This document shows, piece by piece, positions 1 through 64,000 of a stretch of DNA of 64,000 nt. The position numbers and the translations under genes are program-made. The notes beneath the pieces are model-generated. The model saw only the letters and a list, made by a program, of their open reading frames with translations. It searched no databases and was not told where the DNA came from. Every line of letters begins with the position of its first letter. Position 1 is the stretch's first letter. Source of the stretch: Citrus sinensis (lineage: Eukaryota; Streptophyta; Magnoliopsida; Sapindales; Rutaceae); the NCBI RefSeq assembly GCF_022201045.2, contig NC_068561.1, forward strand, positions 23,938,501-24,002,500, written 5' to 3'.

Positions 1-3000
1 AATGTAAATTACAAATTATAATTTAATATTTCCAGAGAAAAGAAAAGAGTGTCAATAATGGAGCTCTAGCAATATCGAGAGTGGGGGCCTCCTGCTCTAT
101 CAGCAAATTAATGTGAAAAACATTTGCTTGCACAGAAGTAGAAGGGGGGACCATGCAATTTGCTAAAAGATAGTTCACATTCAATGGTGAAAACAATGTC
201 AATAAATTGCATTTGCTTTATCATCTTCTTTCCTCAGGACACCATATTTCTTGATAATAAAGGAGTCCGTAGTTCGTAAAACTGATGAGAGGTGGAGACT
301 TTGAGACTAGAGACTCTCTCTTCTGTGTTTTCAGTTTTGGGGTCCCATTCCCTTCAATAATTTGAACCTCATATCATGCATGCATGCAGTCAAAAATAAA
401 AATAAAAAATAAAAAATTCAAAGCAATGTATAGTATAATATTATTGGCAAAATTTGTCGAGTGACTTGTTTTTTGGACACGCAAGGCTCAAATTAAAATG
501 GAGAGGATCTTTTGTTTTTATGCCTGCCTTAATATACCAGCTGTGATGTACTTACTATATATGGGGGGGCGTCTCTATTCTGGTTTGATGGGTTCATATT
601 GAGAAATCATTTGCAGAAACTCACTATAGCTTGGGTGATGCTATGATGACAAAATTATTGGGGTAAAACAGCCCCCCACCAAGAGAGGAATGTTAAACTT
701 TGAAGTCAAGGAATTAGTCGATGCAGTAAATTTTAGTTATATGCCAAGACATGATTGGATTGCGTCATATATGAGCCATGAAGAGAATAAGGAAATCAAA
801 GCAAATATTCAAATTTATTTTCTAATTTATATGTGATCCTATCTTTATTTATATTAAAGTTCAATATCATGAAAAGATCAAGAGTCCAAATTAAAACAAA
901 AAAAAAAAAAAAAAAACTTATAAATGTATGCTTGAAGTCGTATAGAAGAAGACATCCACTTACACGACAAATATATTGATATTCACAGTAAGAATAACCT
1001 TATCATCACTTTAATTCAAAAGACTTAAAAAAAAATAAAAGTTGAAAAATACCTCAAGGGGTGTAGAGAGAAGAACAATATAATGTGTGCTGTTGTTGGT
1101 AGCTTGATAGAGTGGGCTTCAGGCCTAGTGGTGGGCAGTAGCAGCCACGCAGCGCATGGAGCGACGCACACTCCGACCAAACACGAACAAACCTCCCCCT
1201 ACTTTCCCACAGATCCGAGAAACGCGTTGATTAGTCGTGTGTTGTGTCCCTAAAACATCATCTTTCCACCCTCACACGCCCACCATAGCGCGTGCACCCA
1301 CTCTCTTAGAGCCGCTAAAAATGGGAAATAAAATTTTTTGGAATGATGCTGCCTAATTTTAATAGCGCTTTGTCAGATCTCTCTCTCTCTCTCTTTCTTT
1401 TTAACCATGGCTGCTCTGCCTCTGCTGCTCTAAAGCGAAAAAAAGCCTAGGATCCTAGGGCAACCAAAATTTTGCCTAATCATTATAGGGTTGCTATTGA
1501 GAAACTCACCGTTAGTAGCATAGCAAATCAAATTACTTGATTTGGGCTTCTCAAAAAAAAAAAAAAATTACTGGATTTGGGAGATTGGCATCTTTCTATT
1601 TTAAAAAAAAAAAGATTAGCCCACATGGCCGCATGTACATGCATTGCTAGCTAGCTATTCTGCTTCCCGCTTCTGTTGATGGGGAAATTAAATAGTGTCA
1701 AGTCATTTCCACCCCCACAATTTTCTGACTCATTCGGCCCCCACAGACAGAAACGAACACGGACAATCAATCACCCTCCATTTCCCTCTCCTCTTTCTTT
1801 CTCCACTCTCTCTGCTGCTCTTCTGCTTTCTCTGCCAAAATTCAGTGGCTCTTCTCTTCTCCTCTCTATCACAGACAAAAGTTTTTCTTTTTTTCTTTTT
1901 TCTTTTCAATTGTAAAGGAAAGACAAAAATTATTAAAAGTAAGGAAACCCCATATACTCCACTCTCATTCAATGCCAGCCAATAGTGCCAAAATCTGTTT
2001 TACTCCAATGTGACTCATATTTCCTCACCATGGTAAAAATGGCAACAGTCCACAGTACACCATGCAACACCATTAATGCTGACCATGTCTAGGAGCACTT
2101 GCTTGCTCCAAACTAAGCTAGCAAGGTTATCAAAAATATATGTTGGTCATTTCATGCGTGCTTATCTTATTCTTAGTGAGATAACTTCTAATTGTTCAAA
2201 GATCTTTGGGATCTCTCATCTTAACAATATTGTTAGGTTTGTCCATTTAGCGAATGATGTAGTTTAATTATGTCTTGACCGAGTTAGAATACTTGATAGG
2301 ACATCCCTAGTTAACATTTTGCAATTTATCCAAACTTAATTTATAGATAATTATGAACTTCGTTTAAAATTAAAGATTTCGTTAAAGTTTCTCAATGTGT
2401 AAAATTTATACTGTCCAGCCATCCAACAGGTGCATTATGTCACAGAGCTAATTTAGCTAAGCAAAAGGGCATAAGCATCACAGGATTTAGGGGTGTATTA
2501 GAATCTAACATTCTGGAAGTCCTTTCTATAGCTTTGGATCTGTGATATTACTCAATAAGCAAGAGATTCTAGATGAACCAATACCTACAAATGATATATA
2601 AACGTCATATGAATTTTCTTTTCAACAAAGATGGGGCCAAAAGTTTAGTTCATAAGCAGTAACTTAACAATAAATCCAATATAAATGATCCCAATTTCAA
2701 TTCATGGGACATTTCAATTAAGTTCCCAGGGTGAGAAGCTTAAAATTTTCACCTACTATTGGGCATTTGAATTAAGTTCGCGAGGACAAGATCTTAAATA
2801 ATTGATGCACTTTCGATGATTTTTTTCATCAAGTAGGGACAACAGCCCTCACTTGCCCAAATGTTAGCTCCATCCTTGATTTTCAGCCACTTCTTCAAAT
2901 TGCATTTTCAAAACGAGAAAAATGACTAAAACACAAGACTATAAATAGCATCCTTTGTCACGCTCTTCATCGAAAAATCTCAAAAAAATTTTCTTAAGTC

Positions 3001-3800
3001 CTTTAAAATTGACTCTCACTCAATTGCCGCTCGACCTTTACCTGAGTGACAAGCAGCAGCACTCATATGTGTAAGAGTTGCAATTCGAGTCCCCTTAAAA
3101 AAACTCAGATGACTCATGTGTCTTCATTTTTTTTTGTTTAATAAGGGCTCTGTAAAAAGAGCTAAATCGGAACAATACGGGGTTTAGCAACCCCAATCAT
3201 GTCCTGCAAAATAACTGAAACTCATGTGTCTTCATTAAAATAAAATTTGTGTGGAGATAAGCATCTCTAATATTGATTTATAAGTGTATCAAATATCTCT
3301 CTAATATTTGTGAAACTAGATGTATAAATTATGTTGTTATAAAATAATTATAATCAGATATCTCTCCAATTTTTGTGAGAGTAAATGTATAAGTTATGCT
3401 ATCAAAAAATAAGTTTTACTTGATTTCAATAAATATCTCAACTTAAATATCAATAGAGTTATAATTATACAATAAATATTCAATAGTAATAATAGTAATA
3501 ATAATAAAGACTCTCACTCAACTTATGATAAACCTTAAGATACGAGCCATAAACACTAGGGTCCCTCTATCTTACATGCACGTAAGACAGTGATTGCCTA
3601 AACATTATACTAAAATGAGAGATTGTTAACATTGTATAAAAATAACCATAATAACACCTTTGTCAAACGCGTGCATCTCACGCATCACATCTTGCGTTGA
3701 CTACCCACAACCCCTCATCCCATCTAAATGGCGTCGATGGGATCTCCCTTCTACCCCCTCTCGTAAAACTCTTCCATTCATAATTTCCCTTCATATATAG
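1..3800. other. Intergenic region upstream of AS1, no gene seen
   Basis: No convincing protein-coding gene was found on either strand. The stretch is AT-rich with homopolymer A runs (for example near 899-916 and 1553-1567). A pyrimidine-rich patch with CT repeats lies at about 1378-1395 and 1785-1900; it resembles a plant 5' leader and could be a non-coding first exon of AS1, since 5'-leader introns are known in plant MYB genes. That is a guess: no splice pair was established. Confidence 0.5.
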
Positions 3801-3837
3801 AAAGCTCACTCCTCTCTTTTGTTACCTTCTCTTATTC

Positions 3838-3943
3838 ATGCATCACACAAAAGCAACTTTCAGCAAAATCTTCATCTATCAGCAAATGGATGATCATTAG
3901 AGAGATATACCCTCATGAGCAAATCATAATGATGATCAAATGA
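3838..3943 (+). promoter_or_regulatory. Three upstream ORFs in the AS1 leader
   Basis: Three short reading frames precede the AS1 start. The first runs 3838-3900 (20 codons plus TAG). The second is 3915-3929 (ATG plus 3 codons plus TAA). The third is 3929-3943, starts with two ATGs and ends with a TGA overlapping the AS1 ATG at 3940 as ATGA. A TATA-like CATATATAG near 3792-3800 would place transcription start just ahead of the first one. If the leader is transcribed as drawn, a scanning ribosome meets four ATGs before the real start, which would usually lower translation. Confidence 0.5.
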
Positions 3944-5115
3944 AGGAGAGGCAACGTTGGCAACCAGAAGAAGACGCAATCTTGAAAGCATACGTGAAGC
4001 AATATGGCCCCAAAGAATGGAACCTCATCTCACAACGCATGGGCAAAACCCTCAACCGTGACCCCAAATCTTGCCTCGAGCGCTGGAAAAACTACCTCAA
4101 ACCGGGCATCAAAAAGGGTTCTTTATCCCCAGAGGAGCAATCTCTAGTCATTTCGTTGCAGGCCAAATACGGCAACAAGTGGAAGAAGATCGCGAGTGAA
4201 GTCCCCGGGAGAACGGCCAAGAGATTGGGAAAGTGGTGGGAGGTTTTTAAGGAGAAGCAGTTGAAGCAGCTGCACAAGGAGAAGCAGAGAAGGGAATATT
4301 CCGATCAGCAGCAGGAGGGGAATGTTCCGGTAGTGGGTTTGGGTTCTGGTTCTTGTTCTTCGCCTGAGAAAGTCGCTCAGGGGAGATATGATCATATCTT
4401 AGAGACTTTTGCTGAGAAGTACGTGCAGCCTAAGCTTTTCGCGATGCAAGCATTGAACTTGAATTTGAACCCGGTCCCTGCCAATGCTATTATGCCTAAT
4501 CTACCACTTGGCGGTGCTGATCCTGAACCGGTTCTTTCACTTGGGTCCGGTCCTACGTGGATGAATAATCATAATCATAATCATCATACCAGTGGTTCAT
4601 CTTTGACGTCTTCAACTTCATCTACTACTACAGCTTCTCCTAGTGTGAGTCTGTCGCTTTCTCCATCTGAACCGGGGATTGAACTGGGGGATATGAACCC
4701 TGTGGCCCGGTTCATGCCGGGTCCGCAAGTGGGTACTTTGGTACAGTACTGTAAGGAGCTTGAAGAGGGGAGGCAAAGCTGGGTGCAGCATAAAAAGGAG
4801 GCAACTTGGAGGCTGAGCAGGCTGGAGCAGCAGTTGGAGTCCGAGAAAGCAAGAAAGAGGAGGGAAAAGATGGATGAAACTGAAACAAAGATAAGGGCTT
4901 TGAGAGAAGAGGAATTGTCTCATCTTGGGAGAATTGAGAGTGAGTATAAAGAGCAGCTGAGTGCTTTGCAGAGAGATGCTGAGAGTAAAGAAGCTAAGTT
5001 AATGGAAGCATGGTGTAGCAGGCATGTTAAACTGCTTAAGCTTGTTGAGCAAATTGGAGTTCATCAAAGCAGCACTTCTCATGGATTCTGTGTCGTCCCA
5101 AAGGATATGCACTAA
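3940..5115 (+). CDS. AS1: ASYMMETRIC LEAVES1 / PHANTASTICA-type MYB transcription factor
   Basis: A single uninterrupted exon encodes 391 aa. Two MYB repeats occupy about residues 1-53 and 54-105; the first opens with RQRWQPEEDAIL and the second carries SLSPEEQSLVISLQ and GNKWKKIASEVPGRTAKRLGKWW, the distinctive AS1/PHAN/ROUGH SHEATH2 version. A low-complexity His/Asn- and Ser/Thr-rich linker at about 207-245 is followed by a long charged coiled coil (about 265-375), the part known to bind AS2. In Arabidopsis the AS1-AS2 complex acts in the nucleus to repress class-I KNOX genes such as BP and KNAT2 and to set leaf adaxial identity. The length is slightly above the 357-367 aa of known members because of the linker. 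An intronless coding region is normal for this family. No defects are seen. Three upstream ORFs may limit its translation. Confidence 0.96.
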   Translation: MKERQRWQPEEDAILKAYVKQYGPKEWNLISQRMGKTLNRDPKSCLERWKNYLKPGIKKGSLSPEEQSLVISLQAKYGNKWKKIASEVPGRTAKRLGKWWEVFKEKQLKQLHKEKQRREYSDQQQEGNVPVVGLGSGSCSSPEKVAQGRYDHILETFAEKYVQPKLFAMQALNLNLNPVPANAIMPNLPLGGADPEPVLSLGSGPTWMNNHNHNHHTSGSSLTSSTSSTTTASPSVSLSLSPSEPGIELGDMNPVARFMPGPQVGTLVQYCKELEEGRQSWVQHKKEATWRLSRLEQQLESEKARKRREKMDETETKIRALREEELSHLGRIESEYKEQLSALQRDAESKEAKLMEAWCSRHVKLLKLVEQIGVHQSSTSHGFCVVPKDMH

Positions 5116-7764
5116 CCGGCCATAGCTAATTAAGGCCTGCATTTGGATTTTGCGACCGTTTTTGATAAGGCATAATGTGATAGATAAGACTTTGATTCCT
5201 TGAACCCATGTAGCTATTGTGTTGTTTTTTTTTTTTTCTTATATATATCCTTAAGAACTTCGATCAATAACGTTGGTAAATTAAACTGTTCGATATTTTC
5301 TGGTTGAATAATTAATCATAGAATTTTTCATCTTTATTCAAGAAGCTAACTATGTGTAAACTCTTGTGGATGTAGTTTTCATTCTTTTTCTACATCATAA
5401 AATACATCAAACCATTTGATTTAGGCATTTGCCAACCGGCTAATTGTAATATGAATAGTTTGCAACATAATTTTGACATCATTGGTGTCACTAAGTTAAT
5501 GAGCGGCCTGTTTGTTCCTGTCAAAAACCAAAGAAACGAAGCAAAGTGAGGAAGATGAGGGGAAAAGGCGTACGCGCATAATGAATGAAACTGAAAAGAG
5601 GAGGGGAGCTGGCGCTGGTGGGTTCTGTCGTGTAATGTCAAATCGTTTTTACATTTTTGTTAGCGGAATAAAAGGAGTTCACTTTTTCTTTTTGGAGGGG
5701 TAACAATACCAGTACAATACATATTCATATGTACATTAAATGTGCCTGTGTGTGGCAGTGGGTATGGGGCGCCCTGATTTCTTTGAATCATCAACAATGG
5801 TCACGCAGTAATCACATAAATAGAGAGAGTGGGAGCGCCCATATCAGATTTGAGGAGACACTGGACACTGGTGATGGCTGATGCTGTGCTGTATGTAAAA
5901 TTGTTGTAAATGCCACATCTTTTTGAAAACGACTCATCAGAGAGATGACTTTGGGATAGGCTTTAGTGCTACTACTGTTGGGGGGATGGACTGGCCTCAC
6001 TGCTCACCTGCTCAGACAGCCTCAGCACTCAGCTCAGCAGCTCGCCAGTTACCCGCTGCTTTAACAAACGTTAATTGCCCTGGCAACTCACAAACTCTTC
6101 TTTCTTTCTTAGTTTCTTTACCCTAATACGTTTTGTCGTTTCCCATTATCGCAGCAGCTGGCCTCTATAATTGGGGTAATAACAATGCAAGTCCTAAAGT
6201 GTTTGTATTTCCTCTACAGAGAGTTTGATTTATTCTTTTATGTCAAAATAGGTCCCTCATTTTGTAAATAGCCTTCATCGAGAAAATAAAAGTAAATTGC
6301 AGACCTACATAATAAATACAAAAAATAGTAGGGACTTTAAGTGCCATTCTTCTCTTTTTAGGGTGTTGCCCGTTGAAATTGAACCAAAATCTTAATTACT
6401 AATAATTTGGCTCTACATAAATAGTTTTGGTCCTGAGGGTGTAGATTCGAAAAAGCAAGTGATAGTTGTAGTTCCTCTATATTTAAAGGGTTGCCTCTGC
6501 AAATTTTGGTCACTTGCATTGCATATAGCTTCGTACAAGGGTGGCTCAAAATTTAATGCCTTGGCTTAGTCGGCTTACCCTGTCTACTCGTAGTGACAAA
6601 GATGCAAAACCTAATAAACTGTGGGAGCTCCAATCATGCTTACGGGCCACAACAACAACTCATCAGATTTGATATCATAAAACTGTGCATGTTTCGCCTG
6701 AGATCTTCTCTTGGATCGGCAATCACTTTTAATTTGTCCTCTCTGTTCAAATAGGAGGCAATGAATTAGGCAGTTAAGGGGGTGTTTGGCATGGATTGAT
6801 TCCCAAGCACCCTCATCCAAAATAATAGCAAGAATAATTCCAAGCAGACCATTTTATTATGTTCTAAAAAGAAGAATGACAACAAGTAGAAGGAGAATTC
6901 TTGATCATGTATGCTTTTGAATTTTGTTTTCGAAAAGAGGAAGAAAATATTTCTAAATCTTGTTTTCTTGGTATGGTATATACATGTTTATTCTTAGATT
7001 TGTATTAGAAAAAAAATTAACGTGGTTGGTCTGTTCCATTCCAGGAGAAGTAATTGATGATTAAGGAATTGATTTTCTGCATGACTACTTTGGGAGAGAT
7101 ATTTTCTTCTTTCTTAATTCAAATTCTGGCGTGCGATGGTTTTTACTTTTATTATCTTTTTTATAGGAGCGTGGTCAAAAGTCAAATTAATTTTTGTGCC
7201 TTTTATTTTTTATTTTTTTAGGATTTGAAGACAGAGAGTCAATAAAATAAAATAACTTTAAAATCATTTAGTTAAGTTTTTTTGGAGGCATGCATGAAAA
7301 AAAAACAAATTGCTTTTAAATACGCTAAACATAGGCAATCTAATTTCCCAAACAGAAAGGAAAAAAATCTATAAAAACAGTATCCAATGGAAATTGGCTC
7401 CTAAATTTATGACAACTTATTTTTTATTTCAATTTAACTCAAGAATTTTTTTTTTCCTACTAAGGAGCCTTTAAGTTACATTCAACTGTACTTACGCCAC
7501 ATGTAACATCAGTATCACTTTAGTAGAACCCGCATAATTTGTGTGCCGTAAGTTAACATTTGCCTTCTATTAAATCTAATGATCGTGGAACTAGTTTGTA
7601 ACTTTTAACATGGCCCATAAACGAACCAAAAAAATTTAAAAAAAAATTGCGAAAGCAAATTATATAAAAGCACTTCATGATCTTCAGTCAATTAACCTCT
7701 TGTATAACTAGCTAGCCTTTTTGGAACTCTCTCAGCCTCTTCTTACTTTTACAGAAACCTCATA
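5116..7764. other. Intergenic region between AS1 and the RAV gene
   Basis: The first 150-250 bases probably form the AS1 3' untranslated region; a T-rich stretch lies at 5224-5240. The remainder is AT-rich with scattered short open frames that look random. No gene, RNA gene or clear repeat was recognised. Confidence 0.5.
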
Positions 7765-8682
7765 TTATCTACAACACAAATTGTTTGGATCCTCTAAAAT
7801 ATTGACTCCAAACAATCTGACTACACCGATATTTGGAACTTGGCTCTGCATCTCTTCAAAGCCTGACCCATTTCCATTTTGTTGCAGCTTGCAATCAATG
7901 AACAACTTTGAATTAGACCCAACATTAGATCTCCAAAAGCTCACCGTATCTCCAGCTTTCACGCCTTTCTCCTTAACAAATCTGCTCCACCCCTTTGTCA
8001 ACACATAACTCTGGCTGCTACTCCAATAACAGTACCTCAACCTCCAAACTTTCTGAGTACTATCCTCAAAATTCAGCAACAACCCCTTGGAAGCAATTTC
8101 TGAGCTTAATGCAAAGTGCTTCTCAGCTTGTTGCTTTGGTATCACCATTCTGTTTAACTTCCCCACATCACTTGGTGTAAGCACTTTCTCAAAAAGGAAT
8201 TCAACAGGTGTTTCCTGAAAACAATTTGACCCAAACAGGTCACTAAAACCTGAGCTATTATTATAACAACTAATGCCGACACATGCATAATTTTGTTTGC
8301 TTTGCTCAAGCTCATGCTTATAAGTATGCTTCCTTAGCATATCAACAATCTCAGCCTTAGAATGTGAGCTCAAGAAAATCTTCTCCATGTAATCGTCTTC
8401 GTCATCAGTCTCCAATGAAGTTCTGAAATTTGTGATTGCATTTTGGCCCCGGAACCTCAGTGCTGCAGTGTCATAGACCCTAGCAGCTTCCTCTTCTTCA
8501 ATGAATGTACCAAGCCACACACGTTGATGCTTCTCATATATTTGTGCACCCCATCTGCCATTAGGCTGTGGAACCACCCCCTTATACTTTGAAGAAGGTA
8601 ACTTTTTTGACTCGGCATCGATGCCATTTTCACTGAGATTATGATCATGATCAAGATCAACTGAACTTGAATTGCTTGCCAT
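7765..8682 (-). CDS. RAV-family AP2/ERF-B3 transcription factor
   Basis: A single exon encodes 305 aa with an AP2/ERF domain followed by a B3 domain, the arrangement that defines plant RAV proteins. The AP2 domain spans about residues 32-88 ([20 protein letters not shown], then WLGTF and [14 protein letters not shown]). B3 spans about 162-268 ([20 protein letters not shown], then [20 protein letters not shown]). Near the C terminus RLFGV at 289-293 matches the R/KLFGV repression motif known from RAV repressors, so it is probably a nuclear repressor. Its small size and short N terminus resemble the At1g50680/At1g51120 subgroup more than TEM1/RAV1, but this needs a tree. Minus-strand TATATAT at 8748-8754 lies 66 bases upstream of the ATG and is a good TATA box. 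The gene is intronless, as is usual for RAVs. Confidence 0.93.
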
Positions 8683-8747
8683 TCAAAGAGATAGATATAG
8701 CTTAGCTTACGAGTTCATGTTACGATGAAGTGAATTTATGATTCATC

Positions 8748-8754
8748 ATATATA
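8748..8754 (-). promoter_or_regulatory. TATA box of the RAV gene
   Basis: TATATAT on the minus strand lies 66 bases upstream of the RAV ATG, predicting a short leader of about 35-40 bases. Confidence 0.5.
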
Positions 8755-11700
8755 GAGTGAAACCATAATTTGAGGGGACCCAATTGAGCCAATTGATGGG
8801 AAGTCACATGAGTGCAAACAGCGATTGTTCTGAATGTTCATCCCCCCATGAAAGTTAAGCTAGCTGCTGGACATATATGATTTTGATCCTCTGGCCATAG
8901 GCCCTTTTAATTTCTTTTCCATGCTGGTGTCATCTCTAACTTTATTCAATCTTATCTACTACTACATTTAAATTATTTTTAATAAATTAAAGTGTCTGTT
9001 TCATCAATATGATATACATGCTTTGCTGTTATAAAATGATGAGTGGGTGAGAATGGGAAGGCGTGATTGGTTGAATTTTCCAAGAAAATTTAATAGTGAC
9101 ATGCACATATATTATTTTTCTGTGCGCCGACAAAAGGGTGATTGAGTTGTCTTATTATCTAGGTTCAGTTTCGATCTTCAAATTTGGTTTTGAAAGATAA
9201 AATCACTATTACATAATCCAAGCCCCAAGGGCACATTTTGTTATGTCTGTTCATGCACTTGGGGAGTAAATAAAAACATAATAAACGTTGTGATTCCACT
9301 TCTCTAGGCAGTAACATATGCATATCCGATCAAATATCGCAACTGGTTAGTAGCCAAAAGAATAGTTATAGCAAAAGGCTTGTCGCAGTGGTCTTCATTT
9401 GTATGCCCGCTTTGTGTTTGCTGTGCTCGGGAATTTTTTTGGTTTAGTTTACTTTTCGTGTGTGCCCCATCGAATCTAATGGTTGTTAGCCAGTAATTAT
9501 ATTGGATATGATATGATCCCTTTTGGGCCAACCTTGAAGATCGCACAACCTGAAGACGAAGAGGGGTGAAAATAACTTTGGAGAAAAATTTAAAATACAC
9601 GTACAATTTAAGAATATCAGATGATAATGGCAAATGGGTTGGTGCTGGATGAAACATTTATGTTGCAGAAATGACTGCTTTCTCACAGACACCTGGCTTC
9701 GCATATAATGGCGGCTGAAGCATATGCCTATCAAACAAGCCCAATGGAACCACATGGCAAGGCCATTATACATGGTCCTGCCATCATCATCAACGCTTGG
9801 ACCAGGCCTCGAAAGGCTATCCATTTTGCATTTGCAAGGGTCATTTCGTGATGGGCTGAAAATCCCAAAATCATCGTCGGGTTCTGTGAGGTTTCATGGG
9901 TAAGGGCTCCTGATATACAGATTTTGAGACACGTGTGTGATTGTGTTTCTTCCATAAGAAAATGAAACCTTAATCAAATCATAGATACATCTTATGGTAC
10001 AGTTAGTAACTTAATTATTAGATGATGAATTTTATCATTTTTAAAATTATTTAACTACTATTCAATGAATAAATGTTATATCAGTTGAGACTCGAATTAA
10101 AACTTAAATGTTGAAATACTTTAACATTGCTCAAAACATCGATATCAGCATATTAGAAGAAACATCATACTTTCTTTCCGGTGAATTTATATATGTAAAA
10201 TGATTAACAGAATATCTTGGTGATTACATTTTAGGTGTTTCCATATGGAGGACAATGTAATTAACAATGAAGTAAGAATGCATATAACACAACGAAACAA
10301 AAACAACTAAGACTTGCTAGTAAAGCTTCGTGCGCTTGGCTTTTCTATTTGACCTTGTTATTATTTGTCTTCATTTTCCTTCCCAAGATTAATTTCAAAA
10401 TCTGATAACTTTCGTTGACAAAATCTTTAACAGTTGTCATCAACAATTCATAAAACAATTTAATTACGTGATTTGTAGTTGATTCCACTTAATTAAGCTA
10501 CCGAGTTTAATAGTTCATCCAGATGCTCAGTATGTTACTAATTGAGAATTTTTATAACGTGATTAAATAAAAACAAACCCTTATCTTAATTTAATTTAAT
10601 TAGTTGAGATTTGTAGAATCCAAAATGAAACCAATTACGCAACATTATTCGTTGAACCGTACAATTTAGGAACTTCCGGACAATTAACACATACGTAATC
10701 TTTGAATAAACCAAGACAAAGATACGATTATTGATTTTAAATTCTTGAAAATTGAACAAAATTTTTATTAATTTATTGTATAAAAAAAATGAAGTAATGA
10801 AGCATGGAATCGACAAAAGAAAGAGGCTAATGTAAAAAATTAACAAAAAATCAGAGTTGTCTTCGATGTAAACGGCAGAGGCCATGTCTCTCACGAGATC
10901 ATCACGTGCCGACCAGTCTTCTTTGTACCTTGCAGCTTTGTAATTTTATAATACGTGCAAAGTACGTAATAGATTAGACAGCAGAGCAATTAGGTTAAGA
11001 GACAGGGACATGCACGGCCCATTGTGTTTGGTAATGGACTCATTTTTGTTTTAATTTTAAGTCTCATTGTCTCCTAATTTAAATAATTCTTTTTCCTGTC
11101 TCATTTTTTTTCGATAAATTGTTGTCACTTATATTTTCATTTTGATAAATGGTTCATGGAGCAGTGACACTGCATAAAATGTCCAATTTTTTTTATTTTT
11201 TTTTGGGTTAAGAAAATAATAATAAGACAAGTCTAGATGGGTCAAGGCCAAGCAAATGCTCCACTTAGCTAAAAAGGCGCATATAGGAAATCAGAAAAGC
11301 ATTTATATTATGAATAGATGAAATCAATTTAGCTCAACTGATGGTCAACTGCTTTAATTTAAACCCAAGAGTTGACTGAATATATATTGCTGTCAAGGAA
11401 GTGAATTAAGATTCATAATTAATTGAAGAATGGACAAGACCAGGTGCAAGCCCCAGAGAGGTTTACGACGGGATTAGTGGGGTGCGGGTGAAGCACAAGA
11501 CAAAACATGTGGGATTATGTGGTGTTTTAACCCTAGTTAGCTCATTAATCAACTCATATTTTGTTGGGCTTATAGGCGCCACTCAGATTCTCTGCCAATT
11601 TCTCTGAGCTTTCATTTTCGTCCATACAAAATTAATGTATTAAAATAAAATATTGTCTCCCTTTTGTGTTTCCGAGGATATATCTGCCCCTTAATATTTA

Positions 11701-12060
11701 ATTAATTAATCTATCATTAAAAGTCCATCATTAGCTGTATATTTAGCTTATCAAGCGTGGACTGATCATTGATTTTATTATCCATTTGAAAGTGCATGTA
11801 AAGGAAGCTACCATTAATGTCCCATCAAATTGGAAGAGGTTCATATACTTGAATCCTACTGGCCACTGATCCACCCTAATTACATAATTGCGCGACATGA
11901 ATACATGAAATTGAAGAAAATTTAAACATAATTAGATCTTCCCTTATGATTGAGAAACGAGGGATTAGTCATTTTAGAAGCTCAATCTCTACTTTTATAG
12001 CCAGTTAACTTGAGAGTCAGAGTTTATTTTGTAGATATAATTATTTAATTAGCTAAAAAG
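8755..12060. other. Gene-free AT-rich region
   Basis: Beyond the presumed RAV promoter I found no gene. Open frames around 9304-9955 and 10586-10894 on the minus strand show no family motif or codon pattern that would support them. Confidence 0.45.
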
Positions 12061-12079
12061 AAAAAAAAAACAACAACAT

Positions 12080-12795
12080 TCTTGGACTGATAGATTGGAT
12101 TTGATCGGTGAAAATCCGATCCGTGAATTGGTAGATTGGATTCGAGTGAAAATTTGATAATCTGCAATCGATGGATTGGATATGGATCTACTCCTGTAAA
12201 TCCGTAAAAATCTGCGAATCTGTAAAAAATAAAAGTATTTATTTAATTAAAAAATAAAACTTGTAAATATGGCATTAATACTTACTAGTAAATAAATAAG
12301 TTAAAATATAGTTACATTAACACTATATTATATCTTATCCGATAATAATATAAAATTAAAAATATTTAAATAAATAAATATAGCTTTCTAAATAATTAAT
12401 TTTCATGTACTGATCTAAACGAATAAGATTTTTTTTTTTCGTTTTGGTGTGTTATGTTTTGAAACTTTAAATATATTTTTTAGTTTTATTTAAACAATTA
12501 ATTTATTTAAATCTTATTTAATTTTAAATTTAATCGGTAGTAAAATTATTTTTATATTAATTTTTTATTTAGTTGATTCGTAGATTAGACAGAATTAAAA
12601 AATTTCAATCTGCAAACCAATCCGCAAAATAGTAGATTAGGTCAAATCTGCATCCAATCCGCAAATGTATGGATTGAATTTCACCAATCCATGGATTGGT
12701 GAAATTCAAAATTTATAATCCGCAATATCGTGGATCAAATATAGATTGAAGTCCTATCTGTAAAATTCGATTCGCGAATACCCCTAGAAGCTTGC
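12080..12795. repeat. Probable non-autonomous DNA transposon remnant rich in GATTGGAT/AATCCG words
   Basis: The region is built from repeated GATTGGAT, AATCCG and GTGAAAATCCG words in both orientations and ends with TTCGCGAATACCCCTAG (about 12769-12786). That GC-containing end resembles the ends of plant hAT-type MITEs in my experience. A matching left end was not found, so the copy is probably truncated or rearranged. It contains the 36-bp perfect palindrome listed separately. Confidence 0.4.
12674..12709. repeat. 36-bp perfect palindrome
   Basis: The sequence is exactly self-complementary with no spacer, centred on CCATGG between 12691 and 12692; each arm reads TTGAATTTCACCAATCCA. It could extrude as a cruciform and lies inside the repeat remnant at 12080-12795. 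Confidence 0.9.
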
Positions 12796-13354
12796 ACAAT
12801 TTCAGAGACAACGACGACATATCAAGAGATGTGTTGTAGAAAGATACATGTTTTCTTTTAATTATTATGTGTCAAACAAATTATTCGAATTCTCTTCTAC
12901 CATAGAATACAATTTTACTGGACCACCAAGCAAAAGAGCGTTGGATTATTATTATTATTATTATTATAATAATGTTTAAATTCCCACAAACTTACACAGT
13001 AGTTGAGAAGAAAGATGGATGGTTGGTAAATAATAAATTGGCATCATGCGGGATGCAATATGCAATCAAACAAGACATGACAAGGAGACATCATATTAAA
13101 GCTTAATTTTTCAAGAACATGATAACATATAAATAGTCTTATGAAAAGATGGCAACAAAAAAGTATATGCATGCCCAAGCAAATATATAAGAAATTAATT
13201 TTAATTTTTTCGTCATTTGATGATCAATGGCCGACCAAATATCTTGGCTGGTGAAGCCCGCATTAATTTTTAGAAGATGATGAGGTCGCACAGTTCCTAA
13301 GGTGACAAATTAATTAAATTTTCTTTATGTGAACTTTGGACCACACTCTCTCAT

Positions 13355-13361
13355 TATATAA
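13355..13361 (+). promoter_or_regulatory. TATA box of the DEVIL/RTFL gene
   Basis: TATATAA lies 139 bases upstream of the ATG of the small peptide gene. The stretch between is rich in CT, typical of a plant leader. Confidence 0.5.
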
Positions 13362-13499
13362 GAAGCTAAAGCTAGGTCTTTTCCTTTGCCTTTGCCTCAT
13401 ATCAAAACATTACTACTACACTAAAATACAAGCTTATTGTCTCTTGCTCTCTCGAGTCTCTCCCCTCTCCCCCCTCTCTCTCACATTTAGAAAGTTACA

Positions 13500-13646
13500 A
13501 TGGAGATTGGAAATGCTGCTGCTGCCATGAAAAGCTCAAAGAAGAAGATTTCATGCACAAAGCTTGGAGGGTATTTGAAGGAACAAAAAGGAAGACTATA
13601 CATTATCAGAAGATGTGTGGTCATGCTCCTTTGCTGGCACGACTGA
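13500..13646 (+). CDS. DVL: ROTUNDIFOLIA4-like / DEVIL small signalling peptide
   Basis: This 48-aa frame is easily missed because of its size. Its C-terminal half, [20 protein letters not shown] followed by [10 protein letters not shown], carries the conserved RTF domain of the plant DVL/RTFL family: the basic YIIRRC core, a hydrophobic stretch and a C-terminal CW.D. The N-terminal part is short, with an Ala run and a Lys cluster (KSSKKK), as in family members. Overexpressed family members in Arabidopsis are plasma-membrane-associated and alter cell proliferation along the organ axis, giving short rounded organs and altered fruit tips; normal roles are less clear because of redundancy. A TATA box lies upstream. 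The frame is intact. A second in-frame ATG at codon 10 exists, but the first is preferred because it gives the longer frame. Confidence 0.93.
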
Positions 13647-16600
13647 ATGCAAAATGAAAATGGAGTTGCTAGCTAGCACTTGATGATGCATTCTCCATCA
13701 ACGATTCTGTGCAATTGGCTGCAAATTGGAATTTGATCTCTTTATTTTCTTCTCTAACTGTACATAGCAACGATAATTGTTAGGGATTAATTATTAGTAA
13801 TTCGGATATAATAAATTATTTTCTTTGGTGCAAGAGTACTTTGCCACATTGGGCCTGTTATGTACATGGAAATTAGTAGTTTCAATTTCTAGATTTCACT
13901 CATTGAACATTTTCTACTTTTTTTTTCCAATTCAAGTTAATTATATTCTCGCCATATTTGCACGTTTAGCTAATTAGCTTTTAGTTGATGTCTTCGCAAC
14001 CATGATATAATTCAAAAAGAAAAAAGAAATGCAAGGGAAAATAAAATCTAATATATCTTTAAAGAGAGTTAAAAACTTCATGGACTTAAAAAATGCAAGG
14101 AAGGCTAGGGTTAAGTGATGAGTCCTTAGGCCTTAGCTAGATAGCAAGAGAACAAAGAAAATGCATTAGGGCTGAGTATGAAAGAAAAAGAAGGCTGAGC
14201 CTACCTACATATATATACAACATTAATTTTGAGGAAGAAAGCAAGATGTAATATAAATTTGCTGATGATTTGTTCGTTGTGTCTTTTATGTATGATCCAT
14301 TATTTTGCTTTGTCTTGTCAACTCATAGCTATTAAAATGCACGTTGAAAAGTATTGAGCTTCACATGCGTGTTGTAAGCAACGACATGACACTTTTAAAC
14401 TTATTTGAATGGTTTCCAAAAATGGCTTTAACCTCATTTGAGACAAGGCAAAGGGCTAATTCATTCTCGGTAAAAGTTTTCAACTGTACATTCGCACCGT
14501 ATAAAATGGATGGAAAAATTACAGTACGTTTCCCTCTAATTTTGGTTAATAAATACTTGCATCTGAACTCAATAAAGTTGTTTAATAAAAGTGTTATACT
14601 TTCTCCTTCATGGTATACTTCTATTACTATAATCCCTTGAATTTTAGAAACAAGTTCATAATGTTCTTGATCAATTTAAGTAACTTTCTTGATCTTAAAA
14701 CAATTTAAGTGTTTTAGATGTAATATACTCATTTAAGTTGATTTCTGTTAAAAAAAAAAGGTAATTTTAAATATTCAGTTCTATATTTTATTCAAAGTTT
14801 ATGGGCATAAATAAAAAAAAATTATCATAAGAAAATATTAAATTTGGGTGAATTAAAAATGATTTTTCTTTTTTTGGGGGGGGGGGGGGGGGGAATATTA
14901 GACTCAAAAGGGGCTTGATTTTGTGGCCTCCTTTTATGTTTACTATATTGCCCTTTTGACTTTTCCATAATTATATCAAAAGTTTGTATGCGGGGGGTAA
15001 AAATGTCATGTTTTGAAACTAGAGAGGGTAAAGTGTAGCAGCTTTATTGAGTTTTGGTGCAAGTGTTTCTTGGCCACAAGGAAGGGGTAAAGTGCAGCAG
15101 TTTTAATTGAGTTTGGGTGAAGTGTTTCTCGGCCAAATTAGAGGAGGAATTTGAAAATTTTCCTATGTTAAAAGATTCAAGTATCTGGATCTTAGTTTAT
15201 ACATTAAATACACCATTATGTATTATTAAGGATTCCAACATTTGATTTTTCAAGTCAATATATCATTCAGCTATTGAATAATAAATTTTATATTTAAAAA
15301 AATTATTACTCTACCATTCAATGGATGAATGCCAAACTAATTAAGATTGAAATATTAAGAACTCTCTCATTACTCATTTCTTTGATTTAGAAGACAATTT
15401 TGATTACTTAAGATTCGCACTTAAAAAATGTTTAGATGTGTGATGCATTTTTAGAATGTCAATAAAATTAACTCTTTAGTTTATCCTTATGGACGCTGTA
15501 AACCTCTCAAATTTCACATTTTTTGACAACCCATTTCTTGCATCAAAGGAAATAAGCAAGTAACGAGGAAATGGTTGCTCGTAACTTGTGGTTCATAATT
15601 TGCAGAGTGTTGAGGACTTTTTCAACTTACTATTGTCGGATTCATACGTTGTCATATCAATTGGCATAGATTTGGAAGCTCAAATGGCTACAGGTGTCTA
15701 TTGATAGGGGATGTAAATGTGATAACTTGATAAATGTTCCGACTATAGTAAGGCAATGTCACATGATCTAATTATTTTGTATTCAATTCGTTCGTTTAGC
15801 TATACTGCATGTGCAAAACAACCTAGTGTTCTACCTTTTCAATGCCTCTTTTTTCTCCCCTTTGGGGCTAAAGTATAATAAGAAGAAAGCAAAATTAGTA
15901 AAATTTATGAAAATATCATGCAATAATTGTAATGGCCAGGTATAAAGTAATACATGCTCCTGGCTGAAACAAATTCAAATTTGTTCACGATCAATTTAAG
16001 TGTCATATAGTTCTCTTTTTCATTTATCATTGTGGCCTGAGTGTTTTTTTTTTTTTAATTTTTTGGTTGAAAATAAATTTTGTGTTCTCGATTACACGAT
16101 GCAGAATGTAATCTATTAATACACATGCACGTGCATGTGCATACCTATGAATTTGTTTTAAGTAATTCAGCCTCCTTGTTAATTACATTTGATATTAGTG
16201 CATCTCAATTTAAAACTAAAATGTCTGTTTTCTTCATCCTTACTCATCTAATCATGTATGTATGCAAATTGTGATTTTATATGGCAGTTTTTTTTTATAA
16301 TAATAAAATTGATACAAATTTTGAAAAATAATTATCCGCTCCTTAATTGAGCTCTTTTAATCATCTTGCACCCAGTGTGCAATGCTGTTCATGTATATAT
16401 TTGATGAAGGTTTATTCCCTTCCTAATTTATTTTTGAATAACATTCATTAGAGTTGAAAAGTTGCGTCTTGGTGGGAATCTGATCTAAATCTTAAAGAAT
16501 TGTTTACATTATTAAAGGTGAACAAATAAAAAATAAAAAAATAAATGTTTTTTTTTTCTCCCTTCTATTTTAATTTTTATGGGGGTAACATGAGATAAAT

Positions 16601-17142
16601 CATGATTTTCGGAAAAATACAAGTATACCTAGGATAAATCATTAGGTTCATTACAGTGAGTAAAATCTAAAAGCCCGAACGGGACAGGGAAAGCCCAACA
16701 TGTGGGTCCCACAGAATTTATGACCATCTCTTTTGCACGTGCAAAGCGTGTAACCCGGACACAAGATAAGTCAGAATTCCCAACAGTGCTCTCCATGCCT
16801 TACTGTTTGCTGGTGGGCCCAGACAGATAAAAGTTGGCGGTGAAAGGGATTATTTGCCTACCATGCATCTGGTGTATGTATGTATGGTTCATTTTGACAT
16901 GACGTGTAACCAGCTCAATTGTTACACATATGCCATAATGATTTTAAAGTAACCGGTTATTCCGGTTGAATTCACAATAGCCCTTGTTTGTGGGTTAGTA
17001 GTGTTCAAAGTTATTTGCACTCTGTCACAAGTTCTGTCAAAACTGTTGGTCATTAATGTTCCAAAGTGTTATTTTCCATGTCACATGTACTTTGGTTGGT
17101 CTCTTGTTGTCTCAAATACTAAACATAAAGGTCACAAATTTA
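13647..17142. other. Gene-free AT-rich region with a G homopolymer and a small tandem duplication
   Basis: No gene was recognised. The region contains an 18-base G run at 14876-14893 and an imperfect direct duplication at about 15024-15076 and 15082-15136, both copies containing GGGTAAAGTG, CAGC and GTGTTTCT words. Confidence 0.45.
14876..14893 (+). repeat. Poly-G run (18 G)
   Basis: Eighteen uninterrupted G residues follow a T run. Such runs are rare in plant DNA, may form a G-quadruplex on the plus strand and are prone to length error in sequencing. Confidence 0.9.
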
Positions 17143-17756
17143 GGGTAATTTTTAAAAACTTTCTCTGAGGTTTGGATTTGTTGTAAGTAGATGGTGAGAA
17201 TTGATTTATTTATAAAAAATCCTCTACCGTCAGTTAAGTTTAATATTGACTGTTAGTTGACCGTGCAAAGACAATATTACCCTTAACAATAGTTTATAAA
17301 TGAAAATAACTAAAAAAAAAATCAAAATTATTGGTGCAAAAAGCACAAACCCTATTTTTTGACAATTTTATCCTTGTTAATTCTAAAAATTTACAATATC
17401 ATAGGTAAAGATTATGACTATTTCATTTTTAAATTTTTAATTTTATCTTTCTTGTAGGAATTTTAAGGAAATATCAATAATTTAAAGATGATTTTTTAAT
17501 TTTTTAATTTTAATTTTTTATAAGAACTTTAAGAAAATATCAATAATTTAAAAAGTGTAAAATAACTAATAATTTTAGTTTTTTTTTAGTTATTTTCGTT
17601 TATAAACTATTGTTAAGGGTAATATTGTCTTTGCACGGTCAACTAACGGTCAATGTTAAACTTAACTGACGGTAGGGGATTTTTTACAAATAAATCAATT
17701 CTCGCCATCTACTTGCAACAAGCCCAAACCTCAGGGGAGGTTTTTAAAAATTACCC
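17143..17756. mobile_element. MULE-like foldback MITE with 10-bp target site duplication
   Basis: The ends are inverted: GGGTAATTTTTAAAAAC at the left and its exact complement at the right. The inverted arms extend about 180 bp inward with few mismatches (left about 17143-17325, right about 17570-17756), separated by an AT-rich core. The flanks carry a perfect 10-bp direct repeat CACAAATTTA at 17133-17142 and 17757-17766. Long terminal inverted repeats with a 9-11-bp duplication are the marks of Mutator-like elements. There is no transposase, so it is non-autonomous. A transcript through it would fold into a long hairpin and could be a small-RNA source. Confidence 0.85.
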
Positions 17757-17766
17757 CACAAATTTA

Positions 17767-20700
17767 TTAAGAAATGTTCCTCACGTTTGTACTTGATATA
17801 TATATTTAACTGAAAATGAATATACTGTTATTTACAAATGAGTATAATAACATTGCAAAAGCAAATAGAATCAAATTTAATTCTGTGGTTACTAAATTAT
17901 TTAACGATAAAATTCCAATAAATTTGTTTTTCTATTTTTGAAGTAATATATTTCAAGTCACAATCTATACTGATATAACTTTTTTTTTTTTTTTAGTGGA
18001 TGGTAGCTGAATTGAAAAAAATAGAGAGAAACAAATTAGACTAGGTGGAGCGTGAGATTTGGATGCGAGAGGCTTGGAGTTGGTATTATGAAACTTGATG
18101 AAGAAAATTAAAGTGATGTTAACGAAATTGTTCTATATGTGGCATAAAAATGTTAACCTCTTAGTTAGTGTTAGGCATGAATATTATTTATTAATTTAAA
18201 AGGCTACTGAACAGTTGAACCTTAATACGATTAAATTTATATTTTATTTTTTATTTTATTTTTTCACGGAATGGGTTCAAAAAAAATTCTTTTGATAATT
18301 TCACTACTATACCGATGAATTTAAATGAGGTGAGGCTTGATTCAATGTAATATATATGGTGATATTGCATAAACGATATAAAATAAATGCGTAAAGTATA
18401 GGGGTGTTCAACCCAATCTTTTATAAAATAGGATGGGGATATTTTCACTCATTATTTGTGTAAATCCACCCCACTTATAAAAAAATATTCACAATAAATT
18501 CACTTTATTTCTAATAAATACAAATCAATAAAAATATTTGTATAATTAATCTATTAAATTATTCTTATAATTTTTTTTCTTGCTTAGGTTTATTTTTTAC
18601 TATTAAAGTTGCTTTAATATAAGTTCTATTTAATTATTTTACTCTATGACAGAAAGTGACCTAATTGCCCAAAGAAATATGTGTTCTTATATCTAATACT
18701 TTAGGTACTTAATTTTGTGACATATATTCTAACTTTTCAATTGAAGTATAATGGTTTTCAATATTTTACATGTATATAACATAAATTTAATACTCTAATA
18801 ATTTACATGAGTATTGCTCATAACAACATTATATTAGTTTAATAAAAGGTTAATAATCATACTAATAAAGTAGAATTGACCATTTGGAAATAATGAATTC
18901 TGTATAGAATAAAAAGAACGTTAAAGTAAATTTTTGGTGTGTTTACCCTTTAAGGGTAAAATAATCAATTTAAATTTAGAATAAAGCAATGTTAATAGTC
19001 AAATGTAATAAAAAATATAAATCACAAAAAAATTAAGATAGATATAAATTATTAATTCTTTAGAATTTATCTTTATTTAAAAATTTTTAAAATAATATGA
19101 ATCTTTTATACTTAATTTTTAGAAATGCGTTAGATTTATAGAACTTATGTGGTGAAAATATCACCACCTTATATTTAATTTTTAGAAGTGAGATGAATTT
19201 ACAGAATTTCTATAGTGAAAAAATCACCACCCTTATAAAATATTATACACAAAAATTCAGTGTCAATCAATGGCATGCATATTCTTGTTTTTTAATTTTT
19301 GCATGGGCCATCACCAGAGCAGAGCAGGGGTTGCCTCTTTCTTTTTCTTTTTCTTTTTTTTTGAATTCACTTCATTTCATTTTTTTTTTTTTAATCCGAT
19401 TTCACATAAACATCGCAGACGCATTTACTGGGCCGCCACGTCCTAGTTCTCCCATTCTCACAACAACATCAACTCGGCCACGACGTCCTTGTTGTTCCCT
19501 CAATCAACATCAACCGTTGATTGTGCAATACTTTAAATCCTGTGGTTATTATTTTTTTCTATATATTTAATTCCACTGTTGCACGGCAGTCGTAGCCTTC
19601 AAAATATATGGCAAAAGCAAAAAGCCAAAAAGAAAAAAGCTTTGATTTCCGGTAGGCTCTAGCGCTAGGGTCACACGCAGGTAATTTTGCAATCAAAAAG
19701 TACCGGCCAAGAAAGACCCAATCTTTTATGTGATGTAACCAATCGCGATGGTGAAAAGTCATGGCGAGTAGAAAGACTCAGCCAGCCCTGCCGTATTGGT
19801 CAAACCGCAGCTTCATCATTTCCTACCCACGTGCATAAGTGGGACCCACTCTGGGGCGGGTTTTTTTGGCCCCTACCCCATTTTCATTTCCATTTCCATT
19901 TCCATTTCCATTTCCATCGCCCGCTGCTGCCCTATGCTATGCTCAATCATCAATTCACATTCACAAGCCAAGCGCATGATTTTTATTTTTTTTTTTCCTC
20001 GTGTTCATACGTAGCTCTAAACCCAGGGGTTTCACATGTTAAAATTTTATACAAATCACGGTGCGTATTATTAACACATTCATGGTAGAAGCTAATGAGC
20101 AAAAGCTTATGTTAGAAGCTGGGTGATCAACCTTGCGGTTAGAAAGTGACTTCATGGTAGTCATTTGTCGCATTCGTTAATTAGCCGGACCACTTTCTTA
20201 ATAAATCTTAATTTGGATCAACCTGTCTGTCATCAGCAGTTGGCTTTCCCAAAATTTTATTTTGATAACTTGACACAATTTTATTTTATTTTATTTAATA
20301 GGTTTCCCAAATAATTGCCCGTAACAGTCTCCCTTATGATAACGTACATGCCGATGCATGTTCTTGTCTTGGTTGAGTGAGTGACGAGCATTGGGCCAAG
20401 TAGTGTGCCATTTTACTGTAGGGTCACCAGCCCATACAGAAATGACATGACCGTCACACGTGTTAAGATTATTGGATCTATTTTGATAGATTTTGTTGCA
20501 TTATTGGGCAAGGGCCGATATATGAACAAACGTTACTTACGGGTTAGACATGGGCCACCAATTTTTTATTTTTCTTATCTTAATCTAATTTTTCTATATA
20601 TTATTTCACGAGAACCCAGTCGAAGAACGCATTCTCATTTTCGGTGTTTGTTGCCCTTTTTAACCTAGCTGATAGTTATTATTGCGACCTTAACTCATAT

Positions 20701-21180
20701 ACCAATTCAAAGTTTTTTAGCTCAATATTTTTTTCTTCTTAATTGCTGTAGGATAATTTCTTTAATATCATCTATCATTGTTGAAAGGATCCTTTTGCAT
20801 GTGCGTTCATTTTCACGCAAAAATATAGTTTAAGCCTCACTCATGTCATGAATATAACTTTGATACTATATAAAAGTCTGTAGGCATATCTCATACTGAA
20901 TAACTAAGTCCAAAATTGATGTTCGCCACAAGATTATATATGTTCTCAGCTGATATGTGAAAACAGATAACAAAATAATCAATTTGCCAATATACAATAA
21001 TATTCATATAATAGTTACTTCTAAATTAATTTATTCTATATATAGCTTGTTCCTTTTAAGAATTTAACATCAAAACATACCATCAAACAGACACAAGTGA
21101 AATGATAATGAAATGACTTAACATATTTGTTTGTCTTAACCATTTTCGGTGACAATAATTGATGGCCTCTCACATACATG
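17767..21180. other. Gene-free region
   Basis: No gene was recognised. The 19.2-20.1 kb part is more GC-rich than its surroundings and has several short open frames, but none shows a family motif. A TTTCCA hexanucleotide repeat lies at about 19883-19917. Confidence 0.4.
19883..19917 (+). repeat. Hexanucleotide microsatellite (CATTTC)n
   Basis: About five to six tandem copies of CATTTC are visible. Confidence 0.8.
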
Positions 21181-21748
21181 AGTAAAGACTCGTCTAATTT
21201 CTATATTTTAAGGTTAGTACCCGTTTAATCTTTGTATTTTTAAAATACCTCCCTCTTAAATTATTGATACCCATGATGTTACTTACGTTCTTTTTTATTT
21301 GCTTTTACAATAATAGCATTTTTTGGATATTAATAAAATAAATAAATTATCAATTTAATTCCAAAAAATAAAATAGGAACAAAAAGATTGTCTAATATTT
21401 TTTCTTGAAAACTCTGCTGAGGAATTAATATATTAATTTTTTATTAATGCCTAAAAAGAGTTAATAATTTAATTTTTTTACAATTTTTTTTGGACATATG
21501 TGATCTTCCACAAAATTAATATATACTCATTTTTTTGGATTAAATTGATAATTTATTTTTTTATTAATGTGTAAAAAAAGAAATATTTTTGCAAGAGGGA
21601 AATATTGTAAAAGCAAGCAAAAAATAATAAAAATAAACGACATGAGACTCAATAATTTAACGACATTGATGTTTTGAGATATTTTTAAAAATAAAGGGAC
21701 TAAAATAGGTATTAATCTTAAAATATAGGGATTAAATGAGTTTTTACT
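21181..21748. mobile_element. Foldback-type inverted repeat element
   Basis: The left arm begins AGTAAAGACTCGTCTAATTT and the right arm ends with ATTAAATGAGTTTTTACT, an imperfect complement. Complementarity continues inward for roughly 150-200 bp, including the pair TATATTTTAAGGTTAGTACC and GGTATTAATCTTAAAATATA. Arms look about 70-85% matched, so this copy is older than the one at 17 kb. No clear target duplication was found. Confidence 0.6.
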
Positions 21749-24132
21749 TCATATAGATTGATCAAACTTTTGGTTAAGATCCTATTGGTCACAAGCTAAG
21801 ATACAACAATATGTTGGCCACAAGCAAGATTCAAGAAGTTGAATCATTTTGTCGTTGGAAGTACTTGGTGGTTTTCAATTTAACTTCAAATTAAATTAAT
21901 CTACTATTTGCATCCATCAATGATTAGTCCGGTTCAAATTTAGAAGGATCTAGGATATTTGATTTGGTTGATCATAAAAGTCATACATGCACAAATTGAT
22001 AAACATTAAAAAGGTTAATATCTGATCATTAGAGTCCAAGAATTTGTTCTAGATCTCTAACTCTTTTGATTGGCACCAATGCTAATTTGCATTATAAAAA
22101 TAAGAAAAAAGATGGGATTAAGATCCTCTCTTGATATGAACTTCTCTTAAGTAAAAATTTATGTCTTGAGTGGCAATTAATAAATTTACAATATAAAGAA
22201 ATTAACTCATAAACTATTATTACATTACACATGGCAAAAAATCATTAAAACCTTAATGGTACTCAAATTAGGAGAGGTTCCTAATCCAGAAAAGATTTAC
22301 TAGCGATATTATCATACGACAATTTATAGTTGACAATTCACTATGCCAAAAACAAAAAGTTACAACTTACAATGTTATAATAAGTGTGCATTTGCTCACA
22401 ATAAAATAATAAGCAATACTCAATAATTACAATATGGTTGTCTATCTTCAAGGGTAGGCTTGAAGCCCAATATTTTAAGAAGACCTATTTTTTCAGTATT
22501 TTCTTAATAATTTTCTAATTAATAGAGATATTTTTTAAACTATTTATTGTAGGAAAGCCTATTAAATATCTTTCTAATTAATAATTATTCTATAATTAAG
22601 AATTTTTTTTTTGTAAAAATTTTGTAGTTGGTAACCTTAGTGTTAAAAGGAAATGATTAATGATATTGTCTTCTTTCAAAAAAAAAATGATATTGTCTAA
22701 CCATTAATTCATTCATTATTAGTCCTTTCAAGAAAAAAAATTAAATTTTTTTTATCTTTTTAATTTCCCAAAAAAATTAATTATGTAACATTAGAATCTT
22801 TGAGACTTCGACTTTTAATATTCTTTTTAATTTCTATTAAAAATATTTTAATTTTGAAAATTAGTAGATGAAAAAAAAATCCTTACTCCCTTCTTTATAA
22901 AGAAAAGTATTACATTCCTTGATTCATTTAAAAAAAAAATACTAGTTTTTTGAAATACAAATAACATATAAATTATTTGATTATCAATTCATCATCTCAA
23001 CTTTCTATGTGCTACCATTCTAAATATTCTATTTGAAAATAGTATGTTCAAATTTATTTGTTTGTTTGTTTTTGTAATAATTCTAATGGAAGTAAAAAGA
23101 AAAAAATCTTATTGACTAATTTTTTGGGTTTTATTTTTGAAAATTTTTATGATCTTTTTTTTATTGCTGTCAAAATTCAAGAATTAAAAACGAAATTAAT
23201 TTTAATTTCTTTTATATTTCTTTAAATATTGAAATTACATAATAAGAAGAGGGCCGCAAAAAAAAAAAAAATCTCCTAATGCCCCAAATTCTCTAAAACT
23301 AGCCGTTCTATCTTTGCCATCAAATTCTAGAACAAATAATTGTTTCTGCTTTGGCTTCTAAAGAGAATTAAGCACCGAAATGAGAATCAGCTTTGCAATC
23401 ACCTCAATTTGAAAGATTCAACTTACTGTTTGCATTGAGCACAAGCATACGAAAGGCGTTTATTTATTTATGGGGTGATGTGCTCACCTATCGCCCACTC
23501 ATATTACTTACCCTGTTTATGAAGTGTGGCACGTACAAACACATCTTGTCATTTGAAAACAACACAAGAGCTACCACACCCCCGAATTATTCTCATGTCC
23601 TTTGCTCATTGTTTTAATTTGAGAGAAAGAGAAAGGAGGGTCACAGATATGATTATGAATATGATGTGACCTATAGCAAGTACATAAGCGGAAGACATGG
23701 CCGTGTTTACATGGAATATTTCACTAAAATCTAGTGTTAAATATGAAATATTTCTCTAAAATCTGGTGTTAACATGGGATGTTCCGAGATTGAGTGAAAG
23801 AATGTGATTGGTGAGATCTGTTATGTATAGAGTTTTATATTTTACTGAGCAGAGGCAGTGCAAATACAAGCAGTGTATGTATATACTTGCACCCTAACGT
23901 TTAACGGGACTAATCTTTCAAATGCTTCTACAATCCATCTTCAGTTTTCATTTGTGTGTATGTATACACAGATAGAGATTAGGTCTCTCACATTTCGTTT
24001 CTCTTAAGTTCATGTAACTGTCGTTTGTGTGTATGTAAAACTACATGTACTAATAAGTTTAACTAGTCAAAATCTTGTGGTAGACACAAGAGGACTTACC
24101 AATATTATTTTATTAACATGAATGAAGAGGGG
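21749..24132. other. AT-rich gene-free region left of the retrotransposon
   Basis: Only A/T-rich sequence and short random frames were seen. Confidence 0.4.
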
Positions 24133-24137
24133 TCAGG
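24133..24137. other. Target site duplication TCAGG, left copy
   Basis: TCAGG directly abuts the left LTR and is repeated exactly at 36621-36625 right after the right LTR. Five base pairs is the normal size for Ty3/gypsy integrases. Confidence 0.95.
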
Positions 24138-25493
24138 TGTTGTGCAAATTTTAATGTACTCGCAAGCGCACGAATCTATTGTAGTATAGATCTATGGTGA
24201 CGAGTGTCGATCCCACGAGGAGGTGGATTTTAATTGTGTAGAATTAATTTTGTAAATGGGTGATTGGATTTATGGTGGAAATGATTTGGAATATGCTAAA
24301 ACTTAAATTAAAATGGCGAGAATAAATTCTAAAACTGGAATTGAAATGGCGAGAATGAATTGAAGAGAATTCTATTGAAATGACGTACTTGGGTATCTGG
24401 ATCCGTATCAACATGCATCATGGGCTAAATAATCCGTATTAATGCCAATTAAATCATGAGGGGGGAATCCACACCTCATGAACCACGCTCTAATCAATAT
24501 GGTGCTAAGGGCTTATCGTGCCAAATAATAATAACCTTATACTAGAGAGCCGGTGTAACCAAGGCGGTATCTAGACAAGATTAGTATTATTTGTCGACGA
24601 GAAGTCAAAACATCCACAAAAATTAGAGGGGAAGAGAAAGTAAATTTACCAAATTAAGCCCATGACACATGTTGAGACTTCACCTTCAACCCAAGCTTGA
24701 AAGAAAATTAGCCACTCATAATTGAACTAGGGGCAAAATGGGAATTTATTAAAATACGAAGAAAATACAAGATGGAGAGGGAATTACAGAAAATGGATCC
24801 CAAAAATGGATTCAGAGATATCAAATTAGGGGGGGAGGCCCCCTTTTTATAGATACATGGAGTAAATCATGGCCATCGGATTAAAAACAGTTTGGACGCT
24901 CAGGATTGCGCCACGTCATCAGTCAACAGTCCACGGTTTGACCACGCGGATGAACAGTAACACGGTTTGACCCGGATGAACAGTAACGCGGTTTGGTTGA
25001 AAATAATCCTGTGTGATGCATGCACCGTACACGAGATTTTTCGTCCACTGATATGCTGCCACGTCACCATCAACAGTACATAAGAATTTTAGCCCAACAG
25101 GATCGTGACACCTCATCAGTCAAGGCCACATCATCGGTCAATGCCACGTCATCGATCCGTCTATGTGAACAGTGTCGTGAACAGTAACGTAGACAGTACC
25201 GTATACGTGAATAGTACCGTACATGTGAATAGTGCCATTTTTCCTTTTATGCTCCTCCTAAGGTTTTCGACCGTCCTGAGTTCAAAAGTGATGTCCGTTT
25301 TGCCGTCTGATCTCTCATTTATTGTGAAATGACTATAATGCCCCTAAAATACATAAAATACTTAATTAAAATAAAACACATGTAATTAAATCACAAGAAG
25401 GTTAAATATATAAAAGTAAGGGTTGTTAGTAAGACTTAAAATGTAAAATGACGGTTTTCTCCTTTATAAATATGCATTTTCTAACACTCAACA
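24138..25493 (-). repeat. 3' LTR of the Athila-type element
   Basis: The 1356-bp copy begins TGTTGTGCAAA and ends ACACTCAACA, giving the standard TG...CA ends. It matches 35265-36620 at a constant offset of 11,127 with one difference seen, at 25317. Confidence 0.95.
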
Positions 25494-25507
25494 CACCCCC
25501 CAACCAG
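25494..25507 (-). other. Polypurine tract
   Basis: On the minus strand the sequence reads CTGGTTGGGGGGTG directly against the 3' LTR, the usual position for the primer of plus-strand DNA synthesis. The 12 bases CCCCCCAACCAG (plus strand, 25496-25507) recur at 27326-27337. Confidence 0.8.
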
Positions 25508-27325
25508 CTTATTGCTAGTCCCTAGCAAATAAAGCGAAAACAAAATTCAAATTCAAAATAATTTTTTTTTTTTGTTTTAATAGAAACACTCGTATTTATT
25601 CCATCAGATTAATGATAGCAATCAAATAAAAGTATAAGCATTATCTTCAGTCTAAAGCAACATCACACCCACATCAACCATCCACATGAATTAGCCCAGT
25701 AGACTTTGTTTTAGCTACTCTCAAGAATGACATGTCAAACCCCAAAATATCATTGGAAGTAGTGACACTCTCACAAATAAATTAATCCCAATAAAAATAG
25801 TCACTCCAATGAATGGTAATTGAGAGAGAAAATAATAAAGAAATGATATCACATGCTCTCACCAAGATGAAATAAATATGCCCTCAGCTTAGAAATAATA
25901 CGATCTCAAGTCAAATAAAATGTTAGTCAACCCACTTTATTTATCTTTTTTTTTTTTTTTATGCATCACTACATCTTTTTAGCCCATATAACTAGCTTCT
26001 ACTTCGGACTATAGTTCCCTAAAATCAAGAAGGACTTTTATTAGGACGTAACGTAGGCTAGGGACATGGTTAACAAAGAAGGGAAATAAGGAAAACAAAG
26101 TGTATGTTTGAGAAAAATGCAGAGAATTTTTTTTTTTTTTTTTTTTTTGGGAGTTGCAAGGTGGATTTCACCTATTTTTATTCTTTTGAAACAACAACTT
26201 TTGTTTTTGTTTTTTTGTTTTTGTTTTTTTTTTTTTTGGCATAACTTCACTGAACAACATAATTATTTACATTTTCTCAAACATAAATAGGTGATGGAAC
26301 TTATAAGACATCGGGTAATACTCCAAATCGGAGTGGGTCAAGATGATAAGTTGACAAAGAAAATGTTTTTTTTTTTTTTTTTTTTAAAGGCTCAAAAGGG
26401 TTAATTATGGATATTTAATAAAAGGGATGGCTAGAAAGGCTCAAACGGATCAAAGATGGCCTTTCCATCGTCTTTTAGGGCTCTGAATAACCTTCCATAT
26501 CTACTAGTTAGATGGGCCTCCAAATGTAGCAACACACTCTTTTTTCTTTTTTTTTTATTTTACAATTTTTTTTTTTAGGGTTAACTCAAAAGTAATTTAG
26601 AGATCGTGTATAAAATAATAAACTGCTAAGCTGTATAAAGAGTGGGCAAAAGGGTTATTCTCCAAGAAAAATAATAGGCTCAAAAACTCACTTGGTACTT
26701 ATTATGACATGTTCATTCCTTCAAGCAACTCATATATGTCTCCGACATCAACATGTAGAGTAGCAAACATAATGTAACATCACTTAAGACCAAAGATAAT
26801 ACAAATACTAAAATTTAAAATTAATCATGTCACCCAATGTTAAAACAAATCACACAAATTTTTTTTTTTTTTTTTTATTTTTTAAACAACATTCTACCCC
26901 CCAACCTATTCTAAACAAAAAAAAAAAAAAAAAAATGCATGCAGAAATGTGAAAATGATGTAGAAAAATTAATTTAGAAAAGTTACAAAAATGATAGAAA
27001 AGAAAATGATTTTTTAATTATTTTTTTTAAAGAAGATGCGTTTCTAGAGGAACTACACTCCATATTCAGCCATCTTCGACTCAAAAGTTGGAAAATGCAT
27101 TTTTATAGAGGATAAATTAAAAAGAAGAAAAATAAACATAAACACATAATAAAGAAAAAAGAAAATGTCTTAATTTTTTTTTTTTTAAACGATGAAGATG
27201 CGTTTCTAGAGTCACTACACTCCATATTCAGCCATCTTCAACACAAAAAGTTAGCAACAGTTAGTTTCTACAACAAAAAATTAGTAAAAACTTAACCAAA
27301 ATTTCATAATTGTCGACTATTCCCT
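25508..27325 (-). other. Long 3' non-coding region of the retrotransposon
   Basis: No credible ORF is seen. The region is loaded with A runs on the element's strand (plus-strand T runs around 25562-25572, 25947-25960, 26129-26148, 26229-26238, 26367-26385, 26859-26876) and contains the direct repeat at 27032 and 27194. Long 3' regions of this sort are common in Athila elements. Confidence 0.7.
27032..27250 (-). repeat. Direct repeat pair with internal hairpin
   Basis: Two copies of about 55 bp start at 27032 and 27194 (offset 162). Each has GAAGATGCG at one side and CATCTTC at the other, so each copy can form a 7-bp stem. They differ at a few positions. Location is the 3' non-coding part of the retrotransposon. 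Confidence 0.8.
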
Positions 27326-27362
27326 CCCCCCAACCAGAACGAAACATTGTCCTCAATGTTTG
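27326..27362 (-). other. Second polypurine-like tract with adjacent conserved block
   Basis: On the element's strand a block containing GAGGACAATGTTTCGTTCTG runs into GGTTGGGGGG. In my experience this signature lies downstream of the ORFs in Athila relatives. It shares 12 bases with the true polypurine tract and could act as an internal plus-strand primer. Confidence 0.55.
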
Positions 27363-27422
27363 AAATGAAAGAAGTAGAGTTTAGAAGACATCACCTGGGT
27401 GGTGCAACACAGAAGAAAATAT

Positions 27423-28091
27423 TTACAGGCGGAGAGTTAAATCTAATTTGTACTTCTTACTGCTGCTACTGTTACCATCATTATTTGGGCGCTCCAACAC
27501 AAAGGTCCAGGGGTCTGGCTCCGGTTTATACGCTTGTAACAGATCAAGTAGCTCATTAGCAGTGTGAGCACAAATAAAGAGTTTTTTCACATTAGCGGGA
27601 ATGAAATAGTTTTTTATTGCATGGTTAAGAAATGCGATAAAGCCATCATAAAAGTTATTGACATTTAACAAACCGATGGGTTTCTGGTGGATGTGCAGAT
27701 GGGCCCAAGATGCTAGTGTGATAAGTGCCTCTAGTGTTGCAAGATCTCCTGGAAGGAAAATAAAAGCATCAGCATAATTAAGCATTTCAGTTATTCTTTC
27801 TTGCATACCTGAGACGACTAACTCTTCTCCAGTTGATGAGTCAGACGAACTGCCCAATGGTTTTAGGACTCTTGGGATGATGCCTAACACTTGACTTCCT
27901 CTGATAAAAGCTGCTTCTGAGACCATTTTTGATAACCCTCGATTACCTCCTCCATACACCAAGTGTAATTTTCTCGCTGCTATGCTTCGACCAAGATCTA
28001 TGGCTGCCTCAACGAACTCTTTATGTTTGCCATAGGTAAATCCAGAAAGCACACAAATGTTCTTGAATTGTCTATTGGGAGTAGCTGCCAT
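27423..28091 (-). CDS. LONELY GUY-like protein carried by the retrotransposon (ORF4)
   Basis: The 222-aa intronless frame starts at the first ATG of its reading frame. It aligns along its length with plant LOG proteins, cytosolic enzymes that release active cytokinin from cytokinin riboside 5'-monophosphate. Visible landmarks: ICVLSGFTYGKHKEF (12-26), LVYGGGNRGLSKMVSEA (44-60), VLGIIPRVLKP (68-78), R99 at the usual catalytic arginine, ADAFIFLPG (107-115) and QKPIGLLNVNNFYDGF (136-151). The signature PGGxGTxxE, normally carrying the catalytic glutamate, is here PGDLATLEA (114-122): both glycines and the final Glu are replaced. The activity is therefore doubtful; ligand binding, dimer poisoning of host LOGs or a new substrate are alternatives. 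Host LOG genes have introns, so this one probably came from a spliced RNA. The open frame in a young element argues that it is kept. A tail of about 30 residues (191-222) is Ser/Lys-rich and unlike the family. Confidence 0.88.
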   Translation of the reverse strand: MAATPNRQFKNICVLSGFTYGKHKEFVEAAIDLGRSIAARKLHLVYGGGNRGLSKMVSEAAFIRGSQVLGIIPRVLKPLGSSSDSSTGEELVVSGMQERITEMLNYADAFIFLPGDLATLEALITLASWAHLHIHQKPIGLLNVNNFYDGFIAFLNHAIKNYFIPANVKKLFICAHTANELLDLLQAYKPEPDPWTFVLERPNNDGNSSSSKKYKLDLTLRL

Positions 28092-28411
28092 TGTGATACT
28101 TCTCGAAAACAATTTGTGAGTGCTTGACAAAAAAGAAATCACATTTAAGAGTCTCGGTGATAGTGGGTCATGGTTGTGTATGAGGTAATATGTTAGTGTC
28201 AAATAACGCGTAAAGCACGTGGCTCGCAAGTCAAAAAGAAAACAGTAAAAAGGAAAAAGCAAACAGTAATAAAATTATTAAAGACAATAATGCAAACAAT
28301 AAGACAATAGTGAAATAAAATAACAATAAAGTAAAAGGATATTTACAGGTAGTTGCGACTGTGGCTCACATCTTCCTTTGGTTTTACGTCCAGAAACGGC
28401 TTGAACGCCCT
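28092..28411 (-). promoter_or_regulatory. ORF3-ORF4 spacer with splice-acceptor-like sequence
   Basis: On the element's strand a long T-rich stretch ends in TTTTTGACTTGCGAG at about 28223-28237, which looks like a polypyrimidine tract plus AG acceptor, 132 bases upstream of the ORF4 ATG. No ATG occurs in the ORF4 frame between it and 28091. The spacer also holds the right-hand copy of the 11-bp repeat that recurs at the ORF4 stop. Confidence 0.4.
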
Positions 28412-28969
28412 CTATGGGTCGAGGATAGGCTTCCTATCCAGTTTTCTTATAAACTGGCAAACAGGGTCGTTTATAGTCAGATTCCCGAGACTATATCGTG
28501 CATGCTCTTTCTGGAATAATGGCCATAACTGGAGAATCGCTCCTTGCACATATCCACTGGGATGCGTTTCAAGAGACAAAAGGATATCATCCAATGACTC
28601 CTTATTCAAGCCATCCCTAATGAATTGAATCTTATCTTCCCTGTTATCAGACATCATTCCTAAAGAACATGGGTTTTTATTGCAACTCATTCTGGCACAC
28701 TTATGACAAGCAACAGAAATTCTTCGAGCTCGTCGTTTTCTTGCATAATTTCCTTTACCACAACCAGGCATGTATGCAATAAATTTTGGAGGTAACTCAC
28801 CTGCCGATCGTACTTTAGCCTCGATTAACCAACGGATGTCAGCAGGTATGTTATTCCTCATGAATAATCGCATGCGTTCGGACCGAGCTTTATAGATCGT
28901 AAGGAGGGCATTCTGAGGAAGTGAAGGGAATCGCTTGTGAAGCTTTGCTAGAATCTCGTTTCTGTCCAT
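28412..28969 (-). CDS. Cys-rich nucleic-acid-binding-like protein carried by the retrotransposon (ORF3)
   Basis: The 185-aa frame opens with ATG. Residues about 35-125 have the order seen in the short cysteine-rich nucleic-acid-binding proteins of plant flexiviruses (Pfam Viral_NABP, carla-, viti- and allexivirus type): a helical leader, a glycine-containing turn, the basic run YARKRRARR (75-83), a CX2CX4CX4C finger (C88, C91, C96, C101) and a following segment ending IQFIRDGL (114-121). Those viral proteins bind RNA/DNA, and several suppress RNA silencing or affect host transcription. The C-terminal 60 residues are unrecognised. The similarity was judged by eye. If correct, the element took a gene from an RNA virus or shares an ancestor with its source; a role against silencing of the element is a reasonable inference. 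After the TAG at 28412 the frame stays open for 17 more codons before TAA. Confidence 0.65.
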   Translation of the reverse strand: MDRNEILAKLHKRFPSLPQNALLTIYKARSERMRLFMRNNIPADIRWLIEAKVRSAGELPPKFIAYMPGCGKGNYARKRRARRISVACHKCARMSCNKNPCSLGMMSDNREDKIQFIRDGLNKESLDDILLSLETHPSGYVQGAILQLWPLFQKEHARYSLGNLTINDPVCQFIRKLDRKPILDP

Positions 28970-29064
28970 ACCTTCGCCTCAGAATATCAGTTATTATGGG
29001 AAACTGAAGTAACCGACTTGATTGTCACGGAGTACCGTTATCCGCCACTTCACCGGGGTAACAA

Positions 29065-29110
29065 ACTAAAGCACACAAATAGAAAAACAAATTAAAACAC
29101 ACAAAGAAAA
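29065..29110 (-). promoter_or_regulatory. Candidate splice acceptor upstream of ORF3
   Basis: On the element's strand a T-rich tract ends in TTTGTGTGCTTTAG, with the AG at 29067-29066, 96 bases upstream of the ORF3 ATG. It is a good plant acceptor by eye and pairs in theory with the donor beside the primer-binding site. Confidence 0.4.
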
Positions 29111-29344
29111 TTAAAATCGTCCTCTTATTGAATTTACCTCAAGCTCCAACTGGATGTCGTAAACACTTCTCTCAATGTCTCTGAGTTGGTGTTCTAAACC
29201 CTCAACATAGGCTACTAACTCTGGTGGTTGTAGAGCCCAAATGCGTTGTGTTTTACAAAATTGAATCTGCCTTTTGAGATGAGTTTTGACACGTTGAAGT
29301 GGTTTAAGAATGTTCAGGAGGAACGGTCTAAGTATGAGACTCAT
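29111..29344 (-). CDS. Small basic/coiled ORF2 of the retrotransposon
   Basis: From the first ATG (29344) the frame encodes 77 aa; it stays open 14 codons further upstream without an ATG. The start MSLILRPFLLNILKPL is hydrophobic and amphipathic, followed by a Lys/Arg-rich segment (RVKTHLKRQIQ) and a helix likely to coil (ELVAYVEGLEHQLRDIERSV). It sits just after pol, where Athila elements place the start of the env-like region. No family was recognised. It may be an exon of a longer spliced product, or a chance frame. Confidence 0.4.
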   Translation of the reverse strand: MSLILRPFLLNILKPLQRVKTHLKRQIQFCKTQRIWALQPPELVAYVEGLEHQLRDIERSVYDIQLELEVNSIRGRF

Positions 29345-29469
29345 GATTAAAAATGATAAGAGAAAACTTAATGGTAAAATAAACACACTTATGCAAAAAC
29401 AATTTCAATTAGCAAAAGAATAATATAAAGAAAGAAAGAAAAATCAAATCAACGAAAAGAAAAAAAAAA

Positions 29470-32400
29470 TCAATTCAAATTTGGTGGGTCACTCAAATTT
29501 ATTTCGGTGTCTTCTTCATGTGGTTGGTACTCTAGATATGGCTTTAATCTTTGACCATTAACTTTAAACGTGACACCATTCTTTGGGTCTTTAATTTCAA
29601 TTGCCCCATGTGGAAAAACAGTATGAACAATAAAGGGACCAGACCAACGAGAACGTAACTTACCTGGGAATAGGTGCAAGCGAGAATTGAATAAAAGCAC
29701 TTTCTGACCTGGAGTGAACGATTTTCTCATAATTTGCTTATCATGGAAGACTTTCATTCGTTGCTTGTAAATCTTGGCATTTTCGTACGCGTCATTGCGA
29801 ATTTCTTCAAGTTCTGCCAGCTGTAATCTTCTTTCTGAGCTGGCTTGCTGCATGTCAAAATTGAATTTCTTGATGGCCCAATATGCACGATGCTCGAGCT
29901 CCACAGGTAGGTGGCAAGCTTTTCCATATACTAGCCTGTAGGGTGACATCCCAATCGGGGTCTTGAAAGTCGTTCTATATGCCCATAAGGCATCATCAAG
30001 TCTTAATGACCAATCTTTTCTGTCCGGCCTCACCGTTTTTTCTAATATGTGCTTTATTTCTCGATTGGAGATCTCAACTTGGCCACTGGTTTGCGGATGA
30101 TACGGGGTCGCCACTTTATGTGTGATTGAATACTTTGTCAAAAGAGCTTTGAATGCTTTGTTACAAAAGTGGGCACCACCATCACTGATTATTGCTCGAG
30201 GGAATCCAAAGCGCGAGACAATGTTGCTTTTCAAAAATCCTATCACCACCTTGTGATCATTGGTTCTACATGGAATTGCTTCTACCCATTTTGAGACGTA
30301 GTCAACACCAACCAATATGTATTGATGGCCAAAAGAAGGGGGAAAGGGTCCCATGAAGTCGATACCCCATACGTCAAAAATCTCAACCACTAAAATTGGA
30401 TTTAGTGGCATCATGTTCCTTCGTGTAATGCTCCCCATTCGTTGACACCTATCACATGAAGAACAAAAAGTGTAAGCGTCTCGAAATAGTGTTGGCCAAT
30501 AGAAACCACATTGTAAAACTTTAGTCGCTGTTTTCTTAGCACTGAAATGGCCTCCACAAGCTTGTTCATGGCAGAATGAAAGGATATTCTGAATTTCACT
30601 TTCTGGGACACATCGTCTAACAATTTGGTCTGCACAATACTTGAACAAATATGGGTCATCCCAAAAGAAATTATTTATCTCTGCAAAGAATTTAGCCTTA
30701 TCTTGCTTGGTCCAATGCTCTGGAAGTTTACCTGTAACAAGATAATTAACTATATCAGCATACCAAGGTAATACTTCCACACTCATTAATTGTTCATCTG
30801 GAAATGACTCATTTAATGGTAATTGTTCTATAATTGTGTCAAAATGGAGACGAGAGAGGTGGTCCGCCACAACATTTTCTGTCCCTTTTTTATCTTTGAA
30901 TTCCAAGTCAAATTCCTGCAAAAGTAACACCCAACGAATTAGTCTGGCTTTTGCATCTTTCTTTGTGAGAAGATATTTAAGAGCAGCATGATCTGTGAAT
31001 ATAATTATTTTACAACCAATGAGATATGATCGAAATTTTTCCAATGCAAACACTACTGCTAGCATTTCTTTTTCAGTAGTTGAATAGTTCAACTGTGCAT
31101 CATTCAATGTCATACTAGCATAGTAAATAACATGGGGAATTCGATCAACTCTTTGTCCTAATACTGCTCCTACTGCATAATCAGATGCATCGCACATGAG
31201 CTCAAATGGTAATTTCCAGTTCGGGGGCTGAATGATGGGTGATGATGTCAACAACCGTTTTAATTTTTCAAACGCCATAAGACATGAATCATTAAAGATA
31301 AAAGGTACATCCTTAGCAAGTAAATTGCATAAGGGTCTAGAAACTTTGCTAAAATCTTTAATGAAACGTCTATAGAAACCAGCATGCCCAAGGAAAGATC
31401 TTACTTCTCTGACTGTTTTGGGTGGAGGAAGATTAGAAATGAGATCCACCTTGGCTTTGTCAACCTCAATACCTTTGCTCGAAATGATGTGACCGAGAAC
31501 AATACCTTGTTTTACCATAAAATGGCATTTCTCCCAATTTAAGACCAAGTTCTTGTCGATACATCTCTGCAGAACTAGTGTTAGATGATGTAAACATTGA
31601 TCAAACGAGTCACCAAAGACAGAAAAATCATCCATAAAGACTTCAAGGAATCGTTCAACCATATCAGAAAAAATGCTCAACATGCATCGTTGAAATGTAG
31701 CAGGTGCATTACATAATCCAAATGGCATTCTTCTATATGCAAATGTGCCAAAAGGGCAAGTGAAAGTAGTTTTCTCTTGATCTTTTGGTGCTATGGGAAT
31801 CTGATTATATCCTGAGTAGCCATCTAGAAAGCAATAAAATTCATGTCCTGCTAATCTATCAAGCATTTGATCAATAAATGGTAAAGGAAAATGGTCTTTA
31901 CGTGTGACAGAATTCAACTTTCTATAATCAATGCATACACGCCATCCTGTAGTCACTCTAGTGGGTATCAATTCATTATCAGCATTGGTAACTACTGTGA
32001 CTCCTGACTTTTTGGGGACAACTTGTACAGGACTAACCCATGAACTATCAGAAATGGGGTAAATGATACCAGCATCTAATAGCTTAAGGACTTCTGTTCT
32101 AACAACTTCTTTCATATTAGGATTTAACCGACGTTGCATTTCCCTAGTAGTTTTAGCATTTTCATCAAGGTGAATGTAATGCATACAGTCTACTGGGTTT
32201 ATACCTTTGATGTCTGCTATGGTCCATCCTAATGCCCCTTTATGCTCTTTTAAAACATCTAACAACTTACCTTTTTGTTCGTCATTGAGGGATGATGAGA
32301 TGATTACCGGCAGAGTGCTTTCTTCTCCCAAAAACGCATATTCCAAAGTGTTGGGCAATGGTTTGAGCTCGAGTTTCGGTGGTGATTCTGATGATGGAAT

Positions 32401-34851
32401 GAGTTGCTTCTCTGATGGTGCTAGTTGCTCAACTCTTGATTTCCATTTATTAGTGTCCATGGATGGTGTTGAGTCAAGCAGGGCGTTGACCTCATCAACT
32501 GATCTGTCAATATCAAAATCCAAACCAAAGTGAGTTAAACATGTTTGTAAAGGATCATCACTAAGGTTTGAAAGAAAAGTATTATCAACTATTGTTTCAA
32601 TTAAATCCACATCAACAATTCCATCATCTACACTGTAAGGTTGTTTGGCAATGTTGAAAATGTTTAATTCCATAGTCATGTTGCCGAAGGACAACTGCAT
32701 ATTTCCAGTCCTGCATTGAATGTGAGCATCCGCAGTTGCCAAGAAAGGTCGGCCTAGAATAATGGGGATGTGCTTCTTTGAATCCTGTATTGGTTGAGTG
32801 TCAATTACAATGAAATCAACAGGAAAATAAAACTTGTCTACCTGGATAAGCACGTCCTCCACAATACCACGAGGTATTTTCGTGGACCGATCTGCAAGCT
32901 GTAACACCACTGGAGTTGGGTGTAATTCTCCAAGTCCAAGTTTCACAAACACTGAATAAGGTAACAGATTTACACTAGCTCCTAAATCCAACAAAGCATT
33001 CTCAATTGTGTGGTTCCCTATGCTACATGAGATAGTGGGGGAGCCTGGGTCTTTGCATTTTAGAGGAATTTTATGTTGGAGGATAGAACTAACGTTTTCT
33101 GTTAAAAATGCTTTCTTTTGAACATGCATGTTTCTCTTTTTAGTACACAAATCTTTAAGAAACTTGGCATAAGATGGAACTTGCTTTATAGCATCAAGTA
33201 AAGGGATGTTAACACTTACCTGTTTGAAGATTTCAAGAATCTCACCTGTGGATTTTCCCTTTTTTCCTTTAGCTAACCTCTGAGGAAATGGAGCCTTGGG
33301 AACATATTCTTGTGGGTTGGCTTCTTCTCTCTCCTCCGGTGGTGAGTCCTCAACGTTCACAGGTACAATTTGATTTTCCTTTGTCACCGGCATCTCCACT
33401 TTGTTGTCGACTTCCTTTCCTTTTCGCAAGGTCATTACTGCTTTGACTTCTCCATGCTGCTGTGGTGAACTGGTACTTGCTTCATGCACTCCTTTAGGGT
33501 TAGGCACTGGTTGACTTGGAAACTTACCTTTCTCAACGGTCATTGCCAAGGTCTGAACTGAAGAAGCAAGTTGTCCCACCATCTTCTCGAGGCTTGAAAC
33601 AGATTGAGCTTGTGAGTTGAAGCCTGCTCTCAACTCATTTCGTAGTCCATCAATGGTGCGATTCTGTTGCTCAATCGTGGAGTGAGTAAGATTCTTGAGA
33701 TTCTGGAATGAATCCTCCCATGGTCTGGGCTGAGAGTAATTCTGGTTCTGATTGTATGGTCTAAATGGTGGCTGAGAGGCTTGAGGATTTTGTGGAATTG
33801 GTGGAGCTGGAGCTGTTGGTCCATTCTGTTGGAATCCTTGAGACCATGAAAAATTGGGGTGGTCTCTCCATCCAGGGTTATATGTGTTGGAGTATGGGTT
33901 GTAATTTGATGGCTTTCTCATTACACCTATGGCATTGGCTTGATCTGAGTATGAGTCATGGTCATGTGGTTCTGTTGATTTAGCAGTCGATAACGATGCT
34001 ATTTGTCGAGCAAGACCTTCAACCATCTCCTTGACTTCTTTGATTCCCGAAGTTGACTCGCCAATTTGAACCTCATTTACTCCCTTAATTCGTCTAGTAT
34101 TCCTGAGTGATCGACTCCGTTGTTGGGAATTATCCGCTTGTCGCTGGAAGAATTCCCAAATCTCTGATGCACTTTTTGACATTAGCTCTCCTCCACTTGT
34201 TGCCATTAGCCATTCTTGCACATTCGGCAATAATCCCTCCAAAAAGTATTGGCATTGGTGCCATTTCTCGTACCCATGATGTGGACACTTCAAGAGTAGC
34301 CCATTGAATCGCTCCCATGTTTCGAAAAATTGCTCGTCATCTTTCTGGGTAAACTCCGAGATTTCCCTGCGAATAGCATTGGTTTTATGCACTGGGAAAT
34401 ATTTATTTAAAAATTTTGTAACCATTTGTTCCCATGATGCAATGCTATTAGCAGGCAATGTATTAAGCCATGAACGAGCTCTGTCTTTTAAAGAAAATGG
34501 GAATAGTCTAAGTTTAACATCATCGTCTGAAAAATTTTCATATTTAAAAGTTTGACAAATGGCATGAAAATCATTCAGATGATTATATGGATCCTCATTT
34601 TCTAGGCCATAAAATGTAGGGAGACAATTTAACACACTAGGTTTTAATTCAAAACTCCTAGCAGCTACATTTGGGTATCTTATGCATGACGTGCTCAAAT
34701 TAGCTAAGGGACTAAAATAGTCCTTAAATGGCCTCTCCTGTGGTGCTTGTAAATCCATTTTATTTTTAACGTGTTTGTGTGTGCGAAGTGTTTTTTCTAA
34801 TTCAAGGTCTATAGGTTCAAGATTAGGTAATAATGACCTACGACCATGCAT
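29470..34851 (-). CDS. Gag-Pol polyprotein of the Athila-type retrotransposon
   Basis: One open frame of 1793 aa from the first ATG (start [13 protein letters not shown]). Gag with a retrotrans_gag core lies at about residues 75-220 ([19 protein letters not shown]); no CCHC knuckle was found, as is usual in Athila. Protease is near residue 620 ([12 protein letters not shown], with DLG in place of D-S/T-G, common in this clade). Reverse transcriptase is at about 885-1115 ([11 protein letters not shown]; catalytic FMDD near 1070). RNase H follows ([27 protein letters not shown]). Integrase has an HHCC finger ([11 protein letters not shown]) and catalytic D in WGIDFMGPF (about 1494), D in IISDGGAHF (about 1554) and E in TSGQVEISN (about 1590). 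All enzymes share one frame with no stop or frameshift. An unbroken polyprotein of this length is good evidence of recent activity. Confidence 0.96.
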
Positions 34852-34946
34852 GCAAAATAAATAAAATAAAAATAAAGATGCAAACAAAACAAAAAAATAA
34901 AGATGGGAACAAAACAAATAAAAATAAAGAAGAGGGAGAAATTACG

Positions 34947-35124
34947 ATACTAACCTTATTGCGCTATTACAACTTTTCTATAAAAATACACAAAAATAAA
35001 TACGTGAAAGAAATTAACTAAAAATTAAATTAATAAGATAAACAAAAAAAATTACAAAGAAAAATAAATGGAAAATTAAATTACAAAATTTTAAAGAAGA
35101 GAAAAAGGAAAGAAATACTAACCT
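34947..35124 (-). promoter_or_regulatory. Leader with two repeated donor-like motifs
   Basis: The 5' leader between the primer-binding site and gag is A/T-rich. AGGTTAGTAT, a plausible 5' splice site, occurs twice on the element's strand (34947-34956 and 35115-35124). Confidence 0.35.
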
Positions 35125-35233
35125 TTAAATGTAGATTCACTTTTTTTTTCTTTTTTTTTTAATAATTAAAAAAAAATACAAGAAAACAAATAAAAGAAGT
35201 TATTCACAAAAATTAATTCTATGAATTAAAATT

Positions 35234-35240
35234 ACTTACC
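35234..35240 (-). promoter_or_regulatory. Strong candidate splice donor beside the primer-binding site
   Basis: On the element's strand GGGGAG|GTAAGTAATT follows the primer-binding site directly. GTAAGT is the consensus plant donor. The position parallels the major splice donor of retroviruses, which joins a common leader to downstream genes. Confidence 0.5.
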
Positions 35241-35258
35241 TCCCCGGCAACGGCGCCA
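35241..35258 (-). other. Primer-binding site
   Basis: TGGCGCCGTTGCCGGGGA on the minus strand starts six bases inside the 5' LTR. This sequence is the usual Athila-clade primer site, reported as matching tRNA-Asp. Confidence 0.9.
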
Positions 35259-35970
35259 AAAACTTGTTGTGCAAATTTTAATGTACTCGCAAGCGCACGA
35301 ATCTATTGTAGTATAGATCTATGGTGACGAGTGTCGATCCCACGAGGAGGTGGATTTTAATTGTGTAGAATTAATTTTGTAAATGGGTGATTGGATTTAT
35401 GGTGGAAATGATTTGGAATATGCTAAAACTTAAATTAAAATGGCGAGAATAAATTCTAAAACTGGAATTGAAATGGCGAGAATGAATTGAAGAGAATTCT
35501 ATTGAAATGACGTACTTGGGTATCTGGATCCGTATCAACATGCATCATGGGCTAAATAATCCGTATTAATGCCAATTAAATCATGAGGGGGGAATCCACA
35601 CCTCATGAACCACGCTCTAATCAATATGGTGCTAAGGGCTTATCGTGCCAAATAATAATAACCTTATACTAGAGAGCCGGTGTAACCAAGGCGGTATCTA
35701 GACAAGATTAGTATTATTTGTCGACGAGAAGTCAAAACATCCACAAAAATTAGAGGGGAAGAGAAAGTAAATTTACCAAATTAAGCCCATGACACATGTT
35801 GAGACTTCACCTTCAACCCAAGCTTGAAAGAAAATTAGCCACTCATAATTGAACTAGGGGCAAAATGGGAATTTATTAAAATACGAAGAAAATACAAGAT
35901 GGAGAGGGAATTACAGAAAATGGATCCCAAAAATGGATTCAGAGATATCAAATTAGGGGGGGAGGCCCCC

Positions 35971-35978
35971 TTTTTATA
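35971..35978 (-). promoter_or_regulatory. TATA box of the retrotransposon promoter
   Basis: TATAAAAAGG on the minus strand, about 640 bases from the LTR's upstream edge, predicts the U3/R boundary near 35945. Confidence 0.6.
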
Positions 35979-36036
35979 GATACATGGAGTAAATCATGGC
36001 CATCGGATTAAAAACAGTTTGGACGCTCAGGATTGC

Positions 36037-36278
36037 GCCACGTCATCAGTCAACAGTCCACGGTTTGACCACGCGGATGAACAGTAACACGGTTTGACCC
36101 GGATGAACAGTAACGCGGTTTGGTTGAAAATAATCCTGTGTGATGCATGCACCGTACACGAGATTTTTCGTCCACTGATATGCTGCCACGTCACCATCAA
36201 CAGTACATAAGAATTTTAGCCCAACAGGATCGTGACACCTCATCAGTCAAGGCCACATCATCGGTCAATGCCACGTCA
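36037..36278 (-). promoter_or_regulatory. Three TGACGTGGC bZIP-type sites in the LTR
   Basis: Identical nonamers lie at 36037-36045, 36185-36193 and 36270-36278, with the same set in the other LTR (24910-24918, 25058-25066, 25143-25151). They combine the TGACG core bound by TGA factors with the ACGT G/C-box core bound by plant bZIPs, and are upstream of the TATA box. Confidence 0.6.
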
Positions 36279-36620
36279 TCGATCCGTCTATGTGAACAGT
36301 GTCGTGAACAGTAACGTAGACAGTACCGTATACGTGAATAGTACCGTACATGTGAATAGTGCCATTTTTCCTTTTATGCTCCTCCTAAGGTTTTCGACCG
36401 TCCTGAGTTCAAAAGTGATGTCCGTTTTGCCGTCTGATCTCTCCTTTATTGTGAAATGACTATAATGCCCCTAAAATACATAAAATACTTAATTAAAATA
36501 AAACACATGTAATTAAATCACAAGAAGGTTAAATATATAAAAGTAAGGGTTGTTAGTAAGACTTAAAATGTAAAATGACGGTTTTCTCCTTTATAAATAT
36601 GCATTTTCTAACACTCAACA

Positions 36621-36625
36621 TCAGG
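36621..36625. other. Target site duplication TCAGG, right copy
   Basis: Exact repeat of the five bases at 24133-24137. Confidence 0.95.
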
Positions 36626-37887
36626 GATGAATTTCTATTATACATAAAACTAATATAAAGAACCACTCAAAAGAGAAACTAATATAAAGAACAATCCAAA
36701 AGACGAATTGACCCAAAAGTCACTCTTTAATTAGGGTTTATGGAATTAAACAGATAGGGCAATGCATCTAAAACCTAAAGCTCAAACCCAAAAGAGAAAT
36801 TTTCCTAAAAATATTTAACTGTAACCTCCGCTAGAGATCAGTACGATCAGTGAAATATAAATCGATTATCTTCTTTAAGATTGAGGAAGCCGTTACATTA
36901 ATTGAACTGATGTAAATTACAGTAATAATTGAGAGCTAAATGTTGTAAGAATTCCCAGGATTATACAACTTACAAGAGGCAAATACTGCTAATCCTCGGA
37001 GCAAAAAGAGTTGCGTTCTTGACTTCGAAGTTGATGGAATGCCTTTGCCTGTTTGTCATCATGCCCATGCAGCCATGGCATAGACATGGTAACAGCAATC
37101 CCTAATCACAATTCCTTCGTCCTTTTATGTAGAGTTTTTGTATTCGAAAATGGGATAAATGATGCTATGTACGTGAATATTTCAATGCAAAAAGCTCACG
37201 GCCGTCGGCGAAACCTGAAGGTTATTTATTGGTGATAGTTATATTAGTAGACCGGTCACAGCACAGGTACTCATTTATGAGCAGTGAAAAATCTATTAAT
37301 TTATTAACACAGTTATAAAATTACCGGAGAGTGGAGAGGTAGCTAGCTAGCTACAGCTAAGCTATAGCCAAAGCACTAGTCACTTCATCTCTCTCTCTCT
37401 CACTGATCATCAATTTCTCAATTTATGGGGTTCAAAAGTTTGAAAAGATCGCTCAAGAGTCCCTACCGTTGCTTGTGCTGCTCGCACATTTACTGGAACA
37501 AAACAATTTTAACATCATTGTTCTTTTTAATAAATATACGCATCACCCACTTTCTTTCTTTTGGCAGCTCTATATCTCAATTTTGCTCTAAATGTCAATG
37601 AATGTATAATTAAAGAAATACGCAGCTTTCTATCTCCAGTGTGCACAGACCATTTTAGGGCTAGCCTTCATAATCGATCACAATTCTTTCTCGTCTCCAA
37701 TTCTTTCTTTGGCCACACAAGATGCAGCCCTAAATCTTTACTTCAATCAATGAAATAGCTAGCTGCGGATCCAATGGGTAAAAGCACTTTCATTGGTCCA
37801 ATAGTTTTTCTTGCCTAAAATTTTCATTATTGAGAGGCTATAGCAGCATAGCTAGGGTTTGTTTGTGTATTCACTCAAATTGCATAA
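36626..37887. other. Upstream region of the TCP gene
   Basis: No gene was recognised. It holds a CT-repeat at about 37388-37402, as often found in plant leaders and core promoters. The retrotransposon insertion ends 1.27 kb before the TCP start codon. Confidence 0.5.
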
Positions 37888-38784
37888 ATGTTTTCTTCAA
37901 ACCCTAGCACTAGCTTCAACCCAAATGCAAACATCTTCTCTTCTAATAATTACCTTCGTTGTCCTCCTCTATTCGCTGGCTATGAAAACAACAACGTTTT
38001 GCTTAATCCACTCACAGGTTGGATCTTACCGGCAGCCAATCATCAGACTTTGACAAACATGGCATTTACTGGCAATGCGAGTGCAGTGGTGAATAGAGAA
38101 CATTTTGATCATCCTTCAAGTTTTATACGAAACGAGAAGCCGGTGCCAGTGAAGAGAGATCGGCACAGCAAAATTTGTACAGCTCAGGGTTTTAGAGATC
38201 GGAGAGTGAGACTGTCTATTGAAATCGCCCGCAAGTTCTTTGATCTACAGGACATGCTAGGGTTTGATAAAGCAAGCCAAACCCTTGAATGGCTGTTCAA
38301 CAAGTCAAGAAAGGCTATTAAGGAACTGATAGAGCTGAAGAGGCCCTGCAATGGTACTAGTAAGCAATTAATGGAGAAGCTTGCAAAAAAGTCAAGAGAT
38401 CAGGCAAGAGCAAGAGCAAGGCAAAGGACTCGAGAAAAAATGTTTAAAAAATTTGCTGACACAATTCCTCAAATCTCGACCCAAATCAAAGCTTGCCAAG
38501 AATCAAGTTCTTATGTTGTTTCTCATGATCAAGTCCAAGAACCTTGCTCTTCCACACTAGCCTGTCAAACGCAAGACAATCAAGCTCCGACAGATAGAAA
38601 TCAGAACCCATCTTCAAATTTTGCTCATGATCAGCAAAATCTTGAAATTTCAAAGGATACAATTAGTTGCAATACAAGCAACTATAACTTCAATTTACCT
38701 CAAAACTGGGACATCGTTAGTGCAATGCCTCATCAGTACACAGTCTGTCGAGCAATTACCAAACATGAATCTCTCAACTGGTAA
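37888..38784 (+). CDS. TCP transcription factor, CYC/TB1 class
   Basis: The frame encodes 298 aa. The TCP basic helix-loop-helix domain is at about residues 89-147 ([20 protein letters not shown], then [20 protein letters not shown]). The Arg-rich R domain is at about 168-185 ([18 protein letters not shown]); only the CYC/TB1 clade and a few others have it. Members act in the nucleus: TB1/BRC1 types arrest axillary buds, CYC types set floral asymmetry, and in Citrus two of this class control thorn growth. Which branch this is needs a tree. The last codon pair TGG TAA lies in a possible splice site (CTG|GTAATT, acceptor TTTGCAG at 38885-38891); splicing there would end the protein one residue earlier, so the product is nearly the same. 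CYC-type genes commonly have a late intron. Cys in KICTAQG replaces the more usual Tyr or His. Confidence 0.92.
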
Positions 38785-41700
38785 TTAAAGTGCTATATTA
38801 GTCAGTATATTATATTTCCATATAATCTCAAATTTCTTGATCATCAATATTCGCACTTCAGATGCTAACTTGTGTTGTGTCAATTTGCAGAAGTTCAAAT
38901 GATTAATGGCAAAATTAACCAGCGGAAAGGCATGCAACAGTCTGTGTCAACACTAACAGATGCATGAGCATTGAAAAAACGTAAGCTGCAGTTATATATC
39001 TTGTTGTTTCTGTAGGAAATCAGAGCATATTTTTGAACGGTTTTATTTCAATTTTCGTGTCACTGAACTTCAGATGTGGAAATATAATGGACAAGTTTCT
39101 CTGTTATGACCTTATGCGTGTTTGTTCTAATGTAAGCAACCATATGATGATCTTATAGACATCTTATATGACAACCATATTAAGATAGTCACAGCTAGCA
39201 CTAATTGAGTTAGGTACACCTGAAGATCATATATAAGTTAGGAATTTAATTGTTACTGAAAATTTTGATATGATTCTCACAAAAAAATATTTTATTAATG
39301 CCATAACCTTCCTAGTATAAAGCATATGGTTGTGAAATAATGTGTAATTACTTCTACAATACATTAGAGGTAATACAACTAACTAATGCATTTCTTATCA
39401 ATATGAACTAAATTCATATGTTTTTGTCGTCTACATATGCATGCATACTGATCCAGCAGTATAGGAAAATTCAGTAGCAAAATCAAGAATTTTCCTTAAG
39501 CCTAAGGGGCTGAATGTATATCACCTCCAAACAAGATTAAGAATAAAGTCTTGTGGTACATAATTGACCATTCAATTTTGTGAGAACACAGATTCTAATC
39601 TCAGAAGAGCGAACAGTCTAAAAATTGATGAAGAAAGAATTCAAGCATGAAACTCATGATTGTTCATGCATGCAGTGTGTTTTAACATATAACAACTCAA
39701 CTTCAGATAATGTTAGGATAGTCTTCACAATGAATTGAACTCATTTCAGAGCTAATCATATATGTGTATAAATGTTTATGTACATATGTTTATATATTAT
39801 CCATGCTCTTGCACACTATGTTTCCAAGAACCAGAGTACTCAGATTCATTCAATACTCTATGAACTAAAGAAGTATAACTGTTTATTTACCTTAAAGCTT
39901 CCATCTGCCTGGAATTTGTGTATGTTTAATGGTGGAGTTATAGCTTGAACTTTGCAACTTGGCTTACCCATTATCAATAATTTGTGTTTCCTGTAACAAT
40001 ACAATTTGTTTTACGCAATAATTTGAATCACTTTATGAGCATTAGATAGATCAACTGAAAGCGTTTTCAAGGAGCTTGACAATACATTAGTATCTCTAAA
40101 CCAGAGAGCTCTTGAAGAAAACCGTGAGAATTGTCATAACTTCAATTTAAAGTGATACAAAAGATACAATTAGCATAATTTTGCGAATTGTCCTTCCAAA
40201 GATAGGATATTTAGTTGTAGATGAGTTGTAGATTGATTGGGAAATATTAAGACAGTTAATTTCACCGTATTTGTTGCTATCTTTGCCATTATAGATAGCA
40301 AAATTAACTATTTTCAATTCGAGTATAGAATAATATCTTGCTGAAAAAAGTTAACAAATCAGTTTCGGTCAACAGTATAGTAACACTGAATCCGTGAGAT
40401 ATAACTTATGCATTTTCATAATGTTAGAATCCAATAATTACTAAAATAATGCAGGCCTGTATGTGCATAGATAAGCATGTTTGCCTTCACCCACCCACCC
40501 CCGCGTGCACGCGTGTGCACACACGAAAAATGCCCATAATTGACAACATTGTGAATAGACTTTTACAATGTTGTAAACTGTTTGACAATATTGTGAAATA
40601 ATAAAAAATACAATTTATAACGTTGTAAATCCGTCGAACCTAAGAGCAATTATATATGCATTTTTGTGTATATGTACATATTTATATATGGAGTCGTTTT
40701 CAGCACTATGATCTTAGATTTTATTAAAATATGAGATGAGTTGACAATGGTACAAATAGATTTTCACAATATTGTTAAATAGTTTACACTATTGTAAAAG
40801 GTTGTTCGCACTGCTTTTAACTCATCTTGGGTTAAAAGACTTTTCTATATCTATGAACTATAAATATAGGTATGCATGTATATACATTTGTTTGTATATA
40901 TGTAGGTGTAACGAAGGAGCAAGTTGAGGACTATTTTATGGCATAGGTCCTATTGGGATTGGGGTTTCAAACACTCTAAATAATTTATTTTATAAGTTTT
41001 GACAGGAATTGTGTTTGATAAATTTTTTAAAAGTCATTTATTTTATAATTTTCTCTATTTTGACATCCGTTTATAAAAAAAGGGAAGAGGTTGTTTTTTA
41101 TGAGCAGCTTATTAAATAAGCCACCATGCCTATTTAAAGTTCTTAATATAATCTTTCTATTTTAACAAAACGACAATTATTTCTTACTTTTGCATAACCC
41201 TAATATATAAATAAAACATAATTTAAACTTATGACTATTTTGGTAATTATATAATAAATAACATTTTCATAATAAAATTTACCAAACACATATACTCAAC
41301 ATTTTAGAATCGAAGCAACCACAACAATATAGTTTACCAAACGTCAAGCTACTTTTTTAGTCAACAACTTATTTTATCTGCATGGCAAAAGCTGCTTATT
41401 TCATTAGCTATGGCAGTCCCAAATTGGCCCTTAATTACTTTAATGTTATGAGTGTTTATCTTCTTCTAAATATTTAAAGATAAGATTGGATCATCATTTA
41501 GTTGATTTGCCTAGTAAATATTTAATTGTAAACATTGGTAAATCATATTATAATGTAATCCAATGAAATGGAAAAAATAATAAAAAGGGACGAGCAACAC
41601 TCAAGCCCTAAGGTAGGTAGGGATTGCGAAAACTTGACTCGACCCGAACCTGAGTGTTTCGAGCTGGGCTTAGTAGGCTCAGTACATATATTCTAAATAC

Positions 41701-42462
41701 TCAAGCTGCTTCAAAATTCACCTAAAAAGCCTCATGAGCTTGGCTCGAAATCTCGGAAAATCCTTAAAAATTAAAAAAATGTATTATTTTAATTAAAATA
41801 CAACTTTTAACATATATTTAACCCACAAGACATATATTTAAATTTTTAAATCATTTAAACCCAACTTTTAAAGCCTAAATCTAACAAAAATTTTAAATTT
41901 TCTATAATTTTATAGAACATAATGAGAAATTTAGAAAAATATAGGATATAAAATATAAAATGTTTGGACCGGCCTGAAAAAAACCCGACCCGACAGAAGA
42001 TATGTTAAGGTAACCTATCTTGAGCACACATTTTGCCATCGTAAAGGTGGGAGAGTCATGCCTCCTTCCATTACAGGGAAAGAGTAATTCCTTTAATCAA
42101 AAGGACTATAAGCAAAAATTACAAAAAAAAAAAAAAAAAAAAGATACTGGTTGTAATTATGGAAAGTCTAGGTGGAGTCTCTTGGCTGGAAAAATCGAAA
42201 TGCATAGCTAGTGATGAGTGTCGTTTTCCATTCTTAATTTAGCAATGATGATGTGAAACTTGATTGATGCCCTGCCCATGGACACGGTTCTCCTTAGCTA
42301 CTACTGGGGTATGAGGCTTGCGAGGTTTATAAAACTTCTTTCAATTGCATTAGTTAGGATCAATTAGATACATTATAAAATTAGTAGTTTTTGAATAAAA
42401 ATAATTAATTAATTAAATTTAAACTATACACAAATCTTATTAGCATTCAAGAAGAATATATC

Positions 42463-42495
<33 letters not shown>

Positions 42496-43318
42496 TGCCC
42501 ACCTGGCCTTGGTCGGGGAGATTTGGCTCAGCACTCGTATTTGAATTGTGGAAGAGATATGAGACATAGTCTATTTAAACTTTTGCACACATTTACATTT
42601 TTTTAAAACAAAAAAGGAAGAATATGTAAATTATTATTAATATTATTTGGGTGGGCTTTTCACACCCCACCATACCTTAAATAATTTTCCCTTAAAGGTT
42701 AATGTGAGGGGAATGGATTGTTTGTCCTATTGTTTCCACTGCAAAAGTCCAAATCATTTGGATTATTCTCAAATATCAAGGGTAGGTTAAGCCCAAATCA
42801 CTATCTTTAACTTGTTTGAAATTTAAACTACTTGTTTGAATTTGTTTGAAAACTACTTGATCAATTCATTGAAAACAATAATTAGTTATTAATACAATAA
42901 TAAATAATATAAATACATTTTGATTAATATACAAAAGATTTTTAAAACTCATAATAACCCAAATCAAAAGATGTATACATAACAAATATATTATAAACAC
43001 ATGAAATGTATATTTACAGCCTATAGAAAGCTTGTATGAGCATCATGGTAGACATAGGTGGATAGTGTGATACATGTTGCTAAAGCTCAAATTACTATAT
43101 GGTATTTCATTGTGGAAGCTTTAGCTATCAAGGAAAGTTGATGAGTGTTTAATAAGAATAATGCTAGATATTCTAGCATTAAAATTCTTATTTGAGTCCC
43201 TAACTCTTGGGACAATATTAATCTGTGGGATGATAAAATGATAGTTCTACGTTTATTATCCAATAAATAAGTGATCCATAGCATTATGACTTAAGTTGAG
43301 ATTCATGTATTGGAATCT
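38785..43318. other. Repeat-rich gene-free region downstream of the TCP gene
   Basis: No gene was seen. Features of note: an alternating purine-pyrimidine patch GCGTGCACGCGTGTGCACAC at about 40503-40522; related words ACAATGTTG/ACAATATTG repeated at 40540-40800; a patch with GACTCGACCCGAAC and GACCCGAC words at 41630-42000 that looks like a decayed DNA-transposon copy; a TTA trinucleotide microsatellite at about 42466-42495. Confidence 0.4.
42466..42495 (+). repeat. Microsatellite (ATT)n
   Basis: About ten uninterrupted ATT units. Confidence 0.85.
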
Positions 43319-43654
43319 CTAATATTATTGGCTTAATAAACACCAATAGCTTTCAGGTAAACATTACCATTTTATTATTTTAGAACTTATTTTTCAATAA
43401 ATAGCTATGAAAAATAACCAATAATGCTATCAAGTGTTTACTAAGCATTTGACAAGTTTGATATGATTGCAACCAAGTCTGGCCACTCAAGTTTAAATTC
43501 TCGAGAGGAGAAAGTTTAGAATATATTAGAGATACCATATTAATAATATAACAAGCAAATGATGTTATGATATATGTACATCTATTTTCCAAAAATAATA
43601 AAAAGGTAAAGTTTACTTGACAACTATTGGTGTCTATTAAGCCAATAATATTAG
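43319..43654. mobile_element. Short inverted-repeat element (MITE-like)
   Basis: The left arm (43319-43387) begins CTAATATTATTGGCTTAAT; the right arm (43589-43654) ends with its complement ATTAAGCCAATAATATTAG. Arms of about 66 bp match with few differences and enclose about 200 bp. No transposase; no clear target duplication. Confidence 0.7.
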
Positions 43655-44758
43655 GGATTTGTGCATTTATTTTAAAAAAAACATAAAAGTTGATTGTATA
43701 ATACATGTAAGTTTTATTAAATTCAATTATACATATAATACATGCATTAATTGAATGTATTATCTCTGATGCGTTCTATAATTCCTCCCTAGAACTGATT
43801 ACATTACCTTTAATGTGATCTAGAATTCCTCCCTAAAAAGATAATGGACTAAAAAGTCAATTTAAACTTTTTTTTCCTAAAGATTTGACCGAGTAGTTAT
43901 CAAGTAGTTTTCTTTAACTAGGCAACAGTATTTAAATTTTGGGAATATAGAGGGTAAAAATTGATTTTTTTAAATAAATAAATAAATTAGCAGGTATGCC
44001 ACCAAAAGAGGCATACTGATGGAAACCATGGCCCCAGAGTGGCCAGTGGCTATATATTTGGAGGCCCTTAGTTAGCCCTTAGGATTTCAGCACAGTGGGC
44101 AGGACCGCTGATTGCTATTTAGCTTTTGAAAAAATTATGAAGGTAACAGAAACATTGCAATCGAAGCGAAAGAGGAAGAAAATCATCAGAAACTCAGCAA
44201 CTTTTTTCCCCCCTCTTTTTTCAATTTTATGGCCTCATGTTATACACGGCAGTTTTAAACAGACTCCGCTGAACAAATTGATTGAATTTAAGTACTTATT
44301 ACTGCTCATCAGAAAACAACCAACATAGGGCATCAACCTACAAAAACATCCTAAATGAAATGAACCCATCAGATGTAAGGCTATTAAAAGCTGTACAGCT
44401 CTCTTACGTAACATGGGTAATGCTTACCTGCTGAGATTTGAAGTAACCCCTTTGTGAACCTCAATCTCATATCCTTGCACTTCACAGCTGCCACATGCCA
44501 CCATTAAAATGCAGTAGCCTCACCAAACACTGCAGCTGAACAAGAAAGAAAATACACCCAGTAAGCCAGAACTACTCTAAATTGCTTCTATATTCTACAA
44601 AGAAATTAATGACAATATATACCAGTAGCTATTAGAGCTTTCATATGGAGGCTAGACTAAACACAAAAAGCCAAAAAAATAAAAAATAAAAAACCATTAT
44701 GGTGAAGAAGCTGATGACCAAACCAAACATAAAACATTTTTTTCATATAAACAAAACT

Positions 44759-44799
<41 letters not shown>

Positions 44800-45758
44800 T
44801 AATTTGCATTGTACCGATTGTTATCTTACTGAATGTATGGTAGAAGTTCATTTGAAATTCTCTTGTCTGTGGTAGTTACTAGGGTTATTTTACACAGCTT
44901 TACTAAGAGACTTTCAAGAAGGGAAAGGGTTTTTTATTAGAGAATTGTTTATTTTGTACGGTTTACTGTTACTAAAAGGCTGTCCCGAAAGGCCGAAACT
45001 AACAGTGACATATATTTATCTAATTTAAAATTCCTCAAATCTGCTGCCATTAACTAAAAGTTGAGGGTTGCGTTGCTGAAAGATATACGGCAAAGCAAAT
45101 CTATTGTTATATACCACTAAAATCTACTTATGTCTGAAGAGCATTGGTTTTGAATCTCTTTATTTTCTTTTCGTAATCCCTCGTCAAAAGGAATCTCTTG
45201 ACTTTTACAAGAACCATTTAGCCAAAATTTTTAGTATATGTTTCCTGATAGAGATGATTAATACAAATATTATGTACAATTTAATTTGATTGTGGCCTCA
45301 TTACAAGCAACAATTAATCAACTACATCGAACGATCAAAAGGTTGTACGTGGAATTAGCTAGCTAGAGTGAAAGAAACTTTGAGCAAAACAATGATAAAA
45401 TTTGAAGAAGTAATTAACAAGACCGATAAATGGTTACTATGAGTATGCAGCCCTTGCTTTCTATTTAGAGAAACAACGGCTGGCTACTAAATTCGGCAAC
45501 TTCTTGACAAACAATAACAAGGACTCTGTTTCTTTTGTCATAAAATTAGATTAGCAAGCCAGCTGGCCTCTAGGATATATGACGAACAATATGAAATGAT
45601 ATAATGGTACTTTAAAACGCAAAAGCACATGCAAAATCCCTAGAGACATAATTAATGGCTAGCTATAGGGGTTTAGTCCTCGACAAAAGTGAAAAGGGCA
45701 TGAAAGCAACAGGCGCCTAAAATTATAATACCGTACACATTCAAAAAAAATCTCCAGT
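43655..45758. other. Gene-free region
   Basis: No supported gene. A GA dinucleotide microsatellite lies at about 44761-44790. Short frames at 44095-44328 and 44657-44851 have no family motif; the second is largely the GA repeat read on the minus strand. Confidence 0.4.
44761..44790 (+). repeat. Microsatellite (GA)n
   Basis: About fourteen uninterrupted GA units. Confidence 0.85.
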
Positions 45759-45965
45759 TTAATTAGTAGCAGAAGCAGCTGATAGTTCTGCTGGATTGAC
45801 TGGAAACAGTAACCAATTTATTGATGGTTCTCGCATAAATATCTTCGCTATCATATAAGAAAGATCAGTTGGATCCCATTTTTTATTGCCATTTGTCGAT
45901 ATCGATATAACATCTCCAACAGTTGGTCGATCAGTAACTTTCAAAATATGTGATCTACAAAAACT
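45759..45965 (-). pseudogene. Possible C-terminal remnant of a receptor-like kinase
   Basis: The minus-strand frame reads CRSHILKVTDRPTVGDVISI and then STNG before diverging and ending VNPAELSAASATN. The DRPTVGDVIS core fits the last kinase subdomain (DRPTMxDV) of G-type lectin S-receptor-like kinases, and the tail resembles their variable ends. No other kinase subdomain was found upstream, so this would be an orphan last exon. The match is short and may be chance. Confidence 0.35.
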
Positions 45966-46328
45966 TCAGAGCTCACAATATTAAGTCAATGATTCAAAGA
46001 AAGCACGCAAACTCGCACAAGTACATTGGTTGCACGCAACATGAGTCTAACTCAACTAAAGATTAAAAGAGAAAAGAAAAGAAGGAGTTAAACTAATTAT
46101 TAGTTCATCGATTTCAAAATATATCATCTCAAATTTGCTAGTATTTTTATACACAGGCCAGTCTTTTAGGTTAGTCCTTAGCACGTGGAAAGTAAGTATG
46201 AGCCCACTATGTATAAGATTATGGGCCTAAAATTGTAATTAACCCAATAATTATTCTCAGTTGACATGAAATAATATTCTCAATAAATCTTAGTCTAGTA
46301 TCTACCAAATCTATTATGAACTTAAGTT

Positions 46329-46531
46329 CGAACCTTCACCATTTAGAAGAATGAAAGTCCTACATCGGAAACATTACTCCCTCACCCTAGCTTTTGAACC
46401 CTATACATATCTAATGTATTTCATTATTTTGGTAATAATAAAAATTAGCTTAATATAAACTTGATAATAAGGTAATATTTAATACCTTGTTCAGTTCAAA
46501 AGTTTTCCTATTATCTATTTATGTTATAATA
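46329..46531 (+). repeat. Left LTR of the gag-only element
   Basis: About 203 bp, matching 47989-48182 at offset 1660 near the start. The first base is C where the other copy has the expected T of TG. Confidence 0.7.
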
Positions 46532-47038
46532 TGTTATTAGCACGACGACTGATTTGATGTGGGTAGTTTAATTTTTACTACTTCTATTTAATTTTTTTTT
46601 ATGTTTTATCATTATTATGTTTTATATTGTGATTTATTTTGCTGTTATTTTTATGTTTATTGTTTATAATAATCTTGATGGCTGGTTCTATAATACCACA
46701 TATATTGTTCTTATCTTTATATTAATATGTTAATATGATTTTTTTAGTTCATTTATATGGTTGGTTCAAATGCCTATATGCTTATATGGCTGGTTCAACT
46801 GCCTGCCTTATTTAATTTATTTACTTATATGACTTGTTTGACCATCTATCAAGTTATCTTAATTTGAATAAATTATAATTTGTTCTTGATAAGATAGTGA
46901 GAACCTGAAGTTCTAAATACATGCATGAAATTTTTATATAATCTATAATTTTTGTTTTTTTGTTTAAATTTAAATATTTATATTGTGATACTTATTTTTG
47001 TTTTCTTTTGGTCGTTAATAACAAAGTTTTTAAGAAAT

Positions 47039-47983
47039 GGAAAACCTCACAAATCTACAAATCCCGTTCTTGAAGTTTCTAGAAGGAACTACCTTTCTTA
47101 GGTATTGGATGCCAAAATGCATATGCAAGCTATATGCCTAGAAAGCACCGTAGTAGAAGGAAACGAGGCATTTTTGTGGGAAAAATCGAAGGCCATGATT
47201 TTCTTTCACCACCATATACATGAAAGCCTGAAAGCTCAATATTTAACGATGGAGGATCCACTAACTTTGTGGAGTGACCTCAATGAAAGATTTGGTCATC
47301 AGAGGGGTATTTTCCTCCTAAATGCCAAATACGAGTGGTTAAACTTGAGGTTCCAAGATTATGCAAGAGTCTCTGATTATAACTATGCTTGGTTCTGCAT
47401 TACCTCATAATTAAAATTGTGTGGCATGGAAATTATTGATAGAGATATGTTTGAAAAGACACTCACTATTTTTCATGCATCAAATATTGTCTTACAACGA
47501 CAATATCAAGAGTGTAGATACAACAAATACTCTAAGCTGGTAACAACTCTTTTAATTGTTGAGAAAAACAATGAGCTCATAATGAAAAACCATGAATTAT
47601 GTCAAACTGGCTCTCAACCATTCCTAGAAGCGAATGCGAATACACATACTAATAATGGATATAATCAAGGTGGTAAGAGAGGTCGTGGTTACTACTATCG
47701 TGGTGGTTATAGGCATGAAGGACATCAGAACAATAAAAATGGATCTCACTAGATGTGAAATGTTTATAAGAGACCTAATAAATACAACGATGTAGGAAAG
47801 AATAATGCCAAAAATGATAATGAAGAAATTTATTGTCGATGTGGAGGAAAAGGGCATTGGTCACGCACCTGCTGGACTGACAAACATTTAGTGGACATTT
47901 TTTAGGCACTCAAGAAAGGAAAAGGAAAGATTGAGACTAATTTGGTCAATAATTCAGATCCTATTCATCTTACTGTAAACTGA
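47039..47983 (+). pseudogene. Copia-type gag pseudogene
   Basis: The frame starts MENLTNLQIPFLKFLEGTTF, the typical N terminus of this gag family, shifts by one base near 47105, then continues DAKMHMQAICLESTVVEG, LTLWSDLNERFGHQ and, after an in-frame stop at 47408, LKLCGMEIIDRDMFEKTL. It ends in a Gly/Arg-rich part and a CCHC zinc knuckle CRCGGKGHWSRTC at about 47837-47875. At least one frameshift and four or more stops are present. In working elements Gag forms the particle that packages element RNA. Confidence 0.85.
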
Positions 47984-47988
47984 AGCAG

Positions 47989-48182
47989 TGAACCTTCACC
48001 ATTTAGAAGAATGAAAGTCCCACATTACTCCCCCACCCTAGCTCTTGAACGCTATATATGTGTGATGTATTTCATTATTTTGGTAATAATAAAAAATAGC
48101 TTAATGTAAACTTGATAACAAGGTACTATTTAGTACTTTCTTTAGTTCAAAAATTTTCCTATTGTCTATTTATCTTATAACA
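47989..48182 (+). repeat. Right LTR of the gag-only element
   Basis: Begins TGAACCTTCACC and ends TTATAACA; about 194 bp. Confidence 0.7.
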
Positions 48183-48603
48183 AAATCAAAATTTTGATTC
48201 CACTACTATTTGCCTTGGTTCTATTTTAAATAATTAATTTTGTCTGCACAAAAAGAATAATAAGTCACAAAGTAAAGTTGCTTTAGATTCAGCGGACTGT
48301 TTTTTCAAATAGGGTAAATGTATATAGTTTTTGAAGTAAAATTTCTGTTTCGGTAAGTTGGACATTACTAGTCTCTAAACTACATTTTAAAACATGTGCT
48401 CTGCTTGAATATTGATGTAAAAATACATTTGTATAGGAAACTCATTGTGGTTAACGATGGCTAGACAATTTAAATAAAATTATATATTATTATAAGAATT
48501 TTATTACACTAATTAATTCATTTAGTATTTCGCATTGCTTCGACCCTACTAAGAGGGTTGTAAGTTACATGTAACTCAGCATTAGCCTATATATATATAT
48601 ATA

Positions 48604-48709
48604 GAGTAATGATACAGTCACAAACTCTTGTACAAACTTATTTTATACAAACTGATGTGGCATGATAAGATTGGTTGAATTAAATATCACTTGGCCCACA
48701 TGATTACTC
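48604..48709. mobile_element. Small MITE-like repeat inside a TA tract
   Basis: The 106-bp unit starts GAGTAATGATACAGTC and ends CACATGATTACTC, giving short inverted ends (GAGTAAT/ATTACTC). TATATA tracts lie on both sides and could contain the target duplication. The inner text (CTTGTACAAACTTATTTTAT) resembles a small repeat I associate with several dicot genomes; a library search would settle it. Confidence 0.5.
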
Positions 48710-48938
48710 ATATATATATATATATATATATATTAACATTTTGCATTTATGTAGCTTTACTTTTCAATTCGCTGACATAAGAAACGGCGTCGTATTGTAC
48801 ACTCGCACGCTCCTCCTATTTATTGATCAAAAGCGCACACAGAAAATTCGCGTTCATCTTTTCCGTTCTTCATTCGTAACTTGTTCAAAAAGTTTCAGCA
48901 AGAGCATTCACTCACACGGAAGAATCGAAGTGCAAAAT

Positions 48939-51602
48939 ATGGCGGCACAGAACAAGATATCACACCAAGTCGGGGAGTTCCAAAACGACGTGTTTCGATT
49001 CGATATCCACGGCGTCAAGAGCGACATCGTTGGATCTCACCCTCTAGAAACCCTATGCCAATCTGTAAACTTCTCTTCTTTCTTGCTTTTTCCTTTTAAT
49101 TCTCACTATTTTCCGCTAAATTCAATTAAATATTATTCGAGAATTAGTCTCGCGCACTATATATATATATATATATGTATGTGTATATCTATATATCTAT
49201 ATATATATATATATTCTAATTTTAAAAAATCAATGATAACTTGACTTATGAGCTGAAATTAGGAGGAGAAATTGGGGTTTCTGTGTTATTCATTAAGTTA
49301 TTAAAGAGATTTCTATTATTTGTTTCGTTTTCTTGGGGTGTTTCAGGCTAAGCAGAGGGAGGAGGAGATGAAGAGAAGAATTCTTGTGAACACTTATGGA
49401 ACGGCTTTCCCAATGAAGATGGATTTTGATAGGCAAATTCTTTCTCGGTATGGTTTTTGAGTGATTTAATTTCTGATGATGCTTAGCCATTTCGTGGATG
49501 TTGAATTTTTTCTACTCTAATTTCTCCAATGAAACGGAGAAACTATTTTTCTAGTTGGGGTTTTATTAACAACTGTGTTACCATGTTGTTGTTGATTGAC
49601 TCTGCTACTTTCCCTTGAACTTCTCCTGTATTTTGGATTGGGGTTTCAAGTTATAAGCATGGCACATTGGTGAAATTGATAACCAAGAGCTCATAAACTT
49701 TCACAGTTGTTTGACAACTCTAGCTATCCCAACCAACCTAGTAACCCCTGTTTCCAACTGTGAACAGCACCTATTCCTGTACCATTTAGTATTCAAATCA
49801 TTAAATGAATATTGTTTGGATGTGTTTCTGTAGATAAGTGGATTGCAAAGCTTGATTAATAATGATATAGAAGTTGACGTTGGGGAGAGTGGTGTCTTTC
49901 GTTGTTTTCTACTGCAATCTTAGGCTTGGATCTGTTCCATATACTCCTTTTGCCACCTTTTACTGTTTATAGCTCTCTTGTGTATAGACTTTCTCTCTTT
50001 GTCAATTTCTAGGTCCTCAGAATTATATATCAGTTTGAAGTTCATATTATTTCTTTAATTATGGCTATCAAAAATTAATTGATTGATTTGGGGAAGAGAA
50101 AACCATTTAGATGGGGGAAGAAGCTTTATGAAAGGATCCATGGCCATTTTGACATGGAGTTCCAGTCATCTTATTCTTACTAGTCTTTTTGTATGAGAAT
50201 GATGTGAAATTAGATTTGCAAAAGCCCTGAGTTGCCTTGTTACATAGAACACTCAAACTCCTTGGATCTGTGGAGGTCTTTTCAAGCAATTCATGTCTCT
50301 TTTTGCAATTTCAAGTGCAATGGACTAGCTCTTAAATGGGGGCTGTGTTAAGCTTACATAAGAGAGAGTGTTTTGCACTAAAAATAAAAATGCACATGGG
50401 TTTCTTTTCCTTTAGAACCTCTTGTTCCTGCAGTGATGATTGTATGAAATTTGCAGAATGCAGGCTTTATGTTTGAAAGATGTACAAATTATTTAGAAAT
50501 AGAAAAGACTGTAATTACAAAAGGAAGTGGAAAGGATTTTTATCTGTAGCCTGCTTAGTGGGGATATCCATTTCCCCTTTTGGTTCTTTAATGATTCTGA
50601 TGGCTGTATCCATAATGGTTTCCATCCAGGTTTTCTTTGGAAAAAGTTATTGTATTAGTTCTTAGCAAGTTTTTTAACAAAACTGTTAGTAACTACCAAT
50701 TTCAGACACATCCACAAATGTGGCTGTTTTTATTAGGATTTCAGAATATGCTCTACATGCCATCATTCGTATTTCTTTGTAATTTTTGCAGATTTCAGAG
50801 GCCAACAGGTGCAATTCCATCTTCAATGCTTGGTTTGGAGGCTGTGACAGGAAGCTTGGAAGATTTTGGATTCGAGCACTATCTGAATGGTAACTATGTG
50901 CTGTTAATGTTTTGATTGTCAGTCACTTGTTCCCTCCTGAACTTTTTTAAGTTACACACACACACACACTCTTCTTGGCTCCCTCCCTTGGTCTGTTTAT
51001 GAAAACAATGAGACCACTTATATGAACATAAAGCTACTTGGTTCTTTGAATCAACAGTCCTATAAAGAATTTCCTACTAAGAAACTAAATGGTAAATGCT
51101 CTTTTCATACTTTATTGAACTCCCGTCTGGTATGGTGTCCAATGGGATTGGGTAATATGTTTATTTGTATGTTTATAGATTTTAACACAAAATTTGCAAA
51201 CTTTCACCCAAAACTTGAAAAGTAGCCCAAGAGGTGAAACCCAAACTTGAAGTATTTACAACAAATTTTTTGTGTATAGTAGTGAATCCCTCGTGGTGTA
51301 TAATTTAACTTGAATAGGGACTTTAAAGAATTTGCACATAGGCTTGTTAGTGGATAGGTGTGTGCCAACACATATTGTACATCAACATGTTGTGGGTTCC
51401 TTTGGAAGTAAGAGATGACTGATTTGGTGTTCACTGTTCATTGCTCAATGTCTGCATATTGGTTTGTGTTTATTCTGAATTTGCTCTGATATCATTGGCA
51501 GACCCTCGTGAATCTGAATCTTTCCGACCAGCAGACCTGCATCATGGAATGGAAGTGCGCATTGGCCTCTCCAAAGGCCCGGCTCACCCAAGCTTTATAT
51601 GA
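48939..51602 (+). CDS. UMP1: Proteasome maturation factor UMP1 (POMP homologue)
   Basis: Four exons join in frame: 48939-49064, 49347-49447, 50792-50889 and 51502-51602, all with GT-AG introns, giving 141 aa, the usual length for UMP1/POMP. The start MAAQNKISHQVGEFQNDVFR, followed by FDIHGVKSDIVGSHPLE, is the conserved N-terminal region. The middle exon has EEEMKRRILVNTYGTAFPMK, and the end reads GMEVRIGLSKGPAHPSFI. UMP1 is a chaperone in the nucleus and cytosol that joins half-proteasomes, helps beta-subunit processing and becomes the first substrate of the finished 20S particle. Some plant databases label such proteins cyclin-B1-2-like; the sequence has no cyclin box. No defects are seen. 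Confidence 0.92.
49161..49214 (+). repeat. (TA)n-rich microsatellite in UMP1 intron 1
   Basis: Two runs of TA units interrupted by GTATGTGTATATCTATA. Confidence 0.8.
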
Positions 51603-52361
51603 TTTACGCAGCTTTATTCAATGATTCAGTGAAGGATCTTAAGATGTGCTTGTACCAGTTTTCAATGAAGACATTTTAATGTGTCATTAGAGACTGAATT
51701 TATTTACATCACCTGAAAATCGAACAGCTAGCTTTTAGTACATGTGATCCTTTTGTTCTCCCCTGTTATCATATTTGACTATCATGGATGCTTGAAAGTT
51801 AAACCAGCTGTTCCTTTTTTGCTTAATCTTTACAAGAGTAATTCCATTTCCTGGCGAGTGCTACCTGGTTGGGTTTTTCTACCTGTGAGTTTCAGGAGCC
51901 AGCATGACTTTGGAGTTTCACCCTTTTTGAAAGAGAATTGACAATGGTTTGAATTATATTTTAATATTATTACAGGAGTATTTCGCCTGATGTCACAAAT
52001 TGTGTACAGATTTTTTTTTTTTAAGAAATAACAATTAAAAAAATGCATGATTGGAGTCTAACATGAAAAAGAGGTACAAAATCTTTTACTTTAATTTAAG
52101 GGAGGAGAGGAGGAGAGGGATATGAACAATTTCAATACATGTTAAAGCTAAAAGGAAAAAAATATTTTAAAAATATCGTATAATAATAAAATAGCGGTTG
52201 GTATTTTGTATTTGTTTATTTTGAACCAAAAAGAAAATGGAAAAAAATATGTACAAAATATTGTATAATAATAATTCGATTTGCGTCTTGGTTCCTTCAT
52301 CTTCATCGCTTCATGACCGCCTAAAACTCCCTGGCTAACCAAACACCCTCCCGTATCCTTA
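51603..52361. other. UMP1 3' flank and eIF2B delta promoter
   Basis: Two same-direction genes are separated by 759 bases. The first half is probably UMP1 3' untranslated region. No further gene was seen. Confidence 0.5.
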
Positions 52362-55300
52362 ATGGACTCGCGACGCAGCTCACGCGCCCTAATAGATCCA
52401 AAGGTCCGTCAAGTCGGCTTCTTCACCAACGCTCCCCTGCCACCCGACCGCACTCAGTCGGACCCACCCGACCCGATCCACTCAACACCGTTAGCCGACG
52501 CCTCTTCCCCTGGAAACTTCCTGTCTCCTGTCATGATCCCGCCGCCACGTCACCCCTCCTCCTCCCTCCTCCCACGTCTCCCTCACTCCCCTTCCGACGC
52601 CTTCCCTCCGCCCTCTCCCACCACCACCACCACCACCACGTCTCTCGGTGACTTCTCTGATGACGTTACTGCGGCCTCGTCCCCTCCCTCTGCTGCTGCT
52701 GCTGCTGCGAGGGTCAGGGGTAGAGGCAGTTCGGTAAAACAGCAGGGTGCTGCATCCTCGTTTCCAGGTGGAGGATTTGAGGTTCCGCCATCTGTGAAAG
52801 CTCCCAGTAGTGTCCCCGCAAGCGGCCTCACTACAGTGTCGGTCGTCAAATTGCCGCCTGGAATTTCGGGTAAGTAGTCTATAAACGCCAGCTTTTATTG
52901 CAATAACCCCAAAATAATTTACTTTGTAACTATTTTTTTTATCAGTTGCAATTACTTTGCTTCAATTTGTTTGATTAAAACCAATTTCAGTTAAAAAAAT
53001 AGAGAGAATTAAATAAAGGTTATGCTATTGCAGAGAATGCTGGTGGGTCTGTGTCAGTTGAAGTGCAGAGTGATCGAGCTTTGAATTCAAAGCCCTTGAA
53101 AGAGAAGACCTCCAAAGCTGAAAGACGAGCCATTCAGGAGGCACAACGAGCTGCGAAGGCAGCTGCTAAAGGTGTGCATATTATAGTTTGTTAATGCCAT
53201 AAATAGAACATGTCTATATTCTGTGACTTCTGATAATTGAATAATTGATCATTTTATCTAGTTGTGAATTTATTGAGTTTGAATGAGTAGAAAAGTTTAA
53301 TAAGTAATATGATCATACCTTTCACAGCTGTGTCTGTGTAACCATTGGAAACACCTATGTATTTGCTGTTTACGGCTGCCTGTTGAGTAAGATTTGCACT
53401 TTAGTGGTATAACTTAATATCTTTAACCCCTTGTCAACATCTACTCGTTTGAATTGTCTTTGTCTCAGGTAGGTTATAGTATCTAATTATGTTGTATTAT
53501 ATTGTAATAATGATAATCCTATAATGTTTAGCGGAAGGAATTAAGACACCTGCTGCCACGGCATTGGCAAATGCAAAACCAACTAAATCCACCAGGCCGT
53601 CTCCACAGAGGAATGATAGTCCTGTGGTTGTTGCTGCTTCCGAGAAGAAGGGAGGTGATCGTTCTGTAGAAAAAGATAGAAAGAAAGATGTCCCCCATCC
53701 GCGCATGCAGTATGATGATAAGAGTCGTGTGCAAAAGTTGAAAAAACGTTCTGTGGTAAAACCAACTGAAGCTAGGAACAGAGTTGAATTGTTTAGGCAT
53801 TTGCCCCAATATGAACATGGAACTCAGCTTCCTGTTCTTCAATCCAAGTTTTTCCAACTTGACACATTGCATCCTGCCGTTTACAAGGTATTGATATGAA
53901 GAAATGTGTGCTAGGTTGTTACGGATATGTTATCAAGTTCACTAAGACTCTTGGCTAATTATGTCCTTGTTTTGTTGTCAGGTTGGATTACAATATTTAT
54001 CTGGAGATATATGTGGTGGCAATGCTCGTTGTATTGCAATGCTTCAAGCATTCCAAGAGGCCATCAGAGATTACTCAACTCCACCTGCAAAAACACTTAG
54101 TAGAGACTTAACAACAAAAATAAGTAGTTATGTTTCATTTCTCATTGACTGCCGTCCGCTTTCAGTTAGCATGGGAAATGCAATAAGGTTTCTAAAGAGT
54201 GGAATTGCCAAGATACCTATTTCTCTGTCTGAGTCAGAAGCAAAGGCGACTCTTCATTCAGACATTGAGCGTTTCATAAATGAGAAGATCATACTTGCAG
54301 ACAGAGTGATAGTAAAGCATGCTGTTACAAAGATCAGAGATGGTGATGTTCTTCTTACATACGGGTCATCCAGTGCAGTTGAGATGATACTACAGCATGC
54401 CCATGAGCTAGGCAAACAGTTTCGCGTTGTGATAGTAGACTCGCGTCCAAAGCATGAAGGGAAACTATTACTCCGAAGGTTGGTGAGGAAGGGTCTCAGC
54501 TGTACATACACTCATATAAATGCTATTTCTTATATCATACATGAAGTTACTCGAGTTTTTCTGGGTGCTTCATCAGTTTTGTCAAATGGGACTGTTTGCT
54601 CAAGAGTTGGAACCGCATGTGTTGCAATGGTTGCTTATGGATTCCATATACCAGTGTTAGTATGTTGTGAAGCATATAAGTTTCATGAAAGAGTGCAGCT
54701 TGATTCAATTTGCTCTAATGAGCTTGGTATGCATTCCAAAAATATGGGAACACCCAATACCTCTTTCCGGACACATGCCCTATGGTTGCTTATTCAGGTG
54801 TCTTGCTTGCAGGTGATCCTGATTCCATTTCAAAGGTTCCTGGGCGAGAGGACATCAATCACTTGGATGGCTGGGACAAGAGTGAAAATCTGCAGCTTCT
54901 GAATCTGATGTTAGTTCTTATATATTTTAGTATTTTCCACTCCAGTTGCCACTTCTCCCCACTAACTGATCAATAATATTTCTATTTTGGATTGATATTG
55001 ACAGTTACGATGCTACACCCTCAGATTATGTGTCGTTGATAATCACAGATTATGGCATGGTAAGTCATACTCTGGTTTCTGTGAGAAGTGCATGTTGCTT
55101 GTATTTTCATTATATTATTATAATTGTTATTCCGTAGTCGAGTTTTATACATGTTGAATTTCTTTATCTTGAGATTCATGTGGTTTGTTAATTTCTTCAC
55201 CTTCTGTTGATGCATTGCTTACAAGGGTTTGCCCAGCCTAGAACCTCACATTTTGCATCTAAGCTTGGTTGTGCAGAGCCCGTGCCCTCTGAGAGTGGAA

Positions 55301-55496
55301 CATTGAGCCATAAAAAAATTTCCTGGACTTTTCATTCCTTTGATTTGCCACCGACCTTTTTACTCTTTTTTTTGTGTGGTTAATTTATGTAATCATCAAT
55401 GTAACTTGATATGCGAGTATGTGATTGTTTCAGATCCCACCAACAAGTGTGCCTGTGATTGTGCGAGAGTACGGGAGAGGACAGCTGTGGATATAG
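52362..55496 (+). CDS. Translation initiation factor eIF2B, delta subunit
   Basis: Seven exons join in frame: 52362-52869, 53034-53171, 53532-53887, 53982-54726, 54813-54909, 55005-55059 and 55434-55496, totalling 653 aa. The N-terminal 250 residues are low complexity (Pro/Ser, poly-Thr and poly-Ala runs) and then basic (AERRAIQEAQRAAKAAAK), as in other delta subunits. The C-terminal half is the IF-2B domain: YLSGDICGGNARCIAMLQAF, DGDVLLTYGSSSAVEMIL, FRVVIVDSRPKHEGKLLLRR and the end YDATPSDYVSLIITDYGM plus IPPTSVPVIVREY. eIF2B is the cytosolic guanine nucleotide exchange factor for eIF2; delta sits in its regulatory core with alpha and beta and senses phosphorylated eIF2. All splice sites are GT-AG and all joins keep phase. 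Confidence 0.93.
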
Positions 55497-55994
55497 TATG
55501 GCTAAAGTGTTGATAGTGTCCTCCCCAAAATTTTAAGACTGTTGAAGTCATTCTTCCTTGGGCCCGTCCTCTCTTTTAGTCTCTTTAACCCGTCTGGAAT
55601 AATGTTTAGTCTCTCATTTATTTTTCAACATTTTGTATTTTACTTCTTTACCTGACTCAGTGAAGAGTGCGATCCCCTCGCCTCTCCGGGCAGATGTAGT
55701 GATGCAGTCTTCTTTGTTGATGGTTTAATTTTTTACCCCTCTCAACATTTGGTTCTTTCTTTTTGGTTTCCTGATCGTCCTCCGTCAGGATTGAACAATG
55801 ATCTTTTAGAAAGGAGTGACAATTTTGTTACGGTAGCAGAAAATGGGAACTTTACCGACTTTGAACTTTAACGAGTCTCTTGTATATATTGTGTTTGTAC
55901 GTTTCCATGTGATCTTGAGCCATGGCAAGAATACAGCTGAATGTATGAGCCCTTCCCAGAAATCTGCTTATTGACCTGAATGTCGAACTTAAGC
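55497..55994. other. eIF2B delta 3' untranslated and intergenic sequence
   Basis: Nothing beyond the probable 3' untranslated region was seen. Confidence 0.5.
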
Positions 55995-56215
55995 TTGCAG
56001 CAACTGAGTTAAAAGTGATGGGAGAACAAATAGAGGAATCCTTGTGGTAACGGCTTGCAAACAGTAAGTTTTTTCACTGGGATGAAATGGATCGAAGAAA
56101 GCATGTTCATGTCTGTTTGTGCATATGGTTCTTTCTCTGGCACGCATGGCAACAAGTGTTCCATTTCCATCAAAATCAATGCAACAAGAATTCCTCGTGT
56201 CCGTAATACCTATTC
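55995..56215 (-). pseudogene. Duplicate of a GDSL lipase terminal exon
   Basis: This stretch matches 56750-56968 with many substitutions. Shared words include AGCTTGCAGCAA, GTTTTTTCACT and AAGAATTCCTC followed by TGTCCGTAATACC. It is the last exon of a second, otherwise lost, GDSL gene copy and cannot encode a protein on its own. Confidence 0.7.
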
Positions 56216-56749
56216 AGACCACAAAAGAAAATTTACGCATCCTTACATTTAGTCTTTTATCATGTAGCTTCATTATAACACACAAAAATTCACAAACTTA
56301 AGCCATTAATCAGTCTCAATATACTCACCGTATGAAGCCGGGGCATCCAACATAACTTTATAGAGTGGGAGCCTGCTCTACTTAGATCCACTCTCGGCTG
56401 TAAAACTTGAGACACTCACTCTTAATAATTCTGTCTTTATGTTAATATTTTCCTTGATTTTTCTCGCTACCCGTGTCTCTGTTGGCCTATATGTTATGTG
56501 TCATATTCACAACAATAGCAAATTAATACAGAAGGACTTTGCCATTTGTCATTAAACACTACATCAAACTTTGTTTAATTACAGCAAACATGCGTAATAA
56601 TAATGTTCCTCCGAAAACTGAAAAGCCCTATTCAGAACATTGCTTATAGACTTGCACGTCCAAATTATTCTAACCATCATTCTTTTTGGTTGAAGAAAAC
56701 TATATCGGAACGACATCGAATCAGTTACAAAATCATCCAAAACTTAACT

Positions 56750-57374
56750 TAAGCTTGCAGCAATTGAAATAGAGTGGTGGGAATAGAAACAGATGAATCC
56801 CTGAGGGAACGGATTGTAAACAAGAATTGAGTTTTTTCACTAGGGTGAAATGGATCATAGAAAATTTGTTCATTTCTATTACTGCATGGCTCTTTGTCCT
56901 TTACGAATGGCAACGTTCCGTCTCCAGCCAAATCAACGCATCAAGAATTCCTCTTGTCCGTAATACCTGTAGAAACAAATTAGAGGAAGAATAAAGGTCT
57001 GAAGTGAAATTTTTACGCATGCATGTCTATGAAAGTTAGTCTCACTACAAAAAAATACTGAGCTTAGTTGTTGTACTCACCGTATAATTCTGGGCTTACT
57101 ATGGCTTCGAACATAACTTCATAAAGATCTGCACGAACGAACTTTGATCCTGAAGAATCGACTCCAAGTGAGGCAACATATGGAAAAGATGATTGTTGAA
57201 TAGCCTTGTTCGTTTATTTATTGCTTCACTACACAATGTCTTTGGCTTTTCTCTGTTCACTACAAGCGGAATGCACCCATTTGCAAATATATTGTTCAAC
57301 AAAAATTTAGGCGCACCAAGTGCATATAGCCTCTGCTACAAATTAAAAATAATTAATAATTAATTTTGCATTAA

Positions 57375-57410
<36 letters not shown>

Positions 57411-58240
57411 GTTCTGTACATAATTACCATTAATTCTCCAGCAAACTCGACGGTGAGAAATTCAGTAAAGCCTGAGAAAGTGTAGGATATGTTCACTTTA
57501 GATTCGAAACCATCGTAGCCATAGCCGGTGTCAGCAGAGCCTGTATTCATTAAAAATAGTGATTTTGATAAATATTCAAGTCTACTTGTTTGTGGCGAAA
57601 CTGGCGTCTCAGGTCCTTGACACTTCTTTTGAATAAATCTATTTGATTGTCCAATTTCAAGCATGTTCCCTAACGATATAATGTAAAATCAAAATTAGAA
57701 ATTATCGTCTAAAATAATTAATCAAATTGTAGGTCATGTTCTTACAAAATGTTGTCCTGTCTTAGGAAGAACGCCGCAGGAACTTGATGCACTTCTCACT
57801 CTCGGATAAGCTTAAGTATGGAGGAGGAAATGGCAATCCAAGCACTTGGGTTGCATTAATATTGAACATTAATCACATATTAATTAGCCTCTAATCCACT
57901 GATAATGCAATACCTTGTGGACTAAGAAACCAAAATGTTAACGTAATGCAAGGAACATTCTTGTTAATGTTAATTGAAATGTATGTGAAATAGTTTAGAA
58001 TAATTTCTCTTACCCATGAAATCTGCTTCGTTTCGGCTATTGCTGAATCTGCCGGTAGGTTTGCCACCAAAATCAACTCCGAAAGGGGAGTAATTAGCTT
58101 TGGAGTTGGTTGAAAGATCGTTGTTGTTTCCACTGTCAAGCAGTGCATCTCCAAATACAAACAAAGCTGGCACATAAAATGTTTTGATATACCCCAAAAT
58201 TCATGTGCTCCAACAGAGCCTCCTGACTCACATCCAATGG
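56750..58240 (-). pseudogene. Decayed GDSL esterase/lipase gene
   Basis: Pieces of a GDSL hydrolase occur in the right order on the minus strand. Block I: VPALFVFGDALLDSGNNN and SPFGVDFGGKPTGRFSN (58020-58180), with Ala replacing the catalytic Ser of GDS. Then LGLPFPPPYLSLSESEK (about 57795-57847), followed by a frameshift before SSSCGVLPKTGQHF. Then YLSKSLFLMNTGSADTGYG (about 57515-57575), GSKFVRADLYEVMFEAIVSP (about 57085-57145) and the last block with YDPFHPSEK (about 56825-56855). Frameshifts and a stop after ITDKRNS break the frame. Working members are secreted serine hydrolases acting on lipids or cutin. Loss of the nucleophile and broken frames indicate a dead gene. Confidence 0.8.
57380..57406 (+). 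repeat. (TA)n microsatellite
   Basis: About thirteen TA units inside an intron of the GDSL pseudogene. Confidence 0.85.
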
Positions 58241-59146
58241 TGGCACCGTGAATTCATCTCGACATTTCACCAAAACCAAACCAAACAAAAGATAAAACAA
58301 TAATAACGATATTGCAACTTGTTCTCATCAGTTCCTTCTTCTTCTTTCTTTTCTTCCTTTAGCTCTAGCTTCAGATTAAATCGAATGGAATCTTTAGAGC
58401 TAAAGAACTAATTGTGATTTAAGTTGCTTGGTTTTGATGCAAGATTTGTGATTATAGGTGGTTTTTTGTACCTTTATTATTGTGTTTATATATATGTGTA
58501 TATGTGTGTATTTCAGATTTTGCTGGGTTTGTTTCAAGTGCATGGAGGAAGTTCTAGTAGAGGGTATGTACATATCCGATCTGTATTCTGTAACTTCAGT
58601 AATTGGTTTTTATTTGCAGCTAAACTACTTTTGCTTAAATCATGTTCTCTTTTGATTGATTTTACAGCCATCCGTTGCAATTATACACATGTACATATGA
58701 TCATATCACCCATTAACGTGTTCATCGATGCAAATTAAACTATCCAAACAAAATTCATATACGGATTCTAGATAGGTATATATGATGTTTGGATTAAAAT
58801 TTTGTACTGAGCATATGATGTTTGGATTAAGATTCTGTACAGAGCTAAGAACGGAGCAAAAAGCTCATCACCAAAATAGGCAAATATAACGTACCAATTT
58901 AGTCAATATTCGATGAAATGCACGCCTTATTAAATAGCACATTATTGAGAATAAACGACGGCGACTCATTGTCCTCCCAAGTTCTTGCTGCAAATAAATA
59001 TGTAAGTGAGATTTTATTTTTATATTTTTTTTTCCGAATTGTCATAATTGATACATCCATTTTCTGAAAAGAACAAATCCTGTATTTCTCTTGGAGTATA
59101 AATACACCTTACTCGCCTGTGAATCATGGATGAATTCATAAAATGC
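58241..59146. other. Intergenic region between the GDSL pseudogene and cytochrome b561
   Basis: A plus-strand frame at 58424-58738 is hydrophobic and T-rich but has no family motif; I do not call it a gene. The direct words TATGATGTTTGGATTAA repeat at about 58780 and 58808. Confidence 0.4.
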
Positions 59147-61102
59147 CTATTCCGATGCTCTGAGAACTTCCGACTTGCCGTTCTCAGGAGTAATAAGAGC
59201 AAGAATAACAAATCCTCCTAGAACGACAATCAAAATTCCTAGAGAGTTCACAAGCAAGGCCTCGGTAGAATAACGACTTATGACGTGGTTGGTCTGAAGG
59301 AAAGTGACTTTCTCTAAGATTCCGGTGGCAGCAGTAGCAACAGCTAGGGCATATATGTAAACCCCAAGGAACACATGCCATGGCAGCAAGGAAGCTCTAC
59401 CATTTTTCGAGCCCCCTGGATACCAAAAGGTTGTAAATCCAGCAGCCCACTGTCCAAACAAAACAACAGTGAAAAAATTGCATGGATATAGATGTAAATA
59501 CAAAAGCTAGCTTTGCAATGAGAATGGGGCAGGAAAATGAAGAAGACCTGGATGCCAAATAGGAAAACGCAAGCTAGTCCCAACCATGAATGCAGGCTGT
59601 AGAAATTATCAATACCCTTGTCATTGTGGAATTTCAGAGCAGCCCAAACACCAATCAAGCTTAAAAGAAAAGCAATGAATTGCAAGCTTAGATGAACCAA
59701 TTTTCTGAGCTTTTTTGTCCCTGAAACTGTCTTGTATGCTAGCATAGCTGCATCAGTCAATGCCAGCTCATAAAAATCATGAATTCTTAGCTGCTATCAT
59801 AACATTTAGCAACGGAGAACAGTGTCTGAGTATTCAAATAATGACAAACGATCATCTCAATTGATTGCAAAAAGTGAATCAAAATATTACAAACAAGTGT
59901 GTATGTTAATCAAAATGCTTGCCGTATGGCACCCAAAATAAGCTTCAGAATTCAGAGGATAGTTATTCCTTCAGAAAAGGTTCCAGAAACAGTAGTCACA
60001 CCAGTACTATTGCAAAGTTTGAACATTATACTGTTGTATGGTCAGTCGCAAGACATTAGGAGTTTAACTCCATTTTCTCCATTTTGAGGGGTACAGCTAA
60101 ATCATGAAAGGAACATCTCGGCAAAAGAATCACAATTTTAACAGCCACCTTAAAACAAAGAAATCTAGTTTCAAAAAAAGCATCATTTGCAGTATCACAT
60201 AGAATTAGCCTCCAAGAAGTCACTAAGTTTTCTGGTGCATTTGAAATGTAAAGCAAATCTGAATGCAATAGACTTACCAACATTAGGACAACCAGTGAAA
60301 TCTACTACCAGCAAAATCAACTACTAGTGTTAACATAATTCACATCAGAGAACCATCAACCCAATAATCACCAATAAAAATTTACGAAATGGCCTATATT
60401 TCTCCATTTCATTTCCTAGGTCTACTACTAAATACTAGGGTCTTGAAGTGCTTTCTAAGAAAGTGCTTTGGAATTAAAATTGCTTCCTCCAAAAGCACCT
60501 GAAAGCAATTCTTCAAAAAACACCTCTCAAGTGGACTTCAGCCTTGTCTTTACAATTCAAAAGGGGATCTTCTAAAAAAGCACCTATAAAGAGCTTCTCT
60601 AAAAAGCAGTCTAATTGCTTTTTCTTTGTCAAAAATAAATTTTCATCTTAACCAAACACAACAAAACAAAGATAAAGGTATTGGCTTTGTATGAGCACAT
60701 TTTGTGTTGTTAAAATGTAAATGTTTCTTACGAAGTCCAAAATACAGCTATACTTCTAATTTTTTTTAATTAATCAAAATTAAAGCGTAAATAAAATAAT
60801 ATAATTTTTAATTTATATCCTATCAATTTACCTTCGCCATTCAAGAGTACGAGACCGATCACCATAAGAACCGGATGAACCTACAATGCACGAATCAACA
60901 AAACACGCAATCAAAAATAATTTCACAGAAAATTAAAAAATAAAAACAGAAAACTTACATTAAATATGAGATCTTTGTTATCGGAGGCAAGAGACAAGCC
61001 TCCTCTGTATTGAACAGTCCACGTCAGCACAAGAGTCGAGATTATCACTCCGATTACTCTGATTACTAGAAAGATCGGAAACCGAACCACCGGAACCGCC
61101 AT
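59147..61102 (-). CDS. Cytochrome b561, transmembrane ascorbate ferrireductase type
   Basis: Four exons on the minus strand: 61102-60959, 60880-60832, 59747-59548 and 59449-59147, joining in frame to 231 aa. Six hydrophobic spans are evident. Four histidines at positions typical of the two haem b groups are H50 (VHPVLMVIG), H83 (KLVHLSLQF), H117 (SLHSWLGLA) and H156 (LPWHVFLG). Family members move electrons from cytosolic ascorbate across the tonoplast or another membrane to monodehydroascorbate or ferric chelates. The start MAVPVVRFP is favoured over an in-frame ATG nine codons upstream because it matches the family N terminus. Intron 2 (59748-60831) is about 1.1 kb. All splice sites are GT-AG. 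The sequence looks intact. Confidence 0.93.
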
Positions 61103-61995
61103 TTCGAGAAAAGCCGCGGAGAAGAGCAAAAAATGAAAAACACTCGATTTGATGCCAAGATTATCTAATGCGGAGAAATTAGGGTTTATATGAATTGAAT
61201 GAATTTGAGTGAGAATCTGAGTTTTGCATTTGCTGTGTGCGCTGATGTGAAGAAAAGAAAAGAATGTGTGCCACGTCAGCTTACGTTTCTAGATGGTGCA
61301 TTGAGTTTTTTTATTTTCGTACGTTGACTTGACGAGGATCTTTTTGTAATTTTCTGTCAGTATTGATTAAAATGTATATATAATATAAGTTTCCACTTCG
61401 AGAAAATTAATACATAAATCCTCATAGAAAAAATAATCCTCCTCCAAGGCCTTGATCTTAATGCAAATGATACTTGAATCCAGATACGTTATACCATTTC
61501 AGAGACGTTATACCATTTCAGAGCTCTTCAATTTAATGTTAAGTATGTTATGTTTACCAATAATATCTAGTTGAATTTAGTAATTTAATTGAAAATGAAA
61601 TACTTTATTTGAATTTTTAAATGATCAGATATTTTACTAAACATGTTTTCATCTCTAAAACACCCTCTTGTAGATACGGAATTTGTTAAAATCATTCACC
61701 AAGCAAAAGACGAGGAATATTGAAAGTCTGAAGAAACCTTAAACCAAAACTAAATTTGTGTTAAACAATCTACTAACAAAGCTTATTCAACCATGCAATG
61801 GGAAAGCATACACAGCAGTGTTTTGTCTTGTCTGATGCTTGTTTATTTTGACCTAAATCCCAACAACAGAACCACAACAGGAAGTACAAACACAGCACCT
61901 CGAAATATAATCTTGGTGGGCTGGAGGCGCATGTAAGTTAAAACATCTAACAATCAACACCATTATTATTGTCTTGGAGACACAATGAGGACAGA
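61103..61995. other. Intergenic region between cytochrome b561 promoter and DCP5 3' end
   Basis: The right part probably includes the DCP5 3' untranslated region. The 17-base word ACGTTATACCATTTCAG occurs twice in tandem at about 61487-61520. Confidence 0.5.
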
Positions 61996-64000
61996 TTAGG
62001 AAGTTCGCGACATGCCATATCCATATCCACGACCTCGTGGAGCATAGCCATAGCCCCTTCCGTGATAAGAACCCCGTGACCGGCCACCGCGATAAGGCCC
62101 ACGGCCACCTCGCCCACCGTGATACCTTGGGAAATCACCGAAGGTCTAGAAAATGATCATTGTTCACATTCATCAGTTTACCAATTCAAAAGACTCAGAC
62201 ACTTCACAGAACTAATTGTCGTTAGATCATATGCAGGGAAGTATGGTGGGAAAAACAGAAAAAGTACCTCTGTATCTCTTCTCACTTGCTCTGAAAACCT
62301 AGGCCTTCCATTATGCGATCCACGATTAAGGGCATCACATGATAAGGAATCAAAAAAGTCATCCTTAACATAAACAGGCTGTATAACAGAGGAAAGTGTC
62401 AACAACAGGCAATGAGTAAAAGAACATAGTAAGCTTACTTTTCACCTTATAAATCATGTATTCTGTGCCTGTGTATGAAACAGAGCGAGAGGAGCAAAAT
62501 TAACCTTGTTTTCATGTTTTGAAGATCCAACATCTTCTTCATCTTCATAATTATCCCCATCATCCAGAGCTTTGTTACTTTTACCAAGATGGCCCCATAC
62601 CTCATCTTTGTTAAATTTCTCATTCATAGCTATAAAATCAAAATCCTCTGTGAATCTAGTTGCCGAGCGTGAAAGCTGCAATAACACGTGTACAGCGTCA
62701 TATTCCATGTATCTGTGATTTATTGGAATGCATAATATTTTTTTTTAATAATCAACAAACGATAACAGAGATCCTACACAAGCAAAACAAACAAATTTTG
62801 ATATTAACCAGTACTTGGAAAAATGAAACAAAAATAATGCCTGATGATGCAGATTGCATGTAATGCTAAGCTGATGCAGCAGAAGTTTAATGGATGACTC
62901 TTTCTGGTTTGAATTGTGGTTGAGGTCCACAGACACGAGATGGAAATTTGATGCCAGTGACCGTGGATGGTGGCCAACGCGGGGGCTGAAACTTTTTTTT
63001 TTTTTTTTCATACCAAACTGATGAAGCAAAAGTTTAGAATTCTAATATTCCGTTAATTCTTGAGAATATCGGAATAAAGGAACAGTCTAACTTCACATTG
63101 ATTCGAAAGGATATTGTGAACCTAGGGGATTAAGACTCATTGACTCCACAGAATGTCGAGAATTAACTAAACTCATAGCATATATGTGCCTGATAGAATT
63201 ACAGTAAATTCTCATCATACTGAAGGTATGATACCATTTCATTATCTGAATTTTCAAACGCTACGCAGAGCTAACTTTAAATGTACATAACATCTCAATC
63301 AATGTCCACTTTTTCTCAGAAGATCTAGAATTTTAAATTACCAAAAAGGCCAAGCATGAAACTTCGAAGATCCAATATTTTGAATTACCACTAAGGCAAT
63401 AACAAAAACGATAGGAAAAATGTAGAAGGATATACAGCATACATCAGTGCTACTTCAAGAGACTGTTGAAAACTTCCTGTTTTGTTTGTCTTCCATTATG
63501 GAAAAAACAGTCAGATTTAACGCATATCTTGGTTGGTGCTACTTCAAGAGACTGTTGAAGTTCTGTTTGTTTTCAATTATGGAAAAAGAAAAAATAAAGG
63601 CGAACGTGTGCTGCAATGACATTCGGGCAACAAGAAAGGCATACCTCATTTCCTCGTCCTCTACCTCTTCCACGTCCTCCTCTATAACCATATTGAGTAG
63701 AAGTAGGAGCTCCATATGGCTAGATTGGAAAATAGAAACAACAAAAACTTCAAATCAAAGTACATGACATTGATTTCAATCAATTAACAATCTGACCACA
63801 AAATGAAGGCATACAATAGAAGTTCAGGAAAGAAAAAACAATAACATTAACTAATAGCAATCCAACGCTAGACTTAATTCCATAACATAGAGTCCAATGT
63901 TTTGCATTACACAATCACAAAACTTTGCTCTATGGAAGTCAGATAATGCACCAATACCTTACGCTCAGTTGTTGAAGGTAGAGGCAATATTGGTTCCTGC
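61996..64000 (-). CDS. DCP5: DCP5 / LSM14-type mRNA decapping activator, 3' part
   Basis: The gene runs off the right edge; only its C-terminal exons are here: (64000)-63958, 63719-63645, 62675-62505, 62378-62268 and 62145-61996. They read [14 protein letters not shown], then [20 protein letters not shown], then the FDF box in [20 protein letters not shown], the FFD box [15 protein letters not shown], the TFG box [11 protein letters not shown] and a Gly/Arg-rich tail ending [16 protein letters not shown] and TFG boxes in this order define the RAP55/LSM14/DCP5 family. In plants DCP5 works in cytoplasmic P-bodies, binding DCP1, promoting decapping and repressing translation. The N-terminal LSm domain would lie beyond the window. 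Splice sites and phases are consistent. Confidence 0.92.

Follow-up and report, generated by a model that had tools for sequence, protein, structure and literature searches.

Additional open reading frames (ORFs) of retroelements have been treated in general terms in PMC7264820 and PMC6317226, and in the survey of plant retrotransposons presented in the available part of the latter, only 21.4% of the extra ORFs matched a recognised domain. The absence of a chromodomain and of an additional RNase H is given there as the feature that sets Athila apart from chromoviruses and Tat (PMC6317226), and Athila and Bagy2, as described in the accessible text of PMC7264820, combine a single gag-pol frame with extra sense ORFs located between pol and the 3' LTR, a layout shared by the element described here. 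The closest precedent is found in PMC9289625, the available portion of which reports a YgdH/LONELY GUY (LOG) domain in consensus sequences of Citrus sinensis and C. clementina and, when the filter is off, also of Populus trichocarpa, a finding that is called "in line with" Steinbauerova et al. 2011. Given this publication of the YgdH (LOG) domain in Citrus Gypsy elements, the statement of the earlier note on this DNA that no described retrotransposon family includes LOG has to be withdrawn; the published Citrus and Populus elements probably belong to the same family as the one analysed here or to a sister family. As far as the accessible text of PMC9289625 goes, the report consists of the domain match alone, whereas here we also address the catalytic state of the protein, selection, the companion ORFs and module exchange. 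The same source describes Ty3/gypsy elements of orchids with an RNA demethylase ORF, which is, as in the present case, a captured host-type enzyme; the orchid protein keeps its cofactor residues and is active in vitro, whereas the element LOG has lost a catalytic residue.

Two papers on Citrus retrotransposons (PMC7145672 and PMC6466647) count many Athila elements, and word searches of their available text found no mention of lysine decarboxylase in either, of LOG or an additional ORF in PMC7145672, or of an ORF in PMC6466647. Among the titles and abstract beginnings searched, PMC9289625 was the sole paper on LOG-bearing retroelements, and the literature within reach of the search, that is, outside subscription papers and supplements, contained no account of the motif change, of selection on the ORF, of the viral likeness of ORF3 or of module exchange.

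The window, that is, the whole 64,000-nucleotide stretch of C. sinensis DNA that was analysed, contains on its minus strand a complete LTR retrotransposon (Table 1) whose LTRs, TSD, PBS, PPT and PR-RT-RH-INT order are all those of an Athila-type Ty3/gypsy element. The Pfam matches of gag-pol comprise Retrotrans_gag, Asp protease, RVT_1, RT_RNaseH, H2C2 and rve, with neither a chromodomain nor an additional RNase H among them (as judged by the Pfam scan), and the Athila ORF-1 domain (PF03078) was absent from the Pfam matches of the three element proteins scanned. The PBS is of a type that we take to be tRNA-Asp. On the element strand, gag-pol is followed by the 77-aa ORF, ORF3, the LOG ORF (ORF4) and then about 1.9 kb up to the 3' LTR, in which no frame of at least 80 codons is open on that strand. 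Two 75-nt direct repeats, 83% alike, are located within this non-coding stretch (27012-27248). The difference from Athila and Bagy2 is in the nature of the extra ORFs, which here are LOG-like and zinc-finger NABP-like. Because the LTR pair differs at just 1 of 1356 sites, the insertion appears to be very recent; plant genomes accumulate substitutions at a rate of ~1e-8 per site per year, which would put the age of the element at some tens of thousands of years. The earlier note had described an intronless, 222-codon LOG-like frame lying in gag-pol orientation between gag-pol and the 3' LTR of a young, complete Athila-type element, and this description is borne out by the LTR, TSD, PBS and PPT evidence along with the PF03641 match given below.

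Table 1. Features of the LOG-bearing Athila-type element, in window coordinates
Feature	Position	Strand	Evidence
TSD TCAGG, left copy	24133..24137	.	sequence
Complete Athila-type (Ty3/gypsy) LTR retrotransposon, 12,483 bp	24138..36620	-	LTRs, TSD, PBS, PPT, pol domains
3' LTR, 1356 bp	24138..25493	-	pair with 5' LTR
Polypurine-type tract GGTTGGGGGGTG, G-rich, directly before 3' LTR	25494..25505	-	sequence
Accessory ORF4, LOG-family protein, 222 aa, altered motif PGDLATLEA at residues 114-122	27423..28091	-	translation, Pfam, alignments
Accessory ORF3, 185 aa: basic stretch, then C-x2-C-x4-C-x4-C (residues 88-101)	28412..28969	-	Pfam below cut-offs, alignment
Small accessory ORF, 77 aa	29111..29344	-	50-55% aa identity in 7 copies of other families
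gag-pol, single open frame, 1793 aa from first ATG; open from 34941	29470..34851	-	Pfam and ORF list
PBS region TTTTTGGCGCCGTTGCCGGGGA..., directly after 5' LTR, tRNA-type	35235..35264	-	sequence
5' LTR, 1356 bp	35265..36620	-	1 mismatch against 3' LTR
TSD TCAGG, right copy	36621..36625	.	sequence

The frame that encodes the LOG protein is followed by a stop, and the opposite (plus) strand of the same interval is full of stops. The LOG frame stays open for 61 codons further upstream of its ATG; we take the 222 codons as the gene because similarity between families begins at the ATG. The product matches PF03641 (E 1.1e-27, 97.2 bits against a cut-off of 27) and SLOG cluster4, PF18306 (36.8 bits against 26.3), and its best relative of solved structure is Arabidopsis 2a33 (E 2.8e-44, homology over ~185 residues); by both PF03641 and 2a33, the homology extends across the whole domain of the LOG phosphoribohydrolases. 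In the available part of PMC4979012, Arabidopsis 2a33 and 1ydh are named LOG3 and LOG8, respectively, and the Corynebacterium glutamicum LOG (CgLOG) is Cg2612. The element protein has in common with these enzymes the VYGGG loop, Arg99, Thr119, Glu121 and Trp129, but differs from them in the reading PGDLATLEA in place of PGGxGTxxE, in changes of His97, Lys100, Glu122 and Glu125, in being intronless and retroelement-borne, and in a C-terminal tail that runs ~30 residues past the LOG alignment. Its identity to Arabidopsis LOG3 is only ~43-47% over the part compared. Two structure models were poor (mean pLDDT 43.8 and 42.1).

The searched genome (299.7 Mb in 11 contigs) yielded 150 LOG copies with 97-100% protein identity, all without stops, these being the best 150 of 2111 candidates and as such biased towards intact copies. 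A DNA pattern for the altered motif occurs at 738 genomic sites, compared with 0 for the reversed pattern used as the control. The possibility that the ORF is a lone passenger or a chimera was ruled out on these counts. A sample drawn blind to LOG was taken from the 1092 LTR-PBS junction sites (at most 3 mismatches) as the first 20 listed, all of which are on contig C1 and exact to the window junction, so that the sample is biased to close relatives. Both LOG and ORF3 are present in 19 of these 20 elements, and the remaining one (L043) matches none of the four probes (LOG, ORF3, RT and the 77-aa ORF). The sampled LOG frames include 14 with no stop or indel (two of which, L034 and L035, are near-identical neighbours), 3 with frame shifts, 1 with one stop and 1 with an in-frame deletion that runs through the motif. 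A strict rule scores ORF3 as intact in 12 elements; it aligns over 184 of its 185 residues without a stop in 2, is interrupted by stops in 5 and is missing in 1.

Other copies are more distant from the window element, with protein identities of 73-77% for LOG and 59-67% for ORF3. By protein likeness, we named three families: A, to which the window element belongs; B (L014, L017-L020, L049-L051, L055 and L060), several copies of which are near-identical and hence non-independent; and C (L011, L013, L052 and L053), with L065 placed in none. The same ORF order is kept in all three, and the similarity of the 77-aa ORF in 7 copies of other families covers nearly its whole length; ORF3 was undetected in L011, partial in L019 and split in L060. 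The intergenic stretch between ORF3 and LOG has a DNA identity of 0.79 between A and B and 0.75 between A and C, and it matches the coding DNA in between-family similarity, so that DNA identity alone proves nothing.

Between families, the dN/dS of the window LOG (Nei-Gojobori with Jukes-Cantor) is 0.183-0.250 against the 15 LOG copies with less than 80% aa identity, at a dS of 0.63-0.84, and the comparison of N with S differences between the window and family B gives a Fisher p of 2e-15. The corresponding dN/dS values are 0.225-0.280 for ORF3 (12 copies of other families) and 0.30-0.40 for the 77-aa ORF (7 copies). Four LOG copies at 80-89% aa identity gave 0.31-0.47 and four such ORF3 copies 0.50-0.63; judged by likeness, these would be decayed members of family A, for which a dN/dS higher than that between families is expected after insertion. 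Within family A, we compared variants found in at least two copies (shared) with singletons by the ratio of replacement to silent changes relative to the neutral expectation. This ratio is 0.34 for shared variants and 0.66 for singletons in LOG (35 copies, Fisher p 0.016), and 0.42 and 1.36, respectively, in ORF3 (34 copies, Fisher p 0.0005), in sets that consist of one full-length match each, with repeated loci and near-identical neighbours dropped (L003, L023, L024, L030 and L035), and that include copies chosen for their LOG or ORF3 match. In the LOG-blind sample together with the window (L035 dropped), the difference is significant for ORF3 (0.29 vs 1.02, 19 copies, p 0.008) and not for LOG (0.42 vs 0.59, 16 copies, p 0.47); the LOG shared variants of this sample by themselves depart from neutrality (binomial p 0.005), and the LOG singletons are somewhat constrained too (0.59-0.66). 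The pol pieces show ratios of 0.13 vs 0.51 (RT) and 0.13 vs 0.53 (integrase), and the 77-aa ORF, on few changes, 0.57 vs 0.77. LOG and ORF3 are hence constrained, though less strongly than pol. The same ORF at the same place in several elements, with dN/dS below 1 among them, had been named in the earlier note as support for a maintained gene; both are observed, in many elements of three families and in all 15 between-family comparisons, and, with the family-wide presence, uphold the view that LOG is a maintained part of the coding set of the element.

The active site was examined against CgLOG, the residue numbers of which are used here and happen to be identical in the element protein. According to the available text of PMC4979012, Arg99 and Glu122 are the proposed catalytic residues, the AMP contacts include Met96, Lys100, Gly116, Gly118, Thr119 and Glu121, and the prenyl site is lined by Met96, His97, Lys100, Glu125 and Trp129; alanine substitutions at the AMP-binding and catalytic residues, with the exception of S19A, leave almost no activity. 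We scored 54 element LOGs (60 rows minus 3 locus repeats and 3 frame-broken copies with a short match). Glu122 is absent in all 54 (51 Ala, 1 Pro, 1 Val and 1 Ser), Lys100 is replaced by Ile in all 54, and in all 53 readable copies Gly116 is replaced by Asp and Gly118 by Ala or Val; Gln97 and Thr125 (H97Q and E125T) are invariant across ten aligned proteins. Thus, the PGGxGTxxE motif with the catalytic Glu and the nucleotide-binding Gly is missing, whereas the catalytic Arg99 is kept (53/54), along with Thr119 (53/53), Glu121 and Trp129 (54/54 each) and residues 47-49 of the GGG loop (50, 51 and 53 of 54). At the position of Glu122, the P. aeruginosa LOG chain 5zbj carries Glu and 5zbk carries Ala, the latter being presumably an engineered mutant. 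Given that the motif residues are lost while the domain is kept, the hormone reaction has probably disappeared from the element protein; nucleotide binding is uncertain because the Asp in the phosphate loop should weaken binding as well. The changed motif may also give a new activity rather than none.

The earlier note suggested a LOG in use that possibly alters the state of the host cell; under this reading, the element LOG would make active cytokinin, and the raised hormone level would favour cell division and hence transposition. Clear LOG homology, the selection on the ORF and the persistence of Arg99, Thr119, Glu121, Trp129 and, mostly, the GGG loop would all be expected of an active enzyme, but the residues changed throughout the copies (Glu122, Lys100, Gly116 and Gly118) are ones that CgLOG needs (PMC4979012, available text), and on the states in the 54 copies we rejected this reading as improbable. 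A catalytically dead subunit could still affect the hormone as a dominant-negative decoy, with mixed dimers lowering or redirecting the cytokinin output of the host LOG. The active-site pocket of LOG is formed by dimerisation, from two subunits (PMC4979012, same portion), and the loss of the motif combined with conservation of the rest of the domain is compatible with such a role, but the limited identity to Arabidopsis LOG3 makes mixed dimers uncertain, and we consider a decoy unlikely.

Alternatively, the LOG ORF could be a captured passenger that is functionless for the element and survives through the youth of its copies. The window copy is indeed very recent, and the capture of host genes by plant transposable elements is well described (PMC7264820, in the part available), but a dN/dS of ~0.2 between families at a dS of ~0.7, the retention of LOG together with its neighbours in three families and the constraint on shared variants leave this explanation with hardly any credibility. 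Recent capture from the LOGs of this host was rejected as well: among the matches listed (150 of 1533 candidates scored), and over a query of 88 residues, the identity of element copies to Arabidopsis LOG3 does not exceed 47%, compared with 92% for a host exon.

The host LOG loci are split by introns, one of which falls at about PG|G of the motif (exon limits from tblastn), whereas the element LOG is uninterrupted, which points to the capture of a spliced transcript. The motif PGG[YF]GTLEE is kept in 3 of the 4 host loci (L045, L047 and L048). The fourth, L046 (G000:C7:1363000-1371000), located near L045, has a broken frame and Lys in place of the motif Glu, and is probably a decaying duplicate. 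A protein tree of 12 rows unites the element LOGs (100/100) on a long branch, 1.4 changes per site in length, but does not unite the plant LOGs; the element group and its branch fit one capture followed by fast change and then constraint, so that, as far as this small tree goes, we infer a single event.

The reading that we favour, and consider likely, is a single capture of LOG followed by the loss of its active site and the conservation of its fold for a new role in the element. A plant LOG (cytokinin nucleoside 5'-monophosphate phosphoribohydrolase) mRNA would have been captured once, long ago, by an element of the Athila lineage and would have joined an accessory block (the 77-aa ORF, the 185-aa zinc-finger ORF and the LOG ORF) between pol and the 3' LTR. 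The active site would have been rewritten before the families split (K100I, G116D, G118A, E122A, H97Q and E125T), with Arg99, the VYGGG loop, Thr119 and Glu121 retained, and purifying selection would have subsequently held the protein in the replicating lineages. ORF4 would now be a LOG-fold accessory protein that lacks the hormone reaction and has a dimeric binding or scaffold role for the element, probably acting together with the zinc-finger ORF on the host (RNA protection, silencing or cell state). The sequences show that the ORF is present in many copies, in a conserved order, under selection, without introns and with its motif lost; the loss of catalysis and the direction of the new role are inferred. 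With a well-studied parent enzyme, hundreds of copies, three families, clear purifying selection and a definite active-site change, the role of the element LOG is directly testable. Should ORF4 still bind cytokinin nucleotides or the host LOG, a mobile element would be linked to a plant growth hormone. In genome annotation, copies of ORF4 may be called LONELY GUY genes, yet they are not host genes nor, probably, cytokinin enzymes.

The companion ORF3 resembles, weakly but consistently, two families of viral proteins. At E <= 1, all 9 aligned members match Carla_C4 (PF01623), the best of them with E 3.9e-4 and 20.8 bits (cut-off 20.9), and 6 of the 9 match Viral_NABP (PF05515), at best with E 5.8e-4 and 20.3 bits (cut-off 23); these best scores come from a family B copy, the window ORF3 itself giving E 0.0096 and 0.025, respectively. 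None of 10 shuffles of one member (5 global and 5 within 12-residue blocks) matched either family. As in the cysteine-rich nucleic-acid-binding proteins of carlaviruses, allexiviruses and mandariviruses, a basic stretch (residues ~77-83) precedes a cysteine cluster, from which cysteines have been lost in 2 of the 9 members (L037 and L057); in contrast to those proteins, ORF3 is a retroelement gene and scores below both curated cut-offs, and we presume that its cysteine spacing differs from the viral one. We regard this viral likeness as a lead and do not assign ORF3 to either family. An ORF3 profile search against PDB gave a single match (E 0.48), a scan of viral contigs with both alignments (two short patterns each) found no relative, and a PF05515 search gave no match in this genome or in the control genomes and so carries no weight; nor did titles and abstract beginnings disclose a carlavirus link to such retroelement ORFs. 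Should ORF3 prove to be a silencing suppressor, the element would seem to carry its own countermeasure to host defence. Just past the ORF3 stop, a stretch at 28340-28411 (minus strand) is strongly conserved across families A, B and C, and in L037 the ORF3 frame continues through the matching stretch; this stretch may function as an RNA element or encode an extension of ORF3 that is reached by stop readthrough.

The accessory ORFs and the backbone differ in their divergence at fourfold sites. In one family B copy (L073, L075 and L049), the only B backbone for which these data were obtained, 83 of 120 fourfold sites differ from the window in gag, protease, RNase H and integrase-N, compared with 38 of 126 in the three accessory ORFs (Fisher p 1e-9); integrase-C (L075) is in between, with 31 of 66 (p 0.004 and 0.03 against the two extremes). 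At the protein level, family B and the window are 75% identical in LOG and 65-73% in integrase. Recombination of the accessory block between backbones would fit this synonymous-site step, with regional differences in synonymous constraint as an alternative cause. We tentatively raise the possibility, on balance a doubtful one, that the three ORFs constitute a transferable host-interaction cassette that, like phage cassettes, would be swapped between Athila backbones by recombination and would combine a virus-type zinc-finger silencing suppressor with a LOG-derived pseudoenzyme that would either target host cytokinin metabolism or itself sense nucleotides.

In the same family B copy, the gag-pol frame (L073, G000:C5:10733300-10736500) is open and devoid of the RT domain, with the deletion junction present at 3 genomic places; a general absence of RT from family B was rejected, given that this junction (at most 3 mismatches) occurs at those 3 places only. 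Upstream of a family C copy, where pol would be expected, L074 (G000:C6:8653700-8656900) contains several frames on the plus strand that by eye resemble another retroelement or a caulimovirus-like insertion; one of these frames has a CCHC-like zinc knuckle. Elsewhere in the window, the long frames at 3940-5115 and 7765-8682, on one side of the element, and at 37888-38784 and 53961-54902, on the other, look like host genes, which we take to encode a MYB-domain protein, a RAV-type AP2/B3 factor, a TCP- or RWP-like factor and an eIF2B-like subunit, respectively.
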